64,000 bases of DNA from NCBI GenBank assembly GCA_013204985.1, contig JABMLG010000010.1:1-64000 (forward strand). Direction: 5' to 3'. Of the stretch, positions 1 through 64,000 are shown in pieces. The first letter of the stretch is position 1; every line of letters begins with the position of its first letter. The translations under genes and the position numbers were made by a program. The stretch comes from Microbacteriaceae bacterium VKM Ac-2855 (GTDB lineage: Bacteria > Actinomycetota > Actinomycetes > Actinomycetales > Microbacteriaceae). Under the pieces are notes generated by a model that saw only the letters and a program-made list of their open reading frames with translations, was not told where the DNA came from and did not search any database.

Positions 1-265
1 GAAGACCTCGACCTCTTTCATGGCTCCGACGCGCCAACCTCACACCCGTACGGCTACACCGTCTTTTGCGATGAGCCACTTTTGTCGGCGAGCGGTTTCG
101 GTGCTGCCGTAGTCTCTCGATCGTTCACGGACGACGGGTATGGCTCGGTGTTTTCGCCGCTGGATGGCCCGAGAAGAATGGCCGCCCCTCGTCGAGCCCG
201 AAAGTCCGCTGACTCACTTCTACGGAGCAGCGGGAGCAGCGCTCTCGCCTGGAAAAGCGGCCTGC

Positions 266-889
266 TCACGGCTCGACGGCTGACGCCGTACTTGTCGCTC
301 GCAGCGCTTCGAACGCGCGCAGTGCGCGGCCCGATGTGGCATGGTCGCCGCGTCGAACACCCGCGAACGCGCCTGTCGGTCGGATGAGGAGAGGTACGAG
401 GACGCCTCCGTGCTTCGCGACCTCGATGGTCACGCCGATCCAATGCGTTTCATTCGCGCGAATGGGCCCGGAGGCCATCGCCACGACATCGATCCAGCGA
501 AGTGTCCCGGCAGTTTCAGTCGGCGCGCCGTGACCGTAGAACGTGATCCCCGTCTCATCGGCGGTGATCACGTAACCCTGGCCGAGCCTGAACGACGATG
601 GTCCGATAACCTTCTTCAACGCCGCAGCCGTCTCATCGCTGAGGAAGCATTCGAAGATCTTCGCGGTGGATGATGCGGAACGAACGCGCCTCCACAACGA
701 GTCGATGTTGAACCGCCACAGGATGAAGGCGATGGCGACCACGGTCGTCGCTACGAGGTACCAGGGAAGAACCTCAAGAAGCTCGACGGGGCGTCCACGG
801 CGCGCCGTCCCGCCGACATGGACTAACGCAAACGGTATAGCTAGAGGGATCAGCAATAACCAGCCGAGACTCTTCAGAAAGCGAGACAC
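266..889 (-). CDS. Hypothetical two-helix membrane protein
   Basis: A protein of 207 residues. Two hydrophobic segments lie close to the N-terminus, at about residues 8-27 and 41-60. They are separated by a short basic loop and followed by a soluble domain of roughly 145 residues. That domain contains alternating beta-like stretches and a glycine-rich turn (GQGYVITADETGITFYG) that would suit a PH-like or small beta-sandwich fold, but I do not recognise a family. The GC-rich codon use and the clean hydrophobic pattern support real coding. The opposite-strand frames here are arginine-rich shadows. No operon partner is visible. Confidence 0.72.
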   Translation of the reverse strand: MSRFLKSLGWLLLIPLAIPFALVHVGGTARRGRPVELLEVLPWYLVATTVVAIAFILWRFNIDSLWRRVRSASSTAKIFECFLSDETAAALKKVIGPSSFRLGQGYVITADETGITFYGHGAPTETAGTLRWIDVVAMASGPIRANETHWIGVTIEVAKHGGVLVPLLIRPTGAFAGVRRGDHATSGRALRAFEALRATSTASAVEP

Positions 890-1314
890 CGCTCTAGCTT
901 GTCGTATGGCGGCGTCGCCCGGTCGCTGTACTCGCGGTCCGGCAGCGTTGCGGCCGCCCAGTGAGACGCGAACATGCGCATACGAGTGCCGAACGGAGCT
1001 GTGCGATTGGGCCTGCGGTCTATTGACAATCAGATGGAGAGCCCGGACTCCTTCGGCTGCGTCTGTAGAGACGATTGATCGTGTTTCTGTTCTTGATGCG
1101 CCCTTAAGAGGGAAGGCGCGTGTCGATCACGGGCGCGCTGACCTTCCTGAGAAGCGGTGCACGGATGGCGGCAGGGGTGCGCGCGCGAGGAGGGCGGTAC
1201 TCGGGGTCCAGGCGTCGGCGTTCCGGGCGCCAGTATCGGAATACCCGCACTGAACCGATAGCACGTGCTAAGTTTCCGACGGAGGCGTGGACCTCCGGCG
1301 AAAGGGGGCCCAAC
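890..1314. other. Intergenic stretch without a recognisable gene
   Basis: Neither strand shows a frame with protein-like composition here. The frames that stay open are rich in Arg, Pro and His, which is typical of shadow frames in GC-rich DNA. The only structured element I see is the 12-bp palindrome listed separately. The stretch probably contains the promoter region of the oxidoreductase that starts at 1441, plus debris from a deleted upstream gene. Confidence 0.4.
1259..1270. promoter_or_regulatory. Perfect 12-bp palindrome, operator-like
   Basis: TAGCACGTGCTA is a perfect inverted repeat about 170 bp upstream of the Gfo/Idh/MocA gene. Short palindromes with a central CG or GC step and TAG/CTA ends are typical LacI-family operators. 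No regulator gene lies next to it, so the binding protein is unknown. The assignment is an inference from symmetry and position only. Confidence 0.33.
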
Positions 1315-1392
1315 ATGATCCGCACACTCAACCTGAACAGCTGGTCGCCCGACAGCAGCCGGTTCACGTTCGTCGACTACCCCATCCGCTGA
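1315..1392 (+). pseudogene. C-terminal remnant of a PD40/TolB-like protein
   Basis: A short open frame ends in NLNSWSPDSSRFTFVDYPIR followed by TGA. The W-S-P-D-S-x-R-F-x-F-V pattern is the blade motif of PD40/TolB-type beta-propellers, and it resembles the WSPDG/WTPDG blades of the lipoprotein encoded at 2784-3842. Nothing upstream in this frame continues the propeller, so this looks like the last blade of a deleted gene that once preceded the oxidoreductase gene. Confidence 0.42.
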
Positions 1393-1440
1393 CCCGTCAC
1401 CGTTGACCACTCGTTCGCGCACCAAGCAAAGGACAGCACC

Positions 1441-2607
1441 ATGCACGCTCACGATCACCCCACACCTCGACCCCAACCCATGACGGTCGGGGTGATCGGC
1501 GTCGGGATGATCGCCGACATCTTCATCCGCACCATGACGGAGCGGTTCGGCATCCTGAAGGTGAAAGCGTGCGCCTCGCGGCGCTTCGAACGCGCGCAGG
1601 AGACGGCCGAGCGTTACGGCATAGAAGCGAAGACGATCGACGATCTGCTCGCGGATCCCGACATCGACATCGTGGTGAACCTCACCCCGCCGGAAGCGCA
1701 TTACGACATCATCCGGCGCGCGCTCGAGGCGGGGAAGCACGTCTACACCGAGAAGGTGCTCGCCGGAACGCTGGCAGAGGCACGCGGGCTGGTGGAGTTG
1801 GCCGACGCCAAAGGCCTGGAGTTGTGCTCCTCGCCCGACACGTTCCTCGGCAGCTCGATCCAGAACGCGCGGCAGTTGGTGGATCGCGGGATGCTGGGAA
1901 CGGTGACGTCGACGCACTCCTCGTTGACGCGCAACTTCCGCACAATGGGCGAGTTCCTGCCATTCGTCACTCAGGGAGTCGGTGGCATCGGCATCGACGT
2001 GGCGGTCTACCATCTGACCGCGTTGGTCTACATGCTCGGTCCGATCCGTTCGGTGTTCGGGTACAGCAAGACGAACGATCCGGTCCGCCGTCACTACCTG
2101 CCCTCGCGCGCGAACTTCGGCGAGGACTACACCGTGACGGCGAGGACGGTGACCGTTGGGGTCGTCGAGTTCGAGTCCGGTGCGTTGGGGACGCTGAACT
2201 TCAATTCCGATTCGCTGATCCATCAACGTCCGCGCTTCGAGATGATGGGCACCACGGGCATCCTCACGCTGGCGAATCCGGATGATTTCGGCGGGGATGT
2301 GACGCTGCAGCGGGAGGGTCACGAGACGCCGATCGTGGTGCCCTCCACGTTCGGGATGACCGAGGACACCCGCGGCGCCGGAGTCGCGGAGATGGCCTGG
2401 GCGATCCGCACGGGGCGCCGGCCCCGAGCGAACAAGGAGCTCGCGTTCCACGTGCTAGAGGCGCTGCTCGGGATCGACGAGTCGGCGGCGGCGAACCAGC
2501 CCTATGCGATGACCTCCACGGCTCCCGCGATCGCGCCGCTGCCGGAAGGGCACGTGTTCGGCCACTGGATCGACGACCCGGAGTCCGCCTTCGTGCAAGC
2601 CGGCTGA
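1441..2607 (+). CDS. Gfo/Idh/MocA family NAD(P)-dependent oxidoreductase
   Basis: A protein of 388 residues, the usual length for this family. After a short His/Pro-rich leader the Rossmann motif VGVIGVGMIAD begins at about residue 17. The EKVLAGTLAEAR stretch corresponds to the conserved EKP/EKx dinucleotide-binding motif, although Val replaces the common Pro. The C-terminal alpha/beta domain contains the GVGGIGIDVAVYH segment that carries the conserved Asp and His of the active site. Members oxidise or reduce hydroxyl groups of sugars, inositols or sugar acids with NAD(P). AAAGGA lies upstream of the ATG. It probably belonged to a sugar-catabolic cluster together with the deleted PD40 gene upstream. 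Confidence 0.93.
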   Translation: MHAHDHPTPRPQPMTVGVIGVGMIADIFIRTMTERFGILKVKACASRRFERAQETAERYGIEAKTIDDLLADPDIDIVVNLTPPEAHYDIIRRALEAGKHVYTEKVLAGTLAEARGLVELADAKGLELCSSPDTFLGSSIQNARQLVDRGMLGTVTSTHSSLTRNFRTMGEFLPFVTQGVGGIGIDVAVYHLTALVYMLGPIRSVFGYSKTNDPVRRHYLPSRANFGEDYTVTARTVTVGVVEFESGALGTLNFNSDSLIHQRPRFEMMGTTGILTLANPDDFGGDVTLQREGHETPIVVPSTFGMTEDTRGAGVAEMAWAIRTGRRPRANKELAFHVLEALLGIDESAAANQPYAMTSTAPAIAPLPEGHVFGHWIDDPESAFVQAG

Positions 2608-2783
2608 GGAGGAACGACCGCACGAACCACTGATCCACTCTTCACCGGTAGCGAGGATTAGCTCACGTTCCGTCGACGGTGACGCCGAGGAGTGGGACTC
2701 TCGAGCGTTGGGCGAGCACCACATGAGTGCAAGCGTGGCCCCGAGGGCGACCGTCTCTCGGATGCGCGGGGCTGCGGTGATGG

Positions 2784-3842
2784 TCATCGGCGTGCAGGTT
2801 GCAGGCTCGGCATTGCCCCGGATTGATTGGTCGCGTCGATGTCGCCTGTCGCCGGGTCAACGAACCCGATCGTGACGGTGACCACTTCCTGCCGGGACAC
2901 CGTGCCAAGCGCGGTGATGATCCGGGTGCCGTCGGGCGTCCAGGACGCTTCGCCTGGCCGAATGCCATCGGCGGTGTTGATGTGGGTGATCTGGGTGAGC
3001 TCGAACCCATCGGGGGTGACGGTGTACAGCTGGGACGCTTCGTCACCTTGGAAGGCGTTGAGGTCCCAGGACGCGAACAGGATCCGATCCTCGGTCGGGT
3101 GCCAGCGGGGGTATCCGGCGAACAGGGCCGCGTCGGTGATGCGAGTGGGTGGCACGGTTGTGGCGGGGTCGGCGTCGGTGACGACGATGCTGCTGCCGGT
3201 GATTTCGCTTTCGGTCGCGTCGGGGTAAGTCTCCAGCTGAGCTGCGATGTGAGAGCCGTCGGGTGACCATGAGCTGGAGTAGAACGCGGTCGCGCCATCG
3301 TTGGTGGAGGCGAGGATGGTCTGGTCCCCGGTGCCGCGGTCGGTGACGACGAGGTGGGAGGGTCCCCAGTCACCGCCCGGTTCGCGGTCGTAGCGGGTGC
3401 TCAGGATTCGGGTGCCATCGGGGGAGAAGGCCGGCCAGGACATCTCCACGCATGGGTCCTCCGCGCAGGCGACTTCCTGCCGCGGGTCGGAGCCGTCTGC
3501 ATGCGCGGTCCAGACAGTCGCGGTGTCGTTGTCGGAAAGAACCTCCCAGACGATTTCCTCACCGTCATGAGACCAGCTGGCGTGCACGCTGTTCCCGGCC
3601 GAGTCGGGCACGATCTGCACGGCGGCGTCGGCCGCGGCCGCGTCGGATACATAGATCGTTTTGTGGTTTGCACCGTTCGGGTACCACTCGAGAAGCGTCC
3701 GCGGCTCCAAGGGCAGTCCCGCAGTCGTTTCCGACGTCGTCGGCGCGTCGGATGTCGTCGGCGCTTCGCTGCTCGAGCAGGCCGCGAGCGTCAGCACCGT
3801 GACGAGCGCGACCGTGAGGTGCAGCCGTTCACATGTGGGCAT
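2784..3842 (-). CDS. PD40/TolB-like beta-propeller lipoprotein
   Basis: A protein of 352 residues. I chose the ATG at 3842 because it gives a lipoprotein signal (MPTCERLHLT, then a hydrophobic run, then the lipobox LAAC with Cys about 22) and is preceded by GAGGGAG. A Ser/Thr-rich linker follows. At least five propeller blades with WSHDGEE-, FSPDGTR-, WSPDGSH-, WHPTEDR- and WTPDGTR-type motifs come next. The protein should be anchored outside the cytoplasmic membrane. PD40 lipoproteins next to sugar oxidoreductases are thought to bind or process glycans, but no catalytic residue is evident, so the substrate is unknown. The longer upstream open frame is GC-rich shadow. Confidence 0.9.
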   Translation of the reverse strand: MPTCERLHLTVALVTVLTLAACSSSEAPTTSDAPTTSETTAGLPLEPRTLLEWYPNGANHKTIYVSDAAAADAAVQIVPDSAGNSVHASWSHDGEEIVWEVLSDNDTATVWTAHADGSDPRQEVACAEDPCVEMSWPAFSPDGTRILSTRYDREPGGDWGPSHLVVTDRGTGDQTILASTNDGATAFYSSSWSPDGSHIAAQLETYPDATESEITGSSIVVTDADPATTVPPTRITDAALFAGYPRWHPTEDRILFASWDLNAFQGDEASQLYTVTPDGFELTQITHINTADGIRPGEASWTPDGTRIITALGTVSRQEVVTVTIGFVDPATGDIDATNQSGAMPSLQPARR

Positions 3843-4447
3843 GGGGACTCCCTCGTGGAGGAGAGTGCCACCATCGGTTGCGACGCCCGCCTGTGTCTGA
3901 CTTTGAGCGCGATTGTCCACCTCATCAGGTGGCGCGACAAGACTCACATCGCGATCGGGGGAGATCCATCCGGAGCCGAGTGGTCCGTGGAGTCGTGCTC
4001 GACGGTGATGGTTCATACCGAGTGCTCTCACGCGCGCATGAGACCGCGCGTGGGTGTTCCGTCGGCTCGCGAGCGGGCTTCGCCCTTCTCCTGGACAGAA
4101 GTCGGAGCTAAACCGAGCAGGCAACTGATCCCGGTGACGGGGGAGGAACCGCTTCCAACGATGCCGCCCCATCGAACACAGTCATCCCGTCAATGCAAGC
4201 GCATCCCGCTCTCGTCGGCACCCGGATGCGCCCGCGATCCGCCCTGCGCGGGGCCGATAGAAGGGGAACAGGTGGTCGACTCGGGCAGGTCGAAAGTCGA
4301 CGCGGGATTGATGAAGCCTGAGGAACGGGCAGTCGTCGTCGATTTGTCGCAGACGCCTGAGGCAGTGTTCGCAGACGACCTCGACGGAATCCGCCTCCTG
4401 CTACTCGCCGACGACCTTGCGGCCGGCCGAAGCCTCTCTCAGACCGA

Positions 4448-4686
4448 CCAGAGCCCGTGACCGGTCCGAACGAGTGCCTCATACGCATCGCCTACGGAGG
4501 CATCTGCGGCTCCGATCTGCACTATTCGACGCATCTGCACTATTCGACGCACCGAGCAGCGGGCGAGTCGATTCTGAAGGACCCGACGGTCCTCGGGCAC
4601 GAAGTGGTCGGCACCGTTGTGTCGACCCCGAGCGACGGAACCGGGCCGGGGGTGGTCCTCTTCATCGCGGTGTCGGCCCATCGTGG
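4448..4686 (+). pseudogene. Remnant of an L-idonate 5-dehydrogenase-like zinc alcohol dehydrogenase
   Basis: The frame reads ECLIRIAYGGICGSDLHYS and then AAGESILKDPTVLGHEVVG. This matches the N-terminal zinc-binding part of medium-chain dehydrogenases of the L-idonate 5-dehydrogenase type, with the GGICGSDLHY catalytic-zinc Cys and the GHEVVG motif. Both ends are lost: the first 20 or so residues are missing, and the sequence becomes unrelated about 80 residues in, just before the convergent DUF6766 gene. An 18-bp tandem duplication has copied six codons within the motif. The fragment is clearly non-functional. Confidence 0.62.
4517..4552 (+). repeat. 18-bp tandem duplication
   Basis: Two adjacent copies of CTGCACTATTCGACGCAY (4517-4534 and 4535-4552, one mismatch) duplicate the codons for LHYSTH inside the dehydrogenase remnant. 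Such an insertion next to the catalytic-zinc motif would disrupt the enzyme. This fits neutral decay by slippage. Confidence 0.85.
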
Positions 4687-4698
4687 CGGTGGATGCGC

Positions 4699-5361
4699 TC
4701 AGTCGGGGGTGGAGTCGTGGGGTTCAGCGACGGGTTTGGATTCGGCGGATCCGCGTTGGCGCAGGTAAACAGAGGCACCCACGATGCAGGCGACGGCAAG
4801 GAATTCGCTTTGCCAGTTCTGGAACGATTCGAACCAGAACTGGGCCGTCCCGAAGTACGCCCAGGTGCTCACCGCGCTGCCACCGTGTTCGAGCTGTTCC
4901 GCGCTGTAGGCGCCAGCCCCGCCCACCCCGTGCAGGACGAAGGAGGCGAGGAAGAGGATCAGGAAGAACGCGGCGAGAGAGTTCTCGTAGGCGGTGAGGA
5001 TCCAGCCGCCGCGCTTGACAGGCCATGGCCGATTCGCGACCGGGTCCGCGTCGCGCGGGTCCTCGTCTTCTGGCGCGGGCTTGTCAGGCGATTTGGATTC
5101 GGAGGACCCGCGCTGGAACAGGAACACGGTCAGGATCACGTAGGACCCCATTTGCAGGAACTCGCTCTCCCAGTTCTCGAACGTCGACTCCACGAAATCA
5201 CCGGAGGTCAGATAGTCGCTCACTGATGCGACCGGTTGTCCGTGTTCGACGTTGTCGTCGTTGTAGACCTGGTAGCCGTTGACCGTCATGCCGAGGAAGA
5301 AGATCAGGAAGAGGAGCAGGTTGGCCAGGAGCAGGCCGTGATCGTGAAGCCAGCGTTTCAT
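4699..5361 (-). CDS. DUF6766 family membrane protein
   Basis: A protein of 220 residues with four predicted membrane helices in two similar halves. Each half has the order helix - NW(E/Q)SEFL - helix - QRGS(S/A)ES. The two halves, about residues 1-95 and 115-215, look like an internal duplication joined by an acidic/Pro-rich linker. I recognise the pattern as the DUF6766 family of actinobacterial and other bacterial membrane proteins, whose function is unknown. It lies beside a truncated DUF3140 gene. A second degraded copy of the same pair occurs near 29.3 kb, so DUF6766 and DUF3140 probably form a natural unit. Confidence 0.85.
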   Translation of the reverse strand: MKRWLHDHGLLLANLLLFLIFFLGMTVNGYQVYNDDNVEHGQPVASVSDYLTSGDFVESTFENWESEFLQMGSYVILTVFLFQRGSSESKSPDKPAPEDEDPRDADPVANRPWPVKRGGWILTAYENSLAAFFLILFLASFVLHGVGGAGAYSAEQLEHGGSAVSTWAYFGTAQFWFESFQNWQSEFLAVACIVGASVYLRQRGSAESKPVAEPHDSTPD

Positions 5362-5516
5362 GCCCTCATCGTCCGTCGACGCGGGCCCCGGTTTCTAGGC
5401 GATTGCGGAACGGTGACGGGCGGGGTCCGGATTCGCGGTGAACGTCCCTCGATCCGGACGCCTGCGGGTGGGAATCTGAGGGCGGCATCAGCGTGGGGGA
5501 AGGTCCTCGCCGCGTG

Positions 5517-5763
5517 GCGTCGCGGATTCATAGCACGCAGGTCGGGGAGTCGGGTGGTCCGAAGTTCGGGCGCGCGTCTCACTTCTTGTCGGGGTCGTGG
5601 CCCCAGTTCATCAGCGAATAGCGCCAGGGTGTTTCGGTGATATCGCAGTGGGGGCGCTGCGCTTGGTGGCGGTGGATGTAGCCGAGCACTTTGCGCATGT
5701 GGTCGTTGTCCGCGTCGCTGAGGTCGGCATGTCTCGTGCCGAGGATGCGGATGATGTGCCGGC
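5517..5763. repeat. Dispersed repeat, copy 1 (DUF3140 region)
   Basis: This stretch of about 247 bp is nearly identical to 29337-29583. It covers the 3' part of the DUF3140 gene and the flank beyond its stop codon. The flank shares blocks such as CGGGGAGTCGGGTGGT, which shows that the copies derive from duplication of DNA and not just of protein. Identity stops abruptly at about 5763, after the GATGATGTGCCGGCC block, where this copy is truncated. Confidence 0.85.
5579..5763 (-). pseudogene. Truncated DUF3140 gene (C-terminal half)
   Basis: The frame carries GRHIIRILGT, DHMRKVLGYIHRHQAQRP and WRYSLMNWGHDPDKK, the conserved C-terminal half of DUF3140 proteins. Upstream of the Gly-Arg-His segment the sequence becomes unrelated, so about 50 N-terminal residues present in the intact copy at 29397-29735 are gone. 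Nearly every difference inside the shared part is a substitution and the frame is open. Truncation therefore looks recent compared with the other remnants in the window. Confidence 0.75.
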
Positions 5764-5830
5764 CTCTGCGGCAGATCGCTCCGAACGCGCAGGCGATGCC
5801 CCGCACCGGCCACAGGACACTTCACAACGC

Positions 5831-5868
5831 CGTCAGCCGCAGACTTCGAAGAAGGTCTGCGGCTGACG
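5831..5868. terminator. Strong bidirectional hairpin, probable terminator
   Basis: CGTCAGCCGCAGAC and GTCTGCGGCTGACG form a perfect 14-bp stem around a 10-nt loop. The hairpin starts 21 bp beyond the stop of the beta-helix gene (minus strand). There is no long T run, which is common for hairpin terminators of high-GC actinobacteria. Confidence 0.7.
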
Positions 5869-5888
5869 GTTCGTTCAGATCGGCGCGA

Positions 5889-8870
5889 TCAGCGGCACGC
5901 GATCGCGGGGTACGGTGCTGTCGCGGTCGACGTGGTCGCACCGCTCGTCACGGTCGCCCTGACCTGACCGGCCGGAATCGACGCGAGTCGGCTGTTCGTC
6001 GCCGCCGTCACGCTCCGCCCGGCCGCCACCTGCGCGAAGGACTTCTCACCGTACGCCGAGGTCACGGTCGTCGTCACAGAGGTCGCCGCGTCGTTGCGCA
6101 GGGTCGTCACGATGTAGGCCTTTCCCGCCAGGCACCGCGACTCCGCCTTCAGCGTGACCGAGGCCTCGACCGGCGCCGACGTGATCCGCCAGACCTGGTT
6201 GATCGCGTCGGAGCAGCTCCAGAGTCCGATCCGCGTGCCGCTGGTGCTGCCGCCGCCCAGACCGTCCAAGCACAGACCGGCGCCCACACCGACGATGTTC
6301 CCGTTGCTGATCAGCTCCCACTTCTGGTCGACCGATCCGGTGCAGGTCGCGACCATCGCGGGAGTCGCGAGTGACCGGCTTCCGCCCTCTGCCGAGAGGC
6401 ACTTGCCGAGCACTCGGAGCTCTCGATCGGCCGTGTAGGTGTACTTCTGATCAGCGCCGGAGTCGCAGTCCGCCAGGACCGCGCGGGAGTCCGACGCTCC
6501 GACGTCGATGCATCGGCCCGCGCGTGTCTCGGTGATCGTCGCGTCGACGGGTGCCGCGGTCGTGCGCCAGATCACGCCGGTCGAGGGAGAGGACGCCGCT
6601 CCCGTCGAGTCGAGGGTGAAGAGGCGGTACGTGCCCGGCGTCGTCGGAACCGCGATCGACTCCGCCGTGCCGGTTGCCGTGGTGATGGTGGGGCTCGGGG
6701 AGAACGTGGTCGTTCCCTCCGGGGCGATCCAGAGCGACCGCGTCGGGTCTGCGGAGCGGCGCACGGGGATCGAGGTCGTGCCGCTCTCGACCCGCACGCT
6801 CGCCGGCAGGATCTGATCGGCCGAGGAGAGCGCCGCCGGCGCGAGGAGGTCCTCGAACTCGCGTTCGAGACCCGACTGCACCGCGATCTCGTACGCTTCC
6901 CGGGGCCAGATGTAGTCCGGGAAGACCTTGAGGTTGTCGATCCGGCTCTGCGGCACGACGGATTCGAAGATCTTGTTGTTCGGTGCCCAGGTGTTGGTGA
7001 TCGTCAGGTTGCCCTGGCGGCCCCAATTGCCCGAGTTCAGGGCCCACACGACAGCCTGGGGGATGTTGAGGACGTTCTGGTCGTACGTGATGTACGCCGA
7101 TCCTTCATCGGGGTGCAGACCATAGGTGTGACCTGGGCGCACTCCCTGGATGTAGTTCCGGGTGATCATCGTCCCGGGCTGCGCTCCGAGCGTGTAGATG
7201 GGGCCCGAGTCGCTGAGCGCGCTCATCGTGTCGTAGAACGCGTTGAACCGGACGATGTTGTCGCGGGCGACCGTCGTCGGGACTCCGGGGTGGATCGACC
7301 CGGGCGCTCCGTCGAAGTCCTTCCAGCCCCACCCGAGCGAGATGCCGTTCCAGGTCGTCTTCTCCACGCGGTTGTGCTCGAAGACGAGACCGTCGAGGAA
7401 GTAGGCGGCGACGGCGCTCGATCCCGGGAAGAGCGCCCCGTTGCCGTGGAGGAAGTTCCCCCGTACGCGGATGTCCTTCGGCGCGCCCTCGATGCCGGGT
7501 GCGTACTTCTCGCCGTTCGTGGCCGTGCCGTCGCCGATGTACACATGCTGCGGGTGACCGATGCTCACGGCCGTGCCGCCGATGTCACGAGTGGTATTGC
7601 CGGTCAGGTCGGAGTCGACGACGTCGTTCATCAGGCTCAGACCGTCGGCGCCCGTGTGGGCGACAGTGTTGCGGACGAAGGCGAGGCCGCTCGCGTTCGC
7701 CATTTGCACCGCGGCGGGGGCCAGGTCGACGTTGCGGTACTCGTACTCGTGGAAATTGCGCTTCGCGTAGACCGTGTTGGACAGGTTCGACTGCTGAGCC
7801 TCCTTGACCATCGATCCGTCGACGGACGCGAGGTTCCAGTCGGAGTGGGCGATCGTGAGGCCTTCGAACGACAGGTTCTCGACCCGCACCGATGTCGATG
7901 TCCCCGCGATGTCGAGGACGGTCTCGAGCTCGTTCGGAGCGACGACGGGCGTCGCCGCCATGTCCTGGCCCGGAGCGGCCTGGTAAAACACGGCCTGCGC
8001 CGCACGGTCGAAGTAGAACTCGCCGGTCGTGTCGAGGAACTCGTAGGCGTTGCTGATCACGTGAGTGCCATCTGTAGCGAAATCGCCGTTCAACGCGCCC
8101 ATCGCGATCGCTGCTCCAGGCTGCTGCAGCCGCAGAACGCGGCGGGAGCCGTTGGACTCCGTCGCGACCTCGCGGACTCCGACCAGCGCGGTCGTCCACG
8201 TGGTGGCGCTCTCGATCTCGACATCGCTCACGTTTCGGCTGATGGCTGGGACGTCGGAGGCGCTGTAGGAGATCCCGTCGCACTCGCTGCCGGACTCCCA
8301 GGCCCAAGGTGCCTGTCCTGCCGTGATGGAGTAGGTCCCCGAGCATCCGCGGGACGTGACGGTCTTCTCGGCCATGATCGCGCGCTGATCGCCGACGTAC
8401 AGGGCGCGGAGCTTGCTGTCGCGAGTGAGCGGAGCCTTCCAGATGTCGCCGTCGTGACGTGTCCAGCCGGTGACGGCGGTCCCCGCGTCGAGCACCGGCT
8501 TCTCCCCGTCCGCCGCGGAGTAGAACACCCGGTGGCCGTTCGTCCCCGAGTCCTCGGCGGCGAACTCGATCGTCTCGGCGATCGGATACGTGCCGCCCTC
8601 GAGCACCACGTGGATGTCGGCCGTCATGGAGTCGTTCGCGGCGCGTACCGCGTCGCGCGCCCGCTCGATGGTCCGGAACGGTCTGGTCGGCGATCCGTCT
8701 GCCGCATCGTCGCCGTCAGGCGCGACGGTGAAGGTCGCCGACGTGACGGGCGCAGCTGTTGCGGGGGCACCCCCGGTCAGCGCTCCGCTGATCAGGACCG
8801 CAGCAGTGACGACGCCTGCGATGAGGTTCCACCTCCACGGCGTTCGCGGACATCTCTCGTCTTCAAGCAT
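5889..8870 (-). CDS. Secreted right-handed parallel beta-helix protein with ricin-type lectin domain
   Basis: A protein of 993 residues, starting at the ATG after GGGAGG. It has a Sec signal peptide (basic start, hydrophobic run LIAGVVTAAVLISGAL, cleavage near ATA-AP at about residue 41). A polysaccharide-active beta-helix follows (about 45-700), opened by the FTVAPDGDDAADGSPTRPF motif of parallel-beta-helix repeats and with many short repeats such as RNTV and GNFLHGNG. A ricin-type beta-trefoil lies at about 770-895, with QKYTY, DQKWEL and NQVWRI (QxW) motifs. A C-terminal beta domain common in secreted actinobacterial glycan enzymes closes the protein. The architecture fits a GH141-like or related glycosidase or lyase that acts outside the cell. 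The substrate is not identifiable. Confidence 0.88.
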   Translation of the reverse strand: MLEDERCPRTPWRWNLIAGVVTAAVLISGALTGGAPATAAPVTSATFTVAPDGDDAADGSPTRPFRTIERARDAVRAANDSMTADIHVVLEGGTYPIAETIEFAAEDSGTNGHRVFYSAADGEKPVLDAGTAVTGWTRHDGDIWKAPLTRDSKLRALYVGDQRAIMAEKTVTSRGCSGTYSITAGQAPWAWESGSECDGISYSASDVPAISRNVSDVEIESATTWTTALVGVREVATESNGSRRVLRLQQPGAAIAMGALNGDFATDGTHVISNAYEFLDTTGEFYFDRAAQAVFYQAAPGQDMAATPVVAPNELETVLDIAGTSTSVRVENLSFEGLTIAHSDWNLASVDGSMVKEAQQSNLSNTVYAKRNFHEYEYRNVDLAPAAVQMANASGLAFVRNTVAHTGADGLSLMNDVVDSDLTGNTTRDIGGTAVSIGHPQHVYIGDGTATNGEKYAPGIEGAPKDIRVRGNFLHGNGALFPGSSAVAAYFLDGLVFEHNRVEKTTWNGISLGWGWKDFDGAPGSIHPGVPTTVARDNIVRFNAFYDTMSALSDSGPIYTLGAQPGTMITRNYIQGVRPGHTYGLHPDEGSAYITYDQNVLNIPQAVVWALNSGNWGRQGNLTITNTWAPNNKIFESVVPQSRIDNLKVFPDYIWPREAYEIAVQSGLEREFEDLLAPAALSSADQILPASVRVESGTTSIPVRRSADPTRSLWIAPEGTTTFSPSPTITTATGTAESIAVPTTPGTYRLFTLDSTGAASSPSTGVIWRTTAAPVDATITETRAGRCIDVGASDSRAVLADCDSGADQKYTYTADRELRVLGKCLSAEGGSRSLATPAMVATCTGSVDQKWELISNGNIVGVGAGLCLDGLGGGSTSGTRIGLWSCSDAINQVWRITSAPVEASVTLKAESRCLAGKAYIVTTLRNDAATSVTTTVTSAYGEKSFAQVAAGRSVTAATNSRLASIPAGQVRATVTSGATTSTATAPYPAIACR

Positions 8871-8920
8871 GGTGTTTCCTCCCGTGCCGCGAGCGCACCC
8901 TTGCGACACGACGGCATAGA

Positions 8921-8944
8921 CATCATATGTATAACGAGATATCT
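8921..8944 (-). promoter_or_regulatory. AT-rich promoter or operator patch upstream of the beta-helix gene
   Basis: Within GC-rich DNA this block (minus strand AGATATCTCGTTATACATATG then ATG) is strikingly AT-rich. It contains nested palindromes (GATATC, CATATG) and a TATGAT-like -10 element. It lies 51-74 bp upstream of the chosen start, where promoter and operator elements would be expected. No -35 match is convincing, and the regulator is unknown. Confidence 0.32.
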
Positions 8945-9066
8945 CCGCGAGGGTGACCTCGGCCCGTCGAATTCCGATCCGGAGCATCTTGTTCATCGGA
9001 TGACGTTGTGCATCGCAGCATCCGGACGTGCGCAGCCGCCCTGGGGCGAACCCCCACCCGTTCTCC

Positions 9067-9170
9067 CTACCGTTCCAGGATCACGGCGAGCCGTTCCTGG
9101 ATCGAACCGTCGACATCGACGACGATGCCCATCGTGTCGAACAGCAGTGTGTCGACTGCTCGATCGTCAG
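9067..9170 (-). pseudogene. N-terminal fragment of a type II haloacid-dehalogenase-like protein
   Basis: One minus-strand frame reads DTLLFDTMGIVVDVDGSIQE and stops about 35 residues in. The LFDTMGxVVD pattern is motif I of HAD-superfamily type II dehalogenases, where the Asp is the nucleophile. The rest of the enzyme is missing. No start codon with a ribosome binding site is obvious, so this is a relic. Confidence 0.38.
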
Positions 9171-9208
9171 AGCTGCTGGTTCGAGGTTGTCGGCGGTGTG
9201 ATGGCGTC

Positions 9209-9600
9209 TCAGCTGGCGTGGGTCGCGGTGCGGTCGGCGGGGTGATCGCTGGTCAAGCGAAGTGCGGCGAGGAGGTGGCCTCGCAGCTCGTCGGAGTCGG
9301 CGGAGGGTCGCAGGGCGAGCAGCGTGGCGTAGCCGAACGAGACGGCGATCACCAGGTCGGCGGTCTGGGTCGCGGTCGTGAGCCCGAGTTCCGGGCCGTC
9401 GCGCTGCTCCGCCCAGGGCCGGAGTCCGCCGATGAGGAGCGTCCGCAGGTGCGCCAGGTTCCCCTCGGCCACGGCTGCGAGATCGCCGTCGCGCGAGATC
9501 TCGCCCCAGACTTGCACGAGCACGGTTGTCCGCGAGCGGTTCGCGGACGCACCGTCCAGCAGGCGCGCGACGAGTTCCTCCGGCGCGGGTGTCGTCTCCG
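9209..9600 (-). pseudogene. TetR-family regulator lacking its DNA-binding domain
   Basis: The frame contains EELVARLLDGASANRS, then LVQVWGEISRDGDLAAV, NLAHLRTLLIGGL and an Ala/Leu-rich helical end. This matches the ligand-binding C-terminal half of TetR/AcrR regulators. Upstream in the same frame there is no helix-turn-helix motif, and the composition changes to low-complexity basic sequence. The open frame has a possible GTG start at 9523, but a protein lacking the HTH could not act as a normal repressor. It probably once controlled the adjacent HAD or hydrolase gene. Confidence 0.5.
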
Positions 9601-9701
9601 GGCATTCCGGCTCCGCTACGGACTCGCCCCTCGCGAGTGGTGAGAACGGTACCTTCGCTCGATAGCGGACTGCCCGTGTAGCTCCATTCGCCTTTTGCGC
9701 G

Positions 9702-9749
9702 AGATGCGCAGGTACACCTCGGCTATACCCGAGGTGCGCCTGCGCATCT
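9702..9749. terminator. Long interrupted hairpin downstream of the hydrolase gene
   Basis: AGATGCGCAGG pairs with CCTGCGCATCT (outer stem, 11 bp, perfect). Inside it ACCTCGG pairs with CCGAGGT around the loop CTATAC, with 3-nt bulges on each side. The element starts 18 bp past the hydrolase stop on the minus strand, so it most likely terminates that transcript. Its size and two-tier symmetry are larger than needed for a simple terminator. Confidence 0.55.
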
Positions 9750-9766
9750 GTGCGTCTGGTGAGGCT

Positions 9767-10603
9767 CTACTCCTGGATGAAAGCCAGCAGGTCGGGGTTG
9801 ATGACGTCGGCATGAATCGTCAGCATGCCGTGCGGGTAGCCCTCGTAGATCTTGAGGGTGGAGTTCTGCAGCAGCTCGTGCTGCTTCAGTGACGCGTCCT
9901 TGTAAGGCACGACCTGGTCGTCATCACCCTGCGTGACGAGGACCGGGACGGTGATGGCCTTGAGGTCCTCGGTCTGGTCGGTCTCCGAGAAGGCGGCGAT
10001 GCCTTCGTAGTGCGCCAACGCCGAGCCCGTCATGCCCTGACGCCACCAGTTGTCGATGACCGGCTGCGACACATTGACGCCTGGCCGGTTGAAGCCGTAG
10101 AACGGGCCGGACGCGACGGCTTGGTAGAACTCGGCGCGATTGGCCGCGAGCCCGGCGCGGAAGTCGTCGAAGACCGAGATCGGCGTTCCCTCGGGGTTCG
10201 CCTCGGTCTGCACCATCAGCGGAGGCACCGAGGACACGAGGATCGCCTTGGCCACGCGGCCCTGCGGCTGGCCGAACTGGGCGACGTAGCGGGCGACCTG
10301 GCCGCCACCAGTGGAGTGGCCGATGTGGATCGCGTTACGCAGGTCGAGGTGTTCGACGACAGCGTTGACGTCGCTGGCGTAGTGGTCCATGTCGTGTCCG
10401 GTGCCCACCTGGGTCGAGCGTCCGTGACCACGGCGGTCGCTCGCAATGACACGGTAGCCATGGGCGTGGAAGAAGAGCATCTGCGCGTCCCAGTCGTCCG
10501 CGGACAGCGGCCAGCCGTGGTGGAACACGATGGGCTGCGCATCGGCGCTGCCCCAGTCTTTGTAGTAGATCTCTACGCCATCGTCGGTGGTTACAAAAGG
10601 CAT
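9767..10603 (-). CDS. Alpha/beta hydrolase (non-heme chloroperoxidase/arylesterase type)
   Basis: A protein of 278 residues, starting at the ATG after CGGAGATG. It has the oxyanion motif HHGWPLSADDW (about 28-38), the nucleophile elbow GHSTGGG with Ser97, an acid in QGDDDQVVP at about 227-229 and the catalytic His in YPHGM at 258. The sequence follows the cofactor-free haloperoxidase / aryl esterase group throughout (DRRGHGRS, GFNRPGV). Such enzymes hydrolyse esters and can make peracids in vitro. The protein is cytosolic, with no signal peptide. It is a single gene, terminated by the hairpin just downstream. Confidence 0.93.
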   Translation of the reverse strand: MPFVTTDDGVEIYYKDWGSADAQPIVFHHGWPLSADDWDAQMLFFHAHGYRVIASDRRGHGRSTQVGTGHDMDHYASDVNAVVEHLDLRNAIHIGHSTGGGQVARYVAQFGQPQGRVAKAILVSSVPPLMVQTEANPEGTPISVFDDFRAGLAANRAEFYQAVASGPFYGFNRPGVNVSQPVIDNWWRQGMTGSALAHYEGIAAFSETDQTEDLKAITVPVLVTQGDDDQVVPYKDASLKQHELLQNSTLKIYEGYPHGMLTIHADVINPDLLAFIQE

Positions 10604-11379
10604 GATTTCATCTCCGTGTTCAGGTCGACCCCGAGCCGAGCCCGGGTCCAATTCAGGGTGTTCTCTTTGCCGGAGGGGTGAAGAGTGGCTCCACGATAGA
10701 GTCCGGGGCCGCTGGGCCTTTCCGACTTTTGTTCAGACCATTTCCGCTCCACTTGAACGAGTGGCAGACCAGTCGAAGGTCCCCCGCGATGCAGCCCACG
10801 CGTCGACACGGAAAGGACAGGGCGAGGCTAGCGGTGTTGTAGTGGTGCGGACGGAAAGCCGCCGCGAGCGATTGCGCCAGGAGGCCATCCGATTCCAACA
10901 GGCCTGCTGCCGCGACCAGGCGGAGATGCATCCGTCGTCGCCGGCTGGCGGTGACGGTCGAAAACTGGTCGGTTGTGCCGGGGCGGGTTCTCGTCATCGT
11001 CGCAACGCTTGATGTTCCGGCGACGCTAGGAGTGCGGCGGAAAGCTGTGCTGGGATGTCGTCGGAAAGTACCTGGCGGGGCCGACTGTTGAGCTCGTTCT
11101 CGATCGCCAATAGATACTCGGGGGTGTGGATGCTCTCCGGGCCTCACCGGAGGTCATGATCCGCGGGATTCCTCGGGTGCGTGGGCTCCAGTGAAGCCGA
11201 GTGAGGTCGGATAAACGGCCACTGAGTGGCGACCAGATAGGGCTGTGAACAGGGACGAGCGACGGCTCGCCGACGGTCCGGTCACTGACGTTCAGGTAGC
11301 GATAATGTGATTTACCACTACTAGATGATCCGAGCCAAAACTGGCATCCTGGACACGGAAACGACACCAGGAGGCTGAT
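10604..11379. other. Intergenic region at the left edge of the mobile island
   Basis: In 776 bp I find no frame with convincing protein features. The open frames are Arg/Pro-rich and lack conserved motifs. The right part is less GC-rich, with GATAAT at 11301-11306 and TAGATGATCC just before the recombinase module. It probably contains that module's promoter, and it is the natural place for an attachment site. No tRNA end was seen. Confidence 0.4.
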
Positions 11380-11712
11380 GTGACGGACACGGACCAGCTC
11401 GACGGGCCCTTCGACGAGATCCTGGCCACCGCACCCGACCTCGACGCGATCGCGGTCGAGCTCGCCGACCTGACCGCGTCGAGATGGGTGCACGCGGGCG
11501 GCACCGCCCAGATGGACGTCCTATTGCGCGCTGCGGCCGCCGTCCGCAACACCGCACCGCTCTTGCTCGAGCGAGTGCGTCGGCTCGAGCAGATCGCGGA
11601 TGGTCGGATCGTCCACGTCTATCGCGGTCGCTGCCCCGACCCGATCAACGGGCCCGACGCCCGCGACGGCGAATGCCGCGCCTGCGAGATTCTCGGCGCT
11701 CCGACACCATGA
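11380..11712 (+). CDS. Small protein of a tyrosine-recombinase module
   Basis: A protein of 110 residues from the GTG preceded by CAGGAGG. It is mostly helical and acidic at the N-terminus (EILATAPDLDAIAVELADL). The C-terminal part has four Cys/His-like residues (RGRCPDP... GECRACEIL) that could bind a metal. Its stop overlaps the start of the recombinase gene (ATGA), so the two are translationally coupled. I do not recognise a family. Context suggests an accessory factor for recombination. Confidence 0.75.
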   Translation: MTDTDQLDGPFDEILATAPDLDAIAVELADLTASRWVHAGGTAQMDVLLRAAAAVRNTAPLLLERVRRLEQIADGRIVHVYRGRCPDPINGPDARDGECRACEILGAPTP

Positions 11713-12827
11713 CCGTCTCCGCCGGCACCGACGTCATTGCCACCAGCTCAGCACCGCTCGCTCCGGCGGGGGAGCGGCTCGCGCTGTCGGCCGGTGTGCT
11801 CGAGCTGGGGGAGGCGTCGATCGCTGCGAATACCCGCCGCGCCTACGCCTCGGACCTGCGCGCGTTCGTCAGCTGGTGCGCCGCGCAGGGCCGGTCGCAT
11901 CTGCCGGCGTCGCCGGACACGGTCGCCGAGTACCTCGCTGACCGCGCCAGCATCCTCACCACGGCGGGGGAGTGGCGGTATGCGCCGTCCACGATGACCC
12001 GGTGGCTGTCCGCGATCAACGCCGCCCACGCCGAACACGACTTACCCTTACCCGGACACTCCGCGCTGGTCACCCGCACTCTCAACGGCATCCGCCGTTC
12101 CCGCATCCGCACACCGCGCCAGGCGGATCCGCTGCTGCTCACCGACGTTCAAGCGATCCTGGACAAGATCAGCGTCGACACGTGGCCCGCCGGTGTCACC
12201 GGGATCCGGGACCGGCTGCTGATCCTGATCGGCTGGGCCGGCGCGTTCCGCCGCACCGAACTCGCCGAACTGCGCGTTGGGGATGTAACGCGGCATCGAG
12301 AGGACGGGCTGCAGCTGCGGGTACGGCGCTCAAAAACGGATCAGGAAGGGCGCGGGCTGATCAAGGCGATCCCCTACGGGCGGGAACCCCTCACCTGCGG
12401 GCCGTGCGTGTGGATCCGCTGGCTGCGGGTACTCGCCGCGGCGGAGAAGGGGCGGGCGGCGGTGATGCGGGTGGTCCTCGCTGATGACCCGGGGGTGCAT
12501 GTGTGTCGCAGCACGAGGCCCACCGTCGATGCGGAGACGCCGTTGCTGCGGCGGATGCACAAGACTGGGTTACCGACCGAGGTTGGGCTGTCGGCGCAGT
12601 CGGTGAACCTGATCGTGAAGCGCCGAGTGACCGCCGTTGGCCTCGAGGCGGAGCGGTACAGCGGGCACTCGCTGCGGGCCGGGTTCGTCACCGAAGCGCT
12701 GCGCCATGGGGCGAGCACGCATGCCGTGATGCGGCAGACCGGGCATCGCAACTCCGCCACCGTCGAGGTGTATGCGCGTGAACGCGACCCGCTGACGGGC
12801 AACGCCGTGAACGACCTCGGACTCTGA
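11709..12827 (+). CDS. Tyrosine recombinase/integrase
   Basis: A protein of 372 residues. A core-binding SAM-like domain lies at about 30-130 (ANTRRAYASDLRAFVSWC). The catalytic domain has Arg181 (AFRRTEL), Lys209 (RSKTDQ), His320-x-x-Arg323 (GHSLRAGF), His346 (TGHRN) and the nucleophile Tyr355 (VEVYAR). All key residues are present, so it should be active. The start is the ATG overlapping the previous stop. It is followed three bases later by a third gene, forming a compact trio at the left end of a defence-like island. It is the best candidate for mobilising that island. Confidence 0.94.
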   Translation: MTVSAGTDVIATSSAPLAPAGERLALSAGVLELGEASIAANTRRAYASDLRAFVSWCAAQGRSHLPASPDTVAEYLADRASILTTAGEWRYAPSTMTRWLSAINAAHAEHDLPLPGHSALVTRTLNGIRRSRIRTPRQADPLLLTDVQAILDKISVDTWPAGVTGIRDRLLILIGWAGAFRRTELAELRVGDVTRHREDGLQLRVRRSKTDQEGRGLIKAIPYGREPLTCGPCVWIRWLRVLAAAEKGRAAVMRVVLADDPGVHVCRSTRPTVDAETPLLRRMHKTGLPTEVGLSAQSVNLIVKRRVTAVGLEAERYSGHSLRAGFVTEALRHGASTHAVMRQTGHRNSATVEVYARERDPLTGNAVNDLGL

Positions 12828-12830
12828 GCC

Positions 12831-13757
12831 ATGATGGCCATTCTGGAGAAGCTGCCGGTCTCGAGCAGACCTCACTGGCAGCTCTACGTCGACTGGTGTG
12901 AGGCTCGCGGAATTGTGCCGGTGCCCGCATCGGTCAAGCAGTTGGCCACGTACGCGCAGGAGGTTCCGGCGGCGTTCAGCACGACAGTCGCCCGGATCCG
13001 CGCAATCCGGATCGCACACGAATTGGCCGGTGCACTATTCCCGTACCCCGCGCCAAGCCCCGTACCTGCCGTGCGGAGCGGGAAGGAGTGGGCGTCTATC
13101 CCGGACGCGATCGCCGCGGTGCCGGTGACTCGGTATCCGGTGGGCTTGGTCGGTCGCAGAGACGCGTTCGTGCTGCTGCTGCTGGACCTGTTGCGGCTCA
13201 GCCGGCGCCAGGCGGGCGCGGTGAGCGTCGCTGAGGTCGACCCGGATCGGTGGTTTATTGCTGGCGTCGAGCTGCTGCGCACGGATCCGGCCGCTACGTG
13301 CGCACGCTGTGTGCTTTCACGCTGGCTGCGCGTGCTGGGACCGGCCGCGCTCGGCCGCCGGCTGAGCGCTGCAGAGGTCCTGGACCCTGGCTTGCATACC
13401 GAGTCACATGACTGCGATGAACCGCTGGATGCGGCATGGACGTCGGCGCCGGTTCTGCTGCCGGCCATCGATCAGCACGGCTGGCTCGACAACCACCGTC
13501 CCCTCAGCATCCGCACCATCTCCGCGATCACCGCCACACGACAAGATCCCACCGTCGAGCCGGCGGACAACTATCCAAAGTCTCGAACCCGACGTGACAC
13601 ACCTGCGATGTCCCTCCGGGAGGTCGCGGACGCGCACGACGATCTCGATGAACGTGTCGCCGCACTCCTGCTGCACACCAGGGATCTGTTGGCCCAAATC
13701 GAGGCGCCCGCACCGGCCACCCGGCCGGTCACGGCCAGGCTGGAGCGGGAGGATTGA
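12831..13757 (+). CDS. Recombinase-associated protein, probably a degenerate tyrosine recombinase
   Basis: A protein of 308 residues, starting 3 bp after the recombinase stop. The N-terminal 90 residues (WQLYVDWCEARGI... RIRAIRIAHE) resemble a SAM-like core-binding domain. DAFVLLLLDLLRLSRRQAGAVS resembles the first catalytic helix region, with Arg in place. A Cys pair (CARC) follows. The later HxxR, H and Tyr motifs are absent, and the C-terminus is a Pro/Ala-rich tail. My inference is an inactive recombinase paralogue that assists the partner enzyme. It could also be an unrelated DNA-binding accessory protein. Confidence 0.78.
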   Translation: MMAILEKLPVSSRPHWQLYVDWCEARGIVPVPASVKQLATYAQEVPAAFSTTVARIRAIRIAHELAGALFPYPAPSPVPAVRSGKEWASIPDAIAAVPVTRYPVGLVGRRDAFVLLLLDLLRLSRRQAGAVSVAEVDPDRWFIAGVELLRTDPAATCARCVLSRWLRVLGPAALGRRLSAAEVLDPGLHTESHDCDEPLDAAWTSAPVLLPAIDQHGWLDNHRPLSIRTISAITATRQDPTVEPADNYPKSRTRRDTPAMSLREVADAHDDLDERVAALLLHTRDLLAQIEAPAPATRPVTARLERED

Positions 13758-13861
13758 GTTGAGTGGAACGGGGAGAGAGGCATGGCGGGCGCGGGCGACG
13801 CCGTGCGCGCCAATGCGCCACCGTCTTGACCGGCGCCGTCTCGGCGCGGAACCGTTGCCTT

Positions 13862-15913
13862 GTGAATAGATCACCAGACAGCGCCCCAGTCGAGGTCGTG
13901 ATGACCGGCGCGGGCATCTCGATGCCGCAACCGTCGAACCTTCCCAGCGGGGACAACCTCACCCGCATCGTCTGGCGATGGCTGTTCATGTCGATATCGG
14001 CCGATCCCGCGATCGGGGACGCGGCAGAGGCGCGTCTGGGGTCCCCGAAGGACAAGGAACGTGGCCTCCGACTCGAGCAGCTGCTGGAGGTCGCATCCCG
14101 ATACGTCCCGCTGGAGCAGCTGGTGCTCGTGTACAAGATGATGCAGGGCGAATTCGGCTTCAGTCACCGGGCGCTCGCGCAACTCGATGTGCCTGTTCTC
14201 ACCGTCAACATGGACACGATGCTCGAGCAAGCCGAAGTGCACAGCATCGAGCATCTGCATGGGGTCCGCACGGACTCCGAGACGATCATGACCACGATCA
14301 GTCAGTACTCCGAAGGCCTATCCTCCGAGACCCAGGACAAGCTGCGGGCCGCTGTCGAGGATAAGCACCTTCTCGTCTTGGGTTACAGCGGTCGGGATCG
14401 CGATGTGCTTCCACTGCTTGTCGCGGCCGGACCGAGTCGGGTGACGTGGGTCCGGTACTGGGGCGAGCAGCTCAGCGAGGAAGTGCAGGGGGCGCTGCGC
14501 CGGCTGGAACGGGGGACCAGCGACGACACCGTTACGGTCATCGAGGGCAGTGCTCAGAGATACCTCGCTGAGCTCCTGGACGTGGATCCAGCGTTCGGGT
14601 TGCTGCAGCAAGCGTCTGAACCGCTATCGCCACCCACGGAACCTCCCGACGAACTCATTCGGGAACTGCGGCAGAGCACGGACGAAGATCAGAGACGACT
14701 TGCGGTTGCGAACATCCTCTTCGAACTCGGCTTGTACGAGCAGTCCCGCGCCATCCTGGAGCGATCTCTGGAAACGGTGCCGCGGCGATTGGAGGCACGA
14801 AAAACCATCGCGCGCGGCTACCGGCGGCAACGCGCGTATTGGCGCAGCGTCGCGACGCTGCTGCGACCGCCGCTGAAGTACACGCCCGGCCAGATCGCGA
14901 ACGAGCTCATCGTCGCGCTGCGTCACACCAGCGCCTGGCCCATCGGTGTTCTGATGGACCGCGCGATCATCTGGCGCGGCCGAAACAGTCCCGATGAGCG
15001 CACGCGTGCAGGCGCCAGGTTGGCCGCCTCCCGTGAGCGACAGCGAGCGATCAACTCCGGCAACGTGCCGGCCGCTCTGCGCGGCATCGATCAAACTCTC
15101 GCGGACGCGCAAGGACTGAACCGACAAAGCCGAGTCGACGAGGCAACGTGGGCGGCGGATGCGATCGCGCTTTCTGGCAACTACGCGCGCGCCTTGGACC
15201 TGGTCGAGACGGCTCTCGCCGACGCGCACTATTCCGACCGATCCCAGCACGCCTATCTCCTGTCGAAGCGTCTGGAGCTACGGCTCACGGCCGGTTCGAT
15301 CCGTGCTGGCGCGCTCTCGGACCGGGACCGGATGGAGATCGACGACGCCGCCGACTTTGCGCAAGAGGCCGCTCACAATGGTGCAGAGGTGCTCTGGTTC
15401 ACCATCGTCCACGCCGCCTGCTTCGGCGCCTCCACCGACGGCTCCGCGCGCCGACTGCTCGAGGAGGCGCGAAGCTACCTAGACGCCGCAACGGGCAGCG
15501 AACGACCGTTCCTGCTCTTGCACAGCGCCGAGCAGGCACGGTTCGATGGAGACGACGCGCTGTGCCGCCAAGAGCTCGCCGCGCTCAGACGCGCACTTCC
15601 CCGACGTGTCGTTGGCCGCGGGCGATCGTTCCGTCTCGCTGCCCGCCTCATCGAACTCCAAGCCGACATCGGCGGCCACGTGAAAGCGGATGCTGCCCTG
15701 CTGACCCGCGCTCGGGAGCTACAAGCTGCCTACCGTCGCGTACATATCCCTGCCCCCGCGGCGTGGCTGGACACCACCATCGCCCTACTGGAGAACCGAG
15801 ACGTCGAAGACCGAGCCATCACCACCATGACCCAACGCGGATGGCACCTCGAGGCAGCACGAGCGCGACACCCGCACGAACGCGCGTTGTCACGCTGGCC
15901 CGTCATCGTCTGA
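13862..15913 (+). CDS. SIR2-like NADase domain fused to TPR-like helical repeats
   Basis: A protein of 683 residues from the GTG at 13862. The longer upstream frame is basic, low-quality sequence. SIR2 signatures are MTGAGIS (about 14-20), TVNMD with Asn116, HLHG with His133, and LVLGYSGRDRDV (172-182). Residues 260-680 form Ala/Leu-rich helical repeats typical of TPR arrays. Such SIR2-like proteins deplete NAD during phage attack in several known systems (for example Thoeris ThsA and DSR proteins). Here the sensor would be the repeat array. It lies immediately after the recombinase trio and before a membrane protein on the same strand. The exact system is not one I can name. Confidence 0.88.
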   Translation: MNRSPDSAPVEVVMTGAGISMPQPSNLPSGDNLTRIVWRWLFMSISADPAIGDAAEARLGSPKDKERGLRLEQLLEVASRYVPLEQLVLVYKMMQGEFGFSHRALAQLDVPVLTVNMDTMLEQAEVHSIEHLHGVRTDSETIMTTISQYSEGLSSETQDKLRAAVEDKHLLVLGYSGRDRDVLPLLVAAGPSRVTWVRYWGEQLSEEVQGALRRLERGTSDDTVTVIEGSAQRYLAELLDVDPAFGLLQQASEPLSPPTEPPDELIRELRQSTDEDQRRLAVANILFELGLYEQSRAILERSLETVPRRLEARKTIARGYRRQRAYWRSVATLLRPPLKYTPGQIANELIVALRHTSAWPIGVLMDRAIIWRGRNSPDERTRAGARLAASRERQRAINSGNVPAALRGIDQTLADAQGLNRQSRVDEATWAADAIALSGNYARALDLVETALADAHYSDRSQHAYLLSKRLELRLTAGSIRAGALSDRDRMEIDDAADFAQEAAHNGAEVLWFTIVHAACFGASTDGSARRLLEEARSYLDAATGSERPFLLLHSAEQARFDGDDALCRQELAALRRALPRRVVGRGRSFRLAARLIELQADIGGHVKADAALLTRARELQAAYRRVHIPAPAAWLDTTIALLENRDVEDRAITTMTQRGWHLEAARARHPHERALSRWPVIV

Positions 15914-16054
15914 CGGCTCACCCCGGTCATCCCGGCCGTCCGGCATCGCGGCACCGGGTCCAACTGCGGGTCGGTGAGCGTCTCGAATCATGTCGATAAA
16001 CGAACGGCACGCTCGAACCGATGTAGCCGACCGATTCTCGGCCATACTTCGAGC

Positions 16055-16666
16055 ATGTGGAAACGACAGGCTCCGCCACCGCTGCACTCGTTCGAGGCCG
16101 GCGACGGCAAGCTGTTTGAGGCGCTGCTGGGAACGCTTCGCAGTGCGGTGACATGGAACCGTATCGTCGCCGGATCGATTTTCCTGATTGCGATCGTCGG
16201 AGCGATCGTGGCTCTTGTCACGCTGTCGCACCTGACTTCGGAGGCGGTCACGACCCTCGGAGATCATCCCGACGTCATCCTCGCCACGTTCCTGCTCATC
16301 CGTGCCGCAGCGTTCGCGGGCATCGTCTCCGGCTTGCTCTACGGCCTGCTGAACCTCGGACGGGCGGCGCTGGACCAGGCGGAACGCTACAAGAAGCGCC
16401 AGATGGCAGCACACTTCATGCACTACATCTTCGTGGAGTATCGCGACCGGATCGGTACGGAAGGATTCCGGGTGACGGAGATCATCGATGCGATCGATGC
16501 GTGGAGCCGGAACGTGGAGTCGGCTTACACAAAGGTCAAACTCGGTGGTAAGAACGCGGAGAATTGGGCAGCGTTCGTGTCGTCCAACGGCACATCCTTC
16601 GCGTATGGCAAGGACGCCGTCAAGGCGGCGGGGAAACCGGAAAAACCGGAAGCTGCGGCGTCCTAA
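16055..16666 (+). CDS. Two-helix membrane protein downstream of the SIR2 gene
   Basis: A protein of 203 residues, starting at ATG 16055 (MWKRQAPPPLHSF). Two membrane helices (about residues 33-58 and 74-98) are followed by a basic juxtamembrane helix and a mixed cytosolic domain with a Lys-rich end (KPEKPEAAAS). The gap to the SIR2 gene is 141 bp and the strand is the same. Membrane proteins next to NADase genes often serve as partner or second effector, but this pairing is an inference. No family recognised. Confidence 0.74.
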   Translation: MWKRQAPPPLHSFEAGDGKLFEALLGTLRSAVTWNRIVAGSIFLIAIVGAIVALVTLSHLTSEAVTTLGDHPDVILATFLLIRAAAFAGIVSGLLYGLLNLGRAALDQAERYKKRQMAAHFMHYIFVEYRDRIGTEGFRVTEIIDAIDAWSRNVESAYTKVKLGGKNAENWAAFVSSNGTSFAYGKDAVKAAGKPEKPEAAAS

Positions 16667-16839
16667 GGACGAGGTCTCCGAGGTCACCACCATCCGGCCA
16701 GCGATCCGATATAAGGTCATTTGACATGTAGCAGAAAAATCTTCCCCGTCGCACTAGAGCCAAGCGCGCTTAACCGCCGGTGGTATCTCCAAGGTCTGGG
16801 ATCAGCCACCGCAGTCACATGGCTGATCGCGCAACCGAT

Positions 16840-19212
16840 TCAGTTCGTCAGCTGGTCGCGCCATGATCGCGCAGAGGCTTGGATGCCACTGAGTAGTTTG
16901 AAGGCGTTATCGACTGCGTGGCTCATCGGACGGAGGTGGCGAGAGAAATTGCCCATTGTGTGCAGCTGTTGCTGCATCGTGTCCGCCCCCGGCAGCTGGA
17001 GCGTACGCACAAGTCCATCGAGGGACTCAAAAAGCTGCGTTCGACTTGATTGATCCGGCACATCGCTCATTATGCGCGCGACCCGGGCAAGGGTCGAATC
17101 GTACAACTGCCAGATCTTTCCCAACTCGGTGGTAGCCGATTCGAGATGCGCAACTGGCTCCCTCAGGTCGTTTCCGACATCAGCCATCGCTTTCGCGGTG
17201 GCGTAGGTTTGACTTGTTCTCAGCGGTGGACGGTCTCGGAAGACCGCACCAATTTCGCCAAAAGCGTCCTTAAAATCGGTCACAGCCGACTGAAAATCTT
17301 CCTGGCGTCCTTCGACAGCCTCCATGAGTTCGATCAAGTCGCGGTCGTCGCGGCGGGTCTTTGTGCTTTCTGGCTTTTTGCCCGCTGTTGCGCCCTGATC
17401 GACGGTCTGGCGTAGTCGGTTCGCTACCTCCTCGAGGAGGCTGTCGTATTCCGGCGATCCGGGTTGAAGTCGTCGTACCTCGGTCGCATCGACGAAATGA
17501 GTGCTCAGGATCTTTGCGAGAACCGGATCTTCTGGGTCAACGACGTGGCTGTTCTTGATGTCGACCCACTGCAAGGGGAGGAGAAGCTTGGGCTCATCGG
17601 CCGCTTCGGCAGCCGCGCTGAACGCCAAGAGCTCACGGCGGCAGGCCTCGCTCTGTAAATAACGTGGCGTGACGATCGCGAGCATAAACGATGTGCTTTC
17701 GGCCTCTGTTTGCAGGCGTTTGCTCCAGGTCTCGCCCCAGTTGATGCTGTCGCGGTCGACAAACAGTTCGATGGTTCGGCCGAAAAGGAACGCATACGTT
17801 TCGACCAAGTCCTTCGCAAACTGGACCATCTTGCCGCCGGAGCGCTCATTATCGGCGTGGACGTAGCTCAGGAACATGGTTGCGTCATTTGACCCGAGCA
17901 GTGTGGCGGTGGGTGATGTCACTGTGTTTGCTCTCTCGGGAGGTCGAATTGTGGGTGCAAAAGTTGTGCTAGTACTGAGGCTTGTCATTGGCATCGCCCA
18001 AATATTCGTATCGAGTTGAAGTACCTCAGTTCCGGTGTAAAAAATGAATCCGCGATGCAGCCCACGTTCACGTTCGAGTGCTTGAAGGGGCGCCATGTCT
18101 CTGGGGTGCAGTGTTCGCGAGGCTTTAACCTCGATTCCCACATGTCTCCCCACCCCGTCCACGAGGACCAGGTCTACCTCGGGGCTTGTGCTACTGGCCT
18201 GACGCCAGAAGAATTGATCCGTTTGCAGGTCGGACCATTGCGCGGAGGCGATGACTTGATTTACGACGTGGCTTTCCACCAGCGCGCCAAATTGCTCTCT
18301 CTCGGTAAGAACATCGATGCCGGCGCGGGCGAACGACTCAACGGAGAACGATGTGTCGACCGGATGGATCTTCGAGCGTGCGTGGCTCTGGTTGGCTGCG
18401 GTGGTAGCGAGGTTGGGGATCCAATGGAGGAGGAAGAGTCGCTCAAACATGCCAAGGTAGCGATCGACCGTTCTTCGGTCCAAATCGAGTCGTTGACCCA
18501 TTTTGCTTGCGTTGAAGATTCCTCCCGGACTGCGTAAGAGGCCGTCGAGAGCTGTTCGAGCTATCGTCGAGTCGTATCCGCCGGAGGGTAGAGCCGCGTC
18601 GCTGAGAGCGGCAATTATGTCTGAGCGGATCTGCTCAAGGCTCTGACGTCGTGTCCGAATCACGTCGGGGTAGACGTAGCTGGGGAAGCCGCCGATTTGC
18701 ATCTGGTTAAGAAGCTCTTGATCCGTCGTGTCTTCGTATCGCTGTGTCAGCACCTCGCTGTCGAACAGGGCGTCGACGAGTGAACCTGGTTGAGCGGCTA
18801 TTTCCCATTGTGTGAGTGGACTCATGGAGAGCCGGCGTGAGCGTCGGGTGAGCGGATCGGCGCCACCGAGTCCTGTGCGTCCGATCGAAGCGGATCCCGT
18901 GAGGATGAAGTGTGTCTCGGCGCTCAGCTGGTCGACCATTTCCTTCAGGAGGATAGGTAGGTCCGGGAGCAGTTGGGCCTCGTCGATGATGGCGGGCCGC
19001 CGAAGCTGTCGAAGCCACCCCGCAGGATCGGCACTAGCAAACCGAAGAGTCGTCGGGTCCGCCAAGGTCGCGTACGAGTAGCCTGCGGGCTCGATCTGGT
19101 TCCGCATCAGAGTGGTCTTGCCGACAGCGCGCGCGCCTTCGAGAATCACGACGGGCGCTCCCTGCGCGGTCAGCAGCGTGTTGCCAATGGGGCGATGCAG
19201 AACCTGTGCCAT
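16840..19212 (-). CDS. AAA ATPase / DUF4143 protein fused to a TIR domain
   Basis: A protein of 790 residues from the ATG at 19212; the longer frame upstream is shadow. Domain order: AAA ATPase with Walker A GARAVGKTT (26-34) and Walker B AIIDEAQ (74-80); the DUF4143 region to about 400, with an EVDLVL...IEVKAS nuclease-like motif (Asp347, Glu361-x-Lys363); a Pro/Thr linker; a TIR domain from about 443 (ATMFLSYVHADN), with the putative catalytic Glu527 in SEACRRELL; and a helical C-terminus of about 190 residues. TIR domains cleave NAD or make signalling nucleotides. The fusion suggests an ATPase sensor driving a TIR effector. It is divergent from the helicase gene with a shared 174-bp promoter region. 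Confidence 0.92.
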   Translation of the reverse strand: MAQVLHRPIGNTLLTAQGAPVVILEGARAVGKTTLMRNQIEPAGYSYATLADPTTLRFASADPAGWLRQLRRPAIIDEAQLLPDLPILLKEMVDQLSAETHFILTGSASIGRTGLGGADPLTRRSRRLSMSPLTQWEIAAQPGSLVDALFDSEVLTQRYEDTTDQELLNQMQIGGFPSYVYPDVIRTRRQSLEQIRSDIIAALSDAALPSGGYDSTIARTALDGLLRSPGGIFNASKMGQRLDLDRRTVDRYLGMFERLFLLHWIPNLATTAANQSHARSKIHPVDTSFSVESFARAGIDVLTEREQFGALVESHVVNQVIASAQWSDLQTDQFFWRQASSTSPEVDLVLVDGVGRHVGIEVKASRTLHPRDMAPLQALERERGLHRGFIFYTGTEVLQLDTNIWAMPMTSLSTSTTFAPTIRPPERANTVTSPTATLLGSNDATMFLSYVHADNERSGGKMVQFAKDLVETYAFLFGRTIELFVDRDSINWGETWSKRLQTEAESTSFMLAIVTPRYLQSEACRRELLAFSAAAEAADEPKLLLPLQWVDIKNSHVVDPEDPVLAKILSTHFVDATEVRRLQPGSPEYDSLLEEVANRLRQTVDQGATAGKKPESTKTRRDDRDLIELMEAVEGRQEDFQSAVTDFKDAFGEIGAVFRDRPPLRTSQTYATAKAMADVGNDLREPVAHLESATTELGKIWQLYDSTLARVARIMSDVPDQSSRTQLFESLDGLVRTLQLPGADTMQQQLHTMGNFSRHLRPMSHAVDNAFKLLSGIQASARSWRDQLTN

Positions 19213-19386
19213 GACTGAAACTGTACACGCATCAACGCAAAAAATGTACGTGCGGTGACCAAAATACGGCTGGCCTGGACGGGCGAAGTTGACTCCGTCG
19301 AGAAATCTCGCACTGGCGGGTGGATTGCGACCGTGGGAGGCTGACAGGCGGGCGGCGGTATCAAGCCCGTCATCTCCGGAGGTTTC

Positions 19387-21963
19387 ATGTCCCCGTTCCG
19401 AGTGCCCCCCTCTGCTGCGCATGCGCCGTCAACTCCGTTGGATATGTATGTAGACCTGCCTCGGGCGAGCGATGCGCCGTCGAGCGGGTTGTGGTTGCAT
19501 CAAGGCGACGTGATCCGGGAGTTCATGACGCACGTGGACGACCCCGACCTCGCACTCCAGCTCCCAACCGGAACCGGAAAGACTCTCACTGGTCTGTTGA
19601 TCACCGAGTGGACCCGACGCGCGCGAGTCGGGCGGGTGATTTACGCCTGCCCGATTCAGCAGCTCGCCAAGCAGGTCTACGCGGGTGCGGTCGTCGAAGG
19701 TATCCAGCCCGTGCTTCTGATCGGCAAGGCACGCTTGTGGTCGGCGGCAGATCAAGCCCGCTACGAAGCAGGTGAGGCGATCGCGATCACGACCTACAGT
19801 TCCGTGTTCAACACGAATCCCAAGTTGGCGGCCGCCGACCAGATCCTCTTCGACGACGCTCACGCGGGGGAGCAGTACGTCGGCGAGAAGTACGGAGTCG
19901 AGATTGACCGGCGGGACAGCCCTACCGAATATTTCGCCCTACTGGAGGCGGTTCAAGGCGGTCTCGATGGCGTGTACCTGGACCGCCTGCGCGAGCGGAC
20001 GCCGGACCCGACCGTTTCCGAAGCTGTCCGGCTCGTAGTGCCGCTTCGTCAGGAGGGTATGACCGATCGCATCGCTCGCGTCCTTAGCGGATTCACTGGC
20101 GACCTCGGTTTTCAGTACGCGATGATTCGGGACATCCTCCGGTCGTGCCTGATGTACGTCTCCTACACCGGAATCCTGATCCGGCCGTACCTTCCACCGA
20201 CCGAACGGAACACTCTGTTCGCCGGGGCGAGACAGCGCCTCTACGTGTCGGCCACACTCGGGGACGGGGGCGAGCTCGAGCGAGCCTTCGGCCGTCGCAG
20301 CATCACCCGGCTGACGGCTGCGGTGGACAAGAGCTCGCTGCTTTCCGGTCGGCGGTTCTTCATCTTCCCCGAACTCGCGGCAACGAACGCTCCCAGCTCC
20401 CTCGGAAAAGACATCGTTGAACGGGCAGGCAAAGCTCTGGTCCTCGCCCCCAGTCGCACCCGTGCCGAAGCTGCGGCGGATGCGCTCGGCGGCCACGGGT
20501 GGCGCCGCTTCACGATCGACGACGTCAGCGAGGGGATGGCCCCTTTCGCGAAAGCAAAGCATGCCGTGTGCGGGCTCGCGAGCCGCTACGACGGACTCGA
20601 CCTGCCCGGCGACTCGTGCCGCTGCGTCGTCATGGACCAGATACCAGACCAGGACAGCCTTCAGGAGCGCTTCCTATCAGGTCGAGCGCGCGCCAGCATC
20701 GCGTTCTCGGAGCGGGTGCGAGCACGCGTCATTCAAGGAACCGGGCGTGCGACGCGCGGCCCGCGCGACATCGCAGTTGTGCTCATCTACGGATCGGAAC
20801 TTGCCCGGTACCTGTCACGACCGGAGACGATCGCGTCGATGGATCCAAACCTGCAGGCGGAGATCAAATTCGGTCGCGAGAACTCGCAGACCATCGAACC
20901 GGCCGAGATCCTCGCCAACGTGGACTCCTTCCTCGAGCGTGCACCCGAATGGCTGCAGGAAGCCGAACCGGCAATCGCGAAAGTTCGAGACGGCAGTCCC
21001 CGAAAGGTCACTGACGCCGCACGTGCACTGCAGGCATCCGTCTCGGAGGAAATCCTGGCATGGGAGGACGCCGGCGTCGGACGCTGGCGGTCAGCGGCTG
21101 CGCACGCACAGCAGGCGGTCGAACTCATCGGTGCTGGCAAGCGGGAGACCGATGGCTACCGGGCATTCTGGCTGTATCTCGCAGCACTGTGGACTGATCA
21201 GGTCGCCTCAGACGAAGCGGACACCGCGCTGCATGCCGCGGCACTGTCCTTGATCGACCGTGCTGAAGAGATCGTCGGGTTCGGCACATGGCTTCGGGAG
21301 ATGCCGCCGCTGCCGGCACAGCGTGCACCAATCCTGGCGCCCGCAGATGCTGTCGCGATCGACACCATCACCGCTCGCCTTGAAACACACGCGAAACTGG
21401 ACCGCATTCCACGCGAACTCGGGGAGATGATCGCGGGGTTGCAAGCGACGTCGGCAGACGAATACGAGCCGGCACTGCGCGCACTCGGAGAGTTCCTTGG
21501 AGCTGACTCAACAAAACCCAAATCGACGGCACGACCGGACTGCGTATGGGCCTGGGGAAACGATATGTGGCTCATCCTTGAGGCGAAGTCCGACCACGGC
21601 CCCACCGGTGTAGTCCAGGTAAAAGACATCCGACAGGCGAACACGCAGCGCGACCTTGTTGTCAAAGACCGAGCCGTGCTTCAGCCACCAGCGTCGAACG
21701 CAACCGTCATCATCAGCCCTCGCGCAACGGTCCACCACGACGGCGTCACCGTGGCCTATCCCCAGCTCTACCTAGCTAACCCGAGCGAGGTGGTGCTGAA
21801 TCTGGGGTACGACATTCAGGCGGTCTGGGCCGATCTTCTACGAACAAGCCACGGCCTGACATGGAAGGAGTTGCGCAGCCGAGTGACAGACGCGCTGAAC
21901 TCCAGACTGGTGCTTCCCTCGCAAGTATTCGAACGAATGACGCGAGACCCAATCAACCCATGA
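19387..21963 (+). CDS. DEAD/DEAH-like helicase fused to a PD-(D/E)XK nuclease-like domain
   Basis: A protein of 858 residues, ATG after CGGAGG. Helicase motifs: Q-like LWLHQGDVIREF, Walker A PTGTGKT (60-66), DDAH box (156-159), SATLGDGG (motif III) and the C-terminal QGTGRATRGP (motif VI). The spacing resembles XPD/DinG-type superfamily 2 helicases, without the Cys cluster of the FeS domain. A helical middle region follows. At the C-terminus RPDCVWAW...LILEAKS gives Asp718 and Glu733-x-Lys735, the core of a restriction-like nuclease. This is a likely nucleic-acid-degrading defence enzyme. Its divergent neighbour is the AAA-TIR fusion. Confidence 0.92.
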   Translation: MSPFRVPPSAAHAPSTPLDMYVDLPRASDAPSSGLWLHQGDVIREFMTHVDDPDLALQLPTGTGKTLTGLLITEWTRRARVGRVIYACPIQQLAKQVYAGAVVEGIQPVLLIGKARLWSAADQARYEAGEAIAITTYSSVFNTNPKLAAADQILFDDAHAGEQYVGEKYGVEIDRRDSPTEYFALLEAVQGGLDGVYLDRLRERTPDPTVSEAVRLVVPLRQEGMTDRIARVLSGFTGDLGFQYAMIRDILRSCLMYVSYTGILIRPYLPPTERNTLFAGARQRLYVSATLGDGGELERAFGRRSITRLTAAVDKSSLLSGRRFFIFPELAATNAPSSLGKDIVERAGKALVLAPSRTRAEAAADALGGHGWRRFTIDDVSEGMAPFAKAKHAVCGLASRYDGLDLPGDSCRCVVMDQIPDQDSLQERFLSGRARASIAFSERVRARVIQGTGRATRGPRDIAVVLIYGSELARYLSRPETIASMDPNLQAEIKFGRENSQTIEPAEILANVDSFLERAPEWLQEAEPAIAKVRDGSPRKVTDAARALQASVSEEILAWEDAGVGRWRSAAAHAQQAVELIGAGKRETDGYRAFWLYLAALWTDQVASDEADTALHAAALSLIDRAEEIVGFGTWLREMPPLPAQRAPILAPADAVAIDTITARLETHAKLDRIPRELGEMIAGLQATSADEYEPALRALGEFLGADSTKPKSTARPDCVWAWGNDMWLILEAKSDHGPTGVVQVKDIRQANTQRDLVVKDRAVLQPPASNATVIISPRATVHHDGVTVAYPQLYLANPSEVVLNLGYDIQAVWADLLRTSHGLTWKELRSRVTDALNSRLVLPSQVFERMTRDPINP

Positions 21964-21971
21964 CCCGATCG

Positions 21972-21999
21972 CGAGGCCGTCGGGTCAACGCTGGCCTCG
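21972..21999. terminator. Short hairpin between convergent genes
   Basis: CGAGGCC and GGCCTCG form a perfect 7-bp stem with a 14-nt loop, 9 bp after the helicase stop and 5 bp from the end of the convergent small-gene operon. It could end both transcripts. No T run follows. Confidence 0.4.
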
Positions 22000-22003
22000 A
22001 GGT

Positions 22004-22138
22004 CTAGTGGTCGCGGCGTTGAAACGCCCCTTCTGGCATACCGTTCTGATGCCAGCCGATGTTTCCATCGTCTTGGCCAGTCGAACTCTCGTTACTGCCT
22101 GGAGCCGCGACCGATTCCTCGTACTCAGGCCGGGCCAT
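22004..22138 (-). CDS. Tiny acidic protein, paralogue of the upstream one
   Basis: A protein of 44 residues starting MARPEYEESVA, followed by a Ser/Asn/Gly-rich tail. Its N-terminus copies that of the gene just upstream (MGRPDYEDSSA), so the two are tandem small paralogues. The start lies 14 bp inside the end of the upstream gene, which implies coupled translation. No function is known. The conserved M-x-R-P-(D/E)-Y-E-(D/E)-S opening suggests a binding motif or peptide signal. Confidence 0.5.
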   Translation of the reverse strand: MARPEYEESVAAPGSNESSTGQDDGNIGWHQNGMPEGAFQRRDH

Positions 22139-22313
22139 CTTTGCCTTCCGTGAAAATTCCGAGGAGCGTCTCGGAGTCGAGCTCATCGCCATGACTGAGG
22201 TGTCCCAGCGTGTCGTCTCCGGTCCCATACAGGGTCCCGATCGTGGTCACCGGCTCATCGTCGTCCGCGCCCTGCGCATCGGCACTACTGTCTTCGTAAT
22301 CAGGTCTTCCCAT
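22125..22313 (-). CDS. Small acidic protein of the three-gene operon
   Basis: A protein of 62 residues, very acidic, with no hydrophobic segment. It begins MGRPDYEDSSA and ends in DSETLLGIFTEGKDGPA. It starts 1 bp after the stop of the membrane protein gene and overlaps the next tiny gene. Its composition and its place next to a membrane protein would fit an inhibitor, antitoxin or regulatory partner, but that is only inference. Confidence 0.58.
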   Translation of the reverse strand: MGRPDYEDSSADAQGADDDEPVTTIGTLYGTGDDTLGHLSHGDELDSETLLGIFTEGKDGPA

Positions 22314-22314
22314 G

Positions 22315-22821
22315 TCATCTCCCTAGAGTTTCTGCTGCAAAGACGAGCGTCAGAGCGGCTGCGGCGAGGGCAAGCGTCGCGAAGCCGACCCATACCCAGG
22401 TCGCTCGAGCACGCAGGTCCGCTTCGCGTGTGCGAAGCACCGTCGCCTTGTCGCGCACGATCTGTATCTCGATCTGCTGCGCCGTTTGACCTGAGTCGAC
22501 ATAGCGATCGACGATGCGCTGCGCTTCGATTCCAAGCCTCTTCCCCGGACGAACCGCGACGGCGGCGCAGGTGAGCGCCGCACACGCCAAAGCGAGGGCA
22601 ACCACGCCAAACACTGCAGCCACGGTCCAGACCTGCACCGTGGACGCTGCGACAAGCACGCCAGCAGAAACCGCGAGGAACGACGCCTTTCCCGTGACGC
22701 TTGCAGTGCGCTCAGCCGCATCGGTGCCGAGTTTGTCGAGTTCTTCGTTTACAAGTCGGACGCGGGCGAACTGCGCACGACCAGCCGCTTCGGCTGTAGC
22801 TTTCGAGGTCGCACGGCTCAT
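22315..22821 (-). CDS. Three-helix membrane protein, first gene of a small operon
   Basis: A protein of 168 residues from ATG 22821. A TTG 30 bp upstream is open but has no ribosome binding site. An amphipathic helix (about 1-40) is followed by two closely spaced membrane helices (ASFLAVSAGVLVAAS and VAAVFGVVALALACAAL), a cytosolic helix region with charged residues (QQIEIQIVRDKATVLRTREADLRAR) and one more membrane helix at the C-terminus. The layout recalls small SLATT-like or 2-4TM effectors of nucleotide-signalling defence systems, but the match is by pattern only. Two overlapping tiny genes follow. Confidence 0.72.
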   Translation of the reverse strand: MSRATSKATAEAAGRAQFARVRLVNEELDKLGTDAAERTASVTGKASFLAVSAGVLVAASTVQVWTVAAVFGVVALALACAALTCAAVAVRPGKRLGIEAQRIVDRYVDSGQTAQQIEIQIVRDKATVLRTREADLRARATWVWVGFATLALAAAALTLVFAAETLGR

Positions 22822-22851
22822 AACATCCACAATACGAGAGACCTCCGACAA

Positions 22852-23256
22852 CGCCGACGAGGGAACGGCGTGTCCTCGAGGAGCGGCGGTGGAGATGCCG
22901 CGTCAGGCTGGCACATCCCTCAACCAGACCTCCCTCCATTCGAGGACGGGTGCACAGTGACGGCGAATGCGACGGGTCGGCGGGCCTTCCAGCCGGCCGC
23001 GAGGGGCACGTGGCGGTGATGGAGCATCGCGGGTTCGGACCTGCTTCGCGGCCCGCCTGTCGAATTTCTGACCCTTCTAGGGTTTGACCGAGTTCGCTTC
23101 GACGGTGCGTGCCGCGGTGGTCGCATGCTCCTTGATTCCGCGTACCACCTCGGCACTTCATCGTCTGCACTCAAACGGAACTTTCCCGCTCGAGAGGCAC
23201 ATACTCTCAACCGGTCAGGCCAGTAGGCGCGGCCGGACTTGAGTTCGTTGGAGCAT
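22852..23256. other. Intergenic region without a recognisable gene
   Basis: The frames that stay open here are Arg/Ser/His-rich and lack motifs. The DNA separates the small membrane-protein operon from the kinase module and ends at the resolvase-site-like repeats. A few short AT-richer patches may hold promoters, but no clear -35/-10 pair is visible. Confidence 0.35.
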
Positions 23257-23300
23257 GGTCTCGCATCCGATGCGTTATGAGACAGGTGTGTTATGAGACA
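23257..23300. other. Resolvase-site-like motifs, left of the kinase module
   Basis: GTTATGAGACA occurs twice in direct orientation (23274-23284 and 23290-23300). GTCTCGCATC at 23258-23267 faces the first copy and makes an imperfect inverted pair around GCATCCGATGC. The reverse complement TGTCTCATAAC resembles the arms next to the serine recombinase gene at 26.4 kb and, more loosely, the TGTCY-type half-sites bound by Tn3/gamma-delta resolvases. The kinase gene begins 112 bp further on. The function is inferred from motif and position. Confidence 0.45.
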
Positions 23301-23411
23301 CGCGGATAGTTCTCGGAGCCAGCTCCGCGCCGCTTTTGCGGAGACGGCATGGCTCGACACGCCGCGGAGAGCACCAGCCCAATTCTCCGCCTAGCTCGCT
23401 ATGTTCGAGTC

Positions 23412-24257
23412 ATGACTGTCGCAGATGACAAGCTCGTGGGGGAAGCCGTTGCAGCGTTCGGGCTGACGGACGAAGGGCCAGTAGGCGCTGTCGGTGGTCA
23501 GAAGGCCGTGCGCCGCGTCTCACGAGACGGGCAAACGTTCGTACTTAAGGTTGTGGCTCTGGAATTCACGACCGACGAGACACTCAAGCGCGCCGAACGG
23601 GAGGTGCAACTCCTCGCCAGCATCGACAACGCCAATGTGGTCAGGGTCGAATCAGAGCTAAAAGAGCTAGGGGCTCCCGTGCACGGAGCGGCTTGGATGG
23701 AAGAGTATTTAGACGGTGACGATCTGGGTAACCTCATCGGGAACAGCCCATGGTCCTGGGCCGATGCCAAGCTCATGGGCGTCGAAGTGGCCAACGGTTT
23801 GGCTGCGGGACACGAGAAGTCCGTCATCCACCGCGACTTGAGCGCCAATAATGTGCGCCGTCTTAGCGATGGCACCTATAAGGTGCTGGACTTCGGATTC
23901 GCGCGCCACACGCTCCGCTCGGGACTAACGGTCGCAGGGCAGCCAGGAACGCGGGGTTATCTGACGCCCGAGCACCTGAACAGCTATAGCGGCGGCCCCA
24001 TGCAGATGTCGGACGTGTTCCAGGTCGGTATTCTCATGTACACGGCATTGAGCGGCGTTTCGCCGTACCCGTGGACCGGGGACGACAACGAATATATCAC
24101 TCGCCTTCGGAACGGCGCGGTGACTCCGCTTGGGAGTCACCGACCGGATCTCTCCCCCGAGCAGATCGAACTGATTCACAGGGCACTACATCAACAACCC
24201 GCGCGACGGTTCCGAAGCGCGGCGGCCCTACGCGACGCGTTGATGGCGACCCCATGA
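23412..24257 (+). CDS. Serine/threonine protein kinase, compact form
   Basis: A protein of 281 residues, starting at ATG 23412 (MTVADDKLVG). It is a complete kinase fold with little else: a short Gly-rich loop region (VGGQKAVRR), Lys46 in VLKVV, Glu64 in helix C, the catalytic HRDLSANN (140-147), the DFG motif at 160-162 (LDFGFAR) and a PGTRGYLTPE activation/APE segment. There is no PASTA or membrane domain, unlike housekeeping PknB-type kinases, so it is a soluble dedicated kinase. Its stop overlaps the next start (ATGA). Small kinases of this kind occur in defence islands, where they phosphorylate partners or host proteins. Confidence 0.9.
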   Translation: MTVADDKLVGEAVAAFGLTDEGPVGAVGGQKAVRRVSRDGQTFVLKVVALEFTTDETLKRAEREVQLLASIDNANVVRVESELKELGAPVHGAAWMEEYLDGDDLGNLIGNSPWSWADAKLMGVEVANGLAAGHEKSVIHRDLSANNVRRLSDGTYKVLDFGFARHTLRSGLTVAGQPGTRGYLTPEHLNSYSGGPMQMSDVFQVGILMYTALSGVSPYPWTGDDNEYITRLRNGAVTPLGSHRPDLSPEQIELIHRALHQQPARRFRSAAALRDALMATP

Positions 24258-25423
24258 CCACGTTCATTGAGGATAGCCCGCGCTCGTTCCAGGCCGGATG
24301 GATAGCGCACGCTCACCAAGCTGGCACCGCGACGGGTGCAGTCATCACCCCGTGGGCCTCGCCCTACGTGCACCGTGGTGGACCCGGCCTGAAACCTGGA
24401 ATCGACAATCGCGTCCAAGAGCTGCGGGATGCTGGGGTGGCGGTGTGGTTTGACGCAACCACTCACGCGCTCCAAATGCCGGGAGTGGGTGACTTCCGGT
24501 ATTACGCGGAGTACAACCTTTGGGGTGGGCCGGTCGGCGACCTCACGCAAGACGCCTACCGCCGCGAGCACGTGCGTCGTGTTTTCAAGCACCAGACGGA
24601 ACTAGGAGTACCCCTTGTCGCTCCCGCTCCCTTGCTTCCGTCAGGACTCAATAACGTCAGTACGCTCGCACTCGACACAGCTCGGATCGCTCTCGAGCTC
24701 CAGCCGACAGCCTGGTTCACCGTCGCCGGGGTTGGGACCTTCTGGAGTGATAGGCACGACCTTGATGCCCATGTGGGAGCATTGGCCGCGCTAGCACCCC
24801 AAGGCTGGTTCATCTCATTCGTGCAACCGGACAATGAACTGCCCCCAAAGCTCATCGCGGAGGAGGTCTACGGGATCTGTCGCACTGTGCGGGCGCTCAG
24901 TGAGTACGCGCCCGTTCACGTGTCGCACGGCGACTTTTCCGCGCTCCCCGCGGTCGCGGCGGGCGCGACCACAGTAGGGACAGGGTGGGACAAACGCCAA
25001 CGCGTGTTGTCATACACTGACTACGCGGCACGCCCCGAGACGACAGGCCAGGCGAGCTGGTACCAGCGTCCCAGTTTCCGCGGTCTCCTTGGGACACTAG
25101 ATCGAAAAGCCGATGGCGCGTTGCTTCAGCAACAGGATCCAGCCCTCGCGGCCAGGCTCGGCGGGCTCGCGCCCGTGCCAAGTGTTGAGGGCACGTTCCA
25201 GCATCATGTTGCCGAGCTCAGTGCAGCGATTCAGCGGATCCAGGGCACGGGGCACTCGTACCGCCAGCGTTACGACGAACTAGACCGCATGTACACAGAG
25301 GCATCTACGGGCTGGGCTGCCGTCCAAGCGGCAACCGGTCTACGCGACCGCTCCAATCTCTGGGTGAACGCCTATCAGCAGGGTTTACGTATGTACGGGC
25401 ACAGCGAGGGCTGGATCGTTTAG
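24254..25423 (+). CDS. Conserved protein of unknown function coupled to the kinase
   Basis: A protein of 389 residues, translationally coupled to the kinase by an ATGA overlap. It is soluble. Alternating hydrophobic strands and helices (VAVWFDATT, GVPLVAPAPLL, AWFTVAGVG, APVHVSHGDF, TTVGTGWD) with Asp/His-rich loops at strand ends would suit an alpha/beta barrel, but I recognise no family. The last 90 residues are helical, perhaps a dimer or binding region. The 3' end overlaps the convergent nuclease-like gene by 39 bp. Such tight packing suggests that the three genes move as one unit. Confidence 0.85.
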   Translation: MTTFIEDSPRSFQAGWIAHAHQAGTATGAVITPWASPYVHRGGPGLKPGIDNRVQELRDAGVAVWFDATTHALQMPGVGDFRYYAEYNLWGGPVGDLTQDAYRREHVRRVFKHQTELGVPLVAPAPLLPSGLNNVSTLALDTARIALELQPTAWFTVAGVGTFWSDRHDLDAHVGALAALAPQGWFISFVQPDNELPPKLIAEEVYGICRTVRALSEYAPVHVSHGDFSALPAVAAGATTVGTGWDKRQRVLSYTDYAARPETTGQASWYQRPSFRGLLGTLDRKADGALLQQQDPALAARLGGLAPVPSVEGTFQHHVAELSAAIQRIQGTGHSYRQRYDELDRMYTEASTGWAAVQAATGLRDRSNLWVNAYQQGLRMYGHSEGWIV

Positions 25424-26125
25424 TCCCGACTGGGTCGCTGCCGCAAAGAGCTCCCAAGCCTGAACCCGCCTCCGCTCCGCGGTGAGCCCAAGCCGCGGTC
25501 GCACGACCCAACGGCCCTCCACCATGAGGCCGCCGCGGTCATGAATAACCTCGGATACAAGAGCGGTCTGGGCACGAGCAGAAATCTGCCCCATAACCAG
25601 GACGTAGCTGTCAGCCCAAACGCGGTAGGTGCGCACTTGTCGAAGCGCGGAACGCCAGTCTTCTACCTTTGCCTCGATGGCGTACAGCCGTCCGCCCGGC
25701 TCCAACGCGTCAGGGCGTACGTAGCGGTCCGGCCCAACCTCGATAAGGGCACCGCGCCGTACGAGACGCCTGAGCCGGTCAGTGATCGCGGAAGTGGGCC
25801 AACCCTGGGCATCGGCGAGATGAGCGGCGCTCAATGAGCGGCGCACATGCGCTGATGAAACGATGCCGGCTTCCAGCTCGTTGATAACCGGGGCAACGGC
25901 GAGGCGGTGACGACGCCGTATGTGTTCAATGTTGCCAACGTAGGCGGTGAAGTCGGGGATTCCGAATGGTCCAGCAAACTCAGGGACGACCACGAGACCT
26001 CGGTTGGCTCCCTGCAAAGCCTGGACGGCGGCTAGTGCATGTTGGTGCAGCTCGCGTTCCTGAACGGGCTCAAAACGCCGCCCCGCCCGCGGGTTGGAGG
26101 TCGCGATCTCAAGCGCGTATGCCAT
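25385..26125 (-). CDS. PD-(D/E)XK nuclease-like protein with an inserted winged helix
   Basis: A protein of 246 residues from ATG 26125 (a GTG two codons earlier is possible). The nuclease-like core is split: VVVPEFAGPFGIPDF with Asp58, then RLYAIEAKVEDWRSALRQV with Glu151-x-Lys153. This IPD...EAK arrangement is the restriction-endonuclease signature. Between them, at about 90-140, lies a winged-helix-like segment (AHLADAQGWPTSAITDRLRRLVRRGALIEV). It is convergent with the kinase operon and overlaps it. The combination suggests a DNA-binding nuclease or a nuclease-derived regulator. Confidence 0.8.
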   Translation of the reverse strand: MAYALEIATSNPRAGRRFEPVQERELHQHALAAVQALQGANRGLVVVPEFAGPFGIPDFTAYVGNIEHIRRRHRLAVAPVINELEAGIVSSAHVRRSLSAAHLADAQGWPTSAITDRLRRLVRRGALIEVGPDRYVRPDALEPGGRLYAIEAKVEDWRSALRQVRTYRVWADSYVLVMGQISARAQTALVSEVIHDRGGLMVEGRWVVRPRLGLTAERRRVQAWELFAAATQSGLNDPALAVPVHT

Positions 26126-26254
26126 GGTCACCGTCCATCGAGTCGACTCTAGTACTACGCGCCCCTACTGACGCCCGGGTCACAACGCCGTCTGCCGGCC
26201 GTCTCGAGAAATCAAGGACGACGGCAGCGGCTGGTATATCTGATGCGATCGAAC

Positions 26255-26423
26255 GTCTCATAACCCTTGGGATACAAGACGTCTCGCCGGTTCGGGAAGC
26301 GCGACCAGAGTTCGCGGCAGAAATCGCCGGAACTACGCCAGATCCTGAAGGTGCGGCGATTCTTGCAACTATGTCTCGCAACCGTCTGGTTCAATTCGAG
26401 TACTCATCGTTGGTTACGAGACA
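26255..26423. other. Resolvase-site-like region upstream of the serine recombinase
   Basis: TGTCTCGCAACC (26372-26383) and GGTTACGAGACA (26412-26423) form an inverted pair with one mismatch, separated by 28 bp. A third copy, GTCTCATAACC, lies at 26255-26265. Serine resolvases typically bind such paired 12-bp arms beside their own gene, and the recombinase starts 14 bp after the last arm. The arm sequence recurs at 23.26-23.30 kb on the other side of the kinase module. Confidence 0.5.
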
Positions 26424-26436
26424 GTTTGGAGCGCTA

Positions 26437-27018
26437 GTGGCGAAGTTGATCGGTTACGCGCGTGTGTCGACGCGTCAGCAGTCCACCGATCGGCAGCAGG
26501 TCGACCTTCTCGCGGCCGGCGTTCGCCGTGATGACCTCTACATCGATCACGGCGTTTCTGGCGCCCGAGCCTCCCGGCCGCAGTTCGATCACGCCCTCGA
26601 GGCACTGATCGAGGGCGACACTCTGGTGATCACGACTCTGGATCGCCTGGGCCGGTCGACGCAGAACATGCTCGCGTTCGCCGACGAGCTCCGTGCTCGA
26701 GGCGCTGGCCTTCGGGTGCTGAACCTGGGCGGGGGAGATGTCGACACGTCGAAGCCGATGGGGTCGATGCTCTTCACGATCATGGCAGCGCTGGCGCAGA
26801 TGGAGCACGAAATTAAGCGCGAGCGGGTGACCGATTCGATCAGCAAACGTCGGGAGGCCGGCAAGGACCTCGGTGGCCGGCCGCAGCGGATCACGGACAG
26901 TCAGATCCGCAATGCGATGCGTCTCGTGGGGGGCGGGGAACCGGCCGTGCAGGTTGCACGCGACCTGGGCATGTCCCGTGCGACGTTTTACCGTCGCTCG
27001 GCCGCGTTGACACGGTGA
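26437..27018 (+). CDS. Serine recombinase (resolvase/invertase family)
   Basis: A protein of 193 residues from the GTG preceded by TTGGAG. It has the catalytic domain with IGYARVSTRQQ (nucleophile Ser11), then LVITTLDRLGRST and GSMLFTIMAALAQMEHE, followed by the C-terminal HTH (AVQVARDLGMSRATFYRR). Length and layout are those of resolvase/DNA-invertase enzymes of Tn3-like and related elements, not large serine integrases. It is probably intact and active. It lies next to inverted 12-bp arms, so it may excise or invert the neighbouring DNA. Confidence 0.94.
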   Translation: MAKLIGYARVSTRQQSTDRQQVDLLAAGVRRDDLYIDHGVSGARASRPQFDHALEALIEGDTLVITTLDRLGRSTQNMLAFADELRARGAGLRVLNLGGGDVDTSKPMGSMLFTIMAALAQMEHEIKRERVTDSISKRREAGKDLGGRPQRITDSQIRNAMRLVGGGEPAVQVARDLGMSRATFYRRSAALTR

Positions 27019-27019
27019 G

Positions 27020-27220
27020 TTACCGGTAGACGGCCCAGACGTCGTCGGGGAGGTGATGGGTGTCGTTGTCGACGAGCACGACCCACGCGTTGGAGCTGTG
27101 TCCTTGGTAGCGACCGTGCAGGATCTCCGGGAACCATCCGTCCCTGGTTTGGATCCAGCGGATGAATCGGGCGGTGCCGCCTCGGCGGAGCAGGGATCCG
27201 TGATCGGTATCGAGAGCCAC
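27020..27220 (-). CDS. Small hypothetical protein
   Basis: A protein of 66 residues from GTG 27220, ending 2 bp from the convergent recombinase stop. The sequence is mixed and protein-like (TARFIRWIQTRDGWFPEIL, VVLVDNDTHHLPDDVWAVY) with many aromatic residues. This argues against a shadow frame, but no family is recognised. It could be a remnant of a longer gene. Confidence 0.45.
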   Translation of the reverse strand: MALDTDHGSLLRRGGTARFIRWIQTRDGWFPEILHGRYQGHSSNAWVVLVDNDTHHLPDDVWAVYR

Positions 27221-27408
27221 ACCTCATCGTCGCGAATGCGCTCGCGCGGTGGGGTCATCGCGGAGACGATTCCCAGCGAGGGAGGGGTGACGCCTCGAGT
27301 TGCCGCCGAGCAGCATCGAGCTCTGTCGGCCGGCACGTGACCGAAGGACGCTGCATTCACAGTTAACCTGAACGCGCTCGGGTCGTGTCGAGGAATGTAG
27401 AGGACACC

Positions 27409-27756
27409 GTGGCGCAGAAAGTCGTATTGGTCGATGACATCGATGGCAGCACCATCGTGGACGGCCGAGGTGGCACGGTCGTCTTCTCCGTTGACGACGT
27501 CGCCTATGAGATCGACCTGACTGCCCGCAACGCCGGCCGCCTCCATGTCGCGCTTGCTCCCTTCATCGACGCAGCTCGAGCCTCTGTCGGCAGCGCCAAC
27601 CGCTCCCGCGTGACGGCGATCGCGGCCAGTGCCGGCCGGAAGAGCCCGGAGATGCTGGCCGCGATCCGACATTGGGCGTCGCAGCACGGGCATAACGTGC
27701 CGAAAACCGGCCGCATCCCGTCGGACGTGCAGGCCGCGTACGACGCCGCACACTGA
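27409..27756 (+). CDS. lsr2: Lsr2-family nucleoid-associated silencer
   Basis: A protein of 115 residues. The GTG start at 27409 follows AGAGGA and gives the usual MAQKVVLVDDIDGS opening. The N-terminal dimerisation domain (FSVDDVAYEIDL) is followed by a linker and a C-terminal DNA-binding domain (IRHWASQHGHNVPKTGRIP). Lsr2 binds AT-rich DNA in the minor groove and silences horizontally acquired genes, like H-NS. The usual Arg-Gly-Arg hook reads Thr-Gly-Arg here, so DNA binding may be altered. The gene follows the recombinase island directly, where a silencer would be expected on mobile DNA. It may not be the only Lsr2 in the genome. Confidence 0.92.
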   Translation: MAQKVVLVDDIDGSTIVDGRGGTVVFSVDDVAYEIDLTARNAGRLHVALAPFIDAARASVGSANRSRVTAIAASAGRKSPEMLAAIRHWASQHGHNVPKTGRIPSDVQAAYDAAH

Positions 27757-27773
27757 CCTGTCAGGGTAGTGAG

Positions 27774-27802
27774 GGTCTCGAAATGGCGTTCATCACGAGA
27801 CG
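27774..27802. other. Further GTCTCG/CGAGAC inverted repeat
   Basis: GTCTCG (27775-27780) and CGAGAC (27796-27801) face each other across 15 bp, shortly after the lsr2 stop. The core matches the outer six bases of the resolvase-like arms at 23.3 and 26.4 kb, but the inner bases differ. It might be a third, diverged site or chance. Confidence 0.25.
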
Positions 27803-28004
27803 GAACACGTAGAGACGGAAAAGTGGATGAGGAAGTCCTCAATCTTCTTGACCAGGTATCAGAGCACGAAGTAGCTCGTGGTGCACACGAGACGATCAAA
27901 TCCACAGGCCGTGCAACAGAGGCACGCCGACTCGAGACCTGGCCGCCCGCGGTGTTCTACAGACGACCGTTTGCGGCACCCCGACATCCTCGTAGTCTTC
28001 CGGT

Positions 28005-28546
28005 ATGGCTGATCCGATTCCCGGTGTTTCTAGCGATGGAAAGACTGCGCCGACGAACGCGCCGGTCGAGTTTGCTGATGATGGGCAGTTTCGTCACGAG
28101 GGGGATTGGAACTCGTTCCAGTTCGATCCTCCCCTTACGCATGAAGATGCTCTGGTCTTGGTTCAACGAGCGGAGGAACCCGGGTACCGGATGCTCTTCC
28201 GGCGGGCCGATTACTCGCTCGAGGAGGTACAAGCCGAACTGGTGGAGAACGGGCCGAGCTTCTTCCTCAACATGATGTGGCTCGAGGAGGACATCTCCCC
28301 GAAGGAGCCGCACCGACGGCGGAGCAGCGCATGGCCGAACGGCTGCGGCGTCTCGCTCCGACCACCGACCTGATCATCACCGATCCGTACTTGTTCACCT
28401 CCAGTCGGAAGAATGACAGCGAGGTCTACGCCGCCTCGGTTGGCGACATGATGGAGCCGGCTCTCACTATGGGCCTGCAGGGAACGTTGCCGCGTCGGCG
28501 TCGGCGTCGGCGTCCGCCAGCGCGGTCGCCGGGAACACCGACATGA
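28005..28546 (+). pseudogene. Frameshifted gene of unknown function
   Basis: The first part (from ATG 28005) reads as good protein: DWNSFQFDPPLTHEDALVLV, then GYRMLFRRADYSLEEVQAEL and PSFFLNMMWLEEDISP. Near 28305 the protein-like signal moves to another frame (TAEQRMAERLRRLAP, then TDLIITDPYLFTSSRK) and fades at a GC-rich hexamer repeat. A single frameshift joining both gives one protein of about 160-180 residues. It could also be two overlapping genes, but the second lacks a sensible start. The family is not recognised; ITDPYLF recalls the end of some nuclease-like defence proteins. Confidence 0.5.
28492..28515 (+). repeat. Hexamer microsatellite (GCGTCG)3-GCGTCC
   Basis: Three perfect and one near-perfect tandem copies of GCGTCG. 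They fall at the decayed 3' end of the frameshifted gene. Slippage here may have contributed to the loss of its C-terminus. Confidence 0.8.
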
Positions 28547-28803
28547 TGCTCTCGCCATGTTCCGTCAGTTCGGGAGCGCCCGCATGCCGACGGCCCGCCG
28601 GCACCGCACCGAGACGGCGCAGCTTCCGCATACCGCGACGCGATGACGCGAGGGTTGGGCGGGAACGCGCGGAAGGAGAGAAAGCCATGAAGCTTCGGTC
28701 ACAGATCAAATGTGACAAGCGCTAGATTCTCAGGAGAACTTTTGGAGTGTCATTAAGGTACGACCACTCGGAAATCTGCGGCGCTTTCAGGATCCCAGGC
28801 GGT

Positions 28804-29163
28804 TCAGCTGTTCTCGGGGTAGCTGAGGAAGTCGAGGTCGGCGATGTCGATCATCTCTTCACTCCAGGCCGGCCGCGAGGGTTGCATCCGCCTGGTCTCT
28901 TGTTCGATGTGCGTGATCGCGTCCACGTCGATCGGTTCCTCGCCATGACTGTTTTCGACGGGGGTGGAGAATAGTTGGCTGGCCGGCCCGATGAGGAGGT
29001 GGGCGTAGGCGTTACTGCCGCCCTCGGTGACGACGGGGATGGTGATGACATCGGATTTGCCGACATCGGCGAGGGCGCGGGCGTAGCGGAGGACGGCCTT
29101 GCAGGTGATGTCGGCGACGAGCATGGTCCCGCTGGAGTAGTGCAGCTTTCTCATAACCACCAT
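28804..29163 (-). CDS. Small protein related to the DUF7882-cassette leader proteins
   Basis: A protein of 119 residues, ATG after GGAGG with an 8-nt spacer. It shares with the protein at 62843-63214 the blocks L-R/A-YA-x-ALA, an acidic strand, the signature LIGPASQL and a DLDxxSY ending. It shares the overall plan and the DLDFL ending with the protein at 37125-37448. No known domain is evident. Unlike the other two it has no DUF7882 gene beside it, so it is either an orphan or its partners were lost in the rearrangement that brought in the DUF3140 copy. Confidence 0.76.
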   Translation of the reverse strand: MVVMRKLHYSSGTMLVADITCKAVLRYARALADVGKSDVITIPVVTEGGSNAYAHLLIGPASQLFSTPVENSHGEEPIDVDAITHIEQETRRMQPSRPAWSEEMIDIADLDFLSYPENS

Positions 29164-29253
29164 CCTGTTGTCCTCCAGCGCTCAAGACGAGGGGCTTGCC
29201 GATTCACGGCGCATTGCTCTAGTTGGCACCGACCGCTGCAAGTCACCGGATCG

Positions 29254-29331
29254 GGAGAATCAGGAAGCGCGGCGAGAGTGATCTCGTGCGATGTGAGGAT
29301 TCAGCCGCCGCGTTCGGCCGGCCATGGCCGA
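29254..29331 (-). pseudogene. Remnant of a second DUF6766 gene
   Basis: This stretch aligns with the middle of the DUF6766 gene at 4957-5032, with small gaps: shared blocks include ATCAGGAAG, CGGCGAGAG, AGCCGCCGCG and GGCCATGGCCGA. It then jumps straight into the DUF3140-containing repeat. So the second copy of the DUF6766-DUF3140 pair has lost nearly all of DUF6766. No open frame remains. Confidence 0.62.
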
Positions 29332-29336
29332 CTAGG

Positions 29337-29583
29337 CGTCGCGGATTGACAGCACGCTGCTCGGGGAGTCGGGTGGTTCGGACTCGAGCCCGCGTTTCAC
29401 TTTTTGTCGGGGTCGTGGCCCCAGTTCATCAGCGAATAACGCCAGGGTGTGTCGGTGGTGTCGCCGTGGGGGCGTTGCGCTTGGTGGCGGTGGATGTAGC
29501 CGAGTACTTTGCGCATGTGGTCGTAGTCCGCGTCGCTGAGGTCGGCCTGTTTCGTGCCGAGGATGCGGATGATGTGCCGGCCA
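29337..29583. repeat. Dispersed repeat, copy 2 (DUF3140 region)
   Basis: Nearly identical to 5517-5763, in the same orientation in the window. This copy continues beyond the common end into the intact N-terminal half of DUF3140. The two copies lie about 23.8 kb apart and flank the beta-helix gene, the recombinase island and lsr2. Recombination between them would delete all of that DNA. Confidence 0.85.
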
Positions 29584-29735
29584 CTGCGGTGGCCCACGGA
29601 TTCGCCGCTCCCGTCATCTTTCTGGCCGATCTTTTTCGACGCGTTGGTTTCCAACCAGCGGCCGAGTTCCCCGGCCGTCATGTTCACTGCTGCGTCGAAG
29701 TCGGCGCGGAGCTGCTTGCGGTCATCATCTGTCAT
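29397..29735 (-). CDS. DUF3140 family protein
   Basis: A protein of 112 residues from ATG 29735 (MTDDDRKQLRADFDAAVNMT). An N-terminal helix (GELGRWLETNASKKIG) is followed by a central loop and the conserved GRHIIRILGT, DHMRKVLGYIHRHQAQRP and WRYSLMNWGHDP blocks. This is the usual full length and motif set for DUF3140, a small soluble family of unknown role. It is often found near stress genes. It is the intact member of the duplicated pair; the copy at 5.6 kb lacks its first half. Confidence 0.88.
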   Translation of the reverse strand: MTDDDRKQLRADFDAAVNMTAGELGRWLETNASKKIGQKDDGSGESVGHRSGRHIIRILGTKQADLSDADYDHMRKVLGYIHRHQAQRPHGDTTDTPWRYSLMNWGHDPDKK

Positions 29736-29747
29736 CAGTCTTCTCAC

Positions 29748-30351
29748 TCCTGGTCGGGCTTGTGGTGGAACGTGCTCGGAGAAACTGTCGGCCGTGTTGA
29801 GCTCGGCCTTAATTCAGCCGAGGTGACGGCGGGAAGCGGCCCGATGATGCCGACCCTGAGCGCCGGCACGAGCGTGCTGGCCGCTGCCATCGGGTTTGAC
29901 GACGCAAATGACGGACAGTTCGCTCGGGGTGATCGCGCAGGGTGTTCTCCACTGGCAGTCGATCTACTGCTCTCCGGCGCGGACGACCTGGTCGGCACTC
30001 GCGGGGAGGGACGTCGAGAAACGGATAGGTCGACCTCGGTGGCGTAGGAGCTGAGCGGGACCGTCGCTGCGAGTGCGGTTGACATTCGGGTGGAACGGTT
30101 GGCGGACATCGTCGTCCCTTCTCGGCGCCGACGATGGATCTCGGCGCTCGAGCACGCAATCGACCGAATCGTGCTGAGCCCCGCGCTCACTGGTATGGGC
30201 AACGACACGGTTCGGATCACGCTCGGACCGACTGGCGGCGGGAGGATGCTGGAAGCGGCTACGGAGCGCCACCCGAACGGTGTCGCTGCGCTGGAGCCAC
30301 AGGGCTGGCTGAGGGGCGCAGTTTGCGTGAGGTTCCTGGGTCCAGGCCCGG
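29748..30351. other. Intergenic region without a supportable gene
   Basis: Several frames stay open on both strands, but all are dominated by Ser/Pro/Arg or lack motifs. None has a clear ribosome binding site with a protein-like start. It lies beyond the 3' end of the P450 gene and upstream of the DUF3140 gene. It probably holds the DUF3140 promoter and decayed DNA. Confidence 0.35.
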
Positions 30352-31641
30352 TCAATGGAATGGGCAACGTTTTCCGCTTCCGGCCGCCTGGATTCGTCCG
30401 CCGGACGAAGGTTTCGTGGGGAGGCGGCCCCGGTTGACGTTCAGGCCGTCGCCGAGGATGCTGATGCGCGGGTCGCTCAGGGTCGCGATGGCGGTCGCGA
30501 GTCCGGCGATGGCGAGTTTCTCGCCTGGGCAGCGGTGCCCGGCGGCGACGTCTGCGCCTCCGTGGGGAATGAACGCGGGGAGCATTTCGTAGTCGGCGAG
30601 GTCGATGAAGCGCGCGGGATCGAACTCCGATGCGCGATCCCAGGAGCGGTCGTCGGTGTTGGTGCCGAGGATGTCGAGCAGTACCCGTCCGCCTGCGGGA
30701 AGCCGTTCGCCGCCGAGGTGAATGTCGGTGATCGCGCGTGCGGGAAGCATCGGTACGAAGGGCGCGGTGCGCCTGATTTCTTGGGCGAAGGCTGTCGCGA
30801 GTGGGCCGCCGGTGAGGGTGGCGCGTTGAGCGGTCTCAGCGGATATTCGTTCGCGCCACTCGGGTCGGTCGTGCAGTTCCTTCGCGGCGAACGCGACGAA
30901 GCGCGCTACCGCGATCATCGGGCGGATGCTGTTCTGCAGTTCGATTCCGGCGAGTCGGGAGGGGAGCAGTTCGCCTTGGGGGTCTCGATGCCACGCCCAT
31001 TCGTGCAGCGCAGTACCTTCGATCGTGTCGAGCTCACCGGTGCGGACGGCGTCTATCAGGCGTTTGGTGTGCCGGTCGGACCAGCGCCGGTTCGCCGCCG
31101 CGAGCAGGTACTCGGGAGAGTAGGGGACGCCGAATCCGTCGACGATCTGCGCGAGCCTCGACGCCCACCGCGTTTTCGCGGCGGGGGTGCCCGGTAAGCC
31201 TGCCCACCGCATGCTCGCGCGGCCGAAGGCTTCCACGGCGACGTCGTAAGCGCTGGCTCCGCTTCCGCTCAACCAGGCGTCCAGCTGATGCTGCCATTCC
31301 TGCTCGAGCAGTGGCAGCATCCGTTGTACGTTCTCGTCTGCGTAAGCGATTTTGACGAACTCCGCTTTGCGGCGTCGGTGTTCGTGTCCATCGAGGCTGT
31401 GCACGGAACCGCGCCCGAAGAGAGTGTTCTGCACGATGCCCGGCATCGCACCGTGGCGGAGGACGAGGCGTTCGTCGTAGAAAAGCGCAACGCCCTCCGC
31501 ACCGCGCACGAGAAGAGCTTTTTCCCCGAGAAACCGTAGCGGTACGGCGCGGGCGCCTTCCTTGGTGCGACGCCAGATTCGTGCTCCGAACCCGTAGCCG
31601 CGAGTGAGGAGGGTGATGGAATCGTCGCGCAGAACAGTCAT
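30352..31641 (-). CDS. Cytochrome P450, CYP152-type fatty-acid peroxygenase/hydroxylase
   Basis: A protein of 429 residues, ATG after AAGGAG. The heme-binding loop is AAGHRCPGEKLA with Cys371. In the I helix the usual acid-alcohol pair is replaced by Arg240-Pro241 (LQNSIRPMIAVARF). This is the hallmark of the CYP152 group (P450 BS-beta, SP-alpha, OleT). In that group the substrate carboxylate and the Arg activate hydrogen peroxide, so no reductase is needed. Expected reaction: alpha/beta hydroxylation or decarboxylation of fatty acids with H2O2. It stands alone, with no redox partner genes nearby, as expected. Confidence 0.93.
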   Translation of the reverse strand: MTVLRDDSITLLTRGYGFGARIWRRTKEGARAVPLRFLGEKALLVRGAEGVALFYDERLVLRHGAMPGIVQNTLFGRGSVHSLDGHEHRRRKAEFVKIAYADENVQRMLPLLEQEWQHQLDAWLSGSGASAYDVAVEAFGRASMRWAGLPGTPAAKTRWASRLAQIVDGFGVPYSPEYLLAAANRRWSDRHTKRLIDAVRTGELDTIEGTALHEWAWHRDPQGELLPSRLAGIELQNSIRPMIAVARFVAFAAKELHDRPEWRERISAETAQRATLTGGPLATAFAQEIRRTAPFVPMLPARAITDIHLGGERLPAGGRVLLDILGTNTDDRSWDRASEFDPARFIDLADYEMLPAFIPHGGADVAAGHRCPGEKLAIAGLATAIATLSDPRISILGDGLNVNRGRLPTKPSSGGRIQAAGSGKRCPFH

Positions 31642-31719
31642 CGTTACGCTCCTTTTTCATTTCGATCGGTGTGTTGCGTCCGGCGTGATCTGCCCTTGAC
31701 GCGATCAGCCCTGACGAGG

Positions 31720-31944
31720 TCAGCCTTTGATGTGGCGCGGATCGTGCCCGTAGGTGCTGCGGTCCGCGATGTGACCGTTCTCGTTGCGGATGATGTGTTC
31801 GACTCTGCGTCGTCGCGCGATCTCGCGTCCCGCTGCGACCGCCGCCGCTTTGGTGGGATATGAACCGAGCACGTCGGTGTCGGTTTCGATGCGGTTGTGC
31901 CACGCGCCATCGTGGTGAAAAGTTTCGACGTCTCCAGCAGGCAT
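31720..31944 (-). CDS. DUF2188-like small protein
   Basis: A protein of 74 residues from ATG 31944. It follows the DUF2188 plan: an opening strand (DVETFHHDGAWHNRIE), a helix with TKAAAVAAGREIARRRR, a strand VEHIIRNENGHIADR and a short end. Such proteins are small alpha/beta folds of unknown function, common as stress-associated accessories in actinobacteria. The longer frame upstream is basic and unlikely to be translated. Confidence 0.75.
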   Translation of the reverse strand: MPAGDVETFHHDGAWHNRIETDTDVLGSYPTKAAAVAAGREIARRRRVEHIIRNENGHIADRSTYGHDPRHIKG

Positions 31945-32166
31945 GAATCGACCGTAGATCTGTTGGCCGGGTGAGCGGAGGGGGCTTGCGTCGCCGGCCG
32001 ATGACCCATCCGCCGTGCGTACGCGTCTTGCGCGCTGCTCACTGAGCGGTCCGAGGGCGCCCGAATGCCCCACAGGGTGGGGGTAAGCAGATCGGTCAGC
32101 AAGCCGCAACCGCCTTGGTTGCACACGGAATCCGTTCTATGACTGTCTCGAAGGGACGGTCTCGTT

Positions 32167-33564
32167 ATGCTCAGCAATCGTCAGGCACTCACAAGAGTTG
32201 CTTCCGTCATCACTGCGATCCTCACCGCCGCGGCACTGGGGGGTTGTGCTCAAGGAACGGGTGGCCGCACCGACGCCGATGTCGATTACGACTCCACCGC
32301 CAGCCTTTCGGGCTCCTTGCAGATCATGGGCTTCGGGCTGAGCGACGAGGTCGCCGAGACCCGCGCCGATCTGGCGAAAAATGAACTCGGGGCGGATGTG
32401 AAGCTGGATTTGGTCGAGGGCGATCTCGACACTCAACAGTTCCTGTCCGCGATCGCGGCGGGGGATCCGCCGGATGCGGTGTACGTGAATCGGGATCAGG
32501 TCGGCTCGCTCGCCGCGCGCGGCGCCATCGTCGACCTCGGCTCGTGCATCGCGGGTGAGTCGATCGATACCGGCCAGTACAAGCCGTCCGCGCTCGCGCA
32601 GGTCACTTTCGACGGCGCCGTTTACGGTATTCCCGAGTTCAATCAGGTGGAACTGACGATGGCGAATCAGGGTCTGCTCGACGCGGCGGGCCTTGGAACG
32701 GCGGATGTGGACGGATCAAGCTGGGAGAAGCTTGCGGCAGCTACGACCGCCCTGGCGAAGAGTTCGGGTGGTGCCGTGTCCGTGATCGGGTACGACAGTA
32801 AACTGCCCGACTTCCTGCCGCTCTGGGCTAAGGCTAACGGCGCTGACCTGCTGTCGGCGGACGGCAGGACAGCGCAGCTCGATGACCCGAAGGTCGTTGA
32901 GGCGCTCGATTTCGCTGCCGGCCTCTACCGCGATCAGGGCGGTTTCAGCGCGATCAAGTCATTCCGCGATGCGGCGGACTTCTTCGGAGCCGAGAACCAG
33001 TACGCGTCGAACACGCTCGGCGCGATGCCGATGGAGCAGTGGTACCTCAACGTCCTCAACGACGTTTCCCCGGACGCATCGCTGGCGTTCACGACGTTCA
33101 AAACGCGCCAGGGCGAGCCGATCGCTTTCACCGGCGGATCGGCGTGGGCGATCCCTTCCGGGTCGAAGAACGCTGCAGCAGCCTGTCGATGGGCAAAGGC
33201 GATGACCTCGGTCGACGCGTGGCAGGCGGCGGCGGATGCCCGCAAGAGCGTCCGCGACGCCGATGGAAAGCCGTTCACGGGGTTGCTGACCGGCAACGAC
33301 GTCGCGGACGAGCGGATCCAAGCAATGGCGAGTTCCGGCGATGACGTCTGGTCGCAGGGCGTCACGGCCATGTATCAGGCCAACGATGCCGCCTTCACTC
33401 TTCCCGCTAACCCTGCCGACAACGAGTTCAAGCAGGCTTACCTCGACGCCGCGAATCGGGTGTTGAATGGCCAAGCTTCGGCGCAGGATTCCCTCGACCA
33501 GGCGCAAGACGAGGCGCAGACGGCGCTCGATACAGCGTGGGAGAAGATCGGCTCCCAGCCGTGA
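32167..33564 (+). CDS. Sugar ABC transporter substrate-binding lipoprotein
   Basis: A protein of 465 residues. It has a lipoprotein signal with lipobox LGGC (Cys about 27), then a two-lobe solute-binding fold of the cluster-B (CUT1, maltose/oligosaccharide) type: GDPPDAVYVNRDQ, GAVYGIPEFNQVE, GAMPMEQWYL and FTGGSAWAIPSGSKN. It captures an extracellular sugar and delivers it to the two permeases encoded next, whose genes are coupled by stop/start overlaps. No ATPase gene is included, so a shared MsiK-like ATPase elsewhere must energise the system, as is common in actinobacteria. Confidence 0.92.
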   Translation: MLSNRQALTRVASVITAILTAAALGGCAQGTGGRTDADVDYDSTASLSGSLQIMGFGLSDEVAETRADLAKNELGADVKLDLVEGDLDTQQFLSAIAAGDPPDAVYVNRDQVGSLAARGAIVDLGSCIAGESIDTGQYKPSALAQVTFDGAVYGIPEFNQVELTMANQGLLDAAGLGTADVDGSSWEKLAAATTALAKSSGGAVSVIGYDSKLPDFLPLWAKANGADLLSADGRTAQLDDPKVVEALDFAAGLYRDQGGFSAIKSFRDAADFFGAENQYASNTLGAMPMEQWYLNVLNDVSPDASLAFTTFKTRQGEPIAFTGGSAWAIPSGSKNAAAACRWAKAMTSVDAWQAAADARKSVRDADGKPFTGLLTGNDVADERIQAMASSGDDVWSQGVTAMYQANDAAFTLPANPADNEFKQAYLDAANRVLNGQASAQDSLDQAQDEAQTALDTAWEKIGSQP

Positions 33565-34502
33565 CAGCACTCACATCCCGCGCACCACTCAGCCCGGGAC
33601 GGCGACGGGCGCGTCGACGTAACACTGTCTCGGCGTTGCTGTTCATCAGCCCGTGGATCCTCGGGTTCGCGATCTTCACCGCCTGGCCGCTGCTGAACAG
33701 TCTGTATCTGTCGTTCACCGATTACGACGTCATCAACGACCCCAACTGGGTCGGTGGCGCAAACTACGCGCAGCTGCTCCAGGATCCGAAAGTCGCGATG
33801 GCGCTCTCGAACACCCTCTGGTTCACGCTGCTGCAGGTCCCCGCTCACGTTCTCGTCGCGCTCGCGCTCGCGCTTCTCCTGGACAGGGCGGGCCGTTCGG
33901 CTGGATTCTTCCGCACCGTGTTCTTCCTGCCGAAGATGACTCCGGCGGTCGCGGTCGGTGTCTTGTTCCTACTCATCTTCAACGGCCAGAACGGCCTGAT
34001 CAACGAGGCCCTCGGTGCGATCGGGATTCAGGGGCCCTCCTGGACAACCGATACGAACTGGGTGAAACCTGGCCTGGTTCTGATGGGCCTGTGGAATGTC
34101 GGTGCAGCCGTGATCATCCTGCTCGCCGCGTTGCGCAACGTACCGACCGAATATTACGAGGCCGCCCGCATCGACGGTGCGAGCCTGTGGCAGCAGACGT
34201 TGCGGATCACGATTCCGATGATCAGCCCGGCACTGTTCTTCATCACCGTCATCAACACCATCGACTCGATACAGACGTTCACTGAGGCGTACACCGCGTT
34301 CGGCGGCGCGGGCCGCACCGCGTACGGCAACGATGGGGCGCTGTTCTACGTGGTCTACCTCTTTCAGCAGGGCTTCGAATTCCTGCACATGGGTTTCGCC
34401 TCCGCGATGGCGTGGCTGCTCTTTCTTGTGATCCTCGCGATCACCGGTATCCAGCTACTCGTGTCGCGCCGACTCGTCTACTACGAGGGCGGCACCCGAT
34501 GA
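33561..34502 (+). CDS. Sugar ABC transporter permease (MalF type)
   Basis: A protein of 313 residues from the GTG that overlaps the previous stop (GTGA). It has six membrane helices and the inner-membrane ATPase-docking loop EYYEAARIDGASLWQQ (EAA motif). The N-terminus is basic (RRRARRR) and cytosolic. It forms the pore with the following permease. The binding protein upstream suggests an oligosaccharide or plant-sugar substrate. Confidence 0.94.
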   Translation: MTALTSRAPLSPGRRRARRRNTVSALLFISPWILGFAIFTAWPLLNSLYLSFTDYDVINDPNWVGGANYAQLLQDPKVAMALSNTLWFTLLQVPAHVLVALALALLLDRAGRSAGFFRTVFFLPKMTPAVAVGVLFLLIFNGQNGLINEALGAIGIQGPSWTTDTNWVKPGLVLMGLWNVGAAVIILLAALRNVPTEYYEAARIDGASLWQQTLRITIPMISPALFFITVINTIDSIQTFTEAYTAFGGAGRTAYGNDGALFYVVYLFQQGFEFLHMGFASAMAWLLFLVILAITGIQLLVSRRLVYYEGGTR

Positions 34503-35413
34503 CCGCCACGGTTCCGCGGATCGTGGAAGATCAGGCTGCGGCGGTGAGGACCGGCACCACCGACGGTCGGCTACCACGACGATCGCGTCGGGGCTGGCGT
34601 CGCGTCGTCGTCTGGCTGCTCCTGATCGCGACGTCCGCGATTTTCGTGTACCCCTTCGTCTGGCTGGTCAGCGCGTCGTTCAAGCCGCGAGGCGAGGTAT
34701 TCGACAACCGCCTGATCCCGAAAACGTTCACGCTGGAAAACTACGTCACCATCTGGCAGCAAGCGCCGATGGCTCTGTGGATGTTGAACACCGTGATCGT
34801 CACGGTCCTCGCAGCGGTCACGGTCACAGTTTCCAGCGCCATGGTCGCCTGGGGTTTTGCATACTTCCGTTTCCGAGGCCGCGGCATCTTGTTCGGAGTA
34901 GTGCTGGCAACCATGATGCTGCCGGGAGCGGTGACGATGATCCCGACGTTCCTGATCTGGAACGGGCTCGGGCTCACCGGCACCCTCGTTCCCTTGTGGG
35001 CAGGCAACATATTCGGCAGCGCGTTCTACATTTTTCTCCTACGGCAGTTCTTCCTGGGCCTGCCACGAGAACTTTTCGAAGCGGCGCGGATCGACGGCGC
35101 CTCGAACTGGCGGATCTTCCGCAGTATCGCCGTGCCGCTGTGTCGTCCCGCACTCGTGGTGACGCTTCTGTTCGAGGCGCAAGCGGCATGGACGGATCTG
35201 ATGCGGCCACTGATCTACCTCCGCGACAGCAGCACCTTCACGGTGCCCAGAGGCCTGAAACAGGTACTCGACCAATTCGGTTTCGCGGGCAACTACCACT
35301 GGGAGATCGTCGTCACCGCGGCCGTGATCACAACCGTGCCGATGATCATCCTCTTCTTCCTCGGCCAGAAGCAGTTCATCGACGGCATCGCCACCACCGG
35401 AAGCAAAGGCTGA
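34499..35413 (+). CDS. Sugar ABC transporter permease (MalG type)
   Basis: A protein of 304 residues from the ATG overlapping the previous stop (ATGA). It has six membrane helices, the EAA loop ELFEAARIDGASNWRIF and a C-terminus ending near QKQFIDGIATTGSKG, as in MalG-like subunits. It is the last gene of the three-gene transporter operon. The next DNA is pseudogene, so any catabolic gene that once followed has been lost. Confidence 0.94.
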   Translation: MTATVPRIVEDQAAAVRTGTTDGRLPRRSRRGWRRVVVWLLLIATSAIFVYPFVWLVSASFKPRGEVFDNRLIPKTFTLENYVTIWQQAPMALWMLNTVIVTVLAAVTVTVSSAMVAWGFAYFRFRGRGILFGVVLATMMLPGAVTMIPTFLIWNGLGLTGTLVPLWAGNIFGSAFYIFLLRQFFLGLPRELFEAARIDGASNWRIFRSIAVPLCRPALVVTLLFEAQAAWTDLMRPLIYLRDSSTFTVPRGLKQVLDQFGFAGNYHWEIVVTAAVITTVPMIILFFLGQKQFIDGIATTGSKG

Positions 35414-35483
35414 CCTCCTTCAACGTCGGAACCGGGGCGATCCGCCCTGATCCGGGGGCGCGTTGCGGGCGTTCCGCTCGCTG

Positions 35484-36094
35484 TCATCGGCCGATTCGTC
35501 GGCTTGCGATGATGGCCGCGAGTGTCGCGGCGATGATGAAGACGGCGTCGCGAAGCCGGCGCCGGGGTGCGGCCGGCTGCTGTCGATCGGTGTCGGTGGC
35601 GATGACGTCAGGGATGACGGCAGCTCCGGCATCTCCTTCTGCGAGATGACTCAGTCGGCGCAGGGTCTCATGGTTTCTGACGCGCAGGATCAACCACATG
35701 ATGGGCGTCGGGAGCAGGGTGCCTAGACCTTTTACCGGGTCCTCGGTGAGGCGGACTTCCGTGCCGTCCTGGCGCGGGGTGATGTCGAGAGTCAAGCGGG
35801 ATTCGCTCAGCGGCCATCCCTCTTGGGCTGCTGGATGAAGCGGTGTGGGGGGTTCCACTGCATGGACGTCGTTTCGTCGTCGATGACGGCTGGCCAGGCT
35901 CCGAAAGAGTGGTGCAGTTGCGCGCCCGCGTGCGGCCAGACGTCGTCGACGGAACGCATCCGGGAGGCGCCGACCCACCCACGCGCAAGAGCCGACCGTT
36001 CGCGTGGGCGGTGAAGATGGCGTCCTGGGGTGGCCTTGATGATGCGGGTGTTTGTGGCCGTGTCGTCTTCTCTGCCGAATCTCTGCTCCCACAT
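35484..36094 (-). pseudogene. SRPBCC (polyketide-cyclase-like) gene with several frameshifts
   Basis: Three frames together give one SRPBCC protein. They read TNTRIIKATP then DAIFTAHANGRLL, next GWVGASRMRSVDDVWPHAG with HHSFGAWPAVIDDETTSMQW, then EGWPLSESRLTLDITPRQDG and RLTEDPVKGLGTLLPTPIMW. The last frame continues to a Gly/Ala-rich membrane-like end (AVFIIAATLAAII). At least three frame changes are needed, so the gene is dead. The SRPBCC fold binds hydrophobic ligands. Confidence 0.72.
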
Positions 36095-36305
36095 CCGCGC
36101 TGATCACCCTCCCCAGCATGCCGAGGGGTCCATCCCACATCGGCACTGCGGGGTCAGTTTCAACTCAGCAGCGACAGTCGGTGATCCCGAGCGCAATGTC
36201 GCCGCCGCGGGCAGTGGTCGTGATGGACTTCCCATGCGGGTGCGATTGTTCGGGCGATGCGGCGCCGTCCATTGAGCGTTACAGGCCAGCTTCGCGTTCG
36301 TTTGG

Positions 36306-36512
36306 TCAGGCGAGTTCGTCGGTGATCGCGATGGGGATTCCCGCACCGATCAGGAGTGACACTTTCCGCGGTAGCCCTTCGCCCTGGTTCGCGACGAGCC
36401 ATGCGGGTTCTCCACTGATGAGGGCGTCCTGAATGTATTGCCGGATCTGAGCAGGGTCCTGATCGGCGATGGAGTACAACTGGCCGGCGTAGCTGATGTC
36501 CACGCGTTTCAT
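36306..36512 (-). CDS. Small partner protein of the DUF7882 cassette (copy 1)
   Basis: A protein of 68 residues, starting MKRVDISYAGQLYSI and ending GAGIPIAITDELA. It is co-linear with the 68-residue protein at 63583-63789, sharing MKRV, Y-G-x-x-YS(I/L), W-L-(V/I)-x-N-x-GEGLPR and a hydrophobic G-(V/I)-P-(I/V)-A end. Its start overlaps the stop of the DUF7882 gene (ATGA), so both are made together. Function unknown. Confidence 0.8.
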   Translation of the reverse strand: MKRVDISYAGQLYSIADQDPAQIRQYIQDALISGEPAWLVANQGEGLPRKVSLLIGAGIPIAITDELA

Positions 36513-36838
36513 TTCGGATCCGCTTCTGTTGGGGCGGCGCCTTGTAGGGGTTCGTCGCTGATGATCAAGCCGTGTGGGGTGTGTGAGCCGGCGAGGAGTT
36601 GACGGACCCAGTCGGGGTTGATCGCGGGTGGCCGGCCGCCGTAGTACTTGAACCGCAGCGGGATCGCGGGGTGGATCCAGATGGTGGAGCGGCCGTCGCC
36701 GACGTCTTGGGTGTCGCGCCAGCTGAGGTAGAACGATTCGTTCTTGGCGAGTTTCGCGCCGATCACGATCTGCAGGTGGGCGAGTAGCCTGTCTTCGAAG
36801 TCGACCTCGAACTTCGAGTCGTACACCAAACGCCCCAC
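36509..36838 (-). CDS. DUF7882 family protein (copy 1)
   Basis: A protein of 109 residues from GTG 36838, preceded by GGAAGG. Typical blocks are MGRLVYDSKFEVDFEDRLLA, IVIGAKLAKNESFYLSW, GDGRSTIWIHPAIPLRF and GGRPPAINPDWV. This small family is abundant in Microbacteriaceae and is often labelled an ATP-dependent DNA ligase, although it has no nucleotidyltransferase motif. It is coupled to the following 68-residue gene. A divergent small gene starts 286 bp away. A second cassette is at 62.8-63.8 kb. Confidence 0.88.
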   Translation of the reverse strand: MGRLVYDSKFEVDFEDRLLAHLQIVIGAKLAKNESFYLSWRDTQDVGDGRSTIWIHPAIPLRFKYYGGRPPAINPDWVRQLLAGSHTPHGLIISDEPLQGAAPTEADPK

Positions 36839-37124
36839 GCGGACCACTTCCTTCCGAGCCGGTGTCGTCCATGATGACCGACCAACTGAATTGTGCCACG
36901 GCCAGCCCGTTCCGCCGCGATCCTTCTGTCCGCCCGCTGTTGGACCGGGCGTGGTGCGGCCAGCATCTGCGGGCGGAATTCTGGTTGCGGACTTCTGGTC
37001 TTCGCGGACGGACCCGGGTAATGCAACCCGGGTGTGCGGCGGAGGGTTCACGCGTAGCGTGAAAACAATCATGCATCCAAGACCTTGGTGCCGGTGACTA
37101 CACGACCGAAGGACACGGACGGAC

Positions 37125-37448
37125 ATGAAGACTCTCAGCCATATCGGCGGCAACATTCTTTTACCTGATGACACTGCCGACAGCGTCCTCCGGTACGCGC
37201 TCGTGCTGGCCCGCTCCGGGTCCACGGACACGGTCGTCCTCGATGGTGGTGACGCAGGGTCTCTGACGCTCATGATCGGTGTTGGTGTGCCGCTCGCGCT
37301 GCAGGATGACCGGTTGCTGGTACATGACGCTTTCGGCAGTTCGCGGGAGCTGGAACGTAGGATCCTGGCCGCCCGGATTCCGCGCGCGGAATACTTCGAA
37401 CTCGGTACGGAACAAGACCTTGATTTCCTGGACCTCACCGGCTGGTAG
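37125..37448 (+). CDS. Small protein divergent from the DUF7882 cassette
   Basis: A protein of 107 residues. It shows the same plan as the proteins at 28804-29163 and 62843-63214: short N-terminal strand, then LRYALVLARSGSTDTV, an acidic loop, a hydrophobic LMIGVGVPLAL strand in place of LIGPASQL, and a DLDFLDL ending. In the other cassette the related gene lies upstream on the same strand. Here it is divergent, so the cassette has been rearranged or has two promoters. Confidence 0.74.
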   Translation: MKTLSHIGGNILLPDDTADSVLRYALVLARSGSTDTVVLDGGDAGSLTLMIGVGVPLALQDDRLLVHDAFGSSRELERRILAARIPRAEYFELGTEQDLDFLDLTGW

Positions 37449-37829
37449 GACTGCTACGCCGTCGAGGTGATGTCACTTCAATCTTCCCGTTCAGAACGAC
37501 TCTTGCAAAGGATGCGATGGCAGGGGCATCTCGCTTGCGATCGATTGGTCGATTCCGGTGTTCGGACGGCGGTGTTTGAGGTGATGCACCTGAGCCGCGT
37601 ATGTTGCGGATCCGGCTGCATCACCGCCAGGCTTCCGACGCTCAGGAAGCATCCTCAGATATTTTTCCACCTTGTTCCGTGGAATGCCCAACGCTCGCGA
37701 ACTCACCGGCCGACTCGGATCGGGCGAAGTTGCGGAGTTTCAGTTGAGGCAAGGCCTGGGCTCCGACAATCTGCTTCCAGTCGGCCGGATAGACTCCGGC
37801 CGCCACATCGATCATCTCCTCGGCCTGGA
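37449..37829. other. Decayed region without a supportable gene
   Basis: The minus-strand frame at about 37642-37854 has a protein-like piece (EEMIDVAAGVYPADWKQIVG), but I cannot assign it. The adjoining frames break up quickly. It lies between the small-protein gene and remnants of a copper/cytochrome-assembly operon, and is most likely debris. Confidence 0.35.
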
Positions 37830-37967
37830 CGAAGAGATCCGGTGCGCGGGCCATGTTCGGTGGCTTCGCTCGCGAACCGCGCCGAGGAGGTACACCGCGA
37901 TCGCCGCTGCGGCACCGACGATCGCGATGACCTGGGCCGGCAGGACGCCGCCGCCGTGATCATGCAC
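37830..37967 (-). pseudogene. ctaG: N-terminal remnant of a CtaG-like cytochrome oxidase assembly protein
   Basis: The frame reads HDHGGGVLPAQVIAIVGAAA, then a first membrane helix (IAVYLLGAVRERS), then HRTWPAHR. It matches the His-rich start and first helix of caa3-type CtaG proteins, which commonly follow a DUF2243 gene. Only about 45 residues remain. The identification is moderate because the diagnostic later helices are missing. Confidence 0.4.
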
Positions 37968-38100
37968 GGGCGAGTCGGCGCCGGCGGCGGGAGGCGTGCA
38001 GCAGGAGTCCGGCACCAACGGCGATGAGGATGACCGCGATGATGTTCCAGGCGAGGTCGTAGGGGGCCGGGTCGACGTCGTAGCGGTTCTGGCGCAGACC
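37960..38100 (-). pseudogene. C-terminal remnant of a DUF2243 membrane protein
   Basis: The frame LRQNRYDVDPAPYDLAWNII followed by AVILIAVGAGLLLHASRRRRR and a stop fits the last helix of DUF2243 proteins, including the Asp-Pro-x-Pro-Tyr-Asp-Leu-Ala-Trp-Asn block. The upstream part is cut off exactly where the IS110-like sequence begins, so the insertion sequence (or a deletion beside it) removed the rest. Confidence 0.46.
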
Positions 38101-38687
38101 GAGGAGCCGTCGGCATCGCGGAAAAGGAGCAGAAGAGTCAGCAGACTTCGCTGCCGGGGCAGACGATATCCGCTGATCTCGTCGGTCGGCTCGCGCGCGA
38201 AGTGATCACACTGGAGGAACGCATCCGGGAGCTCGATCTGCAGATCGTTCAACGGATGGAATCGAGTCGTGCGGCTGAGCTGCTGCAGTCGGTGCCCGGT
38301 TTTGGTCCGCTGCTGACCGCCGAGTTCCTCGCGTCCACAGGCGATGATTTGTCCGTGTTCGATTCCGTCGATCGTCTCGCCGGCGTTGCCGGCCTGGCGC
38401 CCGCTCCGCGAGACTCCGGCAAAATCAGCGGCAACCACCACCGGCCGCGACGTTACGACCGCCGATTGCTGCGGGCATGCTTCCTCTCGGCGATGGTGAG
38501 CGTGCAGCACGATCCCTCGTCGCGCGCGTTCTACGACCGGAAGCGTGCGGAAGGCAAGGCGCATGCTCAAGCCGTGTTGGCCCTCGCTCGACGGCGATTG
38601 AACGTTATCTGGGCGATGTTCCGGGACGACTGCCTATATCAACGGCCGTCGGGCGTGGAGATTCCGGCAGCAGCGATAGCGGCTTGA
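38101..38687 (+). mobile_element. Truncated IS110-family transposase
   Basis: The C-terminal Transposase_20 region is present: LLQSVPGFGPLLTAEFLAST, then DRLAGVAGLAPAPRDSGKIS and RYDRRLLRACFLSAM up to the HAQAVLALARRRLNVIWAM end. The N-terminal RuvC-like DEDD domain is missing, so only the last third or so of the enzyme remains (best frame 38202-38687). The element cannot move by itself. It abuts the DUF2243 remnant, marking an old insertion point. Confidence 0.85.
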
Positions 38688-38943
38688 CCCGAACCCTTCG
38701 CCCGTGCGTGAGGCAGAGCAGGATCCGTGCTTCAGGAGTGCGGCGTATCCGTCCACCCCGCCCTCACCAACGTCGAGCGCGAGATCCGGGAGCAACTCAT
38801 CAGCGGCATCCCCCGCCGGCTGGGCCGCCGAACTCGGCTGAATCGACCAGCGCCGGCGGGCTCGCGCGAGGGGCGCACCCCTCGGCACCGCCGAAGTGGC
38901 CGCCGGTCGCCGGCGTGGACGGAGCGGCGCGCTCTCGACGGGG

Positions 38944-39423
38944 TCAGTTGATAGTGCCGCTCCAACGGCGGACGGACTCGGGCGCCGAGGGGGCAGGCCA
39001 GAGATCGAGTTGATACTCGTCCGGCGTCGGGCCGTCGCTGTTGAGGTCCCACGCCGCCTGAAAACCTCTGATCGACCAGCGGGCTCGGTGACGGCCTCGG
39101 GGGAGTTCGAATCTCACCATGGTCTGGACGAGCGGGGACGCGTAGGTGGCATCCGGGAACAGACTCATCAGGCTCAGCGTGGAGGTTTTCGGCTCGAACG
39201 GGACCTCGATGATGTCTTCCCATGTTCCGAGTTCTGGTTCTGCGTCTGAGACGACGACGCGGAGGCGGAGATGCCCTGTGGCTGAGCCGGTCATCAAGCA
39301 CAGCGAGCCTGGCGCAGACGCCCCAACGAGTTTGTTCGAGCGATCCGCGAACGCTTCGTCGTAGATCACGTCGTCGTAGAGCTGACTGTTCAGCTTTGAC
39401 GGCGACCGCGTCAGCGGGCACAC
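38944..39423 (-). CDS. Hypothetical soluble beta-rich protein
   Basis: A protein of about 159 residues if the GTG at 39423 is used. The N-terminus is uncertain because the frame stays open upstream into SDR debris. The sequence is convincing from QLYDDVIYDEAF onward: GSLCLMTGSATGHLRLRVVV, WEDIIEVPFEP and VRFELPRGRHRARWSIRGF. It alternates strands like proteins seen next to competence or toxin loci in actinobacteria, but I do not recognise a named family. It may be a remnant fused to foreign DNA. Confidence 0.58.
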   Translation of the reverse strand: MCPLTRSPSKLNSQLYDDVIYDEAFADRSNKLVGASAPGSLCLMTGSATGHLRLRVVVSDAEPELGTWEDIIEVPFEPKTSTLSLMSLFPDATYASPLVQTMVRFELPRGRHRARWSIRGFQAAWDLNSDGPTPDEYQLDLWPAPSAPESVRRWSGTIN

Positions 39424-39534
39424 TCGCGTAGCTCGCGTTCGATCCGTTGGTGTTCGAGGCGGTCGCGCCGCTGCTCCGCACGTAGGCAACCGTGTACGCG
39501 CCGTTGTTGGACTAGACGGCTGCCGACGCAACGT

Positions 39535-40080
39535 TCTGCCCGATGAGAGCGCTCTGCCGGTAGAGGCGGAGGTGCTGTCGAGGAAGTCGGTCTTGAAGAA
39601 CCCGGGTTCGATGATCATCGCAGAGATCCCGAACGGGGCGATCTCCTACTTCAGACCCTCCATCCAGCCTTCGAGCGCGAACTTAGAGGCGCTGTAGATG
39701 CTGCTGCCGGTGACGCCGATGGTGGCGGAAGGGGTGATGACGTGCCCGGAGCGCTGTGCCGCATCAGCGGGAGGACGGCGCGGGTGATCTCCATCGTGCC
39801 GTACACGTTGGTGTCGATCTGCTTGCGGATCAGATCGAGGGTGGTCTCCTCGAACAGGCGGAGCTGGCCGTAACCGGCGTTGTTCACGAGCACGTCGATC
39901 CGGCCGAACCTCTCGTTTGCCGCGACGACGGCGGCCGCGATCTGTGCGCCATCGGTGATGTCGACCGCTGCCGCAAGGAGACGCTCGGAGGTGCCGAACG
40001 CTTCGGTGATGCTGTCGGCGAGGTCGTCGGCGATCCGCGCGTGGACTGCGGGTCCGGCGGTGGCGCGCGATGCTCCAGCT
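39535..40080 (-). pseudogene. Short-chain dehydrogenase (SDR) pseudogene
   Basis: Pieces in different frames make an SDR: AAAVDITDGAQIAAAVV, FGRIDVLVNNAGYGQLRLFE, TNVYGTMEITRAVLPLMRH, a broken Ser/Tyr-x-x-x-Lys region (SSIYSASKFALEGWMEGL) and MIIEPGFFKTDFLDS. At least two frame changes and a stop after EGLK break it. The N-terminal TGxxxGxG coenzyme motif is not readable. The catalytic Tyr and Lys can still be read, so decay is moderate. Confidence 0.66.
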
Positions 40081-40301
40081 CTACCGGTTCTCTACGTTCC
40101 GGTGGCGACCGTTGCGACGGGTCTGCACGACGTCGCCGTCATAGAAAGGCTGACCCTCGGCACGTCTACCCACGAACGCTTCGGCTTCGCCTCCTCACGT
40201 GAACGCGATCGAGAGTAGGAATGAATCTTCCCGGACGGGGGCGGTCGGGACGCCTGGGCCGCGACGACCCGAGCCAGGTCGCCCGCGATCGACTTGCTGT
40301 G

Positions 40302-41330
40302 TCATCGCTCGGAGGAGCCGCCGCCGCGCTCGGGGCGGGTCGGGCGGACCGATCGCATGGTCTCGGATGGGCTCTCGGCGAAGGCTGCGCGGTAGGTCGC
40401 CGCGAATCTGCTGAGATGGACGAACCCCCACTGCGTGGCCACCTCGGTGACGCTGACCGTACCGGGCGGTGCCGAGGCGAGTTGCTCGCGCACTCGTTCG
40501 AGTCTCTGACGGCGCAAGTAGGCCATCGGAGTCGTGTTGAGGGTTCGGCGAAAGCCTTCCTGCAGACTGCGAACGCTCGTCGAGACGTCGGACGCCAGTT
40601 CGACGACGGTCCACGGATGGGCCGGCCGGCTGCGCAGGAGTTCGACCGCCTGCGAGACGTGCCGCGGCCCGGCGGCGGACGATCGGTCGGCGAGCTCGGT
40701 CGAGTAGTTGTGCGGCTGGGCGAACAAGAGGCTCTGCACCAGGACCTGCTCCAGCCGCTGCAGCGCCAAAGGATGCCCCAAGGGCCCAGCCTCTTGGACG
40801 GAAGCCGCATCGATCAACCGCAGGGCCTGGAGGATCATGCGACCTCCCGGCGCGGTCAGATCGAGTTCGGAGCCAAACTCGAGCGGCCGGGACAGATCGC
40901 GACCGAGCAGATTCTCGGCCTCGAGGTGCAGCTGATCACGAGGGACCATGACAGAGACCTGGGCGAAATCGTCGCCGCAGTCGAGCTCGACCGGTCGTCC
41001 TGGCCCGAAGACCCCGGCCGTCGTCGGGCTCCCGTAGACCGGCCTCCCGAGCCCAGCTCTCATGATCGTCCGACCAGTCGTCGGGATGTCGATGTGGTAA
41101 TTCTCCGCCTCGGAGGTCTCGATCCGCAGCGCATCCCGGAAGCGCATGTAGCCGCACGTGACCCGTCCCACGGTCAGCGCGTTGAGGCGCATGTCGACCG
41201 CACCGGAGGCGCGTGCCGACGGAAGGTCGACCGGTAGGAAGACCTCAGAGAGTGCCCCGCGGGTCTCTTCGACGCCGCGGGTCGACGCGACCCGTCGACT
41301 CGCGAACATCTCCTCCGAGTCAGGACGCAT
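40302..41330 (-). CDS. AraC-family transcriptional regulator
   Basis: A protein of 342 residues from ATG 41330; the longer frame upstream is low complexity. An N-terminal sensing domain of the AraC-binding-domain type (RVTCGYMRFRDALRIE, GVFGPGRPVELDCG) is followed by a linker helix region. Two HTH motifs lie at the C-terminus (WTVVELASDVSTSVRSLQEG and VSVTEVATQWGFVHLSRFA). The layout is like regulators of aromatic or oxygenase genes. A paralogue broken by frameshifts lies at 60.5-61.4 kb. No obvious target gene is adjacent, apart from the membrane protein on the same strand. Confidence 0.92.
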   Translation of the reverse strand: MRPDSEEMFASRRVASTRGVEETRGALSEVFLPVDLPSARASGAVDMRLNALTVGRVTCGYMRFRDALRIETSEAENYHIDIPTTGRTIMRAGLGRPVYGSPTTAGVFGPGRPVELDCGDDFAQVSVMVPRDQLHLEAENLLGRDLSRPLEFGSELDLTAPGGRMILQALRLIDAASVQEAGPLGHPLALQRLEQVLVQSLLFAQPHNYSTELADRSSAAGPRHVSQAVELLRSRPAHPWTVVELASDVSTSVRSLQEGFRRTLNTTPMAYLRRQRLERVREQLASAPPGTVSVTEVATQWGFVHLSRFAATYRAAFAESPSETMRSVRPTRPERGGGSSER

Positions 41331-41587
41331 GTCCGGGATTCTAGGCGTCGCACCGCCCGGACTGTGGCGGCGGCGTCGACCCGCTCGGCCGGGCGCGCCG
41401 CCTCCGCGTCCAGGGGATAGTGATCCGCGCGGATCGGATATCGGGCGGGGTGACGCTCTGGCTACGGTGAAAGTCCGTCGAGGCTCCCCCGCTCGACGAT
41501 GGCGGTGGCCGACCTCTTCGGGTGAGGGAGGCCACCGTATTCCCCATTTCGGATCCCAGATCTCCACCCGCAGCCACCCTAGCCGCG

Positions 41588-42589
41588 TCAGGGGGCCACC
41601 TCCGCGAGACGGGCGCGGCGATCCTCCTCACGCTTCGAGTACGCCGCTGCCCGGATGGCGTCGTCGGACTCGAGACCGGTGCCGAGCGCACCTCCCAGCG
41701 TCGCCACCGAAGCGACGAACCAACTCAGAACGAAGAGGTCTGCGTAGCCGTGTGTACCGCTCACCACACTCGGGTCCAGCACGAACAGCGCCCACGCCAG
41801 GTTCACGACGTACAACGCCAGGTAGCAGAGGACGACTCCCGCTGTCAGGGTCAGCAGTGTCGAGGCGTTGTAGAGCCGGGACCTCTCTCGAGCCCCGGCC
41901 GAATCGTCGTCCGGGTGATCCCACAGTTCGCCGTCGATCACGATCCAGGCGACCACGATGGTGATCGAGGCGATGGTCGCCGCCCAGAGCCGCCAGCCGG
42001 ACAGCGCTGCGGCGAGCATCCACACCGTCGGCTCGATGGTGGCCACCGCGCCGGTCGCCAAGGCCGCGACGAGCGCGGACTTGAGGCCGGCGGCGAGCAG
42101 CCAGGGACGGTTCGCGAGCACCATACCCAGCAGTACCCGCCCTCGCCCGCTGCGACCGGGAAGCGGCAGCCGCCTCTCCTCCGGTGACGTCTCATCGGCC
42201 ATACCGCTGACGAGGTCGCGGACGGCGTGACGGGCACGCGACTGAACGCGGAAACCCCCGAGGGCGGGGAGGGAGAGGACGGCCGTCCGACGCTGCGGGT
42301 CGATCACCGCCAGCAGGTACCGGCCGTCGTCATCCCGCAGCGGGAGTTCCGTCACGCCGACGACGAGGTCCCAGTCGCTCTCGCTGCCGTGCGCCCTCAG
42401 GCGCTTCAACGCGGTCTCTACGTCTTCGGAACCGGCGGTGAACGGCTCGCTGACGAGCTGGATGCTCCAGTCGCCGCGCTCCGCGCGGTCCGTGGGAGCC
42501 AGGTCGGTCATCCGACGCGCGACCGCGGTGGGGGAGGCCGGGTCGGCCACCAGTCCCACTCGGATCGGTTCCATCTCCGCACCGTACAC
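41588..42589 (-). CDS. Membrane protein with N-terminal soluble domain
   Basis: A protein of 333 residues from GTG 42589 (TGAGG upstream); an ATG five codons later is possible. Residues 1-155 form a soluble alpha/beta domain (VGLVADPASPTAVARRM, DWDLVVGVTELPL). Residues 160-305 hold four membrane helices in two pairs around an Asp/Glu-rich loop. No family recognised. The gene is divergent from the amidase operon. A LacI-type operator-like repeat sits about 45 bp upstream of its start and an identical one before the amidase, so both may answer to the same regulator. Confidence 0.8.
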   Translation of the reverse strand: MYGAEMEPIRVGLVADPASPTAVARRMTDLAPTDRAERGDWSIQLVSEPFTAGSEDVETALKRLRAHGSESDWDLVVGVTELPLRDDDGRYLLAVIDPQRRTAVLSLPALGGFRVQSRARHAVRDLVSGMADETSPEERRLPLPGRSGRGRVLLGMVLANRPWLLAAGLKSALVAALATGAVATIEPTVWMLAAALSGWRLWAATIASITIVVAWIVIDGELWDHPDDDSAGARERSRLYNASTLLTLTAGVVLCYLALYVVNLAWALFVLDPSVVSGTHGYADLFVLSWFVASVATLGGALGTGLESDDAIRAAAYSKREEDRRARLAEVAP

Positions 42590-42632
42590 CTGGCCTCAGC
42601 GCGCTTGGCGGCCGCGCTCTCGTCGCGGGAGC

Positions 42633-42649
42633 CGTGATAGTGCGCTAAC
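42633..42649. promoter_or_regulatory. Operator-like direct repeat, copy 1
   Basis: Contains GTGATAGTGCGCTAAC, identical to the copy at 42796-42811. The core TAGTGCGCTA is an imperfect palindrome close to LacI-type operators of the TTAGCGCTAA kind. It lies just upstream of the minus-strand membrane-protein gene. Two LacI regulators are encoded within the operon on the other side. Confidence 0.52.
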
Positions 42650-42795
42650 TCAGTTACGCGTTCGTTGTGCCGATCCGTTGGCCTCGTCAGGCCAGTTCGG
42701 AAAAGCCTGTTCAGGGGACGTTTATTCCAAGTCAGATACGGGTCGCGCGGCCATCCGGGACGGTATTGGGTCGAAGACCGCGCCTGGTGCGCACG

Positions 42796-42811
42796 GTGAT
42801 AGTGCGCTAAC
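42796..42811. promoter_or_regulatory. Operator-like direct repeat, copy 2
   Basis: GTGATAGTGCGCTAAC, 35 bp upstream of the amidase start codon, in a position where a bound repressor would block transcription. It is identical over 16 bp to the first copy, 162 bp away. The paired arrangement would also permit looping by a LacI tetramer. Confidence 0.55.
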
Positions 42812-42846
42812 ATCGCCACATCCCACCCAACAACAAAGGAGTTGAC

Positions 42847-43995
42847 GTGACTGAGCCATACACCGTCGTTGCCCTCTCGCCCCTGCAGATCCCGATCGTC
42901 GAGCCCGAGGACGCGGTCCGCAACACGAAGCGGATCATCGGCTTCATGCGTACCGCCGTCGGCATCGCCTCGACCGAGGGTTACCCCGTCAAGCTCGTGG
43001 TGATCCCCGAGATGGCGATTCAAGGCATGCACATGGCCTTCAAGGCGGGCGACCGCGAAGCGGAGAAGAAGTTCGCCCGCACCATCCCCGGCCCCGAGAC
43101 GGACGAGCTCGCCAAGGCCGCCCGCGAACTGGGCACCTACATCGCCGGCGAGCTCTACCTCGTCGCCGATGATGATTTCCCGGGACGGTACTTCAACGTC
43201 GCGTTCATGATCGATCCCTCGGGCGAGGTCGTCTACCGCCGCGCGAAGGCGACAAGCGACGGCTTCGAGGGAGGCACCCTCGGAACGACCAACCCGCACG
43301 ACCTCTGGGACGAGTGGGTGCAGAAGAAGGGCGGCGGCGACGCGCTCGAAGCGATCTACCCCGTCGCGAAGACCCCCGACATCGGCAACATCGGCTACGT
43401 GATCTGCCACGAGGGCGCGTACCCCGAGATCGCCCGTGGCCTGGCCATGAACGGCGCCGAGGTCATCATCCGCGCGACGCTGATCGAGCCGCAGACGATG
43501 AACGGGATGTGGGAGGTGCAGAACCGCGCCCACGCGATGTTCAACAACGCCATCGTGGTCGCCCCGAACCTCGGCCCCGAGCTGGGCCCGGACGGAGTGC
43601 TGAACGACCTCTTCGGCGGACAGTCGATGATCGTCGACCACAAGGGCAGGATCATCGTGAAGCAGGACGGGCTGACGCCCGGCGACAGCTTCGTCAGCAC
43701 CGTGATCGACATCGACGCCCTGCGTCGCGCCCGCCAGTCCAACGGTGTCTTCAACGGGTTCAAGGACCTTCGCACCGAGCAGTACGCGGCGATCTACGCG
43801 AAGCCCATCTACCCGAAGAACCAATACCTCGATGCTCCCCCGGAGAGCGGCTGGCTCGCGCGCGAGCGGGCCACCCGCCAGCGCAACATCGACCTGCTCA
43901 TCGAGCGGGGCGTGTTCACCGCCGTCGACGTGCCCGACGCGAGCGAGCTCCAGGCCGACGAGGAGACCCTGCAGTTGCAGGACTCGAACCTGTAG
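42847..43995 (+). CDS. Nitrilase-superfamily amidase (formamidase/aliphatic amidase-like)
   Basis: A protein of 382 residues, GTG start after AAGGAG. The catalytic triad is visible: Glu55 (VIPEMAIQG), Lys134 (RRAKATSDG) and Cys187 (GYVICHEGAYPE). The length and the long C-terminal extension resemble formamidase/aliphatic amidases of the carbon-nitrogen hydrolase superfamily, which release ammonia from a small amide. It is the first gene of a long same-strand cluster with an RbsABC-like transporter and oxidoreductases. The imported compound may therefore carry an amide group, or the enzyme may supply nitrogen. It is separated from the next gene by a strong hairpin. Confidence 0.92.
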   Translation: MTEPYTVVALSPLQIPIVEPEDAVRNTKRIIGFMRTAVGIASTEGYPVKLVVIPEMAIQGMHMAFKAGDREAEKKFARTIPGPETDELAKAARELGTYIAGELYLVADDDFPGRYFNVAFMIDPSGEVVYRRAKATSDGFEGGTLGTTNPHDLWDEWVQKKGGGDALEAIYPVAKTPDIGNIGYVICHEGAYPEIARGLAMNGAEVIIRATLIEPQTMNGMWEVQNRAHAMFNNAIVVAPNLGPELGPDGVLNDLFGGQSMIVDHKGRIIVKQDGLTPGDSFVSTVIDIDALRRARQSNGVFNGFKDLRTEQYAAIYAKPIYPKNQYLDAPPESGWLARERATRQRNIDLLIERGVFTAVDVPDASELQADEETLQLQDSNL

Positions 43996-44042
43996 CCCCC
44001 ACGCCCGCGGCTGCATCGACCCTCGCTCAGCCGCGTTCGATC

Positions 44043-44074
44043 ACCCGGGCCGCCGCTCATCGGGCGGCCCGGGT
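44043..44074. terminator. Strong hairpin between amidase and binding-protein genes
   Basis: ACCCGGGCCGCC and GGCGGCCCGGGT form a perfect 12-bp GC-rich stem with an 8-nt loop. It is 48 bp after the amidase stop and 49 bp before the binding-protein start. Such a hairpin can terminate transcription partly or stabilise the mRNA ends, which would give the binding protein and amidase different expression levels. Confidence 0.6.
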
Positions 44075-44122
44075 ACCAACCCCCTCAGGATTCCCGATCA
44101 CCCTCACAACGAAGTGGAACGC

Positions 44123-45205
44123 ATGATCATGCCCGAAAACACCCGCACCCGGCGCCGACTGCTCGTCGGCACCACCCTCCTCGTCACGGCGGCCTTCGCC
44201 CTCACCGGTTGCCGCGCCGGCACCGACCCCTCCGCCGCGGAGGACAAATCGAGCGGCCAGGGTCTCGTCATCGGCTGGAGCCAGCGCGGCATCAGCGGCA
44301 GCGACTGGTGGAAGACCCTCGTGGAAGGCGGCCAGGCCGAGGCCGAGAAGCTGGGCGCCACCATCCAGCTCCTGGACGCGAACGGCGACACCGTCCGGCA
44401 GAACTCCGACGTGCAGACGCTCGAGACGAAGAACGTCGACGTCGTCATCATGAATCCCAACGACCCCATCGGTGTCGGCCCGTCCGTCGCGTCGCTGGCC
44501 GACGCCGGCATCCCGCTGGTCACCGTCAACTCCAGCCTGGACGAGTCCCTCGTCCCCGACATGTTCTGCTACGTCGCGGAGGACCAGGAGTACACGGGCT
44601 CCCTCGCCGGAACGGAGGCGGCGAACCAGGCGCTCGAGCGATTCGGCGGCAAGGCGGTGAAGATCGTCGGCATCGGAGGCTTCCCGGGCGACGTGCTCAG
44701 CGACTTGCGCTTCAACGGATTCAAGAAGGGCTTCGACGCCGTCATGGCGGAGCACCCGGACGTCGCCGTGACCTACCTCGACACGAAGTACGGCGAGTGG
44801 AAGCCCGACAAGGCGCTCGATCCCATCCGCGACGCCGCGACCGCGAACCCCGACCTCAACGTCGTCTACAGCATGAGCGATGTGATGAACGGCGGGGTGG
44901 TCCAGGGGCTCCAGCAGGCCGGCCTCTGGGGTCCGGATGTCCTCCTCGCCAGCTACGACGGCGGCATGGTGTCGGTCCAGCAGATGGTCGAGGACCCGAC
45001 GGGTCCGCTCATCGCGACGGCGTCCAATCAGCCGTGGGACCAGGGCGCCGAGGCGGTTCGGATGGCCGTTGCCGCCTACAACGACGACACCGAGGCGTGC
45101 CCGAACAAGACGCTCTACATCGACACGACCGTGGTGACGCCGGCGAACGCGGCGGAGTACTACATCGCCGAGGACACCTACGTACGTGCCAAGGACGACG
45201 AATGA
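44123..45205 (+). CDS. Sugar ABC transporter substrate-binding protein (RbsB family)
   Basis: A protein of 360 residues. ATG 44123 is chosen; a second ATG two codons on is equally possible. It has a lipoprotein signal with lipobox LTGC (Cys about 31). The fold of cluster-B pentose/polyol binders is visible (IGWSQRGISGSDWW, NVDVVIMNPNDP, GIGGFPGDVLSDLR, LLASYDGGM). The next genes encode the matching ATPase and permease, so the system is complete in the window. The substrate is probably a monosaccharide, polyol or derivative. Confidence 0.93.
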   Translation: MIMPENTRTRRRLLVGTTLLVTAAFALTGCRAGTDPSAAEDKSSGQGLVIGWSQRGISGSDWWKTLVEGGQAEAEKLGATIQLLDANGDTVRQNSDVQTLETKNVDVVIMNPNDPIGVGPSVASLADAGIPLVTVNSSLDESLVPDMFCYVAEDQEYTGSLAGTEAANQALERFGGKAVKIVGIGGFPGDVLSDLRFNGFKKGFDAVMAEHPDVAVTYLDTKYGEWKPDKALDPIRDAATANPDLNVVYSMSDVMNGGVVQGLQQAGLWGPDVLLASYDGGMVSVQQMVEDPTGPLIATASNQPWDQGAEAVRMAVAAYNDDTEACPNKTLYIDTTVVTPANAAEYYIAEDTYVRAKDDE

Positions 45206-46800
45206 GCATCTCATCCGCCCCCGGGAGCGACGCATCCCCGGACGGGCAGGACGTCCGCCCCGCGGGCAGGGCCGGAGCACCGGATGAGCGACCGGCGGAA
45301 CTGCTCCTCGAGGGGATCACCAAGAGCTACCCGGGGGTCCAAGCGCTGAAGGGGGTCAGCTTCGCGGTGCGCCGCGGCAGCATCCACGCCCTCGCGGGTC
45401 AGAACGGCGCCGGCAAGTCGACGCTGGTCAAGATGATCTCCGGTGCCGAGACGCCCGACGCCGGAGTCATCACGCTCGGCGGGGTCGCCCAGCGGTTCCG
45501 CGATCCCGCCGACGCGCAGGCCGCGGGCATCCACACGATCTACCAGGAGCTCAGCCTCGTACCGTCGCTGACGGTGGCCGAGAACATCTTCCTCGGACAG
45601 CTGCCGCTCACCGCGGGCCGCGTCGACTGGGCGCGGATGAACGCGGAGGCGCGGACCGCGCTCGCGCGGGTCGGGTTCGACCTCGACGTGCGCCTCCCGG
45701 TCTCGAGCTTCTCGGTCGCCGAGCAACAGGCGGTCGAACTGGCGAAGGCTCTGCGGAAGAACGCGCGGGTGCTCCTGCTCGACGAGCCGACATCGACCCT
45801 GCCTCGACCCGAAGTGCTGAAGCTCTTCACCGTGCTGCGCAAGCTCGCGGCGGAGGGCGTCACGCTGATCTTCATCTCGCACCGGATGGACGAGGTCTAC
45901 TCGCTCTGCGATTCCGTCACCGTGCTCCGCGACGGCGTCGCCGCGGGGAGCATGGCGACGGCCGACAGCTCACCGGCCGAGGTCGTGACGGCGATGATCG
46001 GCAAGAGCCTGGAGGGGTCCATCGCCGACGCCGCGCTGCGCGGCGAGCGCAGTCCACGGCTGGGCGCCGGCGGGGGAGAGGAGATCCTTCTCTCCGTCGC
46101 CGGCCTCAGCGAGGAGGGCCGGGTCGAGGACGTCTCGTTCGAACTCCGCCGCGGCGAGGTCCTCGGCATCGCCGGGCTCATCGGCAGCGGCCAGTCCGAG
46201 CTGGCGGGCCTGCTCGCCGGGGCGCGGAAGAAGACCTCGGGCAGGATGCGCGTGGCGGGCGAGAGCGTCAGCTTCTCCTCGCCCCGCGACGCGATCCGCC
46301 GCGGCATCGGGCTGCTCCCTCAGGACCGCAAAGCGCAGGGCTTCGTGCCCGACCTCGGGGTCGCGGCGAACATCACGCTCGCCAGCTTGCCCATGTTCAG
46401 CCGGCTCTCGGTGATCGACACCCGGCGGGAGCGCCGGGTGGCCCTCGAGATGATCGAGCGGCTCGGGATGAAGGTGTCCGGCGTCAACCAGTCGATGAAG
46501 ACCCTGAGCGGGGGCACGCAGCAGAAGGGCATCCTCGCCCGGTGGCTCGTGCGATCCTCGTCGTTGCTCGTCTGCGACGAACCGACGCGCGGCGTCGACG
46601 TCGGCGCCAAGGAGGACATGTACGAACTCCTGCGCGCATTCGCCGCCTCCGGCGGCACCGTGATCATCGCGAGCTCGGAGATCTCCGAAGCCATGATGTG
46701 CGACCGCGTCCTCGTGATGGCGGGCGGTCGCGTCGTCGCCGAGTTCGAGCACGACGACATCGACCCGAGCGGCACCGCGCTGCTCGAACGCCTCGCCTGA
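45202..46800 (+). CDS. Sugar ABC transporter ATP-binding protein (RbsA/MglA family)
   Basis: A protein of 532 residues, coupled to the binding-protein gene by ATGA. It has two fused ATPase domains. The first has Walker A GQNGAGKST, signature region SVAEQQAVELAKAL and Walker B LLLDEPTS. The second has the typical degenerate Walker A GLIGSGQSE, signature LSGGTQQKG and Walker B LVCDEPTRG. This is the standard form for ribose/xylose/inositol-type importers. It drives import through the permease at 46972-48057. Confidence 0.96.
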   Translation: MSISSAPGSDASPDGQDVRPAGRAGAPDERPAELLLEGITKSYPGVQALKGVSFAVRRGSIHALAGQNGAGKSTLVKMISGAETPDAGVITLGGVAQRFRDPADAQAAGIHTIYQELSLVPSLTVAENIFLGQLPLTAGRVDWARMNAEARTALARVGFDLDVRLPVSSFSVAEQQAVELAKALRKNARVLLLDEPTSTLPRPEVLKLFTVLRKLAAEGVTLIFISHRMDEVYSLCDSVTVLRDGVAAGSMATADSSPAEVVTAMIGKSLEGSIADAALRGERSPRLGAGGGEEILLSVAGLSEEGRVEDVSFELRRGEVLGIAGLIGSGQSELAGLLAGARKKTSGRMRVAGESVSFSSPRDAIRRGIGLLPQDRKAQGFVPDLGVAANITLASLPMFSRLSVIDTRRERRVALEMIERLGMKVSGVNQSMKTLSGGTQQKGILARWLVRSSSLLVCDEPTRGVDVGAKEDMYELLRAFAASGGTVIIASSEISEAMMCDRVLVMAGGRVVAEFEHDDIDPSGTALLERLA

Positions 46801-46920
46801 CCGGCGATCCCCCCTCGCCCGACGGGCGACCCCTCGCCGGACCGGCGACCCCTTGCCTGCTCGGCGACCCCCTGCCCGACGGGCGACCCCCTGATCGGCG
46901 ACTCCCTCCCCGGTGACGCC
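46801..46920 (+). repeat. GC-rich degenerate tandem repeat
   Basis: About six units of 18-21 bp based on CGGCGACCCCYTGCCYGACGGG follow each other from just after the ATPase stop to about 50 bp before the permease start. They can fold into several short hairpins. The position within an operon suggests an effect on mRNA stability or relative expression, though it may simply be an expanding repeat. Confidence 0.62.
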
Positions 46921-46971
46921 GGTTCCCTCCGGCGATGCCGGATCCCTCACGAACTCAAGGACGAGACCACC

Positions 46972-48057
46972 ATGCCCAAGAACACGCTCGACCGGCCGCC
47001 CGCCTCGCGGCGCCCGGACACTTCCTCCTTCGCGGCGGTGACGGAACGTCCGTCGTCCCCGGCGGCCGCGTTCGCGCGCCGCATCCTCCCCAAGAGCTAC
47101 CTCGTCCTCGTGCTGATCGCGATCATCGTGGTCGGCTACTACGTGTCGGGCGACTTCCTCACGCTGCGCAACGCCGAGAACGTCGTCGCGGCGGCGTCCA
47201 TCGTCGCGGTCCTCGCTGTCGGCCAGTTCTTCGTGGTCCTCACCGGGGGGATCGATCTGTCTGTCGGTTCGACCCTCGCGCTGTCGACCGTGGTCGTCGC
47301 GCTCACCCTCCAGTCGGGGCTCTCGGCCGAGGCCTCGGCCGCGGTCACCCTGCTCTGCTGCGCGGCCGCCGGGCTCGTCAACGGCCTGCTGATCGTGTGG
47401 CTGCGCATCCCGCCGTTCATCGCGACCCTCGCCATGATGAGCGCGATCAAGGGCTTCAGCTACATCATCCAGTCGACGAGCCTGATCCAGATCCTCGATG
47501 AGCGCTTCATCGACGAGTTCTCCCGCGCCGAGGTGCTGGGCGTGCGCAGCCCGGTCCTCATCTTCATCGTCGTCGCCGTGCTCGCCGGACTCATTGCCCG
47601 GTTCACGACCTTCGGTCGCTCCCTCTACGCGATCGGCGGCAACCCGGAGGCGGCGCGCCTGTCGGGTCTGCCGGTGGCCCGCAACCTGATCATCACCTAC
47701 ACGATGTCGGGTCTGCTCGCCGGACTGGCCGGTCTCATCGCTGCAGCGCAGTTGCGTCAGGGCTCCTCGCTGATCGGCGTCGGCTACGAACTGGACGCGA
47801 TCGCCGCCGTCGTCGTCGGCGGAGCGTCGTTGATGGGGGGCAAGGGCGACCCGATCAGCGCCGTGATCGGGGTGTTCGTCCTCGCGACGATCATCAACAT
47901 CATGAACCTCGTCGGCATCTCGTCGGAGCCTCAGCTGGTGATCAAGGGCGGGGTCATCATCATCGCGGTCTTCCTCTCCAGCGCCGGAGGAGTCGCCCGG
48001 ATCGGGGCCTTCTTCTCCAAGCACGGTCCCGGCCGCCGCGCGGTGCGAGCGAGCTGA
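46972..48057 (+). CDS. Sugar ABC transporter permease (RbsC family)
   Basis: A protein of 361 residues. A long Pro/Ser-rich cytosolic N-terminus is followed by eight to ten membrane helices. It carries typical RbsC signatures: LTGGIDLSVGS in the second helix region, FGRSLYAIGGNPEAARLSG in the cytosolic loop and GGASLMGGKGDP near the end. It probably forms a homodimeric channel with the ATPase encoded upstream. A LacI gene follows after 4 bp. Confidence 0.95.
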   Translation: MPKNTLDRPPASRRPDTSSFAAVTERPSSPAAAFARRILPKSYLVLVLIAIIVVGYYVSGDFLTLRNAENVVAAASIVAVLAVGQFFVVLTGGIDLSVGSTLALSTVVVALTLQSGLSAEASAAVTLLCCAAAGLVNGLLIVWLRIPPFIATLAMMSAIKGFSYIIQSTSLIQILDERFIDEFSRAEVLGVRSPVLIFIVVAVLAGLIARFTTFGRSLYAIGGNPEAARLSGLPVARNLIITYTMSGLLAGLAGLIAAAQLRQGSSLIGVGYELDAIAAVVVGGASLMGGKGDPISAVIGVFVLATIINIMNLVGISSEPQLVIKGGVIIIAVFLSSAGGVARIGAFFSKHGPGRRAVRAS

Positions 48058-48061
48058 GCCG

Positions 48062-49126
48062 ATGTCCACGCCCGCGGAGGCACGCGGGGCCGGCCGCGGG
48101 GCTCGGATGGTCGATGTCGCTCGCCTGGCCGGGGTGTCCCAGCAGACCGTGTCGCGTGTGGTGAACGGCTCGCACAACGTCACTCCGGAGATCCGGGAAC
48201 GCGTGGAGCGTGCCGTCCGCCAGCTGCGTTACCGCCGCAATCCGGCGGCCCGGGCGCTCGCGAGCCGGCGGTCGATGAACATCGGGATCGTCAGCTTCGG
48301 GCTGTCCCAGTACGGTCCGTCCGTCGCCCTCACCGGCATCGCGGACGAAGCGCGCCGGTCGGGCTACGCGACAAACCTCGTCACCCTCGGGGCGGTCGAC
48401 CGGTCGAGCATGCGCGCGGCGCTTGACCACCTCGTCGCCGACCTGGTCGACGGCATCGTCGTCCTGGCTCCGCTCACCTCGGCCGTGCACGCGATCGACG
48501 GGTTCGAAGCGGCGGTACCGCTCGTGGCGTTCGAGCCCGGGGGGGCGCCCTCCGGAGTCACCGTCGTCACGGACGAGGTGGCGGGGGCGCGGCTCGCGAC
48601 CGAGCACCTCCTCGGACTCGGCCACCGCACGGTGCACCATCTCGCCGGTCCCCGTGGATGGCTGGCGACGGATGCGCGCATCCGGGGGTGGACGGCGGCA
48701 CTGAGCGCTGCCGGTCGCCCGCTCAGCCCCACCGTCGTGGGCGACTGGTCCACCCGCTCGGGCTACTACGCCGGCACGGAGCTGGCGACGGATCCGGACC
48801 TCACTGCGGTCTTCGCGGCGAACGATCAGATGGCACTGGGCCTGCTCGCCGCGTTCGCGGATGCGGGACTCCGGGTCCCGGACGACGTCAGCGTGATCGG
48901 CTTCGACGACATCCCCGAGGCGCATTACTTCCATCCCGGACTGAGCACCGTGCGCTTCGACTTCGAGGCGGTCGGCCGGCTGGCGGTCGATCGCATCCTC
49001 GCCCTCATGGGCTCCGACGACGTGGAGAACGTCGTGATCCCGCCCGTCGGCGCCACCCTCGTGGCCCGGCACAGCGCCACCCATCACCAGCCTTCCGAGG
49101 CTCATCGAAGAGAGAGACGACCATGA
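48062..49126 (+). CDS. LacI-family transcriptional regulator (first)
   Basis: A protein of 354 residues. The HTH MVDVARLAGVSQQTVSRVVN (about residues 16-35) is followed by the hinge helix NPAARALASRR. The sugar-binding core of the periplasmic-binding-protein type contains VFAANDQMALGLL and VIGFDDIPEA. It is embedded in the operon it probably controls; its stop overlaps the next start. It is a good candidate to bind the repeated sites at 42.63 and 42.80 kb, but the second LacI at 52.6 kb is equally possible. The two share high similarity. Confidence 0.93.
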   Translation: MSTPAEARGAGRGARMVDVARLAGVSQQTVSRVVNGSHNVTPEIRERVERAVRQLRYRRNPAARALASRRSMNIGIVSFGLSQYGPSVALTGIADEARRSGYATNLVTLGAVDRSSMRAALDHLVADLVDGIVVLAPLTSAVHAIDGFEAAVPLVAFEPGGAPSGVTVVTDEVAGARLATEHLLGLGHRTVHHLAGPRGWLATDARIRGWTAALSAAGRPLSPTVVGDWSTRSGYYAGTELATDPDLTAVFAANDQMALGLLAAFADAGLRVPDDVSVIGFDDIPEAHYFHPGLSTVRFDFEAVGRLAVDRILALMGSDDVENVVIPPVGATLVARHSATHHQPSEAHRRERRP

Positions 49127-50085
49127 CAACGAACGACACCGGAGCGAACCTCCGACCCTTCGGGCGGACCGACCTCACCGTCTCGAGCATCTGCGTCGGC
49201 ACGAGCGCCCTCGGCAGCTTCCCGGCCCAGTACGGCTACGAGGTGAGCGAGGACGTCGCGGTAGCGACCGTCCGCCGAGTCTTCGAGGGGCCCTTCACCT
49301 TCATCGACACCTCGAACGAGTACGGCGGCGGCGACAGCGAGCGCCGGATCGGAGCCGCGATCCGCGAGAACGGGGGCGTCCCCGACGGAGTCCTCATCGC
49401 GACCAAGGTGGACCCCCTGCCCGGCTCGACCGACTTCTCCGGAGACCGCGTGCGGCGCTCCGTCGAGGAGAGCCGGGAGCGCCTGGGCCTGGACGTGCTC
49501 CCGCTCGTCTATCTGCACGATCCCGAGAAGATCAGCTTCGAGGAGGGCACCGCATCCGGTGGGCCGCTCGACGCCCTGATCCGGCTGCGGGACGAGGGGG
49601 TCATCCGCTACCTCGGCGTCGCGGGCGGCCCGATCGATCTCGAGCTGCAGTACCTCGCCACCGGCGCGTTCGACGCCGTCATCAGCCACAACCGCTACAC
49701 CCTGGTCGAGCAGACCGCGGCCGCTCTCATCGAGGATGCGCACGAGCGCGGCGTCGCCTTCGTGAACGCCGCCCCGTTCGGCGGCGGCATGCTCGTGAAG
49801 GGTCCGCGTGCCGTTCCGCGGTACTGCTACGCGCCCGTCGGCGAGCGCACGATCGCCCGCGTCCTCGAGATGGAGCGGCTCTGCTTGGACTTCGGCGTGC
49901 CGCTGGCCGCGGCGGCGCTGCAGTTCTCCACGCGCGACTCCCGCGTCGCCTCGACGATCGTCGGCATGTCGGAACCCGCCCGCATCGAGCAGGCCCTCGC
50001 GCTCGGCGAGACCGCGATCCCGGACGAGCTCTGGGATGCGCTGCTCCCGCTCGCCGCGGTCGGCCGCGACGGCATCGAGAAGTGA
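49123..50085 (+). CDS. Aldo/keto reductase (galactose/fucose-dehydrogenase-like)
   Basis: A protein of 320 residues, coupled by ATGA overlap. TIM-barrel motifs: RPFGRTDLTVSSICVGTSAL, FIDTSNEYGGGDSERRIG with the Asp and Tyr of the active site, ATKVDPLPG with the Lys, and LVYLHDPEK with the His. NADP-binding is suggested by the C-terminal VASTIVGMSEPARIEQ. It would reduce or oxidise an aldose. Together with the GMC enzyme it suggests stepwise oxidation of the imported compound. Confidence 0.93.
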   Translation: MTTNDTGANLRPFGRTDLTVSSICVGTSALGSFPAQYGYEVSEDVAVATVRRVFEGPFTFIDTSNEYGGGDSERRIGAAIRENGGVPDGVLIATKVDPLPGSTDFSGDRVRRSVEESRERLGLDVLPLVYLHDPEKISFEEGTASGGPLDALIRLRDEGVIRYLGVAGGPIDLELQYLATGAFDAVISHNRYTLVEQTAAALIEDAHERGVAFVNAAPFGGGMLVKGPRAVPRYCYAPVGERTIARVLEMERLCLDFGVPLAAAALQFSTRDSRVASTIVGMSEPARIEQALALGETAIPDELWDALLPLAAVGRDGIEK

Positions 50086-50119
50086 CCCCCAGGGTCGACC
50101 CCCAGAGAGGAAAACTGCA

Positions 50120-51775
50120 ATGACAACCATCAAGAACCCCGAACCCGTCGATGTCGTCATCGTCGGGGCGGGAGCCGGCGGAGCGACCGCGGCCAAGGTC
50201 CTCACCGAGGCCGGCCTGCGCATCGTAGGGCTGGAGAGGGGCCCGTGGCTCAAGCCCGAGCACGCCTCCGGCGACGAGCTGAAGTACCTCAACCGGAACT
50301 TCATCTGGCAGGACCCCAAGCTGAAGCCGCGCACCTACCGCCAGAACGAGGACGAGGAGGCGGTGGTCACCAACTTCTCCGCGACCCCGCAGGTGGTCGG
50401 CGGCGGCACGACGCACTGGGGCGGAATGGTTCCCCGCATGACCGAGTCGGACTTCAAGCTCCGCTCGCTGCACGGCGACGTGGCGGGCGCCAGCCTCGTC
50501 GACTGGCCCATCAGCTACGACGAGCTCGAACCGTACTACACGCGGGTGGAGTGGGAGTTCGGGACGTCCGGTCTCGCCGGCGCCAACCGTTGGGAGGGCC
50601 GCCGCTCGAAGGGCTACCCCACCAAGCCCTCGCCGCTCAGCCAGATCGGGCGCACGTTCGCGACGGCGATGGACAAGCTCGGGCACTCGACCTTCCCGAT
50701 GCCGCAGGGCATGGTGACCGAACCGTACCGAGGGCGCCAGCCGTTCAGCGAGAACGGGTTCTGGCAGCAGTACCCCGACCCGGGCACCGGCAAGTCGTCG
50801 ACGCTGATCAACTTCATCCCCGATGCCGTCGCCACGGGGCTCTACGATCTGCGCCCCGACTGCTACGTGAGCGAGATCCTGGTCGGCCCCGACGGGAAGG
50901 CGACAGGCGTGCGCTACCAGGACGAGAACGGCAACGAGTTCGTGCAGAAGGCGAAGGCCGTCATCGTCGCGGGCGGCGGGATCGAGACGCCCCGCCTCCT
51001 GCTGATGTCGAAATCGGCGCTGTTCCCCGACGGACTCGCGAACGGGAGCGGCCAGGTCGGCAAGAACGCGACCTTCCACCAGTACTCGTTCTCGGTCGGC
51101 CTCTTCGACCGCGAGGTGAGCGACCCGCTGTTCGGCTGGGCCGGCCACTACATGAGTCTGTGCTCCTTCGACTTCTATGAGACGGATGCGAGCCGCGGCC
51201 ACATCCTCGGATCGCTGATCTTCCCCTCGATGATCGGGCATCCGGTGAACTGGAGCTTCCCGGGACGTCCGAGCTGGGGCCAGGCGTGCAAGGACGCGGA
51301 TCGCGAGCTCTTCAATCACTCGATGAAGATCGGCATCCTGCTGCACGACCTGCCGCGGGAGAGCAACCGGGTCGACCTCGACCCGACGGTGACGGACGCC
51401 TGGGGGCTCCCGGTCGCGCGGATCACGCACACCCCGCATCCGAACGACTTCGCCCAGGAGAAGTGGCAGGTCGCCAAGAACGGCGAGATCCTCGAGGCCG
51501 CAGGTGCGAAGAAGGTCGTCCCGGTGAACATGGAGCGCATCACGGGCAACACGTCGCACGAGCTGGGGACGGTTCGGATGGGCAACGACCCCGCCACCTC
51601 CGTCGTGGACCGGTGGTGCCGTTCGCACGAGGTGCCCAATCTCTACGTCTTCGACGCGAGCTTCTTCCCGACGGCGACGGGGATCAACCCGGCGCTCACG
51701 ATCATGGCCAACGCCTGGCGCTGCAGCGACCGGATCATCGCAGTCGACTCCCGCGGCTGGACCTCGGACGACTGA
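50120..51775 (+). CDS. GMC-family FAD oxidoreductase (gluconate 2-dehydrogenase-like large subunit)
   Basis: A protein of 551 residues, ATG after GAGAGG. It has an FAD Rossmann motif VVIVGAGAGGATAA (about 12-25), a flavin-contact GGGTTHWGG (about 95-103), FATAMDKLG and the C-terminal GMC block SHELGTVRMG...GINPALTIMANA with the catalytic His. It lacks a signal peptide, but the enzyme may be exported with its partner. The small following gene is of the subunit-3 type, so they likely form a two-protein dehydrogenase of a sugar or polyol. No cytochrome c subunit is present in the cluster. Confidence 0.93.
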   Translation: MTTIKNPEPVDVVIVGAGAGGATAAKVLTEAGLRIVGLERGPWLKPEHASGDELKYLNRNFIWQDPKLKPRTYRQNEDEEAVVTNFSATPQVVGGGTTHWGGMVPRMTESDFKLRSLHGDVAGASLVDWPISYDELEPYYTRVEWEFGTSGLAGANRWEGRRSKGYPTKPSPLSQIGRTFATAMDKLGHSTFPMPQGMVTEPYRGRQPFSENGFWQQYPDPGTGKSSTLINFIPDAVATGLYDLRPDCYVSEILVGPDGKATGVRYQDENGNEFVQKAKAVIVAGGGIETPRLLLMSKSALFPDGLANGSGQVGKNATFHQYSFSVGLFDREVSDPLFGWAGHYMSLCSFDFYETDASRGHILGSLIFPSMIGHPVNWSFPGRPSWGQACKDADRELFNHSMKIGILLHDLPRESNRVDLDPTVTDAWGLPVARITHTPHPNDFAQEKWQVAKNGEILEAAGAKKVVPVNMERITGNTSHELGTVRMGNDPATSVVDRWCRSHEVPNLYVFDASFFPTATGINPALTIMANAWRCSDRIIAVDSRGWTSDD

Positions 51776-51806
51776 GCTCGAGCTACGAAACGAAAGGACG
51801 ATCATC

Positions 51807-52523
51807 ATGGGACAGGCAGAGTGGGTCACGGTACCGATCTCGACGCGCGACGTCGACGGGCCGCTGTTCTTCGACCAGCACGAATGGGACACGATCGAGG
51901 CGGCCACGGCTCGCATCATCCCGACGGACCACCATCCGGGCGCCCGCGAGGCGAAGGTGGTGCGCTTCATCGACAGGATGCTCTCGGGCACTAAATTCGT
52001 GTTCCCCGCAGCCGACGGAGTCGGCTGGCTTCGCATGGAGGGCCTGGAGGAGCGCGCCTGGCAGGAGCGCATCGACAGCCGCCGCGTCTTCTACCGTGAA
52101 GGCGTCGTCGAACTCGACCGCCTCGCGACCGAGTTGTTCGGCGGGAACTTCGTCGATCTCGGGGACGATCAGCAGGACGAGGTCCTCGTTGCGCTCTCGA
52201 GGGAGGAGAAGCCCATCCGCTTCCTCTTCGCGGAGTCCGACGGCCAGGGCAGCGGCGGAGCGCCGGCCGGCAACCAGCCGGTCAACGAAGACTTCCTCGA
52301 ATTCTTCCCGCTGCTCGTGCTGAACACCCGGCAGGGCTTCTACGGAGATCCGGTCTACGGCGGGAACGAGAACCGGGTCGGCTGGGCGGTCATCGGCTTC
52401 GACGGTCCGCCGTCGCTGAGGTCGACGATGGACGGCAGCTACACCACGACGAAGTACATGGTGCCCGAAGCGGAGTGGCCCTACGAGCGCCACCCCGAGG
52501 TGCTCCGGTACCGGCGTCCCTGA
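51807..52523 (+). CDS. Gluconate 2-dehydrogenase subunit 3-like protein
   Basis: A protein of 238 residues, 31 bp downstream of the GMC gene, with AAAGGA upstream. The conserved FFDQHEWDTIEAATARIIPT opening and HPGAREAKVVRFID are typical of the family. No Tat signal is seen at the N-terminus, where classical gamma subunits have a twin-Arg peptide, so this pair probably acts in the cytosol. It is expected to bind and stabilise the flavin subunit. Confidence 0.87.
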   Translation: MGQAEWVTVPISTRDVDGPLFFDQHEWDTIEAATARIIPTDHHPGAREAKVVRFIDRMLSGTKFVFPAADGVGWLRMEGLEERAWQERIDSRRVFYREGVVELDRLATELFGGNFVDLGDDQQDEVLVALSREEKPIRFLFAESDGQGSGGAPAGNQPVNEDFLEFFPLLVLNTRQGFYGDPVYGGNENRVGWAVIGFDGPPSLRSTMDGSYTTTKYMVPEAEWPYERHPEVLRYRRP

Positions 52524-52609
52524 GCCGGTCGGCGGTTCGGCGCGAGGCATAATTGATCCATGGCCTCGACCGAACCGCCGATCGCCCCGTCCCCGTACGG
52601 AATCGTCGG

Positions 52610-53635
52610 ATGAGCCGGACATCGTCGCGTTCGCATGGACCTCGGATGGTCGATGTGGCCGCCCTCGCGGGGGTCTCCCAGCAGACCGTCTCCCGCGTCA
52701 TCAACGGAGCCCCGAACGTCTCCCCGGAGATCCGGGCGCGCACCGAGCAGGCGATCGCGCAGTTGCGCTACCGCCGCAACACCGCGGCGGCGGCTCTCGC
52801 GAGCAACAAGACGATGACCATCGGCGTCGTCAGCTACTCCCTCTCGGTGCATGGACCGTCGGTCGCCCTGTACGGCATCTCCGAGCAGGCGCGTCGCAAC
52901 GGCTACTCGACGCGACTGATTACGCTGGGCGACGTCGATCGCGTGAGCATCCGGCACGCTCTGGATGAGCTCACCGCCGACGAGGTCGACGGCATCATCG
53001 TCCTCGTTCCTCTCGTGAGTGCCATCGAAACGCTCCGCGGGATGGACTCTTCCATTCCCGTCATCACCTTCGAGCAGGGGTCCTCACCCGGCGCCTCCAG
53101 CGTGTCCATCGACGAGGTGCACGGCGCGCAGCTCGCCGTGCGGCACCTTCTCGATCTCGGTCATCGGAGCGTTGCGCACGTGCGCGGACCCGATGGCTGG
53201 ATGGCCTCGGATGCCCGTGAGCGCGGCTGGTCAGCCGAACTCGCTCGCGAGAGGCGGGTCCTGCGGCCCGTCGTCCGGACGGCGGACTGGAGCGTCGCCG
53301 AGGGATACCGGGCCGGGGTGAAACTCGCGGCCGATCCCGACGTCACGGCGGTCTTCGCCGCCAACGACCCCTTCGCGCTCGGCGTGATCAAAGCCTTCGA
53401 CGACCATGGCATCCGTGTCCCGGCCGACCGCAGCGTCATCGGTTTCGACGACGTCCCCGAGGCCGAGTACTACCGGCCCAGCCTGTCCACCGTGCCTCTG
53501 GATTTCGTGCAGGTCGGTCAACTCGCCGTCGACCGAGTGCTCGCACTGATGCGCGGCGAAGAGGTGGGACCGGTCCCTCTCATCACGCCGACGCTGATCG
53601 CGAGGGGGAGTACCGGGCCACCGCCTTCGGCCTAG
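52610..53635 (+). CDS. LacI-family transcriptional regulator (second)
   Basis: A protein of 341 residues from ATG 52610, with an upstream CATAAT element that could be its own -10 box. The HTH MVDVAALAGVSQQTVSRVIN and the core VFAANDPFALGVI...VIGFDDVPEAEYY are close to those of the first LacI, so one arose by duplication. It closes the operon and converges with the VOC gene (15 bp gap). Two near-identical regulators in one cluster may respond to different intermediates. Confidence 0.92.
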   Translation: MSRTSSRSHGPRMVDVAALAGVSQQTVSRVINGAPNVSPEIRARTEQAIAQLRYRRNTAAAALASNKTMTIGVVSYSLSVHGPSVALYGISEQARRNGYSTRLITLGDVDRVSIRHALDELTADEVDGIIVLVPLVSAIETLRGMDSSIPVITFEQGSSPGASSVSIDEVHGAQLAVRHLLDLGHRSVAHVRGPDGWMASDARERGWSAELARERRVLRPVVRTADWSVAEGYRAGVKLAADPDVTAVFAANDPFALGVIKAFDDHGIRVPADRSVIGFDDVPEAEYYRPSLSTVPLDFVQVGQLAVDRVLALMRGEEVGPVPLITPTLIARGSTGPPPSA

Positions 53636-53650
53636 CGTTCGACCGAGTCG

Positions 53651-54040
53651 TTACACCTCGTAGATCTCGATCGGCAGCCCGTCCGGGTCGCGGACGAAGA
53701 ACATCGCGCGTCCCGTGTGCGGGTCCGTTCGGAGGGGTTCGCACTCGATTCCCGCCGCCACGAAGCCGGCGCGGACGCCTTCCGGGTCGGCAGCGCCGAA
53801 CGCGATGTGGCGCAGGCCCAACGCCTCCGGAGCCGACACCCGGGCAGGCGGGGCCGGGAATGTGAACAGCTCGATGAGGTAGGTCCCGTTCAGGCTGAGG
53901 TTGGCCATCCACGACTGCCGCTGCGCCCGGTACACCTCCGAGTCGAGGTGGAAACCGAGGACGTCGAGGTAGAACCGCTTCGAACGTTCGTAGTCGCTCA
54001 CGATGATCGCGACGTGATGGACGCCTACGAGGACCGCCAC
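53651..54040 (-). CDS. VOC-family glyoxalase-like metalloprotein (YaeR type)
   Basis: A protein of 129 residues, two beta-alpha-beta-beta-beta repeats. Metal-binding candidates are His9 (VHHVAIIVSDYERSKRFY), Glu57 (NLSLNGTYLIELF), His78 (LGLRHIAFGA) and Glu127 (LPIEIYEV). Motif order and length match small gloxylase-I-like proteins, which may detoxify dicarbonyls. It is a single gene, convergent with the LacI gene. Confidence 0.9.
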   Translation of the reverse strand: MAVLVGVHHVAIIVSDYERSKRFYLDVLGFHLDSEVYRAQRQSWMANLSLNGTYLIELFTFPAPPARVSAPEALGLRHIAFGAADPEGVRAGFVAAGIECEPLRTDPHTGRAMFFVRDPDGLPIEIYEV

Positions 54041-54214
54041 GCGGGACTTCCCTTCTTTCGATCCGGTGCTTGAGGTCAGTCGTGTCGGGACACCAGCGCC
54101 GGCACGTCGATCCTCTCACGGGTCTGCTCGGCGGGTGAGAGGACGACGATCCCGGTGACGTTCCCCTTCCGGGACGCACTACCCGAAAGGAGCCGTTTCG
54201 CGTTGCCGCGTTCC

Positions 54215-54844
54215 TCACCCTCCTTGGGTGAGGCCGGTGATCAGGTTGATGGCGACCGCGACGACGAAAGTGCCGAAGAAGTAGGACAGCAGGGCGTGGC
54301 CCAGGGCGATGCGGCGTGAGGGGGTGGAGGACTGGGTGATGTTGCCTGCGCTGTAGGCCATCCCGATCGAGAACGCGGTGTAGGCGAAGTCGCTGTAGGA
54401 CGGGTCCTCGTCCTGGTCGAAGTCGAAGCGGTGGCGGTCATCGAGATAGTACATGCGCGCGTATTTGAAGGCGTAGACGGTGTTGATGAGCGCCCAGGCC
54501 GCGACGACCCCGACAACCGCGAGGATCGCGGCCGCAGACCCGATGGGGTCTTTCTGCTGGCTGCGGAGGAGCGCGACGACCACGAGGACGAGGCTGAGGA
54601 AGGTGGAGGCGATGATGAGCGAGTCGACCAGCTTCCGGGACCGGTCCTCATGGCGGGCGAGGTCGCGAGTGCGTTCGGGACCGGCCGGCCACGCCGTCGA
54701 CCAGGCCCAGACGAGGAACACCGCCGCGGCGATCGCCCAGCCGAGCAGAGCCGACAGATCGGGGAGACCGAGGAGCGCGGCGATCGCTGCGACGGCGGCG
54801 CCGACGAGTGCAGCGATCCCGGCCTTCACGGAAAGGTGGGACAT
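54215..54844 (-). CDS. DUF1345 family membrane protein
   Basis: A protein of 209 residues from ATG 54844 with AAAGGA upstream. It has five membrane helices and the family blocks AFKYARMYYLDD, FDQDEDPSYSDFAYTAF and GMAYSAGNITQSS. Function is unknown, although the family is widespread in membranes of actinobacteria. It lies beside a LuxR gene on the same strand. Confidence 0.88.
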   Translation of the reverse strand: MSHLSVKAGIAALVGAAVAAIAALLGLPDLSALLGWAIAAAVFLVWAWSTAWPAGPERTRDLARHEDRSRKLVDSLIIASTFLSLVLVVVALLRSQQKDPIGSAAAILAVVGVVAAWALINTVYAFKYARMYYLDDRHRFDFDQDEDPSYSDFAYTAFSIGMAYSAGNITQSSTPSRRIALGHALLSYFFGTFVVAVAINLITGLTQGG

Positions 54845-54910
54845 GACACGTCCTTTCTGAACGATGGTTCGTCGTCCGGTCTCGCATCGCATGGATGCCC
54901 TGCGTGGAGC

Positions 54911-55987
54911 TCATCCGGGTCGGGCTCGCGAAAGGGGGATGTAGAGGCCGGCACGCTCGGCGCGAACGGCGGCGAGCGTGCGCGATGTGGCGTCCAACTT
55001 GACCAGGATGTGCTCGAGATGAGATGCGACCGTGCGGGGAGCGACTTTCAGCGCCCGGGCGATCTCGAGATTGGAGCACCCCTCGATCACGTGGCCCAGC
55101 ACCTCGAGCTCCCGCGGTGTCAGGCCCCGCAGGCGCGTCGCGGGGGAGAGCACGACGACTCCACGGGTCACTGCGGCGAGTTCTCTCTCGCAGGCCAGCA
55201 CCGTCACCCGCACGTAGCCGTCCCGCGACTGCCGGCGTCCGCGGGGCCACAGAAACGAGGCGTAGTTCTGCCCCTCGGCGATGGCGTCCCTCGCGACATC
55301 GATCAGAGCCGAGTCGGCGGTGAGCAGCTCGTCCGCGGAGAGACCCGGAAGAGAGGTGACGCCGTGGTCGGGGAGGAGGACTACGCCTGCTCCGGCTCCG
55401 CCGACGACCGAGGCCGACGCGGCGAGCGAGCGGACGGGGTCGATGCCCGTGGTGAGTTTCGGCACGAGTCGAGCGAGGCGTCGGCGGACAACCGCCGACG
55501 GCGGTTCCGCGCTTCGGAACAGCACCGTCATGAAGCCCACATGCCGGCCCCCATCCCCGAACAGAGCGACGGACAGGGTTTCGTGGAATCCCGCGGGGAG
55601 CAGGCACTCCGCCCAGGTCTGCAGGTCCCTCGGCGAGCAGGGGATGTCCGACAGGCTGGCGGGTGGTCGTTCGCGATCGGTGCCTGTCCTCTCGATGTCG
55701 TGCGCCATCTGCGGACCGCTCAGGTAGCGGACGCACGATTCGTCGAGGTCGGTGCTCGCGACCGAGCGATATCCAGCGCCGTCCGGCTTGGCCAGCGCCA
55801 TCCACGCGCCGTCGAAGGGGACGGAATGGTGCAGCTCGTCCAGCAGCGCCTGAGCTCGCTCGTGGACCGGCCCCGGGCGCGCGGCAATCTCGGTGAGTTG
55901 TAGCGCAGCAGTGCGTGACACGGGACTCGACCACCTCAGGACCGAGGGCAGGAGAAATGGAGGGATTGTCCGAAGACCGGTGCTCAC
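54911..55987 (-). CDS. LuxR-family transcriptional regulator
   Basis: A protein of 358 residues; the N-terminus is uncertain. It starts at GTG 55987 with only a weak ribosome binding site. Residues 30-200 look like a GAF/PAS-like sensing domain. The C-terminal HTH (LTPRELEVLGHVIEGCSNLE, then IARALKVAPRTVASHLEHIL) is classical LuxR. It is divergent from the formaldehyde-dehydrogenase-like operon (56155), so control of that operon is the simplest guess. Confidence 0.88.
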   Translation of the reverse strand: MSTGLRTIPPFLLPSVLRWSSPVSRTAALQLTEIAARPGPVHERAQALLDELHHSVPFDGAWMALAKPDGAGYRSVASTDLDESCVRYLSGPQMAHDIERTGTDRERPPASLSDIPCSPRDLQTWAECLLPAGFHETLSVALFGDGGRHVGFMTVLFRSAEPPSAVVRRRLARLVPKLTTGIDPVRSLAASASVVGGAGAGVVLLPDHGVTSLPGLSADELLTADSALIDVARDAIAEGQNYASFLWPRGRRQSRDGYVRVTVLACERELAAVTRGVVVLSPATRLRGLTPRELEVLGHVIEGCSNLEIARALKVAPRTVASHLEHILVKLDATSRTLAAVRAERAGLYIPLSRARPG

Positions 55988-56154
55988 TGGCTTACCACAG
56001 TGAGCCCGTTCGGCGGTACCCCCTCGACGGCAGAACGCATCGGCAGGTCTGCCGATGGTGTCTCCCGGTCCGCAGGGCGTGAGATCGACTTGTCGCCGCG
56101 TCGACCAACCCGCGGCGGCTTCGACGGAATGTCGCGCACGGGAAGGAAACGATC

Positions 56155-57306
56155 ATGAGAGCAGTGGTGTACGAGGGGCCGCGCACAGTCGCGGTGAGAG
56201 ACGTCCCGGATGCGCGGATCGAGCGCTCCACCGACGTGCTGGTGCGCATCACGACCACCAACATCTGCGGGTCCGACCTGCACATGTACGAGGGGCGCAC
56301 CAGCTTCGAGACCGGGCGGTGGTTCGGTCACGAGAACATGGGCGAGGTGATCGAAGTCGGCGACGGCGTCGACAAGGTCGCGGTGGGGGATCACGTCGTC
56401 CTGCCGTTCAACGTGGCGTGCGGGCACTGCAAGAACTGCGAGCGCGGGCTGACCAACTACTGCCTCACCGCTCAGCCCGTCCCCGAATGGGCCGGTGCGG
56501 CGTACGGGTTCGCCGACATGGGACCGTGGGCGGGCGGCCAGGCCGAGCTGCTGCGGGTGCCGTGGGGCGACTTCAACTGCCTCCGGCTGGGAGAGGATGC
56601 GGAGGAGAAGTCCGCCGACTACGTGATGCTGGCCGACATCTTCCCGACCGGCTATCACGCGACCGAGATGGCCGGAGTGAAGCCCGGGGACCAGACCGTC
56701 ATCTACGGTGCCGGCCCCGTCGGACTGATGGCCGCGCTGTCGGCCACCATCAAGGGTGCGAGCCGAGTCATGGTCGTGGATCGGCATCCGGATCGTCTCC
56801 GACTGGCGGAGTCCACCGGCGCGATCGCCATCGACGACTCAAAGGTCGATCCTGTCGAGGCCGTCCTGGAGTACACGATGGGGCTCGGCGCCGACAACGG
56901 CTGCGAGTGCGTCGGCTATCAGGCGCACGACCCCGGCGGCGACGAGCAGCCGAACCTCACGCTCAATCGCCTGGTCCAGTCGGTGCGCTTCACCGGACGG
57001 ATCGGCACCGTCGGCGTCTTCGTCCCGCAGGATCCCGGCGGCCCCGACGAGCTCGCGAAGGAGGGGCGGATCGCCTTCGACATCGGCTTGCACTGGTTCA
57101 AGGGCCAGACCATGGGAACCGGGCAGGCGCCCGTCAAGAAGTACAACCGCCGGCTCCGCGATCTGATCGCCGCGGGGAAGGCGACGCCGTCGTTCATCGT
57201 CAGTCACGAGCTGCCGCTCGAGCAGGCACCAAACGCCTACGAGCACTTCGACAACCGGGACGACGGCTGGACCAAGGTCGTCCTCAAGCCCGGGAAGGCG
57301 GCGTGA
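56155..57306 (+). CDS. Zinc alcohol dehydrogenase, glutathione-independent formaldehyde-dehydrogenase-like
   Basis: A protein of 383 residues, ATG after GGAAGGAAAC. The catalytic zinc motif is TTTNICGSDLHMYEGRT with Cys38, followed by FGHENMGEV. The structural-zinc lobe VACGHCKNCERGLTNYC has four Cys. The NAD fold VIYGAGPVGLM follows. The set of insertions (WAGGQAELLRVPWGDFNC) is that of glutathione-independent formaldehyde dehydrogenase relatives, so aldehyde oxidation is likely but the substrate is not certain. It is the first gene of a three-gene operon. Confidence 0.92.
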   Translation: MRAVVYEGPRTVAVRDVPDARIERSTDVLVRITTTNICGSDLHMYEGRTSFETGRWFGHENMGEVIEVGDGVDKVAVGDHVVLPFNVACGHCKNCERGLTNYCLTAQPVPEWAGAAYGFADMGPWAGGQAELLRVPWGDFNCLRLGEDAEEKSADYVMLADIFPTGYHATEMAGVKPGDQTVIYGAGPVGLMAALSATIKGASRVMVVDRHPDRLRLAESTGAIAIDDSKVDPVEAVLEYTMGLGADNGCECVGYQAHDPGGDEQPNLTLNRLVQSVRFTGRIGTVGVFVPQDPGGPDELAKEGRIAFDIGLHWFKGQTMGTGQAPVKKYNRRLRDLIAAGKATPSFIVSHELPLEQAPNAYEHFDNRDDGWTKVVLKPGKAA

Positions 57307-57308
57307 TC

Positions 57309-57767
57309 ATGGCGGGCAAGGTGGCTGCCGCCGTCGGCATTGCGGGTGTCGCGGTGGGCCTCGTCGCCCGTTCCCTCGTGAAGAGGGAACGGGAGTCCGA
57401 CGGGGACGGGGCTCACCCGGAAGGGTGGAAGGCGGTCACCGTCCTGGGCGAGTCCCGGGACTTCGAGGGCGGCGGGTATCCCGAGCCGCTGGCGCGTCTG
57501 ACGGAGTCGCTCGAGATCCGGATCGATCCGGCCCCCGGGGACAAGGGCTTCGAGGTGCACGCCCGGGTCCGCGACGGCGCCGCCCCAGGGATGGGCGACG
57601 ATCTGGAGAAGGCGCTGCGCGAGGCTCTGCGCGACGCCAAGCAGATTTTCGAGACGGGCGAGGTCCTGCGGTCGACCCCGAGACCGCACGGAGAACGACC
57701 GCGCACCCTACTCGGTGGCGCGGTCGACGGAGCAGAGGACGAAGCGAAAGGCGAGGGTGTGCTGTGA
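57309..57767 (+). CDS. SRPBCC cyclase-type partner protein, shortened
   Basis: A protein of 152 residues, ATG 57309, just after the previous stop. An overlapping GTG two codons upstream is also possible. An N-terminal hydrophobic stretch (VAAAVGIAGVAVGLVARSLV) is followed by PEPLARLTESLEIRIDPAPG with DKGFEVHARVRDG and helices ending KQIFETGEVLRSTPRPHGERP. This resembles the C-terminal part of actinobacterial cyclase/dehydrase (SRPBCC) proteins encoded beside paired zinc dehydrogenases. The usual N-terminal half is replaced by the hydrophobic segment. It is coupled to the next gene. Confidence 0.8.
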   Translation: MAGKVAAAVGIAGVAVGLVARSLVKRERESDGDGAHPEGWKAVTVLGESRDFEGGGYPEPLARLTESLEIRIDPAPGDKGFEVHARVRDGAAPGMGDDLEKALREALRDAKQIFETGEVLRSTPRPHGERPRTLLGGAVDGAEDEAKGEGVL

Positions 57768-58933
57768 AGGCTCTGTGCTGGACCGGAGTGAACGAGCTCT
57801 CGGTCGAGACCGTCGAGGATCCCGGGATCCTCAATGCTCAGGACGCGATCGTCAAGGTGACCCTGAGCACGAGCTGCGGCTCGGATCTCCACCTCCTCGG
57901 CGGATACGTCCCGACCATGCGAGCGGGCGACGTGCTCGGGCACGAGTTCATCGGTGAGATCGTCGAGGTCGGATCGGCCGTCACGAAGCACCGGGTCGGC
58001 GACCGTGTGGTGGTCTGCTCATTCATCAGCTGCGGGAAGTGCTGGTACTGCCGCAACGAGCTCTACTCCCTGTGCGACAACGGCAACCCGAACGCGGGGA
58101 TCCCCGAGATGCTCTGGGGCCAGGCGCCCGGCGGCTGCTACGGCTACTCCCACGCGTTGGGCGGGTGGGCCGGCAGCCACGCCGAGTACATCCGCGTACC
58201 GTACGCCGACCAGGGCGCCTTCCCCGTTCCCGAAGGGATCAGCGACCAGCGGGCGCTCTTCGCCTCCGACGCCGCTCCGACCGGATGGATGGGAGCGGAC
58301 CTCGGCGGCGTCCGGCCCGGAGACACCGTCGCGGTCTGGGGCGCCGGCGGTGTCGGGCAGATGGCGGCGCGCGCGTCGCTGCTGCTCGGCGCCGAGCGCG
58401 TCATCGTGATCGACCGCTTCCAGGAGCGGCTGACCCAGGTCGAGCAGGTCATCGGCGCGGAGACCATGAACTACGAGACCAACGAGGTGACGGCCGAGCT
58501 CCGCGAGCTGACGGGCGGACGCGGCCCCGACGTGTGCATCGAGGCGGTCGGCATGGAGGCGCACCGCGACGGTCCCGACTTCGCCTATGACCAGCTGAAG
58601 CAGCAGCTGCGGCTGCAGACGGACAGACCCACCGCCGTGCGTGAAGCGATCTTCGCCGCGCGCAAGGGCGGCAGCGTCTTCGTGCTGGGCGTCTTCGGCG
58701 GCTTCGTCGACAAGTTCCCCCTAGGGGCGGTGATGAACAAGGGCCTCACCCTCCGGTCCGCTCAGCAGCACGGGCACCGGTACATCCCGATGCTCCTTGA
58801 GAGGATGGCACGAGACGAGATCCTCACCGAGCACCTCGCCACGCACGTCATGCCGCTCGAGGACGGACCCGCCGGCTACGCCATGTTCAAGGAGAAGACC
58901 GACGGGTGCGTGCGGGCGGTCTTCCGACCCTGA
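57764..58933 (+). CDS. Zinc alcohol dehydrogenase, second of the operon
   Basis: A protein of 389 residues from GTG 57764, overlapping the previous stop. It has the catalytic zinc motif STSCGSDLHLLGGYVPTM and LGHEFIGE, the structural-zinc lobe SCGKCWYCRNELYSLC and the NAD fold VAVWGAGGVGQMAARASL. It is the same broad family as the first gene of the operon but clearly different in sequence. The pair may act on two successive or related aldehydes/alcohols. A hairpin terminator follows the stop. Confidence 0.93.
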   Translation: MKALCWTGVNELSVETVEDPGILNAQDAIVKVTLSTSCGSDLHLLGGYVPTMRAGDVLGHEFIGEIVEVGSAVTKHRVGDRVVVCSFISCGKCWYCRNELYSLCDNGNPNAGIPEMLWGQAPGGCYGYSHALGGWAGSHAEYIRVPYADQGAFPVPEGISDQRALFASDAAPTGWMGADLGGVRPGDTVAVWGAGGVGQMAARASLLLGAERVIVIDRFQERLTQVEQVIGAETMNYETNEVTAELRELTGGRGPDVCIEAVGMEAHRDGPDFAYDQLKQQLRLQTDRPTAVREAIFAARKGGSVFVLGVFGGFVDKFPLGAVMNKGLTLRSAQQHGHRYIPMLLERMARDEILTEHLATHVMPLEDGPAGYAMFKEKTDGCVRAVFRP

Positions 58934-58942
58934 CCCTCGGGA

Positions 58943-58979
58943 AACCGCCCCCGCTCCATCCGGAGGAGCAGGGGCGGTT
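58943..58979 (+). terminator. Hairpin terminator of the dehydrogenase operon
   Basis: AACCGCCCC and GGGGCGGTT (with GCTCC/GGAGC inside, each step separated by one mismatch) form a long stem 9 bp after the stop. There is only a short T run. It clearly separates the operon from the pseudogene beyond. Confidence 0.72.
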
Positions 58980-59035
58980 CCGATGGCGACGCCGCGGACG
59001 GCCGCGGTCGCCCTGCTCACGCCAGTGAGCAGGGG

Positions 59036-59245
59036 TCAGCGTGCCTCGGGCGCCTCCAGAGCCCAGACCACGCCGAAGCGGTCGAGGAGCTGACCGGCGA
59101 GCGGCGACCACGCAGAGGGCCCGAGCGGCTGGCGGATCTCGGCTCCGTCGAGCAGCCCGTGCCAGAGCCGGGTGAGCGCCTCCTGGTCGGTACTCTCGAC
59201 CTAGGCGTAGGACGCGTTCGAGCCTTGGTCGTAGGGCCGGTGCGG
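59036..59245 (-). pseudogene. PhnB/VOC-like pseudogene with an in-frame stop
   Basis: The frame reads RPYDQGSNASYA, then TAG at 59201-59203, then VESTDQEALTRLWHGLLDGA with EIRQPLGPSAWSPL and DRFGVVWALEAPEA. This fits the C-terminal half of PhnB-like VOC proteins. The stop falls where a Trp is common. The N-terminal half is absent. The gene is doubly dead: truncated and interrupted. Confidence 0.5.
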
Positions 59246-59325
59246 TCGCAGTGGGCAAGATGGCACCGTCACCGGGCGGACGTGATCCGGGGCCGGCTAT
59301 GCCGATAGAGCAAGGGAGACCGATG

Positions 59326-59634
59326 ATGGCAACTCAGGTGAGCAAGGCACTCCTCGTCCGTCTGGAGGCGCTGCCCGGCAAGGCGGACGATCTGCGGGCT
59401 TTCCTGAACCAGGGGCTGACGATCGTGGAAGGGGAGCCGAAAACGGTCCGGTGGTTCGCGCTGCAGTTCGGACCCACGTCGTTCGGCATCTTCGACGCGT
59501 TCCCCGACGACTCCGGGCGCCAGGCGCACCTGTCGGGCGAGGTCGGCCGAGCGCTCGGCGAGAATATCGGGGTCCTGTTCGGGGAGCCCACCGTCGAAGA
59601 GGTCGATGTCGTCGCCGAGAAGCAGCCCGCGTAG
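59326..59634 (+). CDS. Antibiotic-biosynthesis-monooxygenase-like small protein
   Basis: A protein of 102 residues. ATG 59326 is preceded by GGGAG at 7 nt; the ATG three bases upstream is an alternative. The pattern KALLVRLEALPGKADDLRAF, TVRWFALQFGPTSFGIFDAF and a final Glu-rich strand fits the dimeric ferredoxin-like ABM fold. Many such proteins act in heme or quinol handling, or have no known substrate. It is 19 bp upstream of the aldo/keto reductase gene, so they are probably co-transcribed. Confidence 0.75.
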   Translation: MATQVSKALLVRLEALPGKADDLRAFLNQGLTIVEGEPKTVRWFALQFGPTSFGIFDAFPDDSGRQAHLSGEVGRALGENIGVLFGEPTVEEVDVVAEKQPA

Positions 59635-59653
59635 GCGCGGCAGGACGACGCTC

Positions 59654-60493
59654 ATGGAGCACCGCCCATTCGGGCGCCCTCCGTCGGAGGTCTCCGTGAT
59701 CGGGCAGGGCACCTGGTACATCGACGATGCCCACCGCCCGACGGCCGTGGCCGCGCTGCGTAACGGGATCGATAGCGGCATGACGCACATCGACACCGCC
59801 GAGATGTACGGCGACGCCGAGCCGGTGGTCGGTGCGGCGATCGCCGGACAGCGGGACGAGGTCTTTCTCGTCTCGAAGGTGCTCCCGAGCAACGCCTCGC
59901 GTGCCGGAGTGGTGGCGGCGTGCGAGCGCACGCTGACGCGGTTGGGCACCGACAGGCTGGACTGCTACCTCCTGCACTGGCGCGGCTCGCACCCCCTGGA
60001 GGAGACGTTCGCCGGCTTCGAGCAGCTGCGCGAGCAGGGCAAGATCCGGTCGTGGGGCGTGAGCAACTTCGATGTCGACGATCTGGAGGAGGCCTGGCGC
60101 TCGGGCGGGGAAGGGCACCTCGCCTGCAATCAGGTGCTGTACCACCTCGAGGAGCGCGCGATCGAGCATGCCGTGCTCCCATGGTGCGAGCGGCAGGGCG
60201 TCGCCGTCGTCGCGTACAGTCCCTTCGGTCACGACCGCTTCCCCGATCCGCGGACGCCGGGGGGCCGCGTGCTGGAGCAGATCGCGGCGGAGCACGGTGC
60301 GAGCGTCCGGCAGGTCGCCCTGCGCTTCCTCGTGCGTCGGCCGGCCGTCTTCGCCATCCCCAAGGCCTCCACCGTCGCGCACGCCGCCGACAATGCAGGG
60401 GCGGGCGCACTGAAGCTCAGCACCGCCGAACTCGACCGGATCGACGCCGCCTTCCCCCGCGGCCCGCGACCGCGCCGGCTACCCATGCTGTGA
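59654..60493 (+). CDS. Aldo/keto reductase
   Basis: A protein of 279 residues, start at ATG 59654. It has the complete AKR barrel: GQGTWYIDDAHRP, THIDTAEMYGDAEPVVG (Asp, Tyr), LVSKVLPSNAS (Lys), YLLHWRGSHPLEE (His) and the NADP-site AIPKASTVAHAADNAG. It is not closely related to the AKR in the LacI operon. It probably reduces aldehydes or 2-keto compounds. The AraC pseudogene on the opposite strand begins right after it. Confidence 0.93.
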   Translation: MEHRPFGRPPSEVSVIGQGTWYIDDAHRPTAVAALRNGIDSGMTHIDTAEMYGDAEPVVGAAIAGQRDEVFLVSKVLPSNASRAGVVAACERTLTRLGTDRLDCYLLHWRGSHPLEETFAGFEQLREQGKIRSWGVSNFDVDDLEEAWRSGGEGHLACNQVLYHLEERAIEHAVLPWCERQGVAVVAYSPFGHDRFPDPRTPGGRVLEQIAAEHGASVRQVALRFLVRRPAVFAIPKASTVAHAADNAGAGALKLSTAELDRIDAAFPRGPRPRRLPML

Positions 60494-60516
60494 CGTCGGC
60501 CTCTGCTCGACGCGCG

Positions 60517-61400
60517 CTAAGAGCGGAGGGTGTCGGAGGGGTTCTCGGAGAACGCTGCACGATAGATGGCGGCAAATCGGCTGAGGTGGATGAACCCCCA
60601 TCGACTGGCCACCTCGGTGACGCTGACAGCTCCCGGCGCGGTGACGAGCAGTTCCTCGCGGACACGCTCGAGTCGCTGCCGCCGTAGGTAGGCCATCGGT
60701 GTCGTGTCGAGAGTGCTGCGGAACGCCTCCTGAAGGCTGCGAACACTCGTCGATACGGCCGCCGCCAGTTCGGTTACGGTCCACGGATGCTCAGGCCGGC
60801 TCCGCAGGAGCTTCACCGCCTGCGATAGAGGGCGTGGGCCTGCCGTCGGTGCTGGTCGAGTCAACTCCGACGGGTAGTTATGCGGCTGCCCGAAGAGCAG
60901 GCTGTGCAGCAGGACCTGCTCCAGCCGTTGCAGTGCCAGCGAGTGCGCCCAGGGGCCCGGACGCCTGGTCGGACGCACCGTCGATCAACTGCAGCGCCTG
61001 GAGGACGAGCCGACTCGCGGGAGTGCTCCGGTCGATTTCGGAAGCGAAGTGGACAGGCGCGAGATCATCTCGCCCAAGCAGAGCCTCCATTTCGAGCTGC
61101 ATCAGGTCACGGGGGATCATCAGGAGACTTGCGCGAAGGCGTCGCTGCGTCGAGCTCGAACGGTTCGCCGGGCACGAAGGCGCCCGCCGTCGTCGAGGAG
61201 GCGTGAACGGGCGCACCCGCACCTGCCCGCATGACCGAACGACCATCCATGGGAATGTCGACGTGATAGTCCTGCACTTCGACCGTCTCGATCCGCGCCG
61301 CCTCCTGGAACCTCATGAAGCCGCAGGTGATCCGCCCCCAGAGCAGAACCTGCGAGCGGGCATCCCAGCTGCTGCGACCCGGTTTCGCGTGACGCGAGAC
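60517..61400 (-). pseudogene. AraC-family regulator broken by frameshifts
   Basis: Three frame segments together reproduce the AraC protein encoded at 40302-41330: LLWGRITCGFMRFQEAARIE with DYHVDIPMDGRSVMRAGAG; then SLLMIPRDLMQLEMEALLG with FASEIDRSTPASRL; then HSLALQRLEQVLLHSLLFG and both HTHs up to RFAAIYRAAFSENPSDTLRS. Two shifts, near 61140 and 60960, destroy the gene. The C-terminal DNA-binding half is still open and could give a fragment of about 150 residues. Confidence 0.8.
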
Positions 61401-61692
61401 GGCGTTTATACCCTGTGCCTTTTGTCGCGTTCCGACGGCTAAGCCACCCCCCGCGTGAACAAGCCGACCATGCTGCCATTGCGCCGCAACGGTCTCGACG
61501 GGCGCTCCAAGTTGCTCGCATGTCGGGCGCCACCTCTAGGCCGACAGTGACACAACGAGAGTGATGGCGAGGGGAACAAGAGCAACGCCGAACGCTTGTG
61601 GCGCTCTCGACCTCACGCATTCAGCGTAAGGATTTTCGGCCGATCGCTCGCACGCGCCGCGTGGAGAGCTTGTTCGTCTGGTTGGCAAACAC

Positions 61693-61724
61693 GAGCGGCC
61701 GCGGCATTGTGCCGACGGCCGCTC
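61693..61724. terminator. Hairpin terminator of the secreted-protein gene
   Basis: GAGCGGCCG and CGGCCGCTC form a perfect 9-bp stem around a 14-nt loop. On the minus strand it follows the stop of the secreted-protein gene by 16 bp. The remaining DNA from about 61400 to the hairpin shows no gene. Confidence 0.62.
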
Positions 61725-61739
61725 GATCGATCAGGAGAG

Positions 61740-62606
61740 TCAGGCGCAGCGGGCAAGGTAGTGCGCAACGTCGGCACGGGTGAGGTCCTTCAACGCACCG
61801 AGGTCGGAGTGGCTGCGGAGGTAGGCCCGGGCGGCGGCGGTGGCCTTCGCGATGGTCAGCTTCGAGCGGTCGAGGCAGGGGGCGGAGTCGAGCGGGTTGG
61901 TGCTCGGGGCGGCGCGGAGGTCGGCGTCGATTCCGGTGACGGCCTGGTCCAGGCGGGTGATGACGAGGGGCTGGGCGTCGTCCTGGTTCGGCGTGTTCGG
62001 CCACCACTGCTGCGGGTCGCCGGTGCGGTCGTCGAACGACACGGTGTAGGTGCCTAGGTCGAGTCCCCGGATCGTGTAGTCGCCATTCGCGTCCGTCACG
62101 GTCTCGACGTAGGAGAAGGGCTGCTGAGCGGTGACGGGGACGGACGCACCGTCGTCGGTCTCGACGTGGCCGCTGATGGTCGCGCCCAGCGGCAGCACGT
62201 ACTCGGGCAGGACGAGCGTCTCGCCTGCAGCCACCGTGAAGGCGGTCCCCGAATCGGTGCTCGTGGTGCCTCCGAGGCTGCGGGGCACGTGCGCACCGTC
62301 CTCGACCTGCGCAAGGACGGTGTAGTCCTCGTCGGCCACGACCTCGGCGCTGAAGTCACCGGCGGCGTCCGTCGTCGCGATGACGGTGGGAGTCGCCTCG
62401 GTCACGGTCGTCGGGAGCAGGTACACCTCGGTGCCCGCGGCGGGGGGAGCGTCGGGCATGCCCTCGAGCAGGAACCGGCCGCTGATCGTGCCGGTCGCCT
62501 CCAGGGGGTCGGCGTGCGCGGGGGTAGCGAGCGCAGTGCCGGCGATCAGGAGGGCCGCGGCAACGGCGAGCGAACGGCGGGCGGCGCCGCGCGAGAACAG
62601 TGACAT
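61740..62606 (-). CDS. Secreted protein with carboxypeptidase-regulatory-like beta domains
   Basis: A protein of 288 residues, ATG after GGGGATCTCC. It has a signal peptide with hydrophobic run LAVAAALLIAGTALA and cleavage after AHA. Three Ig-like/CarboxypepD_reg-type beta domains follow, each with G-D-(F/Y) turns: GTISGRFLLEG, GATISGHVETDDG, and GDYTIRGLDLGTYTVSF. The helical C-terminus (LTIAKATAAARAYLRSHSDL) has Cys before and at the end, possibly a disulfide. It may bind glycans or other proteins on the cell surface. Confidence 0.86.
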   Translation of the reverse strand: MSLFSRGAARRSLAVAAALLIAGTALATPAHADPLEATGTISGRFLLEGMPDAPPAAGTEVYLLPTTVTEATPTVIATTDAAGDFSAEVVADEDYTVLAQVEDGAHVPRSLGGTTSTDSGTAFTVAAGETLVLPEYVLPLGATISGHVETDDGASVPVTAQQPFSYVETVTDANGDYTIRGLDLGTYTVSFDDRTGDPQQWWPNTPNQDDAQPLVITRLDQAVTGIDADLRAAPSTNPLDSAPCLDRSKLTIAKATAAARAYLRSHSDLGALKDLTRADVAHYLARCA

Positions 62607-62842
62607 GGAGATCCCCTCAGCGGGAGCGCAGCGCCCCCATCGAGTCCGACACTAAGCGGTTTTCGTGAACGGGCGCTACACGCCCCTACATCCAGCCGAG
62701 GTCGCGTACGTCGCGAGTTCGAGGCCGTCCCGAAAGGCGGTCCGCTCGGCGGCCGTCCGCCGCCGATCCACCCCGCTAGAACGCAACGACCGGTCTTGGC
62801 AACCCGGGTCCGCTAATTTCAGGAACGGGGTAGAAACGGGGC

Positions 62843-63214
62843 ATGGAACGGATCTCTTACGCGGGCGACTCCGTTGTGACGGGTACCGCGATCGCGCACG
62901 CCCTACTCGCCTACGCCGAAGCCCTGGCTATGAACGAAGCCTCGGCCACCGTCGAGCTCCCCATCCTCCTCGAGGACGGAACTCTCGGACGGGCCAGCAT
63001 CCTGATCGGGCCCGCCAGCCAGCTCATCTCACGGACCGAACCTGGCGACGCCGAGGAGATCACCGACGACGCCCTGCTAGACCGGCTGGTCACCACGACG
63101 GCAGCTCTGGGCATCTCCCGGCCCGTCGCCTCGGAGCACGGCGAGTCGGCGACGTATGACCTGGGCGACCTGGACATCGTCTCCTACGACCGGCCTGAGA
63201 TCGTCGGCGACTGA
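62843..63214 (+). CDS. Small leader protein of the DUF7882 cassette (copy 2)
   Basis: A protein of 123 residues. Blocks shared with the protein at 28804-29163 include ALLAYAEALA, the acidic LLEDGT turn, LIGPASQLIS and the DLDIVSY ending. It is followed 42 bp later by DUF7882 and then the 68-residue gene, all on the same strand, so the order is leader - DUF7882 - small partner. This is the most complete copy of the cassette in the window. Function unknown. Confidence 0.8.
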   Translation: MERISYAGDSVVTGTAIAHALLAYAEALAMNEASATVELPILLEDGTLGRASILIGPASQLISRTEPGDAEEITDDALLDRLVTTTAALGISRPVASEHGESATYDLGDLDIVSYDRPEIVGD

Positions 63215-63256
63215 TCCAGCTCACGAGCGGGTGAGGCGGTGTGGCAAACTGGCGAG

Positions 63257-63586
63257 ATGGGCCGCTTGATTTACGACTCGTCGCTCGAGGTCGACTTCGA
63301 CGATCGTCTCCTTGCTCACTTACAGATCGTCATCGGGCAGAAACTCGCGCGCAGTGAGTCGTTCTATTTCTCGTGGAAGGACTCCCTCAGCGTCGGCGAC
63401 GGGAGAAGCTCGATCTGGTTGCATCCCGCGATCCCGCTGCGGTTCAAGTTCCTCGGCGGCCGACCGCCGGCCATCAACCCGGAGTGGGTTCGCAGTCTTC
63501 TCGCCGACTCGCACACCCCTGCCGGCCTTCGGATTTCGCCGGAGCCGGAACACGGGTCCACCTCGACGGATAGGGACCACTCGTGA
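63257..63586 (+). CDS. DUF7882 family protein (copy 2)
   Basis: A protein of 109 residues, ATG 63257. The sequence is close to copy 1 at 36509-36838: MGRLIYDSSLEVDFDDRLLA, IVIGQKLARSESFYFSW, GDGRSSIWLHPAIPLRF and GGRPPAINPEWV. Conserved residues across both copies include Trp, Asp-Gly-Arg and the His-Pro-Ala pair. No enzymatic motif can be named. Translation is coupled to the next gene (GTGA overlap). Confidence 0.88.
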   Translation: MGRLIYDSSLEVDFDDRLLAHLQIVIGQKLARSESFYFSWKDSLSVGDGRSSIWLHPAIPLRFKFLGGRPPAINPEWVRSLLADSHTPAGLRISPEPEHGSTSTDRDHS

Positions 63587-63789
63587 AGCGGGTCGAGGTC
63601 ACCTACGGTGGTGTGGTCTACTCCCTGCACGACACTGACGCGGCGACGGTGTGCGCGCAGGTCGATGAAGCGTTGCTGACGGATACGCCGACCTGGCTGA
63701 TCGTGAACTCCGGCGAAGGCCTGCCGCGCGAGACGCGGATCCTGATCGTCCGCGGCGTGCCCGTAGCGGTGACGAACGCCGCGCAATAG
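63583..63789 (+). CDS. Small partner protein of the DUF7882 cassette (copy 2)
   Basis: A protein of 68 residues from GTG 63583. It is co-linear with copy 1 (36306-36512), sharing MKRV, TYGGVVYSL, W-L-I-V-N-S-GEGLPR and a V-P-V-A end. The strong conservation of both proteins and of the overlap suggests that they act together. Confidence 0.8.
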   Translation: MKRVEVTYGGVVYSLHDTDAATVCAQVDEALLTDTPTWLIVNSGEGLPRETRILIVRGVPVAVTNAAQ

Positions 63790-63809
63790 CGAGCCGCGTT
63801 CGCGAATAG

Positions 63810-64000
63810 GTCCTGAGCGTTCTCGGGTTCGCCGCCACCTTCGGCGGCGGCTACATCGGTGGTCACCTGAGCTACCGACAAGCGGCCGGAGCGAACCACG
63901 CGGAACACGTTCCGCACCACTTCCCCACCGGTTGGCAGCGACTGGGAGCTCCAGCCGCAAAACGAGCTCGTGCAGAGGGTTGTCGCCGGCGGGCCGCTCG
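63810..64000 (+). pseudogene. DUF2231-like membrane protein remnant, runs off the window
   Basis: After an in-frame stop the frame reads VLSVLGFAATFGGGYIGGHL, then SYRQAAGANHAEHVPHHFPT and GWQRLGA. This is the last helix and His-rich end of DUF2231-type proteins, some of which are fused to a Rieske domain. Near 63946 the protein-like signal shifts frame (ELQPQNELVQRVVAGGPL). The 5' part is missing. The 3' end lies beyond the window, so the remaining length cannot be judged. Confidence 0.5.

Follow-up and report, generated by a model that had tools for sequence, protein, structure and literature searches.

Background

TGT-family proteins (TGT, tRNA-guanine transglycosylase) have precedents in defence. 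Cap10 of type IV CBASS has a TGT-family fold that was remodelled for an anti-phage role, in which it binds a modified protein (PMC11996544). DpdA of the Dpd system is a TGT-fold protein tied to DNA restriction, and in BREX-related capture (BRC) a TGT gene has been recruited to defence loci (both in PMC12839542). In CapK/CapS and the CapK/CapS-like VapC systems, a kinase controls the effector of defence, which in one of them is a nuclease.

Here we describe a trio of genes, 2.7 kb in total, which encodes a kinase, a protein with a predicted TGT fold and a PD-(D/E)XK-type nuclease, and which appears to be a hitherto undescribed system of defence against viruses. It lies in a stretch of 64,000 nucleotides from Microbacteriaceae bacterium VKM Ac-2855 (GCA_013204985.1, contig JABMLG010000010.1, positions 1 to 64,000, forward strand), which as a whole we call the window.

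The three proteins

The features of the locus are listed in Table 1. As the initial annotation had stated, the three genes are present in the sequence, the kinase and TGT-like genes overlap by ATGA (24254-24257), and the TGT-like and nuclease genes overlap tail to tail by 39 bp (25385-25423).

Table 1. Features of the trio locus and its flanks, in window coordinates
Feature	Position	Strand	Basis
Ser/Thr protein kinase, 281 aa	23412..24257	+	Pkinase E 7e-30; start by DNA homology
TGT-fold (tRNA-guanine transglycosylase-like) protein, 389 aa	24254..25423	+	predicted model, TGT structure matches
PD-(D/E)XK-type nuclease with inserted winged helix, 248 aa, convergent	25385..26131	-	model, motif conservation
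Left resolvase-type site, outside the trio	23258..23300		imperfect 26-bp palindrome GTCTC...GAGAC (by eye) and one extra arm
res-like site of the adjacent resolvase, three arms, outside the trio	26255..26423		plasmid copies of this resolvase have similar sites upstream
Small serine resolvase, GTG start, 193 aa, neighbour outside the trio	26437..27018	+	Resolvase E 3.6e-38; plasmid matches

DNA similarity to the locus of Arthrobacter sp. 260 (L012) covers window positions 23412-26154 at 70% identity; it begins exactly at the kinase ATG 23412, extends 23 bp beyond the start of the nuclease gene, and is the sole match within the 21-kb locus of that strain. Since the similarity starts at this ATG, a kinase length of 281 aa is more likely than one of 302 aa. 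No domain beside Pkinase was found in it. The kinase has what defines a Hanks-type Ser/Thr kinase, namely the Pkinase profile, the Lys, the HRD motif and the Asp of DFG/DPG, and its catalytic residues are complete: K46 is kept in 19 of 20 aligned loci, and E64, H140-R141-D142, N147 and D160 are kept in all 20. This alignment, which is used throughout, comprises the trio loci except L020, where the TGT-like gene is split in two frames, L091 and L092.

The initial annotation had placed the 389-residue protein in an unknown family. In sequence searches the window protein matched no Pfam (TGT included), PADLOC or PHROGs family at E up to 1; PDB sequence searches found no TGT, and hhalign against five bacterial TGTs gave probabilities below 1% (0.4% and 0.2%). 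Matches to WXG100 (E 0.06) and to a debrominase (E 0.04) were set aside as chance. Structure prediction did assign a fold: the AlphaFold model (pLDDT 75.5, pTM 0.81, with low confidence at 245-275) has the overall fold of TGT (PF01702 family). Foldseek alone gave TM values of 0.42 to 0.49 to TGTs, and its matches also included barrels such as xylose isomerases, from E 1.9e-4.

Because the homology to TGT is invisible at the sequence level, statements about the active site rest on the fold match and a short register. In this register, which comes from weak hhalign alignments, the column presumed to hold the nucleophile is G, A or S in 20/20 loci (Gly242 in the window protein); in TGT the nucleophilic Asp is Zm D280. 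An Asp that would correspond to TGT D102 by strand order is kept in 20/20 loci. The zinc site of TGT has the form CxCxxC...H. This motif is absent from the window protein, which has a single Cys, and a CxCxxC resembling it occurs only in the three proteins of type B (defined below; L083 6711-8108, L084 9448-10860, L089 5821-7194), which also carry an acidic N-terminal tail. Judged from the predicted model, the TGT-fold protein seems to be without the TGT nucleophile. The host assembly has no TGT match and no QueC match, so that 7-deazaguanine is probably not home-made there, with uptake being possible.

In the nuclease (model pLDDT 87.5), the winged helix sits between D60 and E153-x-K155. Residues E51, D60, E153, K155 and Q165 are kept in 20/20 loci, which gives the D...ExK motif. 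Structure matches were winged-helix proteins and 3dnx, and in the comparison of the PD-(D/E)XK core fold Foldseek found no match at E <0.001. The nucleases of L086 and L087 are without the winged helix.

Distribution and conservation

A match for the TGT-like gene was found in 4/398 genomes of the family, 5/396 of the order and 3/396 of the phylum, with the window genome included each time. One of the four family matches, in G159 (L004), was dropped: it covers 63 aa with two stops (E 1e-4), and the 3.2-kb locus has neither of the other two genes. Among 72,556 plasmid records a single one, from Dietzia, matched the window protein (P0002), and phage records contained no match for P0002 or P0020. 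Scans of genome contigs and viral contigs with P0002 as single protein found nothing; alignment queries for the TGT-like gene found at least nine loci in genome contigs and also matched viral contigs.

After merging repeats, there are 23 distinct loci. The kinase and nuclease genes adjoin the TGT-like gene in 23/23 of them, where the window, L005, L006/L014 and L007 match by construction, as the search profiles were built from them, and the remaining loci are independent. Orthologues that occur apart had been named beforehand as the observation that would speak against a compact, undescribed three-gene unit; every locus carries the complete trio, and the unit is supported.

For this analysis we labelled three types. 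Type A (15 loci) consists of the window, L005, L007, L012-L020 (L014 being L006), L056, L057 and L085; its hosts include Arthrobacter (L012), Leifsonia (L013), Cryobacterium (L014), a Pseudonocardia MAG (L015), Serinicoccus (L016), Knoellia (L017), Microbacterium hominis (L018), Mycobacterium europaeum (L019), a Nocardioidaceae MAG (L020) and a Dietzia plasmid (L005). Type B (three loci) consists of L084 and of plasmids of Kineococcus (L083) and Arthrobacter FB24 (L089), and type C (four loci) of L086, a Polaromonas plasmid (L087), a plasmid of the haloarchaeon Natribaculum breve (L088) and a viral contig (L091). A further viral contig, L092, carries the trio beyond types A-C. The trio is found in bacteria, in an archaeon and on viral contigs, with 5/23 loci on plasmids (L005, L083, L087, L088, L089) and 2/23 on viral contigs. 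The nuclease gene is convergent in 19/23 loci; the type C loci, four in number, have all three genes in one direction, in the order nuclease-kinase-TGT-like.

The nuclease profile, with at most six candidates scored per genome, matched 91/396 genomes of the order sample, nearly all over the winged helix alone. A few short matches reach past the winged helix, for example in G581 (positions 32-143, one stop) and G002 (80-170). Matches over at least 190 of 247 positions were found in six of the 396 genomes (G000, G637, G655, G657, G443, G499), and all of them are trios; those in G443 and G499 led to type B loci. The partial match in G670 is likewise a trio.

We see that protein distances over the 20 aligned loci are correlated (kinase/TGT-like 0.97, kinase/nuclease 0.95, TGT-like/nuclease 0.94), and in permutations of the distance matrices 0/2000 reached each observed r. 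The correlations fit joint inheritance, and simple descent with the host could also produce them. In summary, there is hardly any doubt that the trio is a conserved three-gene system.

Arms and serine resolvase beside the trio

The initial annotation had also pointed to repeated arms round the block and to a serine recombinase 14 bp past the last arm, and both are there. Five exact copies of GTTRYGAGAC occur in the 64 kb, all round the block (23274, 23290 and 26413 on the forward strand, 26255 and 26373 on the reverse strand); in 300 dinucleotide shuffles the mean was 0.56 and none reached five. In a looser test, with an arm one base longer and one mismatch, six copies were observed for 2.84 expected, and 9/100 shuffles reached six. 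Directly to the right of the resolvase lies a gene for an Lsr2 nucleoid protein (27385-27756, +).

The annotation went on to treat arms and recombinase as integral to the unit and as moving it, and this part found no support. With 23200-27100 as query, 45 plasmid records match at 60-80% identity, none of them over 80% of the query, and the matches of the 30 that are listed fall within about 26354-27010, the stretch of the resolvase and right arms. Dietzia, the genus of the sole plasmid match for P0002, is absent from the genus tally of these plasmid matches; the Arthrobacter FB24 plasmid of type B may be among the 15 outside those listed. Four plasmids that were inspected have different genes upstream of the resolvase. 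Their arm-like sites lie at comparable positions; one plasmid has them complete, the other three in degenerate form. In the congener G301, the resolvase is 88% identical, the stretch upstream of it is similar (by eye), and the 19 kb that were read contain no trio. On these grounds the right arms and the resolvase look like a separate unit, and the recombinase of the window appears to be a plasmid gene that has no relation to the trio.

No plasmid matches 23250-23345, the stretch round the left site. The site resembles a resolvase core site, with the central dinucleotide AT against TT at the right (by eye); serine recombinases are expected to need identical central dinucleotides. The arms are absent from the three trio loci checked (L005, L006, L012). 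Small serine recombinases do lie close to the trio in L006 and L012, and at up to about 4 kb from it in L005; they vary in orientation and in how closely they resemble that of the window. No empty-site genome was found in these locus, plasmid and congener comparisons.

Genomic neighbourhood

We scanned 20 large proteins from 11 loci against PADLOC, one to three per locus within about 10 kb. As a raw count from hand-picked neighbours, the choice of which favoured large suspicious genes, and without a background rate, named defence genes stand near the trio in 6/11 scanned loci, or 7/12 with the window. These are pieces of an Eco57I-like methylase (L005), PD-Lambda-1 (L007), a type IIG R-M (L013), DISARM DrmMI/DrmA (L015), a type III R-M (L017) and a type I R-M (L056), and in the window a PDC-S28 helicase, a PDC-S01/TIR fusion and a SIR2-like gene. 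No countable defence neighbour was found for the one protein scanned in each of L012, L018 (a PIN-TPR-GreABC protein), L019, L020 and L057. The MADS-model matches of L019 are actually an ABC transporter.

In the window, the AAA_14/DUF4143 and TIR fusion (PDC-S01-like; 16840-19260, -) is divergent from the helicase (19387-21963). At 11484-15913 (+) a gene of the phage-integrase family, a 308-aa protein and the SIR2-like protein of 716 aa follow in a row, possibly an island edge with another defence gene. On the Dietzia plasmid L005 (14068-17748), the Eco57I-type methylase adjoins the trio and is apparently split by an IS1634 transposase. In two lineages ychF is directly beside the trio (L020 11159-13217, L057 8338-10332), with the nuclease gene downstream of it in the same direction; this flank is a possible shared insertion site.

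On the viral contig L092 (2850-8350), the trio has HTH and IrrE-type genes on one side and a phage integrase on the other, and temperate phages often keep immunity cargo at such positions. On L091, a capsid gene follows the trio, and a weak Mu-F match below the Pfam cut-off precedes it.

Proposed function and alternatives

The genomic context makes a role in defence likely, in line with the defence part of the earlier proposal of a mobile defence or toxin-like module; its mobility by arms and recombinase found no support. The TGT-like protein would be a sensor or adaptor that binds nucleic acid or a nucleobase and performs no base exchange. Once it meets DNA or RNA of an invader, or a nucleotide altered by infection, the kinase would phosphorylate the TGT-like protein or the nuclease; this may free the winged-helix nuclease to cut DNA, either that of the phage or that of the host (abortive infection). 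Where the genes are convergent, transcription of the nuclease gene runs against that of the kinase/TGT pair, and the nuclease level might stay low until induction. The choice of sensor and of kinase substrate is conjecture, and a self-contained three-gene defence cassette with this detailed mechanism is a plausible, if tentative, reading.

Among the alternatives, it is rather unlikely that the trio works like a toxin-antitoxin unit, with a nuclease toxin restrained by the kinase and/or the TGT-like protein and mainly stabilising plasmids or islands. The small size, the plasmid and viral loci and the opposite transcription of nuclease and partners in most loci would suit it, but a set of three genes, which encodes a kinase and a large TGT-fold protein, is heavy for such a pair, the trio is also found beside the chromosomal gene ychF, and the two categories, toxin-antitoxin and defence, overlap in any case. 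A regulatory or housekeeping module outside defence, e.g. a kinase-controlled DNA repair or transcription unit, is unlikely: the patchy occurrence in the family, order and phylum samples and the presence on islands, plasmids and viral contigs argue against it, even if the nuclease has a winged helix, the trio is rare yet in diverse genomes, and some loci have no visible defence neighbour.

We find it quite unlikely that the trio is a Dpd-like analogue of restriction-modification, in which the TGT-like protein would mark host DNA by base exchange or removal, the nuclease would cut unmarked DNA and the kinase would tune the system. The fold of the predicted model, the conserved Asp at the presumed D102 position and the precedent of DpdA, a TGT homologue that modifies DNA beside restriction genes (PMC12839542), speak for it. 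Against it are the G, A or S at the presumed nucleophile, the lack of a PADLOC match, the zinc motif missing from the window protein, and a host that probably does not make 7-deazaguanine, although it might take it up. That the trio is a mobile element with the arms and the recombinase as integral parts is very improbable; the arms on both sides exceed chance and other trios have small serine recombinases nearby, but the resolvase and its site occur elsewhere without the trio, L005, L006 and L012 have no such arms, their recombinases vary in orientation and in likeness to that of the window, and the left and right core sites differ at their centre.

The defence reading is the one that we regard as probable. 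A wider form of it would be a new immune class of bacteria, archaea and phages that has three or more sub-types and in which a former TGT enzyme acts as a non-transglycosylating sensor, or performs new chemistry, together with a dedicated kinase and a winged-helix nuclease; this form is plausible but speculative.

Comparison with known systems

We compared the trio with described systems using the 2023 version of PADLOC and a literature search. Type IV CBASS is made up of a CD-NTase, the QueC-like Cap9 and Cap10; genes for a CD-NTase or a QueC-like protein are absent from the trio, which has a kinase and a PD-(D/E)XK-type nuclease, neither the TGT-like protein nor the nuclease has a PADLOC match, and the host assembly gave no QueC-family match. 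Dpd would call for a match to the DpdA model and home-made preQ0; the TGT-like proteins have no PADLOC match, the host has no QueC match, and the trio differs in having three genes only and in not keeping the presumed nucleophile. The BRC genes PglZ, DUF6079, STAND, DUF4007 and HerA are not among the trio genes. CapK resembles anti-sigma-factor kinases, and the abstract that describes it mentions no TGT-like protein.

The trio kinase matches the PADLOC models of PD-T4-6 and of MADS MAD6 / PglW (E 7.6e-38 and 1.5e-30), and it belongs to the same general Ser/Thr kinase family; it stays far below the NCBIfam cut-offs (81.5 bits against 460 for MAD6, 35.5 bits against 990 for PglW), and it differs from these kinases in its 281 aa and two dedicated partners. 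No description of the trio was found among the matches listed in the search of open-licence papers, and text searches in PMC13092281 and PMC13279940 gave no mention of TGT.

As a gene set the trio matches none of the families tested, and it is apparently undescribed. To CBASS and Dpd, in which the TGT fold has only lately been seen as a component of immunity, it adds a testable three-gene system. If our reading is true, protein phosphorylation, nucleobase recognition and DNA cutting would here be joined in one small transferable unit, and its three genes would make a simple case in which to study the role of a TGT that has lost its nucleophile.
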